Shown here one piece after another: positions 1-40,298 of a DNA stretch of 40,298 nucleotides; position 1 is the stretch's first letter, and every line of letters starts with the position of its first letter. Where the stretch lies: assembly GCA_017934425.1 (NCBI GenBank), contig JAGBJO010000027.1:1-40298 (forward strand), read 5' to 3'. The position numbers and the translations under genes are program-made. Source of the stretch: Ruminococcus sp. GTDB lineage: Bacteria; Bacillota; Clostridia; Oscillospirales; Ruminococcaceae. The notes beneath the pieces were generated by a model. It worked only from the letters and a program-made list of their open reading frames with translations. It made no database searches and was not told the DNA's origin.

Positions 1-17
1 TGCACGTCTTTTCGTCA

Positions 18-97
18 AATTTTGCCGGTGACTGCGTTAAAAATCCTTGAAGGGCGACAGCCCGTCGGCGGATTTTTGCCTTGTCACCGACAAAATT
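18..97. repeat. Imperfect palindrome (large hairpin)
   Basis: Bases 18-32 pair with 83-97 (AATTTTGCCGGTGAC against GTCACCGACAAAATT, one mismatch), and 39-46 pair with 70-77 (AAAAATCC/GGATTTTT). The two stems are separated by small internal loops, and the apical part contains GGGCGACAGCCC. It looks like an intergenic palindromic repeat or a MITE-like remnant. No T-run follows, so it is not a standard terminator. Its role is unknown. Confidence 0.6.
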
Positions 98-167
98 ATG
101 CCTGAAAATCCGTACATTCACCCTATGTGGACAGGTTCTAACTTAAACTGCCCTGCGAGGTGATAAC

Positions 168-635
168 ATGGATACTAAGATATTATATCACGGAAGTTCT
201 CAGATAGTTGAGTTTCCGGAAATACGAACAGCAAAATATAATAAGGATTTTTACTTTGGTTTTTACTGCACTCTCATGCCAGAACAGGCTAAGCGCTGGG
301 CTACAAGATTTACAGGGCAAGGTATATTGAATGAATACAGATATACTCCTGATAGCACGCTGAAAGTTCTTCATTTTCCTGAAATGACAGAAGAATGGCT
401 TGATTTCATAGCTGACTGTCGGCTTAGAAAACCGCATAACTATGACATTGTGGAAGGCCCTATGGCTGATGATACTATATTTAACTTTGTGCAGGACTTT
501 GTAGACGAGAAAATATCGAGAGCCGCCTTCTGGGAACTTGCAAGATTCAAGAAACCTACGCATCAGATAAGTTTCCATACTGCAAGGTCACTCACTACTC
601 TTGAATTTTTGAAAGGATATGAGGTGTATGACTAA
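168..635 (+). CDS. DUF3990 family protein (ADP-ribosyltransferase-like fold)
   Basis: This 155-residue soluble protein has the pattern I associate with DUF3990: YHGSS near the N-terminus, a K-D-F-x-F-G-F-Y block, the QA-x-x-WA segment, and YDIVEGPMADD in the middle. DUF3990 proteins are thought to adopt an ADP-ribosyltransferase-like fold, and they often sit in small two- or three-gene modules of gut Firmicutes; the biochemical activity is not established. The start is chosen because GAGGTGAT lies just upstream of the ATG. The 3' end overlaps the next gene by 8 bases, so the two are probably co-translated. The usual small DUF3791 partner would lie upstream, and only 167 bases precede this gene in the window. 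The region is more AT-rich than the housekeeping genes further on, which fits an accessory locus. Confidence 0.7.
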   Translation: MDTKILYHGSSQIVEFPEIRTAKYNKDFYFGFYCTLMPEQAKRWATRFTGQGILNEYRYTPDSTLKVLHFPEMTEEWLDFIADCRLRKPHNYDIVEGPMADDTIFNFVQDFVDEKISRAAFWELARFKKPTHQISFHTARSLTTLEFLKGYEVYD

Positions 636-1062
636 AAACGATTCTGCTTTATTCTATACTTGCAGCCTTATAGAGTTTATGAGCAGACTTCGCCATTTGA
701 AAAGAAGCGTTCTTGTGAACCTCCTTGGCGAAACTATAATTGGCAGGATTTACCGCAATTCAGATGTGCTTCACTGTGAAGTCATAGACTCCGTTGCCGA
801 TAAATTCATTGAACTTGCAAACATTCCGGAAGGAGACTTTGACAATGTTGCTGCCTGCAAGTACAATATCCCGGACTACTGGACGATAGGTGCGGTTTAT
901 GAAAGACTTATCGAGGACGTATCGGACGAAATAAACGCCAAAGCTATAATGGATGTCTATAATTCATGGATCAGTGACGCTATTTCAAATTACAACACTG
1001 ACTTCTATTATCAGCCCCGTGATTACATCAGAGAATGCTACCTTGAAGGAAAGGTACTTTGA
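628..1062 (+). CDS. Hypothetical protein paired with DUF3990
   Basis: A 144-residue soluble protein beginning MTKNDSALFYTCSLIEF. I do not recognise a named family. It has no signal peptide or membrane segment. Visible features are an aromatic N-terminal helix, a repeated V-x-x-LLG/IYR segment and an aromatic C-terminal half (DYWTIG, FYYQPRDYIRECY). An in-frame ATG also exists at 619, but the AAAGGATATGAGG sequence is better spaced for the ATG at 628. The gene overlaps the DUF3990 stop and is followed at once by a terminator, so the two form a compact two-gene unit like a toxin-antitoxin or effector-immunity pair. That reading rests on context only. Confidence 0.7.
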   Translation: MTKNDSALFYTCSLIEFMSRLRHLKRSVLVNLLGETIIGRIYRNSDVLHCEVIDSVADKFIELANIPEGDFDNVAACKYNIPDYWTIGAVYERLIEDVSDEINAKAIMDVYNSWISDAISNYNTDFYYQPRDYIRECYLEGKVL

Positions 1063-1065
1063 ATC

Positions 1066-1105
1066 AATGCTGTAGAGATGCAAAACTCTACAGCATTTTT
1101 ATTTT
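1066..1105 (+). terminator. Intrinsic terminator after the DUF3990 pair
   Basis: A perfect 12-bp stem (AATGCTGTAGAG with CTCTACAGCATT) with an 8-base loop is followed by TTTTATTTT. It lies three bases after the upstream stop codon. Confidence 0.9.
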
Positions 1106-1163
1106 GGATACTTTGATAAAGGCAACACCACCTGTTTCAAGCCGGAAATGCAGCTTGGTTTAA

Positions 1164-1745
1164 GTTGACCCGTCACATGGCGGCTTTGACGGCGGCTGTG
1201 TATCGGTGGAGGGAGTGCCGGAGAAGGGTATAAACCTCAGCATACTTCTTCGGCTGCGTGATCTGCTTGAAGTTTCCGGCTACAAAGTGAAAGTTACCCG
1301 TGACAGCGACAGGTCTATCCACGACGAGGGCATCGAGGGACTTGCAAACCAGAAAAGTTCGGACATGGACAATCGGCTTGCACTTTTCAACAGCGAGAGC
1401 AATGCTGTGTGCATATCTATTCACCAGAACCAGTTCACTGACCCGGTATACAGTGGCGCACAGATGTTTTATTCTGCCACGGATAAGCGGAGTGAAGTCC
1501 TTGCGAGGAGTTTGCAGGACAGTTTTCAGACGCTTTTGCAGCCGGACAATTCCCGTGAGATAAAGCTTTGCGGAAAGGAACTTTTCCTGTGCTATTACAG
1601 TGACAATCCCACGGTCATGGCGGAGTGCGGCTTTTTGTCGAACCCGGAGGAGGCAGCGCTTCTGAACACTGAGGAATACCAGGAAAAGGTTGCGCTGACC
1701 CTATTCAGCGGACTAACCACTTACCTCCAAACTGCGTCATCTTGA
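1164..1745 (+). pseudogene. 5'-truncated N-acetylmuramoyl-L-alanine amidase (Amidase_3, CwlD-like)
   Basis: The reading frame opens directly after a TAA at 1161-1163 and starts inside the catalytic domain with VDPSHGGFDGG, the first zinc-ligand motif (normally D-x-GHGG). Later family elements are present: the zinc-binding Glu in VPEKGINLS, the zinc His in CISIHQN, and the catalytic Glu in AECGFLSNPEE. Amidase_3 enzymes cleave the MurNAc-L-Ala bond of peptidoglycan. No ATG, GTG or TTG with a ribosome binding site precedes the first motif, and any signal peptide or first beta strand is missing. A GTG at 1206 could start translation but would lose the first zinc His. I therefore call it a gene remnant. 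Its stop codon lies at the border of the CAAGCTG/CAGCTTG-rich repeat that follows. Confidence 0.75.
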
Positions 1746-1747
1746 CC

Positions 1748-2034
1748 CAAGCTGAAGCCAGCTTGCAAGCTGAGCCAGCTTGACCGCATATCACGTTGAT
1801 GCTTGCTTACGCTCGCTTACTTTAAAAGAAACAGTACTTTTTACGTCGCTCAACCAAGTTTTTACGGATACTAAGTTCTCCGGTAGATTTGTAAAACTTG
1901 AAGTTTACAGCATTACCCGAATAGCACTTAGTCCCAGAACAAACCAAGTTGAGCGACGGCAAAAGTATATGTTCTATCAGGTGAGCGAGTATAACGAGCG
2001 ACAACGTGGGGGTGGTCAAGCTGACTCCAGCTTG
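1748..2034. repeat. Palindromic repeat, copy A
   Basis: A 248-bp imperfect palindrome (1776-2023) begins CAGCTTGACC and ends GGTCAAGCTG. The arms, near 1776-1865 and 1938-2023, are reverse complements of each other. The centre is itself palindromic (ACTAAGT ... TGTAAA-8 bases-TTTACA ... ACTTAGT). Extra CAAGCTG/CAGCTTG words flank it at 1748-1754, 1759-1765, 1766-1772 and 2028-2034. An inverted copy of the same length lies at 3158-3405, and a partial direct copy at 3417-3491. There is no transposase inside, so a MITE-like non-autonomous element is the simplest reading. The 343 bases between genes here hold this repeat and the promoter at its right edge. Confidence 0.85.
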
Positions 2035-2064
2035 TTGACAGGGGGAGGACTGGTGTGGTATAAT
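2035..2064 (+). promoter_or_regulatory. Consensus sigma-A promoter at the repeat edge
   Basis: TTGACA at 2035-2040, an 18-base spacer, and TATAAT at 2059-2064. The -35 box starts one base after the last CAGCTTG word of repeat copy A, so the promoter abuts the repeat. It drives the gene starting at 2089. Confidence 0.85.
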
Positions 2065-2088
2065 GTTTTTACGAAAGGAGAGGATACC

Positions 2089-3165
2089 GTGAAAAAAGTT
2101 AAACTTGTCTTGCCAGTTGTCGTCGCTCTGGCACTGGGGTTTACGGGCTATAGACTGTACGATCAGAAAATGCAGAAAGATACCGAGCATAAATACGAAA
2201 CCGCCGCCGCTGAGTATATAAGCGATAAGTACGGCTTTTCAGTCGATACTGAATACCAGAACGAGCAAGATGACCACATCGCATTGTATTCCGGATATGA
2301 GGACAGGGATTTCCTTATCTATAAAGATACAGCCACCGGGGAGTGGTATGACTCTTACCAGTACAGAGATGTGAAAAATGCGCTTGAGGAACAGCTAAAT
2401 AGCGAATTTCCTGACTGCACGATCAAAGATTTTTTTATGTATGGTAATGTGGGTTCGTTTTGCTTAACATTGGACAAGGACTCCATTTTTGACGGCGATA
2501 ATCTCGACGAGATAATGGAGAACGCTTCCGCTCACGTTGCTATATACGGCACTGATACCGATTTCCTCAGCAGTCCGCTTCTCAGTCAGCTTGAAAAGTG
2601 GAACGTTAATGGTACATTTATATCTTTCGATAGTACCGAACATATGGAGGAATATCTGAAAATGCTCTCCAATGAACCGGATAACACTATGTTTGCACCG
2701 TATATCCAGCAGGACGTGACCATTGACAAGGACGGTATACACAGCAATAGTTATAATATCAATGAGGGCGACGGTTTTAAGTATTGCTATCAGGGTGAAC
2801 AGGACATCTCCGCTAATGAATGTGACGCAGAGGAACTATTCACGAAGATTTACGGAACGCCTGCCTTTGAATCAGATCGTGCCAAAAGAGCGGAAAGCCT
2901 GCTTAGCAAGGCGTACACGTTCAGTGGAAAGGATAACGGCGATATCTACGTTTATTATCCACTATCGAATATTGAGGATACGAACGATTTCACAGTGGAT
3001 TGGTATGCGTTGGTAAACGGTCTTCCGGAACACAATGAATACACATCTGAATATATGCGTGAATACCCGAACTCTGCTTGCATGATCTTCGATGATAATA
3101 TCATTTTCAAGTTACCTGCCGGGGAAAGCCAGTCATTCTTTATATGCAAGCTGGAGCCAGCTTGA
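2089..3165 (+). CDS. Membrane-anchored extracytoplasmic protein of unknown function
   Basis: A 358-residue protein starting with GTG (VKKVKLVLPVVVALALGFTG). It has one N-terminal hydrophobic segment (about residues 5-20) with no lipobox Cys, so it is probably a single-pass membrane anchor with a soluble, acidic outside domain rich in Asp, Glu and Tyr. I do not recognise a family. The start is fixed by GAAAGGAGAGG at 2072-2082 and the consensus promoter just upstream. An in-frame extension back to 1780 runs through repeat copy A and is not believed. The last residues and the TGA stop lie inside repeat copy B, so the native C-terminus may have been replaced when the repeat inserted. The gene sits between two inverted repeat copies and looks like cargo. 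Confidence 0.7.
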   Translation: MKKVKLVLPVVVALALGFTGYRLYDQKMQKDTEHKYETAAAEYISDKYGFSVDTEYQNEQDDHIALYSGYEDRDFLIYKDTATGEWYDSYQYRDVKNALEEQLNSEFPDCTIKDFFMYGNVGSFCLTLDKDSIFDGDNLDEIMENASAHVAIYGTDTDFLSSPLLSQLEKWNVNGTFISFDSTEHMEEYLKMLSNEPDNTMFAPYIQQDVTIDKDGIHSNSYNINEGDGFKYCYQGEQDISANECDAEELFTKIYGTPAFESDRAKRAESLLSKAYTFSGKDNGDIYVYYPLSNIEDTNDFTVDWYALVNGLPEHNEYTSEYMREYPNSACMIFDDNIIFKLPAGESQSFFICKLEPA

Positions 3166-3411
3166 CCGCTTATCACGTTGTCGCTTGCTTACGCTCGCTC
3201 ACCTGATAGAACATATACTTTTGCCGTCGCTCAACTTGGTTTGTACTGGGACTAAGTGCTATTCGGGTAATGCTGTAAACTTCAAGTTTTTACAGTTATA
3301 CCGGAGAACTTAGTGCCAATGCAAACTTGGTTGAGCGACGGCAAAAGTTTTGTTTCTACATTGTAAGCGAGTTCACGAGCGTCAACGTGATATGCGGTCA
3401 AGCTGGCTCAG
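3147..3411. repeat. Palindromic repeat, copy B (inverted relative to copy A)
   Basis: A palindromic unit of 248 bp at 3158-3405, the same length as copy A, with the same CAGCTTGACC/GGTCAAGCTG ends. Its reverse complement matches copy A closely, including an identical stretch of over 40 bases in the right arm. It supplies the TGA stop of the gene at 2089-3165. Together with copy C it fills the stretch between that gene and hsdS. Confidence 0.85.
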
Positions 3412-3416
3412 CTTGG

Positions 3417-3516
3417 TTGAGCGACGGCAAAAGTATTTGTTCTATCAGGTGAGCGAGTTTAACGAGCGACACCGTGGGGGTGGTCAAGCTGACTACAGCT
3501 TGCAGCTTGCAGCTTG
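3417..3516. repeat. Partial palindromic repeat, copy C, and CAGCTTG tandem
   Basis: Bases 3417-3491 match copy A 1949-2023 in the same orientation with three differences in 75 positions. They are followed by three tandem CAGCTTG 7-mers at 3496-3516. Only the right arm of the palindrome is present. The minus-strand hsdS frame runs into this copy and ends within it. Confidence 0.85.
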
Positions 3517-4547
3517 TGTTTTAAAGAGGATAGTTCTTGCAGGCTTTGGAGTGTGCGGCGGGTGAATCCCTCTGTTTCAAGCACAAATTTCCGGAACTCC
3601 TTCTGCATCTTCATCGGCGGTATGACCTGCGGCTGCATCTTCATTATCCTGGTGTTCAGGTTCGGCTGCGTTCCCGACGGCGCTATGCTACGAAAATAAT
3701 CCACACGACTGCATAGCGACTGCATGAGAAATATCTCGTCCAGCCGTTCGTCAATATCCTCCAACGCCAGCCAGCCGTCATGGATACATCCCTCCACTGC
3801 CGTTATCTTCGCAAACCCCAGCGACACTCCGCAGGCTGCGAATATCACCGTTCCGGCAGGCACTTTATGGCTGCACAATGCGCCTTCCGGGGTTATCGTC
3901 CGGGCGGTTTCGGAAATGTATATGCTTTGCTCGTTCGCATCGCCTATGCGTATCCAGGGAACGCCGCTGCCCAGGAATTTTCCGATAGGTCGTGGCGACG
4001 AACCACGTACTATCCGGCAGACTTCACCAAGTCCTGCACCGGCGCACATATCCCCGAAAAGCTCGTTATACCGTGCATTTCGCAGGACTGGTATCAGGTC
4101 AAGCTGACGGCGGCGGGATTCTGCCGCATTTTCCAGTTCCCGGAAAGCGGCGGCAATACGGTTCTGTTCTTCAATGTCCGGCAGATGGATCTCCGCTTCC
4201 GTCAGATCTGAAAGCCGCAGATACTTTATCACGCCCCCCTTTGCACGCTGCTGCAAAACGGGGGCGTAGCTGTCTAAAAAGTACCACAGATACGGAACGG
4301 TCAGCCGTCTTTTGTCAAGACTTTCAATGACATAGGTTCGCTGGTAGGCATCGAATTTTCCGCAGTAATAGGTGACATTCACGCTGCCATTGCCGCTGAG
4401 TATGACACACTCGCAGTCAAAGCTGTAGGAGTTTATTCGCAAGGGTCTTGCGGCGCAGGTGAAGAACGGGTAATCTCCGTCCGCAGAGGCGGCATTTGCG
4501 TCGAGGCTGCCAGTGCGTATGCGGACGAGTTCGCCAAGCTTAGCCAT
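3459..4547 (-). CDS. hsdS: Type I restriction-modification specificity subunit HsdS
   Basis: A 362-residue protein with the two-part HsdS layout: a first target-recognition domain (about 1-105), a conserved helical spacer (about 120-165, IEEQNRIAAAFRELENA), a second target-recognition domain (about 170-300, containing SGVPWIRIGD and SGTQPNLN), and a second helical repeat (about 310-350). HsdS reads the DNA target for the HsdM methyltransferase. The ATG overlaps the hsdM stop by 8 bases (ATGGCTAA), so the two are translationally coupled. The last 17 or so residues are encoded by the CAGCTTG tandem and repeat copy C and are unlikely to be native. No hsdR is present on either side in this window. 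Confidence 0.9.
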   Translation of the reverse strand: MAKLGELVRIRTGSLDANAASADGDYPFFTCAARPLRINSYSFDCECVILSGNGSVNVTYYCGKFDAYQRTYVIESLDKRRLTVPYLWYFLDSYAPVLQQRAKGGVIKYLRLSDLTEAEIHLPDIEEQNRIAAAFRELENAAESRRRQLDLIPVLRNARYNELFGDMCAGAGLGEVCRIVRGSSPRPIGKFLGSGVPWIRIGDANEQSIYISETARTITPEGALCSHKVPAGTVIFAACGVSLGFAKITAVEGCIHDGWLALEDIDERLDEIFLMQSLCSRVDYFRSIAPSGTQPNLNTRIMKMQPQVIPPMKMQKEFRKFVLETEGFTRRTLQSLQELSSLKHKLQAASCSQLDHPHGVAR

Positions 4548-5853
4548 TTATCAGCCCTCCCAGACGTTCCAGCGAAGCGCTTACCTTGCTTTCAAGTTCC
4601 TGTATACTGCACAGTATCTCAGCGGAGGAACGCTGAGTGCTGGGTGAGTTTTCGCTGATGCTCCGGTAGGTTCGCAGGGAAAGAACGTAGTCATTTGCAG
4701 CGATCTCCTCCCGGCTTACCAGAAAGCAGCCCTGCCTGTCCTTATGGTCAGTGCGTCGGCGGAAGTTCACCGCAATATCAGAAGCGGCAGTCTCCCTGGA
4801 AAAACTCTCGCTGTCGCAGAACCATACATTGTCGGTCTTGCCAGACTTTGTGAATATGAGTATTGCGGTACTTATACCGGCATAGGGGCGGAAAGTGCCG
4901 CCGGGCAGGGCAATTACGGCTTCAAGGCGGTTATCCTCCACCAGTGTCCGGCGAATTTCAAGGTGAGCGTGGGAAGTGCCGAAAAGCACTCCCTCAGGAA
5001 CGATTGACGCACATCTGCCGCCGCTGCGGAGAATCCTCAGAAACAGCCGCAGGAAAAGCAGTTCAGTCTTTTTGGTAGGTGAGGGGATAAGCAGGTCGGG
5101 GGACACGCTGTCACGGTCGAGCGAGCCGGTAAACGGCGGATTCGCCAGCACCAGCGAGTACGCATCGCTTATGGTGTCCTCTACAGAAAGGGAGTCGCCA
5201 CGTTTAACGTCCGGGGCGTTTACGCCGTGAAGAACCAGGTTCATAGCGCCGATACGGTGCATAGTCCGGTCGGTGTCCCAGCCGGAAAGTTCAGGGAGTG
5301 CGTCGTACCTTTTAAAGGAGTACTCCGCTGCTGCACATAGAAATCCAGCGCTTCCCATAGCTGGGTCGCAGACGGTGTCCTCCGGGGAAGGCTGCATCAG
5401 TTCCGCCATAAGCTGTATCACCGGGCGTGGGGTACGGAATTGCCCATTCGTGCCGCTGCTTGACAGCTTCGACAGCAGGTATTCGTACACATCGCCCATG
5501 ATGTCCTCGCCGGATATGCTCAGAGAACTTATGACCGTCACCGCCTTTTCCAGTACTTTAGGCGACGGCACAAGGAACAGCGCATCGTCCATATATTCAG
5601 GGAAACTTTTCTTCACTTCCGGGAATATTTTCTCCGCAAAAGCCGAAAACATCTCCTTTTCCGGCAGCTTTGCCGCTTCGCTCCAGGTAAGTGCAGGAGT
5701 ATACCTATGACTTGCACAGCTTCGCATTTCCAGAAGCCTTATGAATAAAAGGTGCGTAAGCTGCTCTGTCACAGTCAGGGGATTGGTCATGCCGTTGTTC
5801 CAGAAAAGAGTCAGCAGGGAGTCCAGCTTTGCTCTTGTTTCGCCTGATATCAT
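4540..5853 (-). CDS. hsdM: Type I restriction-modification DNA methyltransferase HsdM
   Basis: A 437-residue class I SAM-dependent N6-adenine methyltransferase. The SAM-binding motif I is DPAMGSAGF (about residues 163-171) and the catalytic motif is NPPF (about 238-241). The N6_Mtase signature GQFRTPRPV precedes motif I (about 137-145), and an N-terminal helical domain covers roughly residues 1-130. The start at 5853 is preferred because GAAAGAAGG lies just upstream; an in-frame extension to 5988 would run through the -10 promoter. It is somewhat shorter than typical HsdM proteins (about 500 residues). It should form an M2S1 modification enzyme with hsdS. Without hsdR nearby, the pair may be modification-only or use a distant HsdR. 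Confidence 0.9.
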   Translation of the reverse strand: MISGETRAKLDSLLTLFWNNGMTNPLTVTEQLTHLLFIRLLEMRSCASHRYTPALTWSEAAKLPEKEMFSAFAEKIFPEVKKSFPEYMDDALFLVPSPKVLEKAVTVISSLSISGEDIMGDVYEYLLSKLSSSGTNGQFRTPRPVIQLMAELMQPSPEDTVCDPAMGSAGFLCAAAEYSFKRYDALPELSGWDTDRTMHRIGAMNLVLHGVNAPDVKRGDSLSVEDTISDAYSLVLANPPFTGSLDRDSVSPDLLIPSPTKKTELLFLRLFLRILRSGGRCASIVPEGVLFGTSHAHLEIRRTLVEDNRLEAVIALPGGTFRPYAGISTAILIFTKSGKTDNVWFCDSESFSRETAASDIAVNFRRRTDHKDRQGCFLVSREEIAANDYVLSLRTYRSISENSPSTQRSSAEILCSIQELESKVSASLERLGGLING

Positions 5854-5883
5854 GGTCTGCCTTCTTTCGTGTAATATAGGAAT

Positions 5884-5892
5884 ATTATACCA
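5884..5892 (-). promoter_or_regulatory. Extended -10 promoter for hsdM-hsdS
   Basis: On the minus strand TGGTATAAT lies about 30 bases upstream of the hsdM start. The TGn extension is present, and no good -35 box is visible at the expected spacing. Confidence 0.55.
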
Positions 5893-6039
5893 CATTTCCA
5901 GCATCTTGTACAGTAGTGAAGCGGAATTTTCTATACTGGCAGGTAAGGAAATTACCATAAATGACAGAAAAATGGCATACAAAACCAAAAATCCTTGTTA
6001 TAATAAACATAAGAAATTGTTACAGGTTTATTAATAACG

Positions 6040-6082
6040 GACGAAATGAACAAGTGCCTATTCATAAAATGTTCATTTTGTC
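6040..6082. promoter_or_regulatory. Inverted repeat upstream of the xylanase promoter
   Basis: GACGAAATGAACA (6040-6052) and TGTTCATTTTGTC (6070-6082) form a 13-bp inverted repeat with one mismatch and a 17-base gap. It is centred about 45 bases upstream of the xylanase -35 box and is a candidate operator or activator site. The 350-base gap between hsdM and the xylanase holds this, two promoters and a leader hairpin. Confidence 0.45.
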
Positions 6083-6104
6083 CACCTCATCTGCGTTTTA
6101 TAGG

Positions 6105-6133
6105 TTGATTTAATGGGGAATGTAACTTATAAT
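6105..6133 (+). promoter_or_regulatory. Sigma-A promoter for the xylanase gene
   Basis: TTGATT at 6105-6110, a 17-base spacer, and TATAAT at 6128-6133, about 70 bases upstream of the ATG at 6204. Confidence 0.7.
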
Positions 6134-6158
6134 AAACACAAATAACCGACGTTTAACA

Positions 6159-6180
6159 TCTGCACTTAGGGAGGTGCAGA
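6159..6180 (+). promoter_or_regulatory. Leader hairpin before the xylanase RBS
   Basis: TCTGCAC (6159-6165) pairs with GTGCAGA (6174-6180) around an 8-base loop, ending about 10 bases before the GGGAGGG ribosome binding site. It could affect mRNA stability or translation. Confidence 0.4.
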
Positions 6181-6203
6181 CTATCAGAATGGGAGGGTCA
6201 TTT

Positions 6204-9200
6204 ATGAAAAAGATGTTCAGGAAAATTACTGCTTCACTGACCGCTGCTGCTTGTCTTGCCGAACTTACAGCGGCATTTCCGCAGATAATCATGCCTGCAA
6301 GCGCTGCCGAGGTCGTAAGCAACGACTTCGAGGTAAACTACGGCGGCTGGCACGGCACAAACACCGATACTGAACTTACTGCCTATGAGAATATCGGTGC
6401 TGACGGTTCAAGAGGTATGCTGGTATCAGGCAGAACTTCCCCCAGCGAGGGCGCAAGTTCATCAAAGGGTCTGTACCTCTCCGGCGGAGTTGAGTACGAC
6501 TACTCCGTTAAGGTTTTCAGCGAGAGCGACCAGAAGTTCACCCTGTCTCTTATGTACATCGACCAGGAGACTGAGCAGGAAACTACCATTATTCTGGACG
6601 AGAAAAATGTTTCCGCAGGCAAGTGGGAGACTCTTTCCGCTTCCTTCAAAGCACCTGAGAACACATATGAGTATGAACTGAAAATAACTACCGACACTAC
6701 CGGGGACTTCCGCTTCGATGATGTGCTTATCACTACCGAAAAGGTGGCTTCTGCCTATGCTGCACCTGAAGGCAAGGGTCTGAAGGACGAGTTCGCTGAC
6801 TACTTCCGTGTTGGTAATATCTTAAACGGCGGCACTATAACTGACAGCGCTATCACCGCAAGACTCCTCAAGGACTGCAACGCTATCGAGTGTGAGAACG
6901 AGACTAAGCCCGATGCTACTCTCGTTAAGAACGGTTCTTCAAATACAAATATCAAAGTCTCACTGAATAGCTGCGCTGCTATCGCTGATTTCTGTGCAAG
7001 CCACGGTATCGGCTTCCGTGGTCATACTTTGGTTTGGCACAGCCAGACTCCTGAGTGGTTCTTCAAGGAGAACTTCGACCAGTACGGTCAGTGGGTAAGC
7101 AAGGACGTTATGAATCAGCGTATGGAAAGCTACATAAAGAATATGTTCGCTGCTTTCGCTGCCCAGTACCCCGACCTCGACCTTTACTCCTACGATGTCT
7201 GCAACGAGTGCGTAAGTGACGACTACAACCGTACCGCTAACGCCGGCGGCGCAAGAGAACCCGGCTACGGAAACGGCAAGTCCCCCTGGGTACAGATCTA
7301 CGGCAATAACTCCTTCGTTGAGCAGGCTTTCATCTACGCAAATAAGTACGCTCCCGAAGGCTGCGACCTTTACTACAATGATTATAATGAATACTGGGAT
7401 CACAAGCGTGACTGCATCTATACCATGTGCAAGAGCCTTTACGAAAAAGGTCTGCTGGACGGCGTTGGTATGCAGTCCCATATCGGCGCTGAGTGGGAAG
7501 GCTTCACAGGCGTAAGCACTTACGTCAGCGCTATGAAGAAGTACCTGTCTATCGGCTGCGATGTTCAGATAACTGAGCTTGATATAAGCGTTGATAACGG
7601 CAAGTACTCCTACGAAGACCAGGCTAAGAAGTATGAGGCTATTTTCAAGGCTGCTAAGGAATGGAACGAGAATCCTCAGTCCGACGGACGTGTTACTCTC
7701 GTTCAGGTATGGGGTCCTGATGACGGTCACTCATGGCTGAAATCCGGCAGCAACGGTTTGCTTTATGACGCAAGCGGCAACCCAAAGGCTGCTTACAACA
7801 GAGTTACTTCCATGATCCCCGACAGCGAGTGGGGCGACGGTTCTCACTACTCCGGCAGCCATGTTATCAAGGACATCGAGCCTGACGAGAACGGCTACTT
7901 CTTCCACAGCACTTTCGAGGGCGACATGGATAACTGGTCTGGCAGAGGCGACGGCACAGTCATGACAAGCGGCAGAACCGCTTATGAGGGTAAGGAAGCC
8001 CTCCTGGTACAGAACCGTACAGCTTCATGGAACGGCGCTATCCGTCCGCTGGGCAGAGCTTTCAAGGCTGGCACAGCTTACAGCTTCTCCGCTAACGTTT
8101 CCTACTTCGACGGCGGCGATTATGATACTTTCCACCTGACACTACAGTATCAGGACGCTGACGGCAAGCCTCACTACGACAAGATCGCTTCCGGCGACTG
8201 CGCTCAGGGCGAGTGGTTACAGCTTAAAAATGAAAGCTACACACTCCCTGAGGGTGCTACAGATATGTATATCTACGTTGAGACCGACAAGACTGAAAAT
8301 AACTTCTACATCGACGATATCTACGGCGCTGTTGAGGGTACTGTCATTGGTGGCGCAGGTCAGCCTGTTATCAAGATCGTTCGCCCCGGCGACCTGAACT
8401 TCGACGGCAAGATAAACGTTTTCGATATGGTCGAAGCAAGAGAATGTCTTGCTAATGCTCCTACTGACAGCAAAGTCCTCAGAGCTGCTGATACCGACGG
8501 CAACGGCAAGTTCGAGGTAAATGACCTGGTTCTCATGAATCAGTACGTCGTTGGTGTACTGGCTGACTTCCCTGAGCCTGAGATCGTTGAGCCTCCTAAG
8601 AGCGATTACAAGTATGTTGAGAATATGCAGTACAAGGCTGCTCCCAGCAACTACCTTGACGAATGCTCACAGAAGGGTACTATCATCAACGAGTCCTACA
8701 ACGGCATCAACGGCACTAACAAGCTGAATGTTTATCTCCCTTACGGCTACGACGCTAACAAGCAGTACAACATCTTCTACCTGATGCACGGCGGCGGAGA
8801 GAACGAGAATACCATTTTCAGCAAGGACGTTAAGCTGGCTAATATCCTCGACCACATGATTATGAACGGCGAACTCGAACCCCTTATCGTTGTAACTCCT
8901 ACCTTCAACAAGACTGAGGCTGGAAAGTTCTACGACGAGTTCAGAAAGAGCGTTGTTCCTTTCGTTGAGGGCAAGTATTCCACATACGCTAAGTCCACCT
9001 CCGAGGCTGACCTGAAGGCTTCCAGAATGCACCGTGCATACGGCGGATTCTCAATGGGCGCACTTTCAACATGGTGCGTGGCTGACCATGATATGGATCT
9101 GGTTGGTTACTTCATGCCTCTGAGCGGTAATAACTGGGAGGGTATGAACTCCCTGACAAAGGAGATAAATTCTCTTGGTCTTGCAAAGAACCAGTACTTC

Positions 9201-9413
9201 TTCTTCTGCGCTACAGGTTCAGAGGATCTGGCTTACGGCAACATGAAGCCCGAAATGGAAGACCTGAAGAACCGCTCCGAATTTACCTACACCTCCGACT
9301 TCTCCAAGGGCAACTTCTACTTCATGGTTGCTCAGGGCAATGTTCACTGGTGGGGACAGGTCAGAAACTACGTTTACGACGCACTTCCTACCTTCTTCCA
9401 CGAAGGTCAGTAA
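6204..9413 (+). CDS. Cellulosomal bifunctional xylanase (GH10) / feruloyl esterase (CE1)
   Basis: A 1069-residue secreted enzyme. Modules in order: signal peptide (1 to about 35, ending PASAA); CBM22 (about 36-185); GH10 endo-xylanase (about 192-550); second CBM22 (about 555-720); type I dockerin (about 728-792, Ca loops starting DLNFDGKINVFD and DTDGNGKFEVND); CE1 esterase (about 800-1069). GH10 acid/base is Glu335 in DVCNEC and the nucleophile is Glu458 in ITELD. The CE1 triad is likely Ser950 (GFSMG), Asp1008 (GSED) and His1048 (VHWW). The enzyme should cut xylan and release ferulate crosslinks while docked on a scaffoldin outside the cell. The module order, with the dockerin inside the protein, is the one I recall for XynY of Clostridium thermocellum. 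The start is set by GGGAGGG eight bases upstream. Confidence 0.95.
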   Translation: MKKMFRKITASLTAAACLAELTAAFPQIIMPASAAEVVSNDFEVNYGGWHGTNTDTELTAYENIGADGSRGMLVSGRTSPSEGASSSKGLYLSGGVEYDYSVKVFSESDQKFTLSLMYIDQETEQETTIILDEKNVSAGKWETLSASFKAPENTYEYELKITTDTTGDFRFDDVLITTEKVASAYAAPEGKGLKDEFADYFRVGNILNGGTITDSAITARLLKDCNAIECENETKPDATLVKNGSSNTNIKVSLNSCAAIADFCASHGIGFRGHTLVWHSQTPEWFFKENFDQYGQWVSKDVMNQRMESYIKNMFAAFAAQYPDLDLYSYDVCNECVSDDYNRTANAGGAREPGYGNGKSPWVQIYGNNSFVEQAFIYANKYAPEGCDLYYNDYNEYWDHKRDCIYTMCKSLYEKGLLDGVGMQSHIGAEWEGFTGVSTYVSAMKKYLSIGCDVQITELDISVDNGKYSYEDQAKKYEAIFKAAKEWNENPQSDGRVTLVQVWGPDDGHSWLKSGSNGLLYDASGNPKAAYNRVTSMIPDSEWGDGSHYSGSHVIKDIEPDENGYFFHSTFEGDMDNWSGRGDGTVMTSGRTAYEGKEALLVQNRTASWNGAIRPLGRAFKAGTAYSFSANVSYFDGGDYDTFHLTLQYQDADGKPHYDKIASGDCAQGEWLQLKNESYTLPEGATDMYIYVETDKTENNFYIDDIYGAVEGTVIGGAGQPVIKIVRPGDLNFDGKINVFDMVEARECLANAPTDSKVLRAADTDGNGKFEVNDLVLMNQYVVGVLADFPEPEIVEPPKSDYKYVENMQYKAAPSNYLDECSQKGTIINESYNGINGTNKLNVYLPYGYDANKQYNIFYLMHGGGENENTIFSKDVKLANILDHMIMNGELEPLIVVTPTFNKTEAGKFYDEFRKSVVPFVEGKYSTYAKSTSEADLKASRMHRAYGGFSMGALSTWCVADHDMDLVGYFMPLSGNNWEGMNSLTKEINSLGLAKNQYFFFCATGSEDLAYGNMKPEMEDLKNRSEFTYTSDFSKGNFYFMVAQGNVHWWGQVRNYVYDALPTFFHEGQ

Positions 9414-9453
9414 GACCCATTAATTAAGCTGTATACTTTATTCCTCTCATAGA

Positions 9454-9491
9454 AAGCACCGCCATTTCCCTCCGGCGGTGCTTCTTTTTTT
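9454..9491 (+). terminator. Intrinsic terminator after the xylanase
   Basis: A 10-bp stem (AAGCACCGCC with GGCGGTGCTT) with a 10-base loop is followed by TTCTTTTTTT. Confidence 0.9.
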
Positions 9492-9512
9492 GTGGAAATT
9501 TTTCGGTTATCC

Positions 9513-9541
9513 TTGCTATTTGCTTTGCCATATGTTATAAT
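9513..9541 (+). promoter_or_regulatory. Promoter of the 9573-14675 gene run
   Basis: TTGCTA at 9513-9518, a 17-base spacer, and TATAAT at 9536-9541 with a TGT extension. It is the only clear promoter before the run of six co-directional genes. Confidence 0.75.
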
Positions 9542-9572
9542 GGAATCAGTATAACTTTTCCGGAGGTATATT

Positions 9573-9935
9573 ATGAAAAATTCCGAAAAAGCCGTGGAAC
9601 TCCACAAAAGTTTCCACAGCTGCTCAGAATCCGTTCTCTGCGCTTTTGCAGATGATGCAGGTCTTACAGAATCTCAGGCTTCCGCTGCCGCTAAACCTTT
9701 CGCCGGCGGACGTATGACAAAATGCGGCGCTGTTCTTGCCGCTCAGTACGTCCTCGCTAAAAAGTTCGGTGAGGACAGCAATAAATTATCACAGTTCGAG
9801 GAAAAATTTATCGCCCTCAATAAGTCCGCTGTCTGCCGTGAACTCAAAGGCGCTCTTACCGGCGCACCGCTGCGCTCATGCCGGGGCTGCGTTTCCGACA
9901 GCGCTGAGATACTCGAAAAACTGCTTAGTGAATAA
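9573..9935 (+). CDS. C_GCAxxG_C_C family redox-type protein
   Basis: A 120-residue cytoplasmic protein with the spaced cysteine pattern of the C_GCAxxG_C_C family: an N-terminal Cys region (HSCSESVLCAF), a central KCGAVLAA motif, and C-terminal cysteines in AVCREL and SCRGCV. Members are thought to be redox-active or metal/cofactor-binding, but their reaction is unknown. The central motif is CGAVLA rather than a full GCA-x-x-G. The start is set by CCGGAGG upstream of the ATG. The gene ends 11 bases before the methyltransferase, suggesting co-transcription. Confidence 0.75.
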   Translation: MKNSEKAVELHKSFHSCSESVLCAFADDAGLTESQASAAAKPFAGGRMTKCGAVLAAQYVLAKKFGEDSNKLSQFEEKFIALNKSAVCRELKGALTGAPLRSCRGCVSDSAEILEKLLSE

Positions 9936-9946
9936 ACGGTGACATC

Positions 9947-10870
9947 ATGCCGAAAATAAAAGCATCACGAAACCGTACTATCGACACACCGCTCCAGGAG
10001 GGTCAGCACTTCCTCGAACGGTGCATTACCCTCAGTGAACCTGCGGAGGATATATCCTCTATCACCGATAAGACTATCCTCGGCGATACCTTCAAGGTCT
10101 GCCCTCTGCTGCCGGAGAAATTCGCTGATCTTATCGTGGCTGACCCTCCGTATAACCTGACAAAAAGGTTCGGCAGCCGTACCTTCTCAAAAAAGCATAC
10201 CGATGAATATGAGGATTACACCCGCCAGTGGCTCAGCATAGTTGCTCCGCTTCTGAAAGACGACGGCACTATCTACGTCTGCTGCGACTGGGAGTCAAGT
10301 CTCATAATCGGCAGAGTCCTCAGCGAATTCTTCACCGTTCGCAACCGCATCACCTGGCAGCGTGAAAAAGGCAGAGGCGCTAAGGCTAACTGGAAAAACG
10401 GCATGGAGGATATATGGTTCGCAACAAAGTCAGATAAGTACACCTTTAATCTGGACAAAGTGCGTATCCGCCGGAAGGTCATTGCACCCTACCGTGTGGA
10501 CGGCAAGCCAAAGGACTGGACTGACTCGGAAAACGGCAGATACCGTGATACCTGCCCCTCAAATTTCTGGGACGATATCACTATTCCTTTCTGGTCAATG
10601 CCGGAAAATACCGCACACCCTACCCAGAAGCCGGAAAAACTTCTGGCAAAACTTATTCTCGCAAGTTCCCAGCCGGGTGATATGGTCTTTGACCCATTTC
10701 TCGGTTCAGGTTCTACAAGCGTTACCGCTAAAAAACTTGACAGGCATTTCCTTGGCATCGAAGCTGATCCGCAGTACTGCGTCTGGGCTCAGCAGCGCCT
10801 TGAAATGGCTGACAGTGATAAATCTATCCAAGGATACGAAGACGGCATATTCCGTCAACGAAATTACTGA
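9947..10870 (+). CDS. Site-specific DNA methyltransferase (beta class, N6-adenine or N4-cytosine)
   Basis: A 307-residue amino-methyltransferase with the beta-class motif order. The catalytic motif IV DPPYNL (Asp66-Tyr69) comes first, followed by a target-recognition stretch (about 100-220), then the SAM-binding motif I FDPFLGSGST (from Phe248), after HPTQKPEKLL. DPPY is compatible with N6-adenine or N4-cytosine methylation. No endonuclease gene is adjacent, so it behaves as an orphan methyltransferase. Its neighbours are a redox protein and metabolic genes, unlike the accessory hsdM-hsdS pair earlier in the window. GGTGA lies upstream of the ATG, and the next gene begins 17 bases after the stop. 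Confidence 0.9.
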   Translation: MPKIKASRNRTIDTPLQEGQHFLERCITLSEPAEDISSITDKTILGDTFKVCPLLPEKFADLIVADPPYNLTKRFGSRTFSKKHTDEYEDYTRQWLSIVAPLLKDDGTIYVCCDWESSLIIGRVLSEFFTVRNRITWQREKGRGAKANWKNGMEDIWFATKSDKYTFNLDKVRIRRKVIAPYRVDGKPKDWTDSENGRYRDTCPSNFWDDITIPFWSMPENTAHPTQKPEKLLAKLILASSQPGDMVFDPFLGSGSTSVTAKKLDRHFLGIEADPQYCVWAQQRLEMADSDKSIQGYEDGIFRQRNY

Positions 10871-10887
10871 TACAGAGGTGATTACCG

Positions 10888-12027
10888 ATGAACAGAAACG
10901 AGTACCGCAAGAATGCTTACGATATGCTCCACCTTGTGGCAAGTATTATAAACGGAAAGAAACCCTCATCAAAGCGTTTGCAGCAGATGGACTTAGATGC
11001 TGTTTTTGAGATAGCACAGTCTCATTCACTTACCGCTGTCTGCGCCTATGCTCTGGAAAGCTGCGGCATCAACCGCCCGGACTTTACTGAGGCTAAGAAC
11101 AAGTCTATCCGCAAGAACGTGCTTATGGACTGCGACAGAGAGGAGCTTTTCGCTGCACTCGAAAAAGAACACATATGGCATATGCCCCTTAAAGGCATAC
11201 TGCTGAAAAATATCTACCCTCGTCTGGGTATGAGACAAATGGCAGATAACGATATCCTTTTTGATCCGGAATACCGTGAGCGTATCAGGGAGATCATGGA
11301 GTCTATGGGATATAGTTGTGATAAGTTCGGTGCTGGAAGACACGACTGCTACCACAAAGAGCCTTCCTGTAATTTCAAGCTTTTCTCCGGACTCATCAAG
11401 GACTCCGCTGATGAGCGTATACGCAGCTACTACAGGCATATAATGGAGAAGCTTATCCTCCGCCCCGGTACTGATTGCGAGTATGAGTTCGGTCTGAACG
11501 ACTTCTACATCTTCATGACTGTGAACGAATACCTTCACTACTCCAGCGGCGGCACAGGTCTGAGAAGCTTGCTGGACGCTTATGTATTCCTCGGCAGGTT
11601 CTCAAATAAGCTTGACAGGGAGTATATCAGCGAGGAACTGAAAAAACTTGGTGCTGCGGACTATGAGAATATGCGTACCTATATCGCACTTACCCTTTTC
11701 AGGTACGGCGGTCTGAATCTGGAGGACAAGAAGATACTTGACTACTATATCTTCTCCGGCGCATACGGAACAGTGAGAAATACTATCTCCAACGGTATCG
11801 GTCAGAAGAACCACGGTTCTAAGCTCCACTACGTCTGGGGCAGACTTTTCCCCGGCATGGGCTGGCTGAAAGAGTACTACCCGTTCTTCTACAGACACAG
11901 AATATTCCTGCCGCTTCTGTTTCCGTTCCGCATAATCAAGGGCATCTTCTTACATCGTGATAAACTCCGCTATGAAGCGAATGTTCTGCTTCACCGCAGG
12001 TTCGAGAAGGTGTCAAAATGGCAGTAA
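10888..12027 (+). CDS. Nucleotidyltransferase family protein (NTP_transf_5 type)
   Basis: A 379-residue protein matching the uncharacterised NTP_transf_5 family. A helical N-terminal part (AQSHSLTAVCAYAL) is followed by the core MPLKGILLKNIYP, then MRQMADNDILF, whose two Asp residues (D-N-D) are the expected metal ligands, and a C-terminal helical domain. The family shares the polymerase-beta nucleotidyltransferase fold; substrates are unknown, and members often occur near polysaccharide or peptide-modification genes. AGAGGTGA precedes the ATG. The 3' end overlaps kptA by 10 bases, so the two are co-translated and may act on a common substrate. Confidence 0.8.
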   Translation: MNRNEYRKNAYDMLHLVASIINGKKPSSKRLQQMDLDAVFEIAQSHSLTAVCAYALESCGINRPDFTEAKNKSIRKNVLMDCDREELFAALEKEHIWHMPLKGILLKNIYPRLGMRQMADNDILFDPEYRERIREIMESMGYSCDKFGAGRHDCYHKEPSCNFKLFSGLIKDSADERIRSYYRHIMEKLILRPGTDCEYEFGLNDFYIFMTVNEYLHYSSGGTGLRSLLDAYVFLGRFSNKLDREYISEELKKLGAADYENMRTYIALTLFRYGGLNLEDKKILDYYIFSGAYGTVRNTISNGIGQKNHGSKLHYVWGRLFPGMGWLKEYYPFFYRHRIFLPLLFPFRIIKGIFLHRDKLRYEANVLLHRRFEKVSKWQ

Positions 12028-12590
12028 ATAAGCAGAAACTCTCGGTGTACCTGTGTCTTCTCCTGCGCCACAAGCCGGAAGAAGCCGGTCTTGAAAAGGA
12101 CATGGACAGACACGGGTATGTGCCGGTAGATAAGCTGATAGCTGCGGTAAATTCCCATACCTCCTACAATATCGACAGAAGTCTCCTGGAGGAGGTAGTC
12201 TCCCAGGACGAAAAGGGAAGATACCGTTTCAGCAGCGACGGCAAAAGCATCAAATGCTGTCAGGGTCATTCCATATCCTGGATAGAGCCGGAGGTGACAG
12301 AGCAAACTCCGCCGGATAAACTTTACCACGGTACTAATACCGCTGCCGCAGACCAGATATACCAGAGCGGCAGTATAAGCAAATGTAAGCGCCACGCTGT
12401 ACATATGCAGGCTGATATAGAAAAAGCCTGGCAGTCCGCAAGGCGCTGGAAGGGAAAAACTCCGGTAGTCCTTGAGATCGACAGCGCCGCTATGCACCGT
12501 GACGGGATAAGGTTCTTCGTCAGCGATAACGGCGTATGGCTCACCGAGGAAGTACTGGTAAAATACATATCATCACAGCACTTTTCTTGA
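12018..12590 (+). CDS. kptA: RNA 2'-phosphotransferase (KptA/Tpt1)
   Basis: A 190-residue member of the Tpt1/KptA family, which uses NAD+ to remove an internal RNA 2'-phosphate via an ADP-ribosylated intermediate. The expected Arg-His-Arg-Arg tetrad can be placed at Arg17 and His18 (LLLRHKPE), Arg68 (DEKGRYRF) and Arg125 (KCKRHAVHM). Also visible are the QGHS motif (about 82-85), the NAD-site YHGT (about 103-106) and the C-terminal NGVWLT. The length is normal for the bacterial family. Bacteria mostly lack the tRNA-splicing pathway that generates 2'-phosphates, so the physiological substrate is unknown. The ATG lies inside the upstream gene's 3' end, with GAAGGTG as ribosome binding site. Confidence 0.92.
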   Translation: MAVNKQKLSVYLCLLLRHKPEEAGLEKDMDRHGYVPVDKLIAAVNSHTSYNIDRSLLEEVVSQDEKGRYRFSSDGKSIKCCQGHSISWIEPEVTEQTPPDKLYHGTNTAAADQIYQSGSISKCKRHAVHMQADIEKAWQSARRWKGKTPVVLEIDSAAMHRDGIRFFVSDNGVWLTEEVLVKYISSQHFS

Positions 12591-12614
12591 CATTTATTTC
12601 AGGAGGAATAATTT

Positions 12615-13640
12615 ATGAATATAGGAATTTTGGGAGCAGGCACATGGGGCATCGCCCTTGCCAGAATGCTCGCAGGAAGCGGACACAGTGTTACAGTCTG
12701 GTCTGCACTTCCCGAAGAAATACAGAACCTTGAAAACACTCATATCCACCCTAAGTTCCCGGATATAGTTCTGCCGGAAACTATGAGGTATACTACAGAT
12801 ACTCAGGCGGTCTGTACAGGGAATGATATGCTCATTGCCGCTGTACCTTCGCCGTTTATCCGCTCCACTACACGGACTGCTGCGCCTTTCCTGAAACAGG
12901 GGCAGATAATCGTAAGCGTTGCAAAGGGAATCGAGCCGGATACCCTTATGTCCATGACCGAGGTCATCGCTGACGAACTGGGCAGCATCGCAAAGGAGAA
13001 GAAAATACGCATCGCCGCACTTTCAGGTCCGACTCATGCTGAGGAAGTTATCAGGTATATGCCTACCACTATCCTTTCATCATGCCCTGATCTTGAAACT
13101 GCTGAGGTTATCCAAGACGTGTTCATGAATACCTGTATGCGTGTTTACACAAATACCGATATCAAGGGCGTGGAACTCTGCGGCGCTCTGAAAAATATCA
13201 TTGCTCTGGCTTCTGGTATGCTCTGCGGTCTGGGTCTGGGAGATAACATCAAAGCGGCACTCATCACCCGTGGTATGGCTGAGATAAAGCGGCTGGGTAT
13301 GCAGCTTGGCTGCCGGGAACAGACTTTCTATGGTCTGGCTGGAATCGGTGACCTTATCGTTACCGCACTTAGCGTACACAGCCGAAACTATACCGCCGGT
13401 ACTTACATCGGTCAGGGACTTTCCGCTGACGAGGCTATCAAAAAGGTAGGCATGGTTGTAGAGGGTATCAATGCCCTGAAACCGGCTATGACCCTTTCCA
13501 AAAAGTATGGCATCGAACTGCCTATCATCGCAGCAGTATACGACATAATCTATAACGGCGCTGACCCCTCAGAAAAACTTTACGGTCTTATGGGCAGAGA
13601 AAAGCGCTCGGAAATAAGCGAACTTTACAAAGCAGATTAA
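12615..13640 (+). CDS. gpsA: Glycerol-3-phosphate dehydrogenase [NAD(P)+]
   Basis: A 341-residue cytoplasmic enzyme that reduces dihydroxyacetone phosphate to sn-glycerol-3-phosphate, the backbone for phospholipids. Visible features are the Rossmann motif GAGTWG (residues 7-12), the catalytic Lys in CGALKNIIALASG, the glycerol-phosphate-binding HSRNY, and the C-terminal LMGRE block. The length is typical. An AGGAGG site precedes the ATG, 24 bases after kptA, in the same run of genes. Elsewhere in the window, psd and pssA use products of this pathway, but they are not adjacent. Confidence 0.96.
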   Translation: MNIGILGAGTWGIALARMLAGSGHSVTVWSALPEEIQNLENTHIHPKFPDIVLPETMRYTTDTQAVCTGNDMLIAAVPSPFIRSTTRTAAPFLKQGQIIVSVAKGIEPDTLMSMTEVIADELGSIAKEKKIRIAALSGPTHAEEVIRYMPTTILSSCPDLETAEVIQDVFMNTCMRVYTNTDIKGVELCGALKNIIALASGMLCGLGLGDNIKAALITRGMAEIKRLGMQLGCREQTFYGLAGIGDLIVTALSVHSRNYTAGTYIGQGLSADEAIKKVGMVVEGINALKPAMTLSKKYGIELPIIAAVYDIIYNGADPSEKLYGLMGREKRSEISELYKAD

Positions 13641-13655
13641 TTGGAGGTAATAACA

Positions 13656-14675
13656 ATGGGTAAGATCCTTCTCGCAGGCGGTGCAGGATATATAGGCGGT
13701 CATACTGCCGTGGAACTCCTTGAAGCAGGCTATGATGTAGTGATCGTTGACAACTATTCAAACAGTTCCCCGGAAGCTGTAAGACGTATCGAGGAAATAA
13801 CAGGCAAGTCCGTTACCACCTATGAACTTGATATCAAGGATACCGACAAGCTGGAAAATGTGTTCAAGGATAACGATATCTCCGCAGTTATCCACTTCGC
13901 AGGACTGAAAGCCGTGGGCGAATCCGTGGCAAAGCCGGTCATGTACTACCGCAATAATATCGACACCACTCTCTCACTTCTGGAGTGCATGAGCAAGTAC
14001 GGCGTTCATAATATCATATTCTCCTCCAGCGCTACAGTTTACGGCGAGGAAAATCCTGTTCCCTACACCGAGGAGATGAAGCGTGGAACTTGCACAAATC
14101 CCTACGGCTGGACTAAGGTAATGATGGAGCAGATACTTGAGGACGCTTCTAAGGCTGATGCTGAACTTTCTGTAGTACTCCTGAGATACTTCAATCCTAT
14201 CGGCGCTCACCCCTCCGGAAGAATGGGCGAAGACCCCCAGGGTATCCCCAATAACCTTATGCCCTACGTTTCACAGGTTGCAGTCGGCAGACGTGAGAAG
14301 CTTACCATTTTCGGCAAGGACTACGATACACCCGACGGTACTTGCAGACGTGACTATATCCATGTTGTTGACCTGGCAAAGGGTCACGTCAAGGCAGTGG
14401 ACTATGTTTTCGGACACAAGGGCGTGGAGGTATTCAACTTGGGTACAGGCACACCTTACAGTGTTACAGAGATAGTTGATACATTTGAGAAAGTAAACGG
14501 CGTACCTGTTCCTCATGTGTACGGCGAGCGCCGTCCGGGAGATCTGCCGGAGAGCTATGCAAACGCTGACAAGGCGCTGAGAGTTCTTGGCTGGAAGACC
14601 GAAAAGACCCTTGCTGATATGTGCCGTGATAGCTGGAACTGGCAGAAGAACAATCCCAACGGCTACAATAAGTAA
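13656..14675 (+). CDS. galE: UDP-glucose 4-epimerase
   Basis: A 339-residue short-chain dehydrogenase/reductase that interconverts UDP-glucose and UDP-galactose using bound NAD+. It has the nucleotide-binding GGAGYIGG (about residues 8-15), the catalytic Ser in FSSSATVYG, the Tyr-x-x-x-Lys in NPYGWTK, and the sugar-binding RYFNPIGAHPSG. The ATG at 13656 is chosen because TTGGAGGT lies just upstream; a TTG at 13641 in the same frame is part of that ribosome binding site. It is the last gene of the 9573-14675 run and is followed by a strong terminator. Confidence 0.96.
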   Translation: MGKILLAGGAGYIGGHTAVELLEAGYDVVIVDNYSNSSPEAVRRIEEITGKSVTTYELDIKDTDKLENVFKDNDISAVIHFAGLKAVGESVAKPVMYYRNNIDTTLSLLECMSKYGVHNIIFSSSATVYGEENPVPYTEEMKRGTCTNPYGWTKVMMEQILEDASKADAELSVVLLRYFNPIGAHPSGRMGEDPQGIPNNLMPYVSQVAVGRREKLTIFGKDYDTPDGTCRRDYIHVVDLAKGHVKAVDYVFGHKGVEVFNLGTGTPYSVTEIVDTFEKVNGVPVPHVYGERRPGDLPESYANADKALRVLGWKTEKTLADMCRDSWNWQKNNPNGYNK

Positions 14676-14683
14676 TAACCAAA

Positions 14684-14721
14684 AAAACGGCAGATACTTC
14701 CAAAGTACCTGCCGTTTTTTT
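14684..14721 (+). terminator. Intrinsic terminator after galE
   Basis: A 16-bp stem (AAAACGGCAGATACTT with AAGTACCTGCCGTTTT, one mismatch), a 3-base loop and a seven-T run. It lies between the convergent galE and heptad-repeat genes. Confidence 0.92.
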
Positions 14722-14750
14722 ATTTAGGCAACACCGCACAGTTATATAAC

Positions 14751-17591
14751 TTAGTCTGTGCCGTCGAACATATAGATGAACTTTACTGTGCCGTCCATAT
14801 CGTCGGACTTTCCGGAGAATGAGGTGTACTGCTGAGATGCCTCACGGACTGCCTTGAAGCGGTCGATGATGTCCGGAAGCTGCTCATCAAGTGCGCCGGT
14901 GATCTTGCTTATGCCCTCGTCATTGAACTTTATCATGCCCTCGTTCAGTTCCTTTGCGCCGTTTTTAAGCTGGGAAACTCCGTCTACCAGTGCCGCTGTT
15001 CCGTCGTTCAGGGTACTTACTCCGCCGTAGAGTTCCGATGCGCCGCCGCTGAGTGAGGAAGCACCTGCGCTGAGTTCAGATGCGCCGGAAGCTACCTTCT
15101 TCATGTTGCTGCTTATCTCGCCTGCACCGGCGTAAAGCTTATTGCCGCCTGCAAGAAGCTGTGCAAGTCCGCCGTCCAGTTCCGCTGAACCTGCGCCCAG
15201 ATCGGAAAGTCCCTCGGACAGTGAAAGTGAACCAGTGTAAAGCTGTGCTGTACCGGCTTTCAGGTCAGTTGCGCCTGCGGTGAGCCGAGAAAGTCCCATA
15301 TTAAGGGAATAGTTACCCTCGGAAAGCTGACGGATACCGTCTGCAAGGGAATCAAGTCCGCCGATAAGTGTACCGCTGCCCTGAGAAAATGCAGTGATAC
15401 CGCCGTTTAAGTCGCTTGCGCCCTTTGAGAGTGCCTCTGCGCCCTGGGCAAGGAGTACTGACGAACCGGAAAGCTGCTGCGCACCGGCTGAAAGTGCCTG
15501 ACCGCCGTTGTCGAGGGTATCCATTCCCTCGGAAAGCTGTGCAGAACCGGTCTGCGCATTTTCAAGCCCTGCACTAAGCTGACCAAGACCTGCGGAAACG
15601 GCTGAGATTCCGTCGGAGAATTCTGCCATTTTGCCGCCAAGCTGCGCTGCGCCATCAGTAAGCTGAGATACGCCGCCGCTTATCTGCTGTGCGCCATCGG
15701 CAAGTGCAGAAGCGCCGTCGCTAAGCTGTCCGCCCTCCTGCATCTGTGCAGCTATTTGCTGCTGACCGTCGATAGTCTGCTGAAGTATACCGATAGCCTG
15801 CGCCAGTTCCTCGGAGGGTGACTGCTGATAGAGTGCGGTCAGTGCAGAGAGTGCCTGCTGATTGTAAGCTATGGTGGTACTCAGGCTTTCCCCGGCAGTA
15901 TCTATACCCTGCGAAAGCTGCTGTGCGCCCTCGGTAAGCTGGTCAGTTCCGGCAGTAAGAGCGTCCTTGCCCTGTGCAAGAGCCGCAGCGCCTTCGGAAA
16001 GCTGCTGTGCGCCGACACTGAGAGCATCAGCGCCCTGGGCTATTGTGTCAGCGCCGGTCTTAGCGTCGGAGATTCCCTTTGCAAGAGCGTCAGCGCCGGA
16101 GTGTGCGGAGGTTATGCCCTGTGAAAGCTGCTGTGCGGAGTCGCTGAGGGTCTTAGCGCCTTCGGAGAATTTAGCCATATTTCCGGAAAGTTCGCCTGCT
16201 CCTGATTCAAGCTTAGCGCTGCCGTCAGATATCTGTGCAACGCCGTCAGTAAGAGCGCCTGCGCCGTCTTTAAGCTGCTGTGCGCCGTCAGTTACCTGAG
16301 TGAATCCGGCGGTAAGCTGGTCAGAACCGTCCTTTGCTTCGCCCAGACCGTCAGCAAGCTGAGAAGCGCCCTCGTCAGCGGACTTCATGCCCTCGGCTAA
16401 TGCGTCAGCGCCCTCCTTTGCGGCAGAAGCGCCATCGGCAAGTTTACCAGAGCCGTCCTTAGCAGAAGCGATGCCGTCTGACAGTTCCTTTGCGCCGGAG
16501 GTGAGGGTATCTGCGCCCTCGGAAAGTTTACCAGAACCGGAGGAAAGTTCGTCTGCGCCTGATTTAAGCTGGAGTGAACCGTCTTTGAGCTGTGCTGAAC
16601 CGTCGAGAAGTTTATTAACTCCGTCGGTAAGTTCGCCCGACTTATCGGAAAGCTGAGAGATACCGTCGTAGAGTTCGGCAGTACCGTCGCAAAGCTGCTC
16701 AGCGCCGTCGGAGAGTTCCTTTATCTTGTCACTGAGGTCGCCCAGGTCAATATCTTCATCTAAGTCCATATCGGAGAATATCTCGTTAGATACTACAGTT
16801 ACGGAGGAATTCATCTCGAAGCCGGTAACGTCAGCGGATATCTCGAAGTAGTCCGGGATATTCACGTCCAGACCGTCAATTTCGTCCAGACCCAGGTCAT
16901 CGCCCAGACTTGGGAATCCCATACCAACAGCGATAAGGCGTTCGCCGTCGGAGATTATCTTGCCGTTGGTGACTTCAGCGTTCAGGAACTTGGAAGTATC
17001 CAGAACAGCGGCGCTTGCAGCCATGAACGGAACGTGCATTTCCTGCTTCTTGCCGTCAACAGTTACCTGAGTGGTCTGGTTATTCTTGTAGTCCCAGCGG
17101 ATAGTGACATGACCGCTTTTGCCCTTGAGGGAATCAAGGGAAATGGGATTGCCGTTAAGGAAGTAGGAGATAGTAACATCAACGGGGAGCGCCTTGTCGG
17201 AAGTACCCTTGTAGTAGATATCATTGCCTTCAGCCTTCCAGCTTAATGAATCGCCGGACTGATCGAAAACCTCGTCGCCCTTGACGTTTACGATATCCGC
17301 AAGGTCGGATATATCGGATATATTTGAAAGTGCCTGGGGATTTTTCAGCCAGTCGCTTACAATAACGTTCTTAACAGCGCTGTCGCCGCCGCAGAGGACG
17401 TAAACTGTCTCGTCCTTTGAAAGCAGAGCATCAGTGGCTTCTCTTTCGGTATCAGTTCCGGCGGAATTTTCCGGGGATTCCTTTTCATTTGTCTGAGCCT
17501 TTGAGTTCTTTGCGATTGCGATAGAACCTGTAGCGCCTGCGGAAACTGCAATAGCAAGTGCAGCAGCAATAACTCTTTTATAAGTTTTCAT
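14751..17591 (-). CDS. Secreted x-x-x-Leu-x-x-Gly heptad-repeat protein, partner of the MMPL pump
   Basis: A 946-residue protein with a signal peptide or N-terminal anchor (about 1-25) and an extracytoplasmic N-terminal domain (about 40-285). It then has an unbroken run of 7-residue repeats of the form xxxLxxG. Counting by hand, arm 1 (297-562) is exactly 38 heptads, a 57-residue non-heptad tip follows (563-619), and arm 2 (620-885) is again 38 heptads, with 61 residues at the C-terminus. I see no proline in either arm; Pro592 sits at the middle of the tip. This predicts a long antiparallel helical hairpin. The heptad type resembles that in YhgE/Pip proteins, but there is no C-terminal membrane domain. 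The gene follows the pump gene by 85 bases. The start is set by GAAAGGAG upstream of the ATG. Confidence 0.85.
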   Translation of the reverse strand: MKTYKRVIAAALAIAVSAGATGSIAIAKNSKAQTNEKESPENSAGTDTEREATDALLSKDETVYVLCGGDSAVKNVIVSDWLKNPQALSNISDISDLADIVNVKGDEVFDQSGDSLSWKAEGNDIYYKGTSDKALPVDVTISYFLNGNPISLDSLKGKSGHVTIRWDYKNNQTTQVTVDGKKQEMHVPFMAASAAVLDTSKFLNAEVTNGKIISDGERLIAVGMGFPSLGDDLGLDEIDGLDVNIPDYFEISADVTGFEMNSSVTVVSNEIFSDMDLDEDIDLGDLSDKIKELSDGAEQLCDGTAELYDGISQLSDKSGELTDGVNKLLDGSAQLKDGSLQLKSGADELSSGSGKLSEGADTLTSGAKELSDGIASAKDGSGKLADGASAAKEGADALAEGMKSADEGASQLADGLGEAKDGSDQLTAGFTQVTDGAQQLKDGAGALTDGVAQISDGSAKLESGAGELSGNMAKFSEGAKTLSDSAQQLSQGITSAHSGADALAKGISDAKTGADTIAQGADALSVGAQQLSEGAAALAQGKDALTAGTDQLTEGAQQLSQGIDTAGESLSTTIAYNQQALSALTALYQQSPSEELAQAIGILQQTIDGQQQIAAQMQEGGQLSDGASALADGAQQISGGVSQLTDGAAQLGGKMAEFSDGISAVSAGLGQLSAGLENAQTGSAQLSEGMDTLDNGGQALSAGAQQLSGSSVLLAQGAEALSKGASDLNGGITAFSQGSGTLIGGLDSLADGIRQLSEGNYSLNMGLSRLTAGATDLKAGTAQLYTGSLSLSEGLSDLGAGSAELDGGLAQLLAGGNKLYAGAGEISSNMKKVASGASELSAGASSLSGGASELYGGVSTLNDGTAALVDGVSQLKNGAKELNEGMIKFNDEGISKITGALDEQLPDIIDRFKAVREASQQYTSFSGKSDDMDGTVKFIYMFDGTD

Positions 17592-17630
17592 AATATTTAC
17601 TCCTTTCAGTGAACTTCGCATTTTTGTTTT

Positions 17631-17654
17631 CCCCTCCGCCGAACTGCGGAGGGG
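17631..17654 (-). promoter_or_regulatory. Intercistronic hairpin between pump and heptad-repeat genes
   Basis: A perfect 9-bp stem (CCCCTCCGC with GCGGAGGGG) with a 6-base loop lies between the two minus-strand genes. On the minus strand it is followed by AAAACAAAAA, not a U-run, so it is more likely an RNA-stability or partial read-through element than a terminator. Confidence 0.55.
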
Positions 17655-17676
17655 TTATGGAGAATTATATTGAATA

Positions 17677-19785
17677 TCAGTGAACAGGACTGAGTTCCTG
17701 TTCATTGGAAACAGGTGTGCCAGTCGAGGGCTTGAAGCCGGAACTGGTCTTGCAGATAAGCTTGTCAAAAAGCATGAACATGGAAGGCAGCACTCCGATG
17801 ACTACCACCATTGATATCAGCGCACCTCTTGAAAGGAGTACGCACAGTGATGAGATAAGTCCGATATCTGAGTAGAACGCAACGCCTACTGTTGCCGCAA
17901 AGAAGCCTAAAGCGGAGGTTATTACGGACTTGATCGAAGTACTGAGGGATATGGTGATTGCCTCAGTTCTGGATTTTCCGCTGCTGCGCTCAGTGCGGTA
18001 GCGGGTGGTCATGAGTATCGCATAGTCAACGGTTGCGCCAAGCTGGATAGTACCGATAACTACCGATGCGATGAAAGGCAGTTCAGTGCCGGTATAGTAG
18101 GCGATTCCCAGATTTATCATGATAGCAAGCTCGATAACTGAGACAAGTATTACCGGCAGAGAAACGGACTTGAAAGTAATGGCTATGATAAGGAAGATAA
18201 CAGCGATAGAAAGTATGCTTACTACCTTGAAGTCATTGTCGGTTATTTCGATAAGGTCTTTTGTGGCAGGTGCTTCACCGATAAGCATTGCCTTGCTGTC
18301 GTACTTCTTTATGATGTCTTTGAGGGCAGATACCTGTTCATTTACTTCGTCGGAAGCTACTTCGTACTCCGAGCCGATAAGGATAAGCTGCCACTTATCG
18401 CCTTTGAGTACTCCCTTGATATCGTCGGGGAGGACTTCCTCAGGGATAGCTGAGCCTACCAGTGAATCCATACCCATTGCGAACTGTACGCCGTCTACAT
18501 CTTCGATCTCGTTCATCATCTTCTTAGCGCTCTTGGAGGGAAGTTTTGCGTCAGCTAAGAGGATATGGGTGCTTGGCATATTGAAATCCTCCTGAAGCTT
18601 TGTGTTAGCGATAACGCTTTCCAGTTCAGCCGGGAGAGTGCTGTCAAGCTTGTAGTAGACGTTATAGTGGTTGTAGCCGTAGAACGCCGGGATAAGTACC
18701 ACAACGGCGGCTGTTATGAATATCCACGACTTCTTCACGATGAACTCTGATATTCCGCTAAGGTCGGGCATCAGGTCACGGTGAGAGGTCATTGTTATGG
18801 GCTTCTCGAAAATGAGTATCATTGCCGGAAGTACTGTTACGCAGGAAATAACGCCGCATACAACGCCCTTTGCCATAACGATTCCCAGGTCAAGACCGAG
18901 TGTGAAACTCATAAAGCACATTGCCAGGAATCCGGCAACGGTAGTGAATGAACTGCTGACAACGGAAGTAATGGTAGCGGCGATTGCGTGCGCCATAGCT
19001 TCCTGCTTGTTGTCGTAGGTGAGGAGCTGTTCCTTGTAGCTGTGCCAGAGGAAAATGGAGTAGTCCATAGTAACGCCAAGCTGGAGTACAAGTGCAAGCG
19101 CCTGAGTGAGGAAGGATATCTCGCCCATGAAGAAGTTAGAGCCTAAGTTCCAGGCGATAGCAAGACCGATGCTCGCCATGAAGAAAACCGGTATAAGGAA
19201 CGAATCCATAGCCAGCACAAGCACGATGCTTGTGAGGATAACCGCTATAACGGCGTAGATAATGGACTCGCTGTCGGAAAGGTGCTTCATATCGTCGGTG
19301 ATAGCACTCATTCCGCTGATGAACACCTGCTCGCCGGTTATCTCACGCATACGGTCAACGGCTGCGAGAGTGCCGTCGGCGGAAGTGGTGTCGTCGAAGA
19401 ATACCGCCATCATGGTAGTGTCGCCCTTGTTGAAAAAGTCGAACACCTTCTGGGGGAGTATCTCTTTCGGGATAGTAAGGTCAGTGAGTGACTGGTAGCA
19501 TACCACGTCGGAAACGTGATCCACAGCTTTGAGTTTATCAGCCGTAGCCGCCACGTCCTTGTCGCTCATGCCCTCCACCAGAACCAGTGAAAAGCCTCCC
19601 TGACCAAATTCATCTTTCAGGATATCCTGACCTACCATAGTATCAATATCCTTTGGCAGATAGGAGAGAATGTCGTAGTTGACCCGTGTGTGCAGGTAGC
19701 CGATAGCTGACGGGATAAGCAGCAGCAGACCGATCAGCAGTATCAGTACCCGGTGTTTAGCAATAAATTTTCCGAATTTAAGCAT
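17677..19785 (-). CDS. MMPL/RND-family membrane transporter
   Basis: A 702-residue polytopic membrane protein built of two similar halves. Each half has an N-terminal transmembrane helix (HRVLILLIGLLLL; KSWIFITAAVVVLI), an extracytoplasmic domain and a five-helix bundle. The MMPL signature appears twice, as TMDYSIFLWHSY and TVDYAILMTTRYR, whose Asp residues are the likely proton-relay sites. MMPL proteins export lipids or hydrophobic compounds using the proton gradient. It is the first gene after the regulated promoter, with the heptad-repeat partner downstream and tetR divergent. GAAAGGACG precedes the ATG. The substrate cannot be read from the sequence. Confidence 0.92.
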   Translation of the reverse strand: MLKFGKFIAKHRVLILLIGLLLLIPSAIGYLHTRVNYDILSYLPKDIDTMVGQDILKDEFGQGGFSLVLVEGMSDKDVAATADKLKAVDHVSDVVCYQSLTDLTIPKEILPQKVFDFFNKGDTTMMAVFFDDTTSADGTLAAVDRMREITGEQVFISGMSAITDDMKHLSDSESIIYAVIAVILTSIVLVLAMDSFLIPVFFMASIGLAIAWNLGSNFFMGEISFLTQALALVLQLGVTMDYSIFLWHSYKEQLLTYDNKQEAMAHAIAATITSVVSSSFTTVAGFLAMCFMSFTLGLDLGIVMAKGVVCGVISCVTVLPAMILIFEKPITMTSHRDLMPDLSGISEFIVKKSWIFITAAVVVLIPAFYGYNHYNVYYKLDSTLPAELESVIANTKLQEDFNMPSTHILLADAKLPSKSAKKMMNEIEDVDGVQFAMGMDSLVGSAIPEEVLPDDIKGVLKGDKWQLILIGSEYEVASDEVNEQVSALKDIIKKYDSKAMLIGEAPATKDLIEITDNDFKVVSILSIAVIFLIIAITFKSVSLPVILVSVIELAIMINLGIAYYTGTELPFIASVVIGTIQLGATVDYAILMTTRYRTERSSGKSRTEAITISLSTSIKSVITSALGFFAATVGVAFYSDIGLISSLCVLLSRGALISMVVVIGVLPSMFMLFDKLICKTSSGFKPSTGTPVSNEQELSPVH

Positions 19786-19828
19786 ATCGTATCGTCCTTT
19801 CTCCGAAGTGATTTTCTTTGATAGTTAC

Positions 19829-19857
19829 AGTATATTCCAAAAATGACCGATAGTCAA
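19829..19857 (-). promoter_or_regulatory. Promoter of the MMPL operon
   Basis: On the minus strand TTGACT (19852-19857), a 17-base spacer, and TATACT (19829-19834). The -35 box overlaps the first 13-bp palindrome, so binding there would block RNA polymerase. Confidence 0.8.
19844..19856. promoter_or_regulatory. Candidate TetR operator O1
   Basis: TGACCGATAGTCA is a 13-base palindrome of the form TGACY-N3-RGTCA, overlapping the -35 box of the MMPL promoter. Confidence 0.75.
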
Positions 19858-19876
19858 TATCTTTTTGCAAGAAAAA

Positions 19877-19889
19877 TGACTTTTGGTCA
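19877..19889. promoter_or_regulatory. Candidate TetR operator O2
   Basis: TGACTTTTGGTCA has the same TGACY-N3-RGTCA form. Its centre is 33 bases from O1, close to three helical turns. Confidence 0.7.
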
Positions 19890-19929
19890 TATTTTTGTAA
19901 GACTGCACAAATTACAGAAAAAATAATAG

Positions 19930-19942
19930 TGACCAGTAGTCA
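19930..19942. promoter_or_regulatory. Candidate TetR operator O3
   Basis: TGACCAGTAGTCA has the same form. Its centre is 53 bases from O2 (about five turns), and it lies 10 bases upstream of the tetR -35 box. Confidence 0.7.
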
Positions 19943-19952
19943 TTTTGCAAGC

Positions 19953-19981
19953 TTGACAGGGAGGGAATTATGCAGTATAAT
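19953..19981 (+). promoter_or_regulatory. Consensus promoter of tetR
   Basis: TTGACA (19953-19958), a 17-base spacer, and TATAAT (19976-19981), a perfect sigma-A consensus. Confidence 0.85.
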
Positions 19982-20059
19982 AGTATAAAGATGCCGGAAA
20001 GTTAACCGGAGTTTACTAAGTATAAATGATGCTGAAAGAAAAGGAATGAGGTGAATCTT

Positions 20060-20668
20060 ATGGGAAAGATCGACACCAACAAACAGCAGAAGGAATCATC
20101 TCTGCTTAAAACAGCTTTTGAATTTTTTACTACCAAAGGCTTCAGCAAGACCTCTATTTCCGATATTGTAAGCAAGGCTGGCGTTGCAAAGGGTACTTTC
20201 TACCTTTACTTCAAGGATAAGTATGATATCCGCAACAGACTGGTAGCGCACAAGTCCAGCCAGCTTCTCACCAACGCTGTCAAGGCGCTTTCACCGGGGC
20301 TTGGGACAATGGCGTTTGAGGACAAGATAATCAGCATACTGGACAATATCCTGGGGCAGCTGAATGAGAACCAGTCGCTCCTTACATTTATTTCCAAGAA
20401 CCTTAGCTGGGGGCTTTTCAAGAATACCTACAGCGCTCCCATTGCTGAGGACGACGTGGATTTCAGAGAGATATACCGCACTATGCTGGAGGACGCACCC
20501 TGCAAGTTCCGTGATCCGGAGATAATGCTTTTTATGATAATCGAGCTTACCTCCTCCACCTGTTACCAGGCTATACTCAATAAAGAGCCTTGTGATATCG
20601 AAAGCCTTAAACCATACCTTTTCCAGACGGTAAGGCTTATCATCGAAAACCACAAGCTGAGCGAATGA
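20060..20668 (+). CDS. TetR/AcrR-family transcriptional regulator
   Basis: A 202-residue DNA-binding regulator. The N-terminal helix-turn-helix (about residues 15-60) carries the TetR hallmarks FTTKGFSKTSISDI and AGVAKGTFYLYFKDK; the C-terminal part is a variable ligand-binding domain. It is divergent from the MMPL operon, and the shared intergenic region holds three copies of one palindrome, so it probably represses the pump and itself. The ATG at 20060 is preferred over the GTG at 20051 because GAGGTGA sits at ribosome-binding distance. The inducer is unknown but is plausibly a pump substrate. Confidence 0.9.
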   Translation: MGKIDTNKQQKESSLLKTAFEFFTTKGFSKTSISDIVSKAGVAKGTFYLYFKDKYDIRNRLVAHKSSQLLTNAVKALSPGLGTMAFEDKIISILDNILGQLNENQSLLTFISKNLSWGLFKNTYSAPIAEDDVDFREIYRTMLEDAPCKFRDPEIMLFMIIELTSSTCYQAILNKEPCDIESLKPYLFQTVRLIIENHKLSE

Positions 20669-20675
20669 CTTGCCG

Positions 20676-20706
20676 AAGCACTCTGTATCATGCAGAGTGC
20701 TTTTTA
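20676..20706 (+). terminator. Intrinsic terminator after tetR
   Basis: A 10-bp stem (AAGCACTCTG with CAGAGTGCTT), a 7-base loop and a TTTTT run. Confidence 0.9.
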
Positions 20707-20718
20707 TTTATATAGTCC

Positions 20719-20854
20719 ACTTCAGATGCATTTTCTCCACCGCTGAGATTTCTGCAATACTGCCACTTTTCTGCGGTATATATGCATCTTTTAAGCTTGC
20801 GGGTTAATTATGGAATATCACTAAAACAGTGACTTTTGCGTTGTAGAAAGTCAC
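20719..20854. promoter_or_regulatory. Nested inverted repeats upstream of the cellulase promoter
   Basis: Three palindromic elements are visible: AGATGCAT near 20719 with ATGCATCT near 20783; TCACT-aaaac-AGTGA at 20818-20832; and GTGACTTT (20829-20836) with AAAGTCAC (20847-20854). The last two overlap and lie 40-75 bases upstream of the -35 box, a plausible place for a regulator of the cellulase gene. Confidence 0.45.
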
Positions 20855-20894
20855 CAAATAAATTCGCCATCGGTGGTAAATTTTCTTTTATCCG

Positions 20895-20923
20895 TTGACA
20901 ATCCTGCGGTTTTATGCTAAAGT
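20895..20923 (+). promoter_or_regulatory. Promoter of the GH5 cellulase gene
   Basis: TTGACA (20895-20900), a 17-base spacer, and TAAAGT (20918-20923) with a TGC extension. Confidence 0.75.
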
Positions 20924-20957
20924 TAAGGTAACATTAATGTAAAGGAGTTTGATATCT

Positions 20958-23372
20958 ATGAAGATACTCAAAAAGGCACTGGCTGCTGCTACTTCCTCAG
21001 TTATGGCAGCTTCTATGTGCATCATCGACATCGGCAGCTTAGGCACTGCCAATGCCGCAGACATGACCGCCGTTGAGCTTGTTGAGGATATGGGTCAGGG
21101 TTGGAATTTAGGCAACACCTTCGACTGCACCAATACCTGGACAAACCCACTCACCCCTACAGCTATTGAGACTGCATGGGGCAACCCCGAAACCACAGAA
21201 GCCATGATAAAGGAGATCAAGAAAAGCGGTTTCAATACCGTCCGTATCCCTATCACATGGTATCAGATGATGTCCTCTGACGGCTCATCTATCAATGAGG
21301 ATTACGTTGCACGTATCAAGAAAGTAGTGGGCTATGTGCTGGATAACGGTATGTACGCTATCATCAACACCCACCACGATGAGGACTGGATAAAGTCTGA
21401 GAGCAATACCACTAAGTTCACAAACCTCTGGAAGGCTATTGCTGCTAATTTTGCAAGCTATGACGAGCATCTGGTATTCGAGGGTACTAACGAGGTTTCC
21501 TTCTCTACCTCCGCTCAGCAGCAGACCTTCAACCAGGCTTTCGTTGATACCGTCCGTGCTACAGGCGGCAATAACGCTAAGCGTCTGCTTCTGGTGTGCG
21601 CTCCCAGCAATAACACCTCCAAGCTGCTTAATGACTTTACTGCTCCTACCGATTCAGCTAAGATGATCGCTGTTTCATGCCATTACTACGAGCCACCGCA
21701 GTTCTGCGTTGCCAAGACCACTTCTACCTGGGGTCACCAGGAGACATGGGGCAGCAATGCTGACAAGACTACCCTCCAGAATGACTTCGACAAGCTGGAG
21801 AATAAGTTCATCAAGAATGGTATCCCCGTTATCATCGGTGAGTACGGCGTTGATACAAGTACCGAGGGCGGCAAGGACAAGGAGTCTATGTACGCATTCC
21901 TGAAGGAAGTTGCTACCTACGCTCTTGGCAAGGAAGGTATGTGCCCTGTAGTATGGGATATGTCAGTATACAATAACGGCGCAGGCGATATGGCTTACTT
22001 CAACAGATCTGCACTTTCCTGGTATGACAGCAAGATCGGTGAGATCTTCGCATCTGCTGCAAATTCCGGCGGCGGTTCTGATACTACAAAGTCTGACAGA
22101 ATAAATATCAATGCCGCTGATATTGCTGCTACTGACAAGAACGGCAAGACCTACTGGCAGATCGACCTGAAACCCTACAAGGAGTATGGCGTAAATCCTG
22201 AGTCTGCTGTTGTTAACTTCACTATCACACAGACCGACGGCACAAACACGGAAATGAGCGGCGATATCGCTGCAAGCTTCAATGTTAAGACTGATGCTGG
22301 CACTCTGGCTTATTCAAATATTGATACTGTTGTAGGCATCAACGATTCTACAGCCGTTATCGACTTAAAGCCTGATACATTCAATATCGCATGGGACGAT
22401 GACGGCGCTGTTACTGAGACTGCTGCCGGCGTTATCGACATGGATTACCTGAAACTTGAAAACTGGTGGACATGGTGCAAGTCCGGCGAGGCTTCTATCA
22501 CTATCGACTCTGTTACTCTTATTTTCGACGGCAATATCCCCGTTGAGGGCGATCAGGTAACTACCACAACTGAGACAGTTACCACAACAACTACTTCCAC
22601 AACTACAGCTACCGAGACTACCACAACAACAGCTACTACAACTTCTGATCCTGACGTTACTACTGAGTCCTACACAGGCGTTTACGCTAACGCTTATCTG
22701 GCTGGTTCTGTAGGCTCAAACTCTGTATGGAGTGCTACTGAGGCTGCTGATACCGAGAATATGGCAGAGGTTGACGGCAATGGTACTTTCGAGGTACAGT
22801 GGAATCTGGCTGAAGGCTCTGAGACTATCGACTTCCTCATGCTGGAGATCGAGAGCATTGATGAGTTCGACAGCTACTTCACTACTGACACATTCCCCAA
22901 CCTGACACTTACTATCGACCACTTCTACATTGACGGCGTTGAGCAGACTCTCGCTGACGAGCCTGACGCTGTTAACCTGAGATACTTCGAGAATACAGGA
23001 AAGACCAGAGCTTATTTCAGAGCAAACTGGGGCGCTAACGGCGGTGTTGACTTCGGTATCTCCGGCGACACTACTGTTGAGAAGACTATCAAGGTAGTAT
23101 TCACGATTGGTGGTACTTACAAGGAAGGCACAAGCAACGTTTCTTCCGGAGACAAGATCTGGGGCGACGCTGACGGAAACGAAGAACTGACTATCTCCGA
23201 TATCGTTATGGTTCTTCAGTACTCCGCTAACAAGGCTAAGTACAGCCTTTCCGACAAGGCACTTGCAAACTGCGATGTAAACGCTGATAATGTTGTTGAT
23301 GCTAAGGACGCTTTCATCATGCAGCAGATCGACGCAGGCGTTGTAACAGTAGCAGAGCTTCCCCTGAAGTAA
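20958..23372 (+). CDS. Cellulosomal GH5 endoglucanase with two accessory modules and dockerin
   Basis: An 804-residue secreted enzyme. Modules in order: signal peptide (1 to about 34, ending TANAAD); GH5 catalytic domain (about 36-370); a beta-rich module (about 380-530); a Thr-rich linker (about 534-571); a second beta-rich module (about 572-725); and a C-terminal type I dockerin (about 732-804, Ca loops starting DADGNEELTISD and DVNADNVVDAKD). The GH5 acid/base is Glu179 in EGTNEV and the nucleophile is Glu295 in IGEYG; NTHHDEDW carries conserved active-site His residues. GH5 enzymes of this kind cut beta-1,4-glucan or related hemicelluloses; subfamily 4 is plausible. I cannot assign the two extra modules to a named CBM family. 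AAAGGAG precedes the ATG. Confidence 0.93.
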   Translation: MKILKKALAAATSSVMAASMCIIDIGSLGTANAADMTAVELVEDMGQGWNLGNTFDCTNTWTNPLTPTAIETAWGNPETTEAMIKEIKKSGFNTVRIPITWYQMMSSDGSSINEDYVARIKKVVGYVLDNGMYAIINTHHDEDWIKSESNTTKFTNLWKAIAANFASYDEHLVFEGTNEVSFSTSAQQQTFNQAFVDTVRATGGNNAKRLLLVCAPSNNTSKLLNDFTAPTDSAKMIAVSCHYYEPPQFCVAKTTSTWGHQETWGSNADKTTLQNDFDKLENKFIKNGIPVIIGEYGVDTSTEGGKDKESMYAFLKEVATYALGKEGMCPVVWDMSVYNNGAGDMAYFNRSALSWYDSKIGEIFASAANSGGGSDTTKSDRININAADIAATDKNGKTYWQIDLKPYKEYGVNPESAVVNFTITQTDGTNTEMSGDIAASFNVKTDAGTLAYSNIDTVVGINDSTAVIDLKPDTFNIAWDDDGAVTETAAGVIDMDYLKLENWWTWCKSGEASITIDSVTLIFDGNIPVEGDQVTTTTETVTTTTTSTTTATETTTTTATTTSDPDVTTESYTGVYANAYLAGSVGSNSVWSATEAADTENMAEVDGNGTFEVQWNLAEGSETIDFLMLEIESIDEFDSYFTTDTFPNLTLTIDHFYIDGVEQTLADEPDAVNLRYFENTGKTRAYFRANWGANGGVDFGISGDTTVEKTIKVVFTIGGTYKEGTSNVSSGDKIWGDADGNEELTISDIVMVLQYSANKAKYSLSDKALANCDVNADNVVDAKDAFIMQQIDAGVVTVAELPLK

Positions 23373-23386
23373 TTTACACGTTATCC

Positions 23387-23421
23387 AAGACCTGTCCGGG
23401 CTTTTCCGGGCAGGTCTTTTG
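23387..23421 (+). terminator. Intrinsic terminator after the cellulase
   Basis: A 13-bp stem (AAGACCTGTCCGG with CCGGGCAGGTCTT, one G-U pair), a 6-base loop and a TTTT run. Confidence 0.88.
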
Positions 23422-23467
23422 TCATTTCGGGGCATAGTGCAGCATAGTATTACCAGGAGGCGATACT

Positions 23468-25300
23468 ATGGCTGAACATCTGATAGTCCTTGCGGGCAAC
23501 CCGAATGTGGGGAAATCCACGGTTTTCAATGCCCTTACCGGACTGCACCAGCATACCGGCAACTGGGCAGGCAAGACTGTGGACTGCGCTGAGGGCAGTT
23601 TCACGCTGAACGGGGAGAAGGTGCGTCTGGCGGATACTCCGGGTGTGTACTCACTTCTCTCAAACTGCGCCGAGGAAACTGCGGCGGCAAAGGCTGTATG
23701 CTCACCGGAAACTGAGGGGGCGGTAGTAGTCTGCGACGGTTGTTGTCTGGAGCGAAATCTGAGCCTTGCCTTGCAGATAATTGAACTCCTGCCCCGGACG
23801 GTGGTCTGCGTGAATCTGCTTGACGAGGCGGCAAAAAAGGGCATAACCATTGATATTCCCCGGCTTAGCGAACTGCTGGGAGTGACAGTGGTGGGAACTT
23901 CTGCCAGAAGCGGAAGGGGACTTGATGAACTGAAGGAAGCCGTTTCCAATATGCTTTCCGGGGAAGTGCCGGACGCTTACGATGAAAGCCCTTTGCGCCT
24001 TGCTCTTGAAAATGGCGAGCCGCTGCCGGAGGGAGAGACTTACCTTAACCGTGCAAGCCAGATAGCTTCTCAGGCGGTAACGCACAGCGACTCCGACCCT
24101 TTCCGCCGTGACCGCCGTCTTGATCGGATATTCCTCCACCCTGTTACCGGTATACCGGTAATGCTTATGATATTCGCCCTGCTTCTCTGGATAACGGCTG
24201 TTGGCGCGAACTATCCCTCCGATCTGCTCCGGAGGTGCTTTGCAGAACTGGGGGAATACCTGTACACGGCGCTGTCCGGCGCTCCCGGCTGGCTCAGGGG
24301 AGCGCTTATCGAGGGAGTGTATCAGACAGTTACCTGGGTCATATCCGTGATGCTGCCGCCAATGGCGATATTCTTCCCGCTGTTCACGCTTATGGAGGAC
24401 TTCGGACTTCTGCCACGTATCGCCTTCGACCTTGACGGCTGTTTCAGATGCTCCGGAGCGTGCGGAAAACAGGCGATAACTATGGCAATGGGCATCGGCT
24501 GCAATGCCTGCGGAGTGACCGGATGCAGAATGATCGACTCCCCACGGGAACGGCTCATTGCCATACTCACCAACAACTTCATGCCCTGCAACGGACGATT
24601 CCCCACGCTTATCGCCCTGACTGCGATGTTTCTTGTGCCGGTCATGGGCAGCGCTGCGGCACTTGTCCTGCCGGGAGTGATACTTCTGGGGTTCTGTGTG
24701 ACCTGGCTCACTTCCTTCGTTCTCAGCCGGACGCTTCTCCGTGGTATCCCCTCGGCGTACACTCTGGAACTTCCGCCTTACAGAGTTCCCCAGGTGGGAC
24801 GTGTGATAGTCCGCTCGCTCCTTGACCGGACGATTTTCGTGCTTGGGAGGGCTTGTGCGGCGGCAGCGCCCTGCGGACTTATAATATGGCTTCTGGGGAA
24901 TATCCGTCCCGGCGGACAGCCGCTTCTGGAATATGCGGCGGACTTTCTCGCTCCGGCAGGGCGTTTTCTGGGGCTGGACGGCAGCATACTTCTGGGATTT
25001 CTCCTGGGTTTCCCGGCGAACGAGATAGTAGTACCGGTGATCGCAATGATATGCACCGGCGGCGAAGCCCTCACCGAAAGTGCTGGTCTGAGTGAACTTT
25101 TTGCGTCACAGGGCTGGGACATGAGTACGGCGTTGTGCATGATGATATTCACGGTAATGCATTTCCCCTGCGCTACTGCCTGCCTGACCATTCTCAAGGA
25201 AACTAAAAGCGTGAAATGGACGGCGCTTGCAATAGCTATTCCTACCGTCGTGGGAGTAATACTATGTGCATTAACAAATTGGGTGGTAAATGCGGTATAA
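23468..25300 (+). CDS. feoB: Ferrous iron transporter FeoB (short, Cys-rich form)
   Basis: A 610-residue protein with an N-terminal G domain and a membrane permease part. G motifs: G1 GNPNVGKST (10-18), G3 DTPG (56-59), G4 NLLD (116-119), and G5-like TSARSG. The membrane part contains the gate-like segment FRCSGACGKQA followed by GIGCNACGVTGCRMIDSPRE and FMPCNGRFPTL. Compared with the roughly 770-residue E. coli protein it is short and unusually rich in cysteines around the gate. No feoA is adjacent in this window. It should import Fe(II), needed here for iron-sulfur enzymes such as the activase encoded next. The ATG follows ACCAGGAGGCG. No strong promoter is visible; a TTGTCA/CATAGT pair at 23420-23449 is possible. 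Confidence 0.88.
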   Translation: MAEHLIVLAGNPNVGKSTVFNALTGLHQHTGNWAGKTVDCAEGSFTLNGEKVRLADTPGVYSLLSNCAEETAAAKAVCSPETEGAVVVCDGCCLERNLSLALQIIELLPRTVVCVNLLDEAAKKGITIDIPRLSELLGVTVVGTSARSGRGLDELKEAVSNMLSGEVPDAYDESPLRLALENGEPLPEGETYLNRASQIASQAVTHSDSDPFRRDRRLDRIFLHPVTGIPVMLMIFALLLWITAVGANYPSDLLRRCFAELGEYLYTALSGAPGWLRGALIEGVYQTVTWVISVMLPPMAIFFPLFTLMEDFGLLPRIAFDLDGCFRCSGACGKQAITMAMGIGCNACGVTGCRMIDSPRERLIAILTNNFMPCNGRFPTLIALTAMFLVPVMGSAAALVLPGVILLGFCVTWLTSFVLSRTLLRGIPSAYTLELPPYRVPQVGRVIVRSLLDRTIFVLGRACAAAAPCGLIIWLLGNIRPGGQPLLEYAADFLAPAGRFLGLDGSILLGFLLGFPANEIVVPVIAMICTGGEALTESAGLSELFASQGWDMSTALCMMIFTVMHFPCATACLTILKETKSVKWTALAIAIPTVVGVILCALTNWVVNAV

Positions 25301-25397
25301 TGTTGGCAAATCAGCCAAAAATATCGCCCAAAACCGACCATAATTGATATAAGCCAAGAAAATAAAATTTCCACTTTATTTTTTCAGAAATATGTAG

Positions 25398-25403
25398 TAT
25401 AAT
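25398..25403 (+). promoter_or_regulatory. -10 box for the activase operon
   Basis: TATAAT lies about 65 bases upstream of the ATG at 25467. The -35 region is AT-rich without a clear match. A small hairpin, CTGCC-N7-GGCAG, lies in the leader near 25422-25438. Confidence 0.5.
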
Positions 25404-25466
25404 ATAAGGTGAAAAAATATTGCTGCCGGAACGTGGCAGATATTGAAGTTTTATTTGAGGTGGAAT

Positions 25467-28394
25467 ATGGCGAACAGATATTCTCTTGGCATTGACGTAG
25501 GCTCAACGACAGTTAAGACTGTTATAACCGATGCGGAGCATAATATCATTTACTCAAAATATCAGCGACACCTTTCTAAGGTAAAGGAGACTGTTACTGA
25601 CCAGCTTAAACTCATTCAGGCTGACTATCCGGAGGACGAATTCACCGTCTGTATAACCGGTTCTGCGGGTCTGGGTCTGGCAAATAGTGCTGGTATACCT
25701 TTCGTGCAGGAAGTCCATGCGGCTTTCCTGGCGGTTAAGGATAAGCAGCCGGACGCTGATGCTGTCATAGAACTTGGCGGCGAGGACGCTAAGATCATCT
25801 TCCTGACCGGCGGCGTTGAGCAGCGTATGAACGGTTCATGCGCCGGCGGCACAGGTGCATTCATCGACCAGATGGCAACACTTCTGGGCATTACCGCCGA
25901 CGAACTGGACGAGTTGTCCCTCCGTGCGCAGAAGATATACCCTATCGCTTCAAGATGCGGAGTATTCGCTAAGTCTGATATCCAGCCCCTTCTCAATCAG
26001 GGCGCAAGACGTGAAGACATCTCTGCAAGTATCTTCCAGGCTGTTGTTGACCAGACGGTTTCCGGTCTGGCACAGGGCAGGTCTATCGAGGGAAAGGTGC
26101 TGTTCCTGGGAGGCCCGCTGTTCTTCCTTACAGGTCTGAGAAAGGCATTCGTCCGCACACTGGGTCTGGACGAGGCTCATGCGATATTCCCAAAGGAAGC
26201 GCCGGTATTCGTGGCATTCGGCTGCTCTCTGTACGCTGCTGAAAGTGAAGCGGAGCATTACACCATTGCTGATCTGGCAAAGAAGATAGCGTCAGCAAGG
26301 GCTAACGACGATATAATTACAGGTGAGCCGCTGTTCAGTTCACAGGCTGAGTATGATGAGTTCATCGACCGCCATAAGAAGTTCGACTTAGGCTATGAGG
26401 ATATCCGTACATACAGGGGCGATGCGTACCTGGGTATCGACGCAGGTTCTACTACCACAAAGCTGGTGCTTATTTCCGACGAGGGCAAGATCCTCTACCA
26501 GCACTACTCCTCAAACCAGGGTCAGCCTCTTGACAAGATAGCGGAGCAGGTAAAGCGCATCTACAGCGAAATGAACCCCCATATCCATATCAAGGGTTCG
26601 GCTGTAACAGGTTACGGCGAAGACCTTATCCGGGCAGGACTTTCCATCGACCACGGTATAGTTGAAACTGTTGCCCATTTCAAGGCTGCGGCTTACTTCT
26701 GCCCTGATGTTGATTTTATCATCGACATCGGCGGTCAGGACATCAAGTGCTTCCGCATAAAGAACCACAGCATCGACTCCATTATGCTCAACGAAGCCTG
26801 TTCCTCTGGCTGCGGCTCGTTCATTCAGACCTTTGCAATGGCGCTGGGCTACGATATTGCAGAGTTTTCACAGCTTGGACTTTTCGCAAAGCATCCGGTT
26901 GACCTGGGTTCTCGCTGCACCGTATTCATGAACAGCTCTGTAAAGCAGGCTCAGAAGGACGGCGCTACCGTGGAGGATATCTCCGCAGGACTGTCCTCCT
27001 CTATCATCAAAAACGCTATCTACAAGGTCATCCGTGCAAACTCTCCGGACGAACTGGGAAAGAATATCGTCGTTCAGGGCGGTACTTTCCTCAATGACGC
27101 TGTTCTGCGCTCCTTTGAAAAGGAACTGGGCAGAAATGTTATCCGTCCTGCTATTTCCGGACTTATGGGCGCATTCGGCTGCGCTCTTTACGCTAAGGAA
27201 AAGAGTACCGGCGAGTCTGGCATCATCAATAAGACCGACCTTGACAATTTCTCATACACATCAAAAAGCGCACAGTGCGGCGGATGTACTGCCAACTGTC
27301 AGCTTAATATCATAAATTTCGGCAAGGGACGCAATTTCATCTCCGGTAACCGCTGCGAAAAGGGAAGCGGCAAGGCTAAGAAGAATAACGTTCCCAACCT
27401 CTATGAGTACAAGTACAGCAGTATAATCTCCCTGGAAAAGAGCGCCCAGCCACCTCACCCAAGAGGAACTGTAGGTCTGCCTCTGGCACTGAGTTTCTAT
27501 GAGCAGATGCCTTTCTGGCATACTCTCTTTACTGAACTGGGCTTCAAGGTGGTATTCAGCGACGAGTCCAGCCGACAGATATACTATCTTGGTCAGCACA
27601 CTATCCCCTCGGATACGGTCTGCTACCCGGCTAAGCTTACTCATGGTCATGTGGAAAGTCTCCTTGACAAGGGTGCTGACTTCATCTTCTACCCCTGCAT
27701 GAGCTACAACCTTGACGAGGGTGACTCCGATAACCACTTCAACTGCCCTGTAGTTGCCTACTATCCGGAACTCCTTATCGCCAATAACCCTCGCCTTAAC
27801 AACGATAACTTCATTCACCCCTACATGGATCTGAATATCCGCAAGAATGTGGTCAGAGTACTGCGTGAGTCGCTGAGCAGGTTCAATATCAAGGGAATGA
27901 TACCGGCGGCTGTTGATAAGGCGTATGCGGCACTTGACAGCTTCCACCGTGATATCGCTGCAAAGGCTGAGGAAATTATCCGCCAGGCACGGGAGGAAGG
28001 ACGCAATATAATCGTCCTTGCCGGCAGACCCTACCACATCGACAAGGAGATAAACCACGGTATCCACAAGCTTATCACAAGCCTGGGTATGGCTGTCGTC
28101 ACCGAGGACAGCGTGGCGCACCTTGCACATACCCCGCATCTGGGAGTACTCAACCAGTGGACTTACCACTCACGCCTTTACAGGGCTGCACAGTACGTCA
28201 CAACTCAGCCGGATATGCAGCTTATCCAGCTTGTATCCTTCGGCTGCGGTATCGACGCTGTTACTGCCGACGAAGTAAGAGCTATACTCGAAAACAAGGG
28301 CAAGCTGTACACTCAGCTTAAAATAGACGAGATAAACAATCTGGGCGCTGCAAGGATACGTCTGAGAAGTCTTGTGGCTGCTATGGAGAAATGA
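25467..28394 (+). CDS. Double 2-hydroxyacyl-CoA dehydratase activase-type protein (BcrAD/BadFG) with C-terminal DUF2229
   Basis: A 975-residue cytoplasmic protein. It has two ASKHA ATPase domains of the BcrAD/BadFG activase type (about 4-260, starting GIDVGSTTVK, and about 320-590, starting GIDAGSTTTK), then a Cys-rich stretch (CGGCTANCQ) and a DUF2229-type domain (about 665-880). The expected iron-sulfur ligands are Cys125 (GSCAGGTGAF) and Cys164 (SRCGVF) in the first domain, and Cys445 and Cys484 in the second. Both pairs are 39 residues apart, the spacing I recall for activase HgdC. Such activases use ATP to drive an electron onto a dehydratase or reductase. The substrate of this double form is unknown. 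The ATG follows GAGGTGG; the partner gene begins 22 bases after the stop. Confidence 0.88.
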   Translation: MANRYSLGIDVGSTTVKTVITDAEHNIIYSKYQRHLSKVKETVTDQLKLIQADYPEDEFTVCITGSAGLGLANSAGIPFVQEVHAAFLAVKDKQPDADAVIELGGEDAKIIFLTGGVEQRMNGSCAGGTGAFIDQMATLLGITADELDELSLRAQKIYPIASRCGVFAKSDIQPLLNQGARREDISASIFQAVVDQTVSGLAQGRSIEGKVLFLGGPLFFLTGLRKAFVRTLGLDEAHAIFPKEAPVFVAFGCSLYAAESEAEHYTIADLAKKIASARANDDIITGEPLFSSQAEYDEFIDRHKKFDLGYEDIRTYRGDAYLGIDAGSTTTKLVLISDEGKILYQHYSSNQGQPLDKIAEQVKRIYSEMNPHIHIKGSAVTGYGEDLIRAGLSIDHGIVETVAHFKAAAYFCPDVDFIIDIGGQDIKCFRIKNHSIDSIMLNEACSSGCGSFIQTFAMALGYDIAEFSQLGLFAKHPVDLGSRCTVFMNSSVKQAQKDGATVEDISAGLSSSIIKNAIYKVIRANSPDELGKNIVVQGGTFLNDAVLRSFEKELGRNVIRPAISGLMGAFGCALYAKEKSTGESGIINKTDLDNFSYTSKSAQCGGCTANCQLNIINFGKGRNFISGNRCEKGSGKAKKNNVPNLYEYKYSSIISLEKSAQPPHPRGTVGLPLALSFYEQMPFWHTLFTELGFKVVFSDESSRQIYYLGQHTIPSDTVCYPAKLTHGHVESLLDKGADFIFYPCMSYNLDEGDSDNHFNCPVVAYYPELLIANNPRLNNDNFIHPYMDLNIRKNVVRVLRESLSRFNIKGMIPAAVDKAYAALDSFHRDIAAKAEEIIRQAREEGRNIIVLAGRPYHIDKEINHGIHKLITSLGMAVVTEDSVAHLAHTPHLGVLNQWTYHSRLYRAAQYVTTQPDMQLIQLVSFGCGIDAVTADEVRAILENKGKLYTQLKIDEINNLGAARIRLRSLVAAMEK

Positions 28395-28416
28395 CAAGCA
28401 GACAAGGAGGTTAAAA

Positions 28417-29646
28417 ATGCCTGAATATGCAAAGTTCACCGAGGACATGATAAAGACCCATACTATCCTTGTTCCGGATATGCTGCCTGTCCACTTCAAA
28501 CTGTTCATCAGCATCTTTGGCGCTGCCGGATACAAAATGGAGCTGCTGCGCAACGACAGCCGCAGCGTAGTTGACGAGGGTCTGAAAAATGTACACAATG
28601 ATGCCTGCTACCCGGCGCTTCTGGTAATCGGTCAGTTCATGGACGCTCTTGCAAGCGGCAAGTACGACCCGGACAAGACTGCCCTGCTCATAACCCAGAC
28701 AGGCGGCGGCTGCCGTGCATCTAACTATATACATCTTCTGCGTAAGGCAGTTGTCAGGAATTATCCGCAGATACCTGTAGTTTCCCTGAATTTCAGCGGT
28801 CTGGAAAAAGACAGCGCTTTCAGGGTAACTCCGGCAATGTTCCTGAAACTCCTCTACGCTGTACTCTACGGCGACCTGCTTATGACTTGCTATAACCATT
28901 GCAGGGCGTATGAGGTCAATAAGGGCGACTCCGAAGGCGTCCTCGATAAATGGCAGAAGGTGCTGGGCGATATATTCCGCACCGGAAGCAACGACTACCT
29001 TAAAACCAAGAAGAACTACCGGGCTATCCTTGACGACTTCGCCGCTGTGAAGCTTTCCGGTGAGAAGAAGATAAGGGTAGGCATCGTGGGCGAGATATAC
29101 GTAAAATACTCACCCCTTGCCAATAACCACCTGGAGGACTTCCTTATCTCCGAGGGCTGCGAACCTGTAGTTCCCTCGCTTCTGGAGTTTGTCATGTACT
29201 GCGCTGCCGGTACATTCAACGACGCTAAGATATATGACCACGTTACCAAGAGTTCCATATTCAACAAGATAGGCTACGACCTTATCTACTCAAAGCAGAA
29301 GGAACTTATCAAGGTAATGAAGGAGCAGGGCAGCTTCGAGCCGCTCCACGACTTCGAGCATCTGCGCTCGCTGGCGGATAAGTACATAAGCCAGGGAGTA
29401 GTCATGGGCGAGGGCTGGCTGATACCGGCTGAAATGGCTGCACTGGCAAAGTCCGGTGTCAAGAATATCATATGCACTCAGCCCTTCGGCTGTCTGCCTA
29501 ATCATATCGTGGCTAAGGGTATGTCAAGGGCTATCAAGCAGGATAACCCGGACGCTAATATAGTAGCTATCGACTACGACCCCGGCGCTACAAGAGTAAA
29601 TCAGGAAAACCGCATCAAACTGATGCTCGCTAATGCAAGAATGTGA
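28417..29646 (+). CDS. HgdB-like 2-hydroxyacyl-CoA dehydratase-type protein (COG3581-like)
   Basis: A 409-residue protein that normally accompanies, or is fused to, the double activase. Visible blocks are HNDACYPALLVIGQ, TQTGGGCRASNYIHLLRKA, the GEIYVKYSPLANNHLEDFL segment and the C-terminal CTQPFGCLPNHIVAKG. Their Cys residues are candidate iron-sulfur ligands. It is cytoplasmic, with no signal peptide. Together with the upstream protein it may form an ATP-driven low-potential reductase or dehydratase; the reaction is not known. The ATG at 28417 is chosen because AAGGAGG lies at correct spacing. Its stop codon overlaps a possible GTG start of the next gene. Confidence 0.85.
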   Translation: MPEYAKFTEDMIKTHTILVPDMLPVHFKLFISIFGAAGYKMELLRNDSRSVVDEGLKNVHNDACYPALLVIGQFMDALASGKYDPDKTALLITQTGGGCRASNYIHLLRKAVVRNYPQIPVVSLNFSGLEKDSAFRVTPAMFLKLLYAVLYGDLLMTCYNHCRAYEVNKGDSEGVLDKWQKVLGDIFRTGSNDYLKTKKNYRAILDDFAAVKLSGEKKIRVGIVGEIYVKYSPLANNHLEDFLISEGCEPVVPSLLEFVMYCAAGTFNDAKIYDHVTKSSIFNKIGYDLIYSKQKELIKVMKEQGSFEPLHDFEHLRSLADKYISQGVVMGEGWLIPAEMAALAKSGVKNIICTQPFGCLPNHIVAKGMSRAIKQDNPDANIVAIDYDPGATRVNQENRIKLMLANARM

Positions 29647-29651
29647 TAATT

Positions 29652-30521
29652 ATGCAGGACGCTATTTTTAATGAGAGACGTTTCAGATCGGGAAAGATAC
29701 CCGATGAGATGAAACTGCTTTATGACAGGAATATTATCGAATTATTCGTGCTGACAAGCGATGTTCCGGCGTATACGAAAGTCCGTGAAGACCACAGAAC
29801 TATGACCGACAGCAAACTGGCGCTGGCGATAGTAAGTTCCGACGGGAAAAAGCAGGTCATAGGCGAAATGGGCGACATAAAGCTTATCTGGGTACCTGTA
29901 TGGTATAAGATGAAAAGCTCCCTGCGCCGTTTCGGTGACCTGACAGTATACCGCATTAAAGCAAGGCTGCACGAAAGCTTCTACGACAGAAAAGATCCGG
30001 TAAGACTCATATATGTACTGGAAGTGCTGGAAAGCGGCGCATCTCAGCCCTGGCTTGAGTCAGTAGCCGAGGACTACCGCAAGGACGTTGTTATCGAGAA
30101 CGATGTCCTCGGTAAGCTTAATCTTGATAAACAGGAGGCTTCGTTCTCCCAGGTAGTCAAATGGCGCAGTACGAAGATCGTCGTTACCATACAGGCGGAT
30201 ATTTTCGACCCTGCCTCACAGCAGCACGCTGTTGATATCGCAGCGGATATAGTCCGTGAGCAGCGTGACTGGGATAAAAAGATACGCCGATTTGCCGCCG
30301 AACAGCTTACATCTCTGGCAAATGACTGGCGTGAAAGACGTGATATACACTATATTACTGAGGATGAATTTGCAAGCCGTATAACTCCGGGAATACTGGT
30401 AGTTGACCATATGGGGGAGTATATGTTCAAGTACGGGGACGATAATATGTTCCTGGGTCATGACATAGCGGTATACGGCTCTATGGAAAATGGAGTTCAG
30501 ACAGCAAGGCTTGAGGGCTGA
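29652..30521 (+). CDS. DUF2262-domain protein
   Basis: A protein of about 289 residues. The C-terminal half (about 115-289) fits DUF2262, including ILVVDHMGEYMFKYGDD, then MFLGHDIAVYGS and the final ARLEG. The N-terminal half (about 1-115) is not recognised. No signal peptide or transmembrane segment is seen. The function is unknown. The start is uncertain: a GTG at 29643 overlaps the upstream stop and the ATG at 29652 is nine bases further. Neither has a strong ribosome binding site, which suggests translation coupled to the gene before it. It lies between the dehydratase-like gene and psd. Confidence 0.75.
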   Translation: MQDAIFNERRFRSGKIPDEMKLLYDRNIIELFVLTSDVPAYTKVREDHRTMTDSKLALAIVSSDGKKQVIGEMGDIKLIWVPVWYKMKSSLRRFGDLTVYRIKARLHESFYDRKDPVRLIYVLEVLESGASQPWLESVAEDYRKDVVIENDVLGKLNLDKQEASFSQVVKWRSTKIVVTIQADIFDPASQQHAVDIAADIVREQRDWDKKIRRFAAEQLTSLANDWRERRDIHYITEDEFASRITPGILVVDHMGEYMFKYGDDNMFLGHDIAVYGSMENGVQTARLEG

Positions 30522-30541
30522 GCGATCACAGGGGAATAGTT

Positions 30542-31408
30542 ATGATTAAGAACAGAAAAGGCGATGTCATTGTAACCAACGAAAAACAAAATGAACTGCT
30601 GAAAAAGCTGTACGGCACTTCAGACGGCAGAAGGCTTCTGAAAGTTCTCACACTGCCGATAGTATCAAAGGCAGTTGGCGACTTTATGGATTCCAGCTTC
30701 TCGAAGCCCCTTATCAGGAAGTTCATAAAGGATAACCATATCGACACCTCACAGTACATAATGAAGCGCTTCCGCTCATACAACGAGTTCTTCACACGGA
30801 AGATAAAACCTGACAGGCGACCGGTGGATACTGAACCTACCCACCTGATAAGTCCCTGCGACTCTAAGCTTTCGGTGTACGAGATAGAGGACAGCAGTAT
30901 CTTCCGCATCAAGGGTTCAAGATACAGGGTATGCGACCTTGTTAAGAACGACTTCCTTGCAAGGAGGTTCGTGGGCGGATACTGTATGATATTCCGCCTT
31001 GAGGTAGACGACTACCACCGCTACTGCTACATAGACGGCGGCAACAAGACCGGCAATACCTTCATAAAAGGCGAACTTCACACAGTTAACCCCATAGCCC
31101 TGCGTCGGTACAATATCTACAAGCGCAACAGCCGGGAGTATACTATCCTGCACACGGACAATTTCGGTGACGTGGTGCAGGTAGAGGTGGGAGCGATGAT
31201 GGTGGGCAGGATACGCAATCATCATAACGAATACCACTTCCGCCGTGGCGAGGAAAAGGGAATGTTCGAGTTCGGCGGTTCGACGATAGTACTGCTTTTC
31301 GAGAAAGGAAGAGTATTGCCAGACCGTGACCTTATCCGGAATACCAACGAAAACTATGAGACTATAGTAAAATACGGCGAAAAAATAGGAATAGCCGCCA
31401 CAGCGTAA
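30542..31408 (+). CDS. psd: Phosphatidylserine decarboxylase
   Basis: A 288-residue pro-enzyme that makes phosphatidylethanolamine from phosphatidylserine. The self-cleavage site is GGST, with cleavage between Gly246 and Ser247, which turns the Ser into the pyruvoyl cofactor. The other two members of the Asp-His-Ser set are likely the Asp in SPCDSKLSVY and the His in VDDYHRYCY. VGAMMVGRI is also conserved. The ATG lies after CAGGGGAA, 21 bases after the DUF2262 gene, so it appears to be the last gene of the 25467-31408 operon. It converges on pssA, which makes its substrate, across a shared terminator. Confidence 0.95.
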   Translation: MIKNRKGDVIVTNEKQNELLKKLYGTSDGRRLLKVLTLPIVSKAVGDFMDSSFSKPLIRKFIKDNHIDTSQYIMKRFRSYNEFFTRKIKPDRRPVDTEPTHLISPCDSKLSVYEIEDSSIFRIKGSRYRVCDLVKNDFLARRFVGGYCMIFRLEVDDYHRYCYIDGGNKTGNTFIKGELHTVNPIALRRYNIYKRNSREYTILHTDNFGDVVQVEVGAMMVGRIRNHHNEYHFRRGEEKGMFEFGGSTIVLLFEKGRVLPDRDLIRNTNENYETIVKYGEKIGIAATA

Positions 31409-31420
31409 TAGTAATAAAAT

Positions 31421-31460
31421 AACCGTCCGGTTCATTTGACAGAACCGGACGGTTTCTTTT
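31421..31460. terminator. Bidirectional terminator between psd and pssA
   Basis: A perfect 13-bp stem (AACCGTCCGGTTC with GAACCGGACGGTT) with an 8-base loop. TTCTTTT follows on the plus strand and TTATTTTATT on the minus strand, so it can serve both convergent genes. Confidence 0.9.
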
Positions 31461-31468
31461 GTATTTGA

Positions 31469-32113
31469 TTACTTCATTTTAGTCTTGTACGCCATCCAGA
31501 TAAGTTCCAGAAGACCAATGCCAATGAAAGAGAACATTGTCTTGATGCCGGGCTTCTTCAGCTTGAATCTTGTAATGAACGCTATTGCGATCAGCAGAAG
31601 CGCTCCGCCGTATACCTCCGGGAACCATTCGTCGCCGATGTCCTTGTGGAAACTGTAGATAAGCGGCAGTATCAGAGCCACGCTTGTTACCGGCAGTCCT
31701 TCGTAGACCTTACGCACGTCAGTGGTACTTTTCTGGCGTTCCTCCTCAGTAACGTTGAAGTAGGCAAGCCGTATTACTGCACACAGCGGAAAGAGCAAAA
31801 GTATGGGCACGTCGCACCAGCTATTCATACCGATAGAGTAGCCTATCACTGATGGCAGTACTCCGAAGCATACGCAGTCGCAAAGGGAATCTATCTGTAT
31901 TCCGAACTGCTTTTCGCTTTCGGTGCGGTCTTTTTTTGTCCGGGCGACTTTTCCGTCAAACATATCACACAGCCCCGAAACCATAAGGCATATTATCGCA
32001 TACGCCGGGTGAGGCTTACCGTCAGCCAGTCCCATTGCGAAGAACATTCCCAGCACAGATGAGACAAGGCTAAGGTAGGTCAGAATGACGGTATAGTTAT
32101 AAAAACCAATCAT
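31469..32113 (-). CDS. pssA: CDP-diacylglycerol-serine O-phosphatidyltransferase
   Basis: A 214-residue integral membrane enzyme with about six hydrophobic helices. It makes phosphatidylserine from CDP-diacylglycerol and L-serine. The CDP-alcohol phosphotransferase signature is present as FDGKVAR, then G-IQI-D-SLC-D in FGIQIDSLCD. The gap between AR and G is 12 residues here, whereas the canonical pattern has 8. It is convergent with psd, the next enzyme of the pathway, and 23 bases downstream of ppk1 on the same strand, so it is probably co-transcribed with ppk1. Confidence 0.92.
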   Translation of the reverse strand: MIGFYNYTVILTYLSLVSSVLGMFFAMGLADGKPHPAYAIICLMVSGLCDMFDGKVARTKKDRTESEKQFGIQIDSLCDCVCFGVLPSVIGYSIGMNSWCDVPILLLFPLCAVIRLAYFNVTEEERQKSTTDVRKVYEGLPVTSVALILPLIYSFHKDIGDEWFPEVYGGALLLIAIAFITRFKLKKPGIKTMFSFIGIGLLELIWMAYKTKMK

Positions 32114-32136
32114 ATTAAATCCTCAATTATCTATCA

Positions 32137-34314
32137 TTAATCTGCCGCATCATTATCAGCGGACTTTTTCTTCCGTGGCTTTTTAGGAGCAGGGGATTTT
32201 TTGGCAACAGACTTCTTAGCCTTTTCAGCCGCACCCTTTTCACGGTTTTTACGCAGTCTTTCCTGCTTTATCTGCTTCTCGTGCAGACGCTCGGCAGCCT
32301 TGTCGAAAAGTACTTCCTGAGCATTGATGCGTTCCTCACCCTCGGCAGGTTCAGCGTGAACGTAAGAGCCGTCAGGGAGCATCACACGGGCTTTGACGTT
32401 ATCCGCCATAAGCGTTGCGAACATTTCTCTTATCTGCTTTTTCAGCTTTTCGTCCTCAACAGGAGCAGCCACCTCAACACGGCGGACAGTGTTCCTGCTC
32501 ATGAAATCAGCAGAGCCGATGTATATCTTCTGGGAAGCGCCCTCAGCGCCGAATATGAATATACGGCTGTGTTCCAGGAATCTGCCCACGATACTGCGGA
32601 CGGTGATATTATCGGTATATCCAGGAACTCCAGCGACGATGCAGCATATTCCACGGACAATCAGTTCTATCTTAACGCCAGCCTGAGAAGCTTCCACCAG
32701 CTTGCGGATAATAGTGCCGTCGTTAAGGGAGTTTATCTTAGCCGCAACGTATCCTTCGCCGCCGTTTCTTGCGATAGCGATCTGGTCGTCGATCATGGCG
32801 AGTATCTGCGGACGCAGTGCCAGAGGTGAAACCAGAAGCTTAGCCGGGTCAGGAACGAACGAGCCTGCCACAAGGCTGTCAAATACCTTTGAAGCATCAG
32901 CAGCGATAGTTCTGTCGGCGGTCAGCAGCATAAGATCGGTATAGATACGTGAGGTTTTCTCGTTGTAGTTGCCTGTACCCACCTGAGTAACATAGTCGTA
33001 GCCGCCGCTCTGAGCCTTACGTGTAATAAGGAGGAGCTTGGAGTGAGCCTTATACTCCTTCGGGCCGTATATAACTCTTACGCCGGCTTTCTGGAGTATC
33101 TTCGACCATTCGATATTATTAGCCTCGTCGAACCTTGCACGCAGTTCTATCATTACAAGAACTTCCTTGCCGTTTTCGGCAGCGGTACAAAGTGCGCTGA
33201 TGACCTTGCTGTTTCTTGCAAGGCGGTAGAGGGTTATCTTGATAGACACCACTTTCGGGTCTTGTGCGGACTCCTCCAGCAGGCGGATAAATGATGCGGT
33301 CATTGACTCAAAGGGGTAAGCCAGGAGTATGTCCTTAGCCTTGACCTGAGAGAATACGGAACGTGATTCGATAAGGGAAGCGGACTTCACAGGAAGCCTC
33401 GGAGCAAAGTGAAGCTGGGGATCGGGGTCAAGTTCCTGAAGCTGGTAGAGGTAGGAAAGGTCGAGTGGGATATGTGAGGAGAAAACTCTGTCGTTTTTGA
33501 GTTTCAGCTTGCGGCATATGTAATCAAGAGCCTGGCGGCTGAATTCGCCGGTAATTTCCAGGCGGACAGCGGAGAGTTTCGAGCGTTTGATGACCAGTTC
33601 CTCCATGCGTTCACGGAACTGAGCGCCACGTCCGGAAGCCATGATATCGGCGCTTCTGGTTATTCGCATGACAGTCCTGTCCTGAACTTTATATCCCTTG
33701 AACATAAGGTGAGCGAACTGCATGATAACTTCTTCTTCGAGGATAAATCGCTTGCCGCCCTTGCCCAGGGATATGATGCGCTGGCTGTTTTCATGGGAAA
33801 CGGGGATAATGCCGATAGCGATATCCTTCTTGGCACTAAGCTGAACAGCCACGTAGAGTTCCTTATTTTTAAGGAAAGGGAAAGGCAGCTTGTCATTAAT
33901 GACCATGCCGGAAATAAAGGGCTTTATCTCACGTTTGAAGTACAGTTCCAGGAAAGCCTGTTCTTCAGGTGAAGCGTTATTGAAGCTGACGTGTTCAAAG
34001 CCGAAAGGTGCAAGTTCAGCGAAAGTTTTGTGGTAAGCTTCCTCCGTACAGACTTGCTGTCTGCGGACGGTGGTAAAAATAACGTCAAGTACCTGAGAAG
34101 GTGACATACCGGACTTGCCGTCTTTTTTCTTATGGGACTTAGCGTCCTCGGTGATAGAGCCGACTCTGACCATGAAGAATTCGTCCATATTGCTCTGGTA
34201 TATGGCAGAGAAAGAGAGCCTTTCGAGAAGTGGGTTCTCCGGAGCGACAGCTTCATCTATGACACGTTTATTGAATTTAAGCCAGGAAAGCTCTCTGTTT
34301 TCGAGATATTCCAT
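32137..34314 (-). CDS. ppk1: Polyphosphate kinase 1
   Basis: A 725-residue enzyme that builds inorganic polyphosphate from ATP. It starts with the conserved NRELSWLKFN and SNMDEFFMVRV. The two active-site histidines of the phospholipase-D-like fold are placed at His424 (KAHSKLLL, the likely phosphorylated residue) and His582 (EHSRIFIFG). The last 50 or so residues form a very basic Lys/Ala/Pro tail not needed for the fold. The start at 34314 is chosen for TTGGAGAT just upstream. A perfect promoter lies 90 bases further out. The gene precedes pssA on the same strand. Confidence 0.96.
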   Translation of the reverse strand: MEYLENRELSWLKFNKRVIDEAVAPENPLLERLSFSAIYQSNMDEFFMVRVGSITEDAKSHKKKDGKSGMSPSQVLDVIFTTVRRQQVCTEEAYHKTFAELAPFGFEHVSFNNASPEEQAFLELYFKREIKPFISGMVINDKLPFPFLKNKELYVAVQLSAKKDIAIGIIPVSHENSQRIISLGKGGKRFILEEEVIMQFAHLMFKGYKVQDRTVMRITRSADIMASGRGAQFRERMEELVIKRSKLSAVRLEITGEFSRQALDYICRKLKLKNDRVFSSHIPLDLSYLYQLQELDPDPQLHFAPRLPVKSASLIESRSVFSQVKAKDILLAYPFESMTASFIRLLEESAQDPKVVSIKITLYRLARNSKVISALCTAAENGKEVLVMIELRARFDEANNIEWSKILQKAGVRVIYGPKEYKAHSKLLLITRKAQSGGYDYVTQVGTGNYNEKTSRIYTDLMLLTADRTIAADASKVFDSLVAGSFVPDPAKLLVSPLALRPQILAMIDDQIAIARNGGEGYVAAKINSLNDGTIIRKLVEASQAGVKIELIVRGICCIVAGVPGYTDNITVRSIVGRFLEHSRIFIFGAEGASQKIYIGSADFMSRNTVRRVEVAAPVEDEKLKKQIREMFATLMADNVKARVMLPDGSYVHAEPAEGEERINAQEVLFDKAAERLHEKQIKQERLRKNREKGAAEKAKKSVAKKSPAPKKPRKKKSADNDAAD

Positions 34315-34401
34315 AATTATCTCCAATCTTGTAGGGAAAAAGTGGGTGGATGAGCCGAACCAGCCGCCGAATCACGGCGACAATAACATACATATATAAT
34401 T

Positions 34402-34430
34402 ATTATATAACTTTTCCTGCTAAATGTCAA
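34402..34430 (-). promoter_or_regulatory. Consensus promoter of ppk1
   Basis: On the minus strand TTGACA (34425-34430), a 17-base spacer, and TATAAT (34402-34407), a perfect sigma-A consensus. The leader of about 85 bases holds no clear regulatory fold. Confidence 0.85.
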
Positions 34431-34893
34431 GGAGTTTGCGAGAAAATACGTTAGCCTGCGCTTTAAGGCATTATGAGTTTTACCAGGTGAGATTTTCCCC
34501 AGGGCAACAGCATTTACTTTCCGTGATACATTTTCCGCCATACAGGAAAGCTGCCGGCTGCCGTAGAAATGTGGACGACAAGGAGACTGCCGGGAAATAA
34601 GGGGACATAAATTTTCGACCTATGGATTTTAGGAAGACAGTGCCGGAAAAAATCGGCAAAGGTGGGGAAAAAGGGGGTTCAGGAAAGGGGAGTCCAGAGG
34701 GGAAAACCTAAGGGGGAAAAGGGGGAGGAAATGCCGATTTTTGTCGGGTTTAATTTGTTCCTCCCCCTTTTTCCACTTGGGTGTCCCCCTTTGGCGGAAC
34801 GTCATGGAGACTAATAATAAACAAAAAAAGTAACGTGCGACTTAAATAATTCCCCCAAAATAAATGCTGCCCTGGATTTTTCCCTTCTGGCTA
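34431..34893. other. Long intergenic stretch with G-rich tract and hairpin
   Basis: The 682 bases between ppk1 and the Nudix gene hold no credible gene. Six runs of four or five G lie on the plus strand between 34664 and 34725. They are followed by a hairpin in which GGGGGAGGAA (34721-34730) and the preceding AAAA pair with TTCCTCCCCC (34758-34767) and TTTT, around a 27-base loop. No transposase, tRNA or CRISPR unit is seen. Confidence 0.6.
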
Positions 34894-34922
34894 TAGACAA
34901 AATGCTCTGAATGTGATATAAT
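34894..34922 (+). promoter_or_regulatory. Promoter of the Nudix gene
   Basis: TAGACA (34894-34899), a 17-base spacer, and TATAAT (34917-34922) with a TGA extension. Confidence 0.75.
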
Positions 34923-34996
34923 ATACCTGAACACTCAATGGCAGCCTGCGCTGCCTGAATTACTGCTGCGGTATATGCGGCAAGAAAGGAATACTT

Positions 34997-35410
34997 ATGC
35001 TTCACGAAAAATCATGCGGAGCTATTGTTTACCGTAAGTATCACGGGAATACAGAAATTCTGCTGATAAAGCACATCAACAGCGGTCATTGGTCATTCCC
35101 GAAAGGTCATGTGGAATCCGGTGAGACCGAGGTCGAAACTGCACGCCGTGAGATCAAAGAGGAAACAAATATTGATGTGATAATCGACCCCACTTTCCGT
35201 GAGACAGTCACATATTCGCCAAAGAAGGATACCATGAAGGTGGTGGTGTACTTCCTGGCTAAGGCGAAGAACGTGGACTTCACCCCTCAGGAGGACGAGA
35301 TAGCAGAGATACGCTGGGTGGATATATCATACGCTTTCAATATCCTCTCCTACGATAACGACAAAACTATAGTTGCCCGTGCAAAGGCGGCTATAAAAGA
35401 CGCTCATTGA
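34997..35410 (+). CDS. Nudix hydrolase (diadenosine tetraphosphatase-like)
   Basis: A 137-residue cytoplasmic enzyme with the Nudix box from GHVESGETEVETA through RREIKEETNI. All catalytic Glu residues are present; the usual Gly near the end of the box is Asn (TNI). The short length and the GHWSFPKGHVE lead-in resemble bis(5'-nucleosyl)-tetraphosphatases, but substrates of Nudix enzymes cannot be fixed from sequence. GAAAGGA precedes the ATG. A single gene with its own promoter and terminator. Confidence 0.88.
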   Translation: MLHEKSCGAIVYRKYHGNTEILLIKHINSGHWSFPKGHVESGETEVETARREIKEETNIDVIIDPTFRETVTYSPKKDTMKVVVYFLAKAKNVDFTPQEDEIAEIRWVDISYAFNILSYDNDKTIVARAKAAIKDAH

Positions 35411-35412
35411 AA

Positions 35413-35450
35413 AAAGCCGATAGTTCACAGCGGAACTGTCGGCTTTATTT
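35413..35450. terminator. Bidirectional terminator between the Nudix gene and the 107-aa gene
   Basis: A 14-bp stem (AAAGCCGATAGTTC with GAACTGTCGGCTTT, one G-U pair) with a 6-base loop. T-rich tracts follow on both strands. Confidence 0.88.
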
Positions 35451-35452
35451 CT

Positions 35453-35776
35453 TTATCTTACAGCGCCTTTGAAGTGTGACTCAGTGCAGGCGAAGTCCTC
35501 ACAGCCGGAGATGTACTTTGCAAAATCAACCTTTTCCGGGCAGTTCTGGACGTTCTTAGCAAAAGACATACACCATGCAAACAGCGGAACGTGACCCATA
35601 TCGCCGTTATTTTTTACTGATACTACATTGCCGTAAACCCACTTATCCTGGGGGAGACTGCCGAAGCTGAATCCCTCAGCGATAGCTAAAGCCTTGAACT
35701 TTTCCCAGGTGTCAGGGCTGTCGATGTAGAACCATACCTTCTCATTGTTTCCGATAATTTCCTTGATTGTACGCAT
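35453..35776 (-). CDS. Uncharacterised 107-aa protein under a SAM-clan riboswitch
   Basis: A 107-residue soluble protein with no signal peptide or membrane helix. I do not recognise the family. Visible features are VWFYIDSPDTWEKF, EGFSFGSLP, the hydrophobic HVPLFAWCMSFAKN, and three cysteines in the C-terminal third (NCPEK, SGCEDFACTE), which could bind a metal. AAGGAGTG precedes the ATG. The gene stands alone, from its own consensus promoter through a riboswitch-type leader to a terminator. The leader suggests a role tied to S-adenosylmethionine, methionine or sulfur supply. That is inference from regulation only. Confidence 0.8.
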   Translation of the reverse strand: MRTIKEIIGNNEKVWFYIDSPDTWEKFKALAIAEGFSFGSLPQDKWVYGNVVSVKNNGDMGHVPLFAWCMSFAKNVQNCPEKVDFAKYISGCEDFACTESHFKGAVR

Positions 35777-35814
35777 AATTTATGCACTCCTTAAAAATAA
35801 TTCCATAAGAGCAC

Positions 35815-35847
35815 AAAAAAGCGACCCCATCGTAACGACAGGATCGC
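35815..35847 (-). terminator. Riboswitch-controlled terminator
   Basis: On the minus strand GCGATCCTGTCG and CGATGGGGTCGC form a 12-bp stem, including three G-U pairs, with a UUA loop, followed by six U. It lies in the leader of the 107-aa gene, between the aptamer and the ribosome binding site. Confidence 0.85.
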
Positions 35848-35864
35848 ACATAAGCAAAAATCAT

Positions 35865-35955
35865 GACCCCATCGTACAAGCTTTAGCACCTTACATTATT
35901 GCAGGTTGCTGTGCGGTCAACGGGCTTGTCCCTCACGCACTCTTTATGGTAGCTT
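35865..35955 (-). ncRNA. SAM-clan riboswitch (SAM-I or SAM-I/IV type)
   Basis: The minus-strand leader contains the S-box core in order: AAAGAG, GAGGGAC (35928-35934), GCCCGTTGA, GCAACC (35904-35909), and AAGGTGCTAA (35883-35892). P2 is GUGCG (35936-35940) with CGCAC (35911-35915); P3 is CCU/AGG around a short loop; P1 may be AAGCU/AGCUU or CCAU/AUGG. The P4 helix of classical SAM-I is short or absent, which is why I leave the subtype open. The 12-base word TACGATGGGGTC occurs at 35865-35876 and again as the 3' strand of the terminator (35823-35834), so the first copy can act as antiterminator. SAM binding would then switch the gene off. Confidence 0.82.
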
Positions 35956-35956
35956 T

Positions 35957-35985
35957 ATTATAACACAGCTTTTCTGATTTGTCAA
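35957..35985 (-). promoter_or_regulatory. Consensus promoter of the riboswitch leader
   Basis: On the minus strand TTGACA (35980-35985), a 17-base spacer, and TATAAT (35957-35962), placing the transcript start just before the aptamer. Confidence 0.88.
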
Positions 35986-36034
35986 GTACTTTTTGAAAAA
36001 AATTGTAATTGATGCAGATACCGCCATATTAGGC

Positions 36035-36070
36035 AAAAAAGAACGCCTTCCGGTAAAGGAAGACGTTCTT
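36035..36070 (-). terminator. Intrinsic terminator after the stand-alone dockerin gene
   Basis: On the minus strand AAGAACGTCTTCC pairs with GGAAGGCGTTCTT over 13 bp (one G-U) around a 6-base loop, followed by a U-run. Confidence 0.88.
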
Positions 36071-36131
36071 GGGGTTTTGCAAAATAAGTAATTATACTTC
36101 TTTTCCTGATAAGTCAAGTGATGAAATCGGA

Positions 36132-36542
36132 TCAATCAACTATGATAGTTCCGTCATCATAAAGTGTTTCGTATACAGGCTTTCCTAAGGGTTTAATGCC
36201 TTTTATATATGCAGTCAGCGCACTTATATCTGTAACATCAATACGTTTGTCAGCGTTAATGTCAGCGATATAGAGTGATTCGGGATCGGTGATGGGCTTT
36301 ATGCCTTTAACATGAGCAGACAGCTTAGACAGATCTGTAACATTAACTTTTCCGTCCTTATTGATATCGCCACGCTTATAAAAATTTAACGGTCCAAAGA
36401 GATGGTCTATACAAACGTAGTTTGATGATACCCATACTCTGGAAATGTGATCTGTGCCAGTAGCACTTGCTGAAATGCCGCCCATTGCACTAAGAGCTAA
36501 TGTCATGCCCATGAAGCCTGAAATAAACTTTTTCTTGTTCAT
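36132..36542 (-). CDS. Small secreted protein consisting of a dockerin
   Basis: A 136-residue protein with a signal peptide (about 1-28, ending SASATG), about 28 residues of unclassified sequence, and a type I dockerin with two calcium loops (Asp59-Asp70, GDINKDGKVNVTD, and Asp94-Asp105, ADINADKRIDVTD). Each loop is followed by the same helix end, KGIKP. There is no catalytic or binding module. It may occupy a cohesin on a scaffoldin, act as an adaptor, or be a remnant of a larger enzyme. CAGGAGG precedes the ATG and a consensus promoter lies upstream. The near-identical halves suggest a more symmetrical dockerin than that of the GH5 protein. Confidence 0.88.
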   Translation of the reverse strand: MNKKKFISGFMGMTLALSAMGGISASATGTDHISRVWVSSNYVCIDHLFGPLNFYKRGDINKDGKVNVTDLSKLSAHVKGIKPITDPESLYIADINADKRIDVTDISALTAYIKGIKPLGKPVYETLYDDGTIIVD

Positions 36543-36614
36543 TGTTTCCTCCTGTAAAATTTAATATATGTAAGTGAAACAAGCTAAATGCTTCCGTTCT
36601 ATGTTCCAATAAAT

Positions 36615-36644
36615 ATTATATCATAATTACTTTATATTTGTCAA
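36615..36644 (-). promoter_or_regulatory. Promoter of the stand-alone dockerin gene
   Basis: On the minus strand TTGACA (36639-36644), an 18-base spacer, and TATAAT (36615-36620). The rest of the 320-base gap up to clpS is AT-rich, with short GAATTATGAATT-like words, and holds no gene. Confidence 0.8.
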
Positions 36645-36804
36645 GACTTTTTTCTTTAAAATGCAATTATTTTTCATTTGGCGTGAAATTTATTTTTTAA
36701 TAATTGAGAATTGGTTTAATTTATGCTGCTGACCAGCGCAAAAAAACTTGTAATAAGCAGACGTTATGAATTACAAATGAGGAATTATGAATTGTTTATT
36801 TGGG

Positions 36805-36833
36805 TTGAAAGTTCGGGAATAGTGTGGTATAAT
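36805..36833 (+). promoter_or_regulatory. Promoter of clpS-clpA-aat
   Basis: TTGAAA (36805-36810), a 17-base spacer, and TATAAT (36828-36833) with a TGG extension. Confidence 0.8.
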
Positions 36834-36862
36834 AAAGTATAAACAATTACAGGAGGGATAGT

Positions 36863-37165
36863 ATGCCAGCGCCGATAGGATCTGCAAAGGAACGTACTGA
36901 CAGCAAGGTGAAAGAACCTAAGCAGTATAACGTTATCATGCTCAACGATGACTTCACTACTATGGAATTTGTAGTGGAAATACTCATCGACATCTTCCGC
37001 AAGGACAGCGTTACTGCTAACGAACTTATGATGAAAGTCCACAGGACAGGCAAGGCGGTAGTCGGAAAATATCCCTACGACATCGCTGCTACTAAGGTGA
37101 ATAAGGCGCATAAGCGTGCAAAATCAGCAGGCTTTCCGTTCAGAATGGTGATCGAGGAGGAATGA
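36863..37165 (+). CDS. clpS: ATP-dependent Clp protease adaptor ClpS
   Basis: A 100-residue adaptor that delivers proteins with N-degron residues to ClpA-ClpP. The N-terminal 20 residues are a flexible tail; the core has the ligand-pocket motif MLNDDFTTMEF (Asn28, Asp29, Asp30, Thr32, Met34) and the pocket His60 in MKVH, which together bind the N-terminal amino group and side chain. The length is typical. CAGGAGGG precedes the ATG, and clpA starts one base after its stop. Confidence 0.93.
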   Translation: MPAPIGSAKERTDSKVKEPKQYNVIMLNDDFTTMEFVVEILIDIFRKDSVTANELMMKVHRTGKAVVGKYPYDIAATKVNKAHKRAKSAGFPFRMVIEEE

Positions 37166-37166
37166 C

Positions 37167-39473
37167 ATGAAAACAGACAAAAGAGTTGACCTGATACTTT
37201 TGCAAGTCACTGACTTTGTTGTGCGCCGGAAGTATGAGTTCATAACTCCGGAAATGTTTCTGCTCATGGCACTCACTGACCCCTGCCTTAAAACGGCTTT
37301 CACTGCCTGCGAAGGCGATGTAGAAGTGCTGATGCAGGATATTATCGACTATCTGGACGAATATGTTGAGAAGACAAAAGTGCCGTCTACAGAGTTTTCT
37401 GAGGGGTTCATGGATCTGCTTGACTACGCTGCGGATACTGCCTATAGCAGCGGAAATAAGACGATAAAACTCCGCCATTTCATCAACGCACTCTGGAAGC
37501 TTCCCGACAGCTATGCGGTTTACTTCATAGAAAAACAGGGCGTTGAACGGACTGAACTTCTCATGGCTATGGCTAATGAGGAGGACGACTACGATTTCCA
37601 TAGCATTGAGGAAGACAGCGATGATGAGAATGGGAATATGACCGATGAAGACCTTGAAGACGAGGAATTTATCGACGACGGCGAGGTCTGGCATATCATG
37701 GACGGCGAATCTGACAGGAAGAAGCCGCAAAGTGACAGCATGAGTTCCTATGCGCCCTGCCTGAATGATACCCTTACCGACGAAAATCCCCTTGTTGGAC
37801 GTACAGAGGAACTGGAAAGAACTATCCAGGTACTTTGCCGCAAGGATAAGAATAACCCACTCCATATCGGTGAACCCGGAGTTGGCAAGACTGCCATAAC
37901 TTACGGGCTTGTGCGGCTTATCAGGGAGGGAAAAGTTCCCGAACCTCTGAAAGATGCTAAGGTATTTGCCCTTGACCTGGGAAGTATGCTGGCAGGTACG
38001 CAGTACCGGGGAGACTTTGAAAAGCGCCTGAAGTCACTTATGACCGAGATAAGCAAGGTGGACAAGCCGATAATATATATCGACGAGATACACAATCTCG
38101 CCGGTGCAGGCGCAGTAGGGGACAGTTCCCTTGATGCGTCGAATATGCTCAAACCCTACCTGGCGGACGGCAGTATACGCTTTATCGGCGCTACAACTTT
38201 TGAGGAGTATAAGAAGTATTTTGAGAAGAACAAGAGCCTTGTGCGGCGTTTCCAGAATATCGAGATAAAAGAGCCGGACGAAGCAGAAGCAGTTAAGATA
38301 CTGGAGGGACTGCGTGAGAAGTACGAAAGCTTCCACGGCGTAACCTACGGTGAGGGTGTGCTGGAGTATGCTGTTCATATGAGCAGGAAGTATATAAACG
38401 AGCGCTGTCTGCCGGATAAGGCGATAGACCTTATCGACGAAGCCGGTGCTTACAGGAAACTTCACCCGGAGGACGGTCTTACCGTAGACAAGGACGTTAT
38501 CGACAAGGAGCTTACTACGATATGCCGTGTGCCGCTGGAAAGTGTTGCTACGGACGATGCAGAGGGTCTTGCAGGACTTGAGGAACGCCTGAAAAAGCGC
38601 ATCTTCGGTCAGGACGAGGCTGTATCTCAGGTGGTAAATGCAGTGAAGTTCTCGAAAGCCGGTTTGCAGGAGGAAAATAAGCCCCTTGCAAGTCTGCTGT
38701 TCGTAGGGCCTACCGGCGTGGGCAAGACCGAGATAGCCAGAAGTCTTGCAGATGAACTTGGCGTGAAGCTTATCCGGTTCGATATGAGTGAATACGGCGA
38801 AAAGCACGCAGTCGCAAAGCTGATAGGTTCGCCGGCAGGATATGTGGGCTATGAGGACGGCGGTCTGCTGACGGAATCCGTGAGAAAGTCGCCCTCGGCA
38901 GTCCTTCTCCTTGATGAGATCGAGAAAGCCCATACCGATATTTATAACGTTCTCCTACAGGTCATGGATTACGCAACACTTACCGATAACCAGGGCAGAA
39001 AAGCCGATTTCCGCAATGTCATAGTCATTATGACCTCCAACGCCGGTGCAAGCCGTATCGGAAAGAGTACCATAGGTTTCCACAGCGCAAGCCTGAACCA
39101 GAGCGTTATCATGGAAGCCGTGAAGCAGACCTTCCAGCCGGAGTTCCGCAACAGGCTGAATAAGATTGTGGTATTCAATGGCATGGACGATAAAATGGCG
39201 GAGATGATAGTGGATAAGAAGCTTTCGGAACTTGCCGGACAGCTTGAAGCTAAGAATATAACCTTTACTGCCGATGCTGATGCAAGGGCGCTTGTGCGTA
39301 AAAAGGGCGTAAGTCCGGAGTTCGGCGCAAGAGAGACTGACAGAGTTATCCGCAATGAGATAAAGCCGCTGTTCGTGGACGAGATGCTTTTCGGCAAGCT
39401 GAAAAACGGCGGAAGTCTTACTCTTACCGCAAAGGACGAGGCTTTTTCCATAACCGCAGAAAACAGGGAGTAA
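37167..39473 (+). CDS. clpA: ATP-dependent Clp protease ATP-binding subunit ClpA
   Basis: A 768-residue AAA+ unfoldase. An N-terminal adaptor-binding domain (about 1-130) is followed by an acidic linker (about 136-185, rich in Asp and Glu). AAA domain 1 has Walker A GEPGVGKT (235-242) and Walker [13 protein letters not shown] domain 2 has Walker A GPTGVGKT (514-521) and Walker [12 protein letters not shown]. The ClpP-docking loop Ile636-Gly637-Phe638 is intact, so it should feed ClpP. No M-domain of the ClpC/ClpB type is visible between the AAA domains, which with the adjacent clpS supports ClpA rather than ClpC. Its ribosome binding site, GAGGAGGAA, lies in the end of clpS. Confidence 0.93.
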
Positions 39474-39476
39474 GCT

Positions 39477-40133
39477 ATGGGAATATACAAACTTGATGAT
39501 GAGATATGGTTTCCCAAGCCGGAGCTTGCTGAGGAGGACGGTCTGCTGGCAATAGGCGGAGACTTGTCCCTGGACAGGCTTCTGCTTGCTTACCAGAATG
39601 GTATCTTCCCCTGGTTCAATGAGGACGACCCGATACTCTGGTGGTGTCCACATGAGCGGTTTATCATACGCCCGGAGAAGATACACGTTTCCCACTCAAT
39701 GAAGAAGTTCATGCGTCAGCATAAGGTGGAAATTCAGATAAACCGTGACTTTGCGGATACGATCCACCGGTGCCGCATGAAGCGTGAAAATACCGTCGGA
39801 ACGTGGATAACCGATGATATGGAGCAGGCTTACACAAAGCTTAATAAGTACGGTCTTGCCGCAAGTGTGGAGGCGTTCTTTGACGATGAGCTTGCAGGCG
39901 GGCTTTACGGCGTGACCATAGGGCGGTGTTTCTTTGGCGAGAGTATGTTCTCGGACATGGAAAACGGCTCAAAGGCGGCGCTTATAATGCTTGCAAGGCA
40001 TATGGAAAGCTTCGGCGGCGTTATGATAGACTGTCAGTTCCACACCGATCACCTGGAAAGTATGGGCGGCGAGCGGATAAGCTGGGAGGAATACCGCAGA
40101 CTGCTGGACATAGGGCTTGACTGCGAAGAATAG
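39477..40133 (+). CDS. aat: Leucyl/phenylalanyl-tRNA-protein transferase
   Basis: A 218-residue enzyme that transfers Leu or Phe from aminoacyl-tRNA to proteins beginning with Arg or Lys, creating primary N-degrons. Conserved blocks are GLLAIGGDLS, YQNGIFPWF, GLYGVTIGRCFFGESMFS, and the final DCQFHTDHLESMGG. The length matches the bacterial family. GGGAG precedes the ATG, 3 bases after the clpA stop. Together with clpS and clpA it makes up the recognition side of the N-degron pathway in one transcription unit. Confidence 0.95.
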   Translation: MGIYKLDDEIWFPKPELAEEDGLLAIGGDLSLDRLLLAYQNGIFPWFNEDDPILWWCPHERFIIRPEKIHVSHSMKKFMRQHKVEIQINRDFADTIHRCRMKRENTVGTWITDDMEQAYTKLNKYGLAASVEAFFDDELAGGLYGVTIGRCFFGESMFSDMENGSKAALIMLARHMESFGGVMIDCQFHTDHLESMGGERISWEEYRRLLDIGLDCEE

Positions 40134-40159
40134 CAAAAAATAACCGCTGAGAGATTAAT

Positions 40160-40298
40160 TGAAATGCTCCCCTTTTGTTAGACAATGTGGTATAATAGAG
40201 ATATACCGAAATGAAATCTAACGAAAGGGGGCATTTTTATGCCTAAAGGAAAGCCGAACAAGAGATACACACCGGAGTTCAAGATAATGGTTGTGGAA
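40160..40298 (+). mobile_element. Left end of an IS3-family insertion sequence (cut by window edge)
   Basis: The likely terminal sequence starts with TG at 40160 and reads through TTTTGTTAGACA, a form common at ends of IS3/IS150-group elements. AAATGCTCCCCTTTTGTTAGA near 40163 is an inverted match to TCTAACGAAAGGGGGCATTT near 40217-40236, just before the transposase start. An extended -10 box, TGGTATAAT, is at 40188-40196. The right end lies outside the window. Confidence 0.75.
40239..40298 (+). CDS. IS3-family transposase OrfA, 5' part only
   Basis: The first 20 codons (MPKGKPNKRYTPEFKIMVVE) match the start of IS3-family OrfA proteins, where K-R-Y-T-x-E-F-K leads into a helix-turn-helix DNA-binding domain. 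GAAAGGGGG precedes the ATG. The gene runs off the window, so neither its completeness nor the frameshifted OrfB can be judged. Confidence 0.8.
   Translation, partial: MPKGKPNKRYTPEFKIMVVE

Follow-up and report, generated by a model that had tools for sequence, protein, structure and literature searches.

In the window, which is the whole stretch of 40,298 nucleotides that was analysed, we found a gene for a heptad-repeat protein that, on strong evidence, folds as an antiparallel helical hairpin and is partnered with the MMPL-family pump encoded directly upstream. A TetR gene with operator-like sites, the MMPL gene and the hairpin gene formed a conserved module. The protein is probably a secreted rod of rumen and gut Clostridia that acts as a stalk or guide for the export by the pump, because its gene usually adjoins the MMPL gene and the two halves of the rod change length together at the same height. 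The hairpin topology, the equality of the arms and the mirroring of their changes, the module of genes and the shared operator-like sites were computed results, and the parts of the protein and gene were as follows.

14751..17591, minus strand: hairpin protein, coding sequence including the stop codon, 946 aa (translation, ribosome-binding site, TIGR03057)
17511..17591, minus strand: signal peptide, residues ~1-27, read from the sequence, with cleavage probably after AIA
16773..17420, minus strand: beta-rich base domain, residues 58-273 (AlphaFold2 and a second model of residues 1-297)
15906..16703, minus strand: arm 1, residues 297-562, 38 heptads, helical in the AlphaFold2 model
15735..15905, minus strand: tip, residues 563-619, turning at Pro592 (15816-15818) (entropy, midpoint Pro, model)
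14937..15734, minus strand: arm 2, residues 620-885, 38 heptads, helical in the AlphaFold2 model
14754..14936, minus strand: C-terminal tail, residues 886-946, with a strand at 933-942 and AlphaFold2 block means of 78-89 over 901-946

Heptad repeats of the hairpin protein

The gene started with ATG at 17591, was preceded by the ribosome-binding site AGGAG, and ended with a stop codon at 14751-14753. The sequence-only reading had counted 38 + 38 xxxLxxG heptads, and this count was borne out. Strict matches, which require Leu in the fourth and Gly in the seventh position, were observed in 25 of 38 heptads of arm 1 and 29 of 38 of arm 2, and at most five arose in any of 2000 shuffles of arm 1. 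When conservative substitutions (LIVMFA, GSN) were counted, 37/38 heptads matched in each arm; an automatic run-finder gave arm 1 one extra heptad (290-562, 39 heptads). The NCBIfam model TIGR03057 matched the protein in 20 stretches, with an E of 7.1e-62 and 203.1 bits against a curated cut-off of 18.6, and the matches of a PADLOC scan were confined to the heptads (ZorA, JetC, DruC). The apparent buried stripe consisted of Leu, Gly and Gly+1, and the remaining heptad positions were small, polar or charged, and more variable.

The prolines of the protein were located at residues 40, 85, 136, 149, 188, 227, 246, 592 and 906, which confirmed that both arms are free of proline in the window protein. 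Proline-free arms were not general, as 20 of 76 homologues carried at least one arm proline. The earlier description of a 57-residue tip also held, whereas its placing of Pro592 at the exact centre did not: the tip centres on Ser591, and Pro592 is one residue off.

Mirrored length changes in homologues

Whether the arms of homologues change length together had been proposed as a check, and the comparison was run on 76 complete close homologues. The lengths of arm 1/arm 2 ranged from 232/223 to 421/412 residues and co-varied with an r of 0.998. The arm difference was identical in 69 of the 76 proteins, and 75 lay within 3 residues of it. This table excluded L093, L115, L120 and L152, whose open frames stand at contig ends, and L085, in which arm 2 and the tail are not intact. 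On a tree built from the base domain and MMPL, with the arms excluded, arm 1 changed length at least 21 times, and the arm-length contrasts showed a correlation of 0.996 with a slope of 1.03. Two helices hundreds of residues long, kept equal through at least 21 changes, represent a natural experiment in protein evolution.

The positions of the changes were compared in 10 pairs of homologues, picked by eye from the tree, of which L119/L107 and L116/L098 share a branch; the equal-length pair L145/L130 had been removed before the test. The indels were equidistant from the tip in both arms (r 0.97), with a mean distance of 13 residues compared with 84 under random placement. Beyond the close set, the arms matched more loosely (r 0.91, Spearman 0.74) in the 61 of 66 wider relatives whose two heptad runs could be used. 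Relatives elsewhere in the class included some much shorter proteins, with open frames from 451 aa.

DNA arrays with a period of at least 42 were detected in both arms of 14 of the 76 genes, in one arm of 16 and in neither arm of 46. Arrays of period at least 84 that were present in both arms lay at the same heights in 4/4 cases, so that some homologues carry long tandem duplications at equal height in both arms. Such an array was confined to one arm in 11 homologues (L078, L079, L081, L091, L097, L116, L118, L141, L144, L145 and L146). Short arrays were unmirrored in several genes, with an overlap of 0 in L083, L078, L081 and L087 and of 0.23 in L107.

Antiparallel packing and structure models

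The packing of the arms was evaluated by side-chain volume in 41 proteins, namely the 69 of the 76 with the common offset minus those at least 80% identical at equal length. The correlation between the arms was best near the predicted antiparallel register, with peaks at shifts of -1, 6 and 2 of 127, and the signal was present from tip to base. The antiparallel steric correlation was 0.18, compared with a maximum of 0.11 for the parallel control; hydropathy in place of volume gave a weak arm-to-arm signal. Structure prediction of the protein alone, also suggested earlier, returned two helices with a turn at 591-593. Confidence in the arms was modest (AlphaFold2 block means 42-79, whole-model pTM 0.42). 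The helix breaks of the model included two pairs whose members lay equally high in the two arms, and one break, at 618-621, without a mirror partner.

These results were weighed against a parallel or multi-chain rod, in which the equal arms would come from tandem duplication or repeat exchange. The arms are indeed repetitive, and DNA arrays of 84-168 bp occur in some relatives, of which 11 have them in a single arm. The indels were mirrored rather than parallel and the steric correlation was antiparallel, and on these grounds the parallel rod was rejected; the midpoint Pro of nearly all homologues and the turn of the model also argued against it. We regard such a rod as largely refuted and hardly credible. 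Collectively, the co-varying arms, the mirrored indels, the steric match and the model turn upheld the antiparallel hairpin predicted by the sequence-only reading and supported this fold strongly.

Base domain, tip and C-terminal strand

The base domain was modelled with AlphaFold2 10-residue block means of 66-97. Residues 1-297 of the window protein had no Pfam match, so the base of a widespread transporter partner seems to be without a curated family model. Foldseek with the base-domain model (residues 1-297) returned nothing at E<=1e-3. A mu-homology fold was considered and rejected, since the full-model matches (E 3e-6 to 2e-4) vanished with the base domain alone. The base profile matched only profilin among PDB sequences (E 0.9). 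When Pfam was run on 49 base domains, weak matches were scattered among the other proteins, the best being PPDK_N (E 1.8e-4, 4/49), and these were taken as chance.

Among close homologues, the tip was the best conserved part of the hairpin, with a mean column entropy of 0.97 bits (74 rows; L105 and L129 left out). The base domain beyond the signal region had 1.06 bits and the C-tail 1.17. The arms had 1.4-2.0, values inflated by indels, since the arms were aligned ungapped. The entropy windows were centred on Pro, which yields a tip Pro in 74/74 by construction; the midpoint count was used instead, and by this count 72 of 76 homologues had a Pro less than 2 residues away from the point halfway between the base anchors. 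In the AlphaFold2 model, the C-terminal strand (933-942) appeared to return to the base, and it may pack on the base domain.

Partnership with the MMPL pump and putative regulation of the module

The features around the hairpin gene were as follows.

17677..19785, minus strand: MMPL (RND) transporter, 702 aa, upstream in the same operon; Pfam MMPL 182.2 bits against a cut-off of 20.5
20051..20668, plus strand: TetR-family regulator, divergent (Pfam TetR_N)
19844..19942, no strand assigned: three TGAC-N5-GTCA palindromes (19844-19856, 19877-19889, 19930-19942), likely TetR operators
19829..19857, minus strand: promoter-like site of the MMPL-hairpin operon, 10/12 consensus, overlapping the first palindrome; pattern only
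19953..19981, plus strand: promoter-like site of the TetR gene, 12/12 consensus; pattern only
17631..17654, minus strand: 9-bp G+C-rich stem between the MMPL and hairpin genes, with no U tract; read from the sequence
14680..14722, minus strand: terminator-like stem after the hairpin gene, 20 pairs and a T tail; pattern only

The Asp-Tyr pair in both halves of MMPL proteins is a proton relay. Two GxTxDY-type motifs were found in the window protein and in 77 of the 79 MMPL open frames scanned, and one in the other 2. The MMPL open frames of close relatives spanned ~690-790 aa where they were not broken or cut, with the hairpin as a separate gene. The MMPL gene lay directly upstream of the hairpin gene in 79/81 close loci, contig ends cutting the other two, and in 64/66 loci of a wider set. 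Of 108 other genomes with a match, 60 regions were retrieved. Among 391 genomes of the class, the hairpin and this MMPL subfamily occurred together in 104, each occurred singly in 5, and neither occurred in 277. The gene order and co-occurrence strongly supported the partnership, which had earlier been proposed from adjacency in the window.

The exceptions included a diverged hairpin gene (L072) with no MMPL in the 14.5 kb retrieved around it, a genome with the two genes on different contigs and another gene behind its MMPL (G330), and a genome with MMPL but no hairpin beside it (G167). A pump-hairpin fusion was considered in G267 (MMPL of 1405 aa) and rejected, as the long insert has no heptads. 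GalE was likewise rejected as a module member; it adjoins the module in one locus only, that of the window. In the titles and abstract openings searched, no MMPL and hairpin pair was described, and those retrieved for xxxLxxG or X-X-X-Leu-X-X-Gly concerned unrelated-looking work only.

Of the 75 close loci with over 1 kb of sequence available upstream of MMPL, 68 had a TetR gene there within 1.5 kb. The three TGAC-N5-GTCA palindromes were the only ones in the window (0.51 expected; three were reached in 3/100 shuffles), and the pattern occurred upstream of MMPL in 68/76 loci compared with 3.9% of random windows from the same loci. A genome-wide count was uninformative, with 12 palindromic sites, including the three of the window, versus 8 for a reversed-pattern control. 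The palindromes are likely TetR operators, and the site pattern suggested that TetR may bind to TGAC-N5-GTCA. Terminator-like sites numbered 6 across the region, against a shuffle mean of 5.4.

Predicted export and anchoring of the hairpin protein

A hydropathy scan identified the signal peptide as the only hydrophobic segment of the hairpin protein, and residues 3-29 were helical in both models. The signal peptide and the lack of other transmembrane segments agreed with the secretion predicted earlier. A lipobox pattern was present in one of 77 close homologues (L118, within an ordinary signal peptide); given this and the lack of a C-terminal anchor, binding alone would keep the protein in place once the signal peptide is cleaved off. 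Among 66 wider relatives, 4 had a lipobox pattern and 24 a looser C-terminal aromatic amphipathic pattern, and a strict hydrophobic-moment test found a C-terminal amphipathic helix in 4. These sequence patterns suggested that the base may sit at the membrane.

The anchoring data also bear on a surface spike or adhesin-like stalk, comparable to the stalk of PrgA, that would merely share the operon with the pump. PrgA ranked fourth in a Foldseek search with the full model (E 1.4e-5, TM 0.23 and 0.29), amid other coiled-coil proteins, and in several wider relatives (e.g., L192 and L193) the arms enclose a long Pro-containing centre rather than a simple turn. No LPxTG motif or C-terminal membrane segment was found in the 77 close homologues or the 66 wider relatives, and a wall-anchored adhesin was rejected on this basis. 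The tip of the close homologues forms a short turn that is conserved, and near-complete linkage to one MMPL subfamily is unexpected for an independent adhesin. We consider a spike of this kind quite improbable.

Proposed function

We favour, as reasonably probable, the reading that the protein serves an MMPL-type RND pump as its dedicated partner outside the cell: the signal peptide would direct its export, its base would sit at the pump, and its rod would guide the product. From these results we infer how the protein might dock, point and assemble, and what it might help to transport. After export, the base domain, which the C-terminal strand would complete, would lie on the outside of the cytoplasmic membrane, attached to the pump or next to it. 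From there a first helix would run outward to the conserved tip, turn near Pro592 and return as a second, equally long helix; the result would be a rigid rod of two antiparallel helices, ~45 nm high in this strain. As a single stalk or as one element of a tube of several hairpins, the rod may carry or guide the probably hydrophobic product of the pump away from the membrane, to enter the wall or pass through it. TetR on the TGAC-N5-GTCA sites would control pump and rod jointly.

Among close homologues (records titled Ruminococcus), the rod measured 232-421 residues from base to tip, or ~35-63 nm. This variation, together with the much shorter proteins of some class relatives, argues against a ruler or fixed wall-thickness device. 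The variation among close homologues also accords with a rigid spacer or tether and no conduit, which would anchor the pump in the peptidoglycan mesh or set a distance while the product diffuses freely. The single buried-looking stripe, with small, polar or charged residues elsewhere, is as in a lone two-helix rod, and the conserved tip is as for a binding tip. The three-position stripe would, however, also suit larger bundles, and a pure tether needs no such specificity for a pump as its usual partner. A tether appeared unlikely to us, and the guiding partner of the pump remained the preferred reading.

A more far-reaching form of this reading, which we put forward tentatively and think rather doubtful, is a two-part RND export system of Clostridia, in which several separate 35-63 nm hairpins form a helical-barrel tube that crosses the wall on the MMPL pump. 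If true, the barrel would be a functional monoderm counterpart of the adaptor and outer-membrane channel, its length would be set by heptad number, and selection would keep both arms equal at every height. A separate rod gene, linked class-wide to one MMPL subfamily, makes it testable how MMPL proteins of single-membrane bacteria deliver hydrophobic products past the thick wall.

Comparison with known systems

The xxxLxxG proteins (TIGR03057) include YhgE/Pip, which have membrane segments after the repeats. The kinship with YhgE/Pip drawn earlier was not sustained beyond the shared heptad repeat: no YhgE/Pip model was present among 14 NCBIfam (E<=0.1) or 8 Pfam matches, terminal domain models were absent, the signal peptide was the only hydrophobic segment, and the model ends in a strand. 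In the HlyD/MFP adaptors of RND pumps, a beta-rich base protein carries an inserted helical hairpin. The window protein resembles them in its hairpin, its beta-rich base and its gene beside an RND-type pump, but its hairpin is far longer, and an adaptor assignment was rejected, as no lipoyl, beta-barrel or HlyD family match was found in Pfam or NCBIfam. To our knowledge, the host is expected to be without an outer membrane.

According to excerpts of the literature, the long coiled coil of SMC/Rad50 proteins is antiparallel, its strands are equal and its arm length is constrained (PMC5344682). The window protein shares these features, but it is predicted to be extracellular and has no ATPase heads; an SMC/Rad50 assignment was rejected, as the matches lay only in the heptads (25-55 bits versus cut-offs of 567-1087) and the base is beta-rich. 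The enterococcal PrgA is a wall-anchored protein whose ~40 nm stalk holds a domain at a distance from the wall (PMC10588982), and the excerpt mentions no link to a pump. PrgA resembles the window protein in having a long stalk on a Gram-positive surface protein, and it differs in its anchor and tip domain from the window protein, which has no LPxTG motif.

The best solved relatives of the window MMPL were MmpL4 (E 1.4e-16) and MmpL5 (E 4.4e-15). In excerpts of published reports, the periplasmic coiled-coil hairpins of MmpL4, MmpL5 and MmpL10 are described as a trimer tube (PMC12346298, PMC12501195, PMC12183618). In mycobacterial MmpL5, an antiparallel hairpin of 12.5-13 nm builds a tube within the trimer, and efflux is abolished when the hairpin is deleted (PMC12501195, PMC12346298); this offers an analogy for the favoured reading. 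As far as these excerpts describe them, the three proteins have in common with the window system an MMPL-family pump and a two-helix hairpin on the outer side. Their hairpin is an insertion of ~12.5-14 nm within the pump, whereas the window pump has no such insertion and the window hairpin is separate, secreted and ~3x longer, with its own base domain and xxxLxxG repeats.

The hairpin gene and its relatives

The hairpin gene runs on the minus strand from an ATG at 17591, preceded by an AGGAG site, to a stop codon at 14751-14753, giving a product of 946 aa. The sequence-only reading had counted 38 heptads at residues 297-562 and 38 at 620-885, with no proline in either arm, and both observations were confirmed. 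Heptads with Leu in position 4 as well as Gly in position 7 numbered 25/38 in arm 1 and 29/38 in arm 2, and a conservative version of the heptad was fitted by 37/38 in each arm; among 2000 shuffles of arm 1, the maximum was 5 Leu+Gly heptads. NCBIfam TIGR03057 matched 20 stretches of the protein (E 7.1e-62). A proline is indeed present at the tip (563-619), but not at its exact centre, which is residue 591; Pro592 is off by one.

Searching with residues 1-297, we found the protein in 32/60 related genomes. A contig scan of genomes gave 518 encoding stretches, of which the best 80, together with the window, were used as close loci. The record titles among these best 80 of 518 included 69 Ruminococcus, the others being Oscillospiraceae, Clostridia or similar and one Alistipes. 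A base-domain profile (E<=1e-3) matched 109/391 genomes of the class, and a phylum-level search matched 50/398. The wider loci (n=66) comprised 60 of the regions matching this profile and six from the 60-genome search.

The two arms change length together

The antiparallel hairpin proposed from the sequence raised the question of whether the arms differ freely in length. They did not: across the 76 complete close homologues, the range was 232-421 residues for arm 1, measured from residue ~290 to the tip Pro, and 223-412 for arm 2, with r 0.998 and slope 1.015. Arm 1 minus arm 2 was 9 residues in 69/76 proteins, 11 in four, 12 in two and -12 in the remaining one (locus L116). The tip Pro lay <2 residues off the midpoint in 72/76, 3 away in two and 11 away in L116; it was missing in L129. 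On a tree built from the base domain and MMPL (the RND-type transporter encoded upstream), with the arms excluded, length changes numbered at least 21 in arm 1 and at least 22 in arm 2. Independent contrasts gave r 0.996 and slope 1.03. In 2000 trials, sign-flipped contrasts did not exceed r 0.92, a ceiling that is high because large contrasts were few. In the wider relatives, the length match between the outer heptad runs was looser (r 0.91, Spearman 0.74, 61 rows).

L116 (7001-10117) showed the sole clear arm mismatch, 337 versus 349 residues, three heptads from the rule. Its source is a metagenome assembly, so the repeats may have been misassembled.

Heights of indels, arrays and side chains in the two arms

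Antiparallel packing predicts that an indel in one arm is accompanied by another at equal height in the opposite arm. In a comparison of the window protein with L080, arm 1 differed by 7 residues at 251-258 from the tip and by 28 at 49-77, and arm 2 by 7 at 241-248 and by 28 at 50-78. For 10 pairs of homologues, chosen by eye and with two on a common branch, the median places in the two arms correlated with r 0.97. Their mean distance was 13 residues, compared with 84 for uniform and 65 for permuted placement (p 5e-5 in both comparisons, the lowest value attainable with 20,000 trials). Where both arms had DNA tandem arrays with a period >=84 (L100, L130, L138 and L149), the arrays coincided in height, with overlaps of 0.73-0.93. 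Two loci carried mirrored arrays with a 126-bp unit (6 heptads, 42 residues), the copy number being similar in the two arms:

L149, 8309-8793 and 9501-9988
L100, 8106-8526 and 9613-9963

The L149 units were calculated to lie ~118-279 and ~118-281 residues from the tip Pro. Against mirroring, 11 other genes had an array of period >=84 in a single arm only, and mirroring was often absent for short arrays.

Side-chain packing was analyzed in 41 non-redundant proteins by correlating side-chain volume, minus the heptad-position mean, between the arms outward from the tip at shifts of -63 to 63. The three strongest correlations were at shifts -1 (+0.18), 6 (-0.15) and 2 (-0.13). A parallel control peaked at 0.107 (shift 17), and when arm 2 was rotated by multiples of 14, which provided 7 distinct shifts, the values near zero did not exceed 0.067. 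The signal extended along the rod from tip to base and came from the residue after Gly lying opposite its counterpart; with opposite sign, the arm 1 Leu position was paired with the arm 2 post-Gly residue, large against small. Positional conservation agreed with these results, the Gly, the residue after it and the Leu being low-entropy, nearly uncharged positions.

Predicted structure

With 40 aligned homologues as input, AlphaFold2 gave a full model with a mean pLDDT of 70.9 and a pTM of 0.42. The confident part was the base domain (58-273) and the C-terminal tail. In line with the proposed hairpin, the model placed helices at 284-590 and 594-921 around a turn at 591-593, with modest confidence in the arms. 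The only predicted helix breaks were 350-354 and 528-533 in the first arm, mirrored respectively by 831-839 and 651-654 in the second, and 618-621 in the second arm, which was unpaired. The tip was the best conserved part of the hairpin in close homologues; in the wider relatives, length and proline content varied greatly in the region enclosed by the outer heptads.

Fold matches of the full model suggested that the base domain might resemble mu-homology domains. This is a lead only, since residues 1-297 alone (mean pLDDT 74.8 when modelled) had neither a Pfam match nor a PDB fold match at E<=1e-3, and a PDB sequence search with them gave nothing better than E 0.9.

Linkage to one MMPL subfamily

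The features of the window are as follows:

6174-9413 and 20949-23372, plus, two large secreted proteins, plant-cell-wall-enzyme-like, with dockerin-like repeats (by eye from translations)
12018-12590, plus, RNA 2'-phosphotransferase-like (Tpt1/KptA) open frame (by eye)
14722-14680, minus, strong terminator-like stem downstream of the hairpin gene
17631-17654, minus, G+C-rich 9-bp stem without a U tract, in the MMPL-hairpin gap
17677-19785, minus, MMPL, ending 85 bases before the hairpin start
19844-19942, three TGAC-N5-GTCA palindromes between TetR and MMPL, the window's only three
20051-20668, plus, TetR gene, divergent from MMPL
35866-35952, minus, SAM riboswitch (Rfam RF00162, 55.5 bits)

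A same-strand MMPL gene lay immediately upstream of the hairpin gene in 79/81 close loci; in the two exceptions (L083 and L091), the contig ended 43 and 242 bases ahead of the hairpin frame. MMPL was also immediately upstream in 64/66 wider loci. When the window MMPL was scored over the same number (391) of class genomes at a cut of 200 bits, 104 had both genes, 5 the hairpin alone, 5 MMPL alone and 277 neither. Among the MMPL-alone genomes, G303 and G095 had an adjoining, weakly matching partner, G061 had heptads in two separate frames with no visible base domain, G323 was cut by a contig end, and G167 had no hairpin adjoining MMPL. Among the hairpin-alone genomes, G048 and G257 matched only close to the E cut, G350 and G186 had hairpin starts 28 and 321 bases from the contig start, and G276 had an adjoining MMPL piece of 165 bits. 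A further 126/391 genomes had only lower-scoring MMPL matches, and the hairpin occurred in 3 of them, indicating that the link is to this MMPL subfamily.

Genome G025 also carried a second, diverged hairpin gene (L072, 5033-7663, minus; 44 and 40 heptads), with no MMPL gene within its 14.5-kb region. At L248 (G267:C90, plus), a 1405-aa MMPL open frame of the same order had a ~700-residue insert between its halves, with segments repeated by eye and without heptads, an alternative outward extension of an MMPL protein.

In most close loci the module also adjoined a TetR gene, within 1.5 kb upstream of MMPL in 68/75 with >1 kb of room; in the wider set, this was so in 30/62. GalE, the other neighbour in the window, was found at no locus but the window's own. 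The TetR-MMPL intergenic region contained promoter-like sites in both directions. TGAC-N5-GTCA occurred <=350 bases upstream of the MMPL frame in 68/76 close loci with room (>=2 copies in 66), compared with 3.9% of windows placed at random in these loci. Three copies were found in 50/76, commonly spaced by ~53 and ~33 bases. The motif is a likely operator for this TetR subgroup. The stem between MMPL and the hairpin gene possibly serves mRNA processing or unequal expression of the two genes.

Proposed function and comparison with known systems

Collectively, the protein is an equal-armed antiparallel rod, predicted to be secreted and encoded with one MMPL subfamily. Its height from base to tip, taking 0.15 nm per residue, is ~45 nm for the window protein and ~35-63 nm in close homologues. 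Rods of such heights could cross a Gram-positive wall. The equality of the arms is preserved through changes in length, so what is conserved is rod integrity rather than length. The tight linkage, the lipobox and aromatic C-terminal helix patterns (4/66 and 24/66 wider relatives, respectively) and the analogy with MmpL5 suggest that the rod base would be located at the membrane and pump. PMC12501195 and PMC12346298 describe the MmpL5 hairpin as required for efflux and, like PMC12183618, report the hairpins as a tube in the trimer. The rod may act as a tube, guide or tether.

The TIGR03057 repeat, MMPL pumps and hairpins built into MMPL proteins were already known, and the open-access literature searched yielded no account of an MMPL partner in the form of a separate secreted hairpin. 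What appears to be new here is an MMPL pump whose long hairpin is a separate protein: known MMPL hairpins are part of the pump, whereas that of the window system is a protein of its own.
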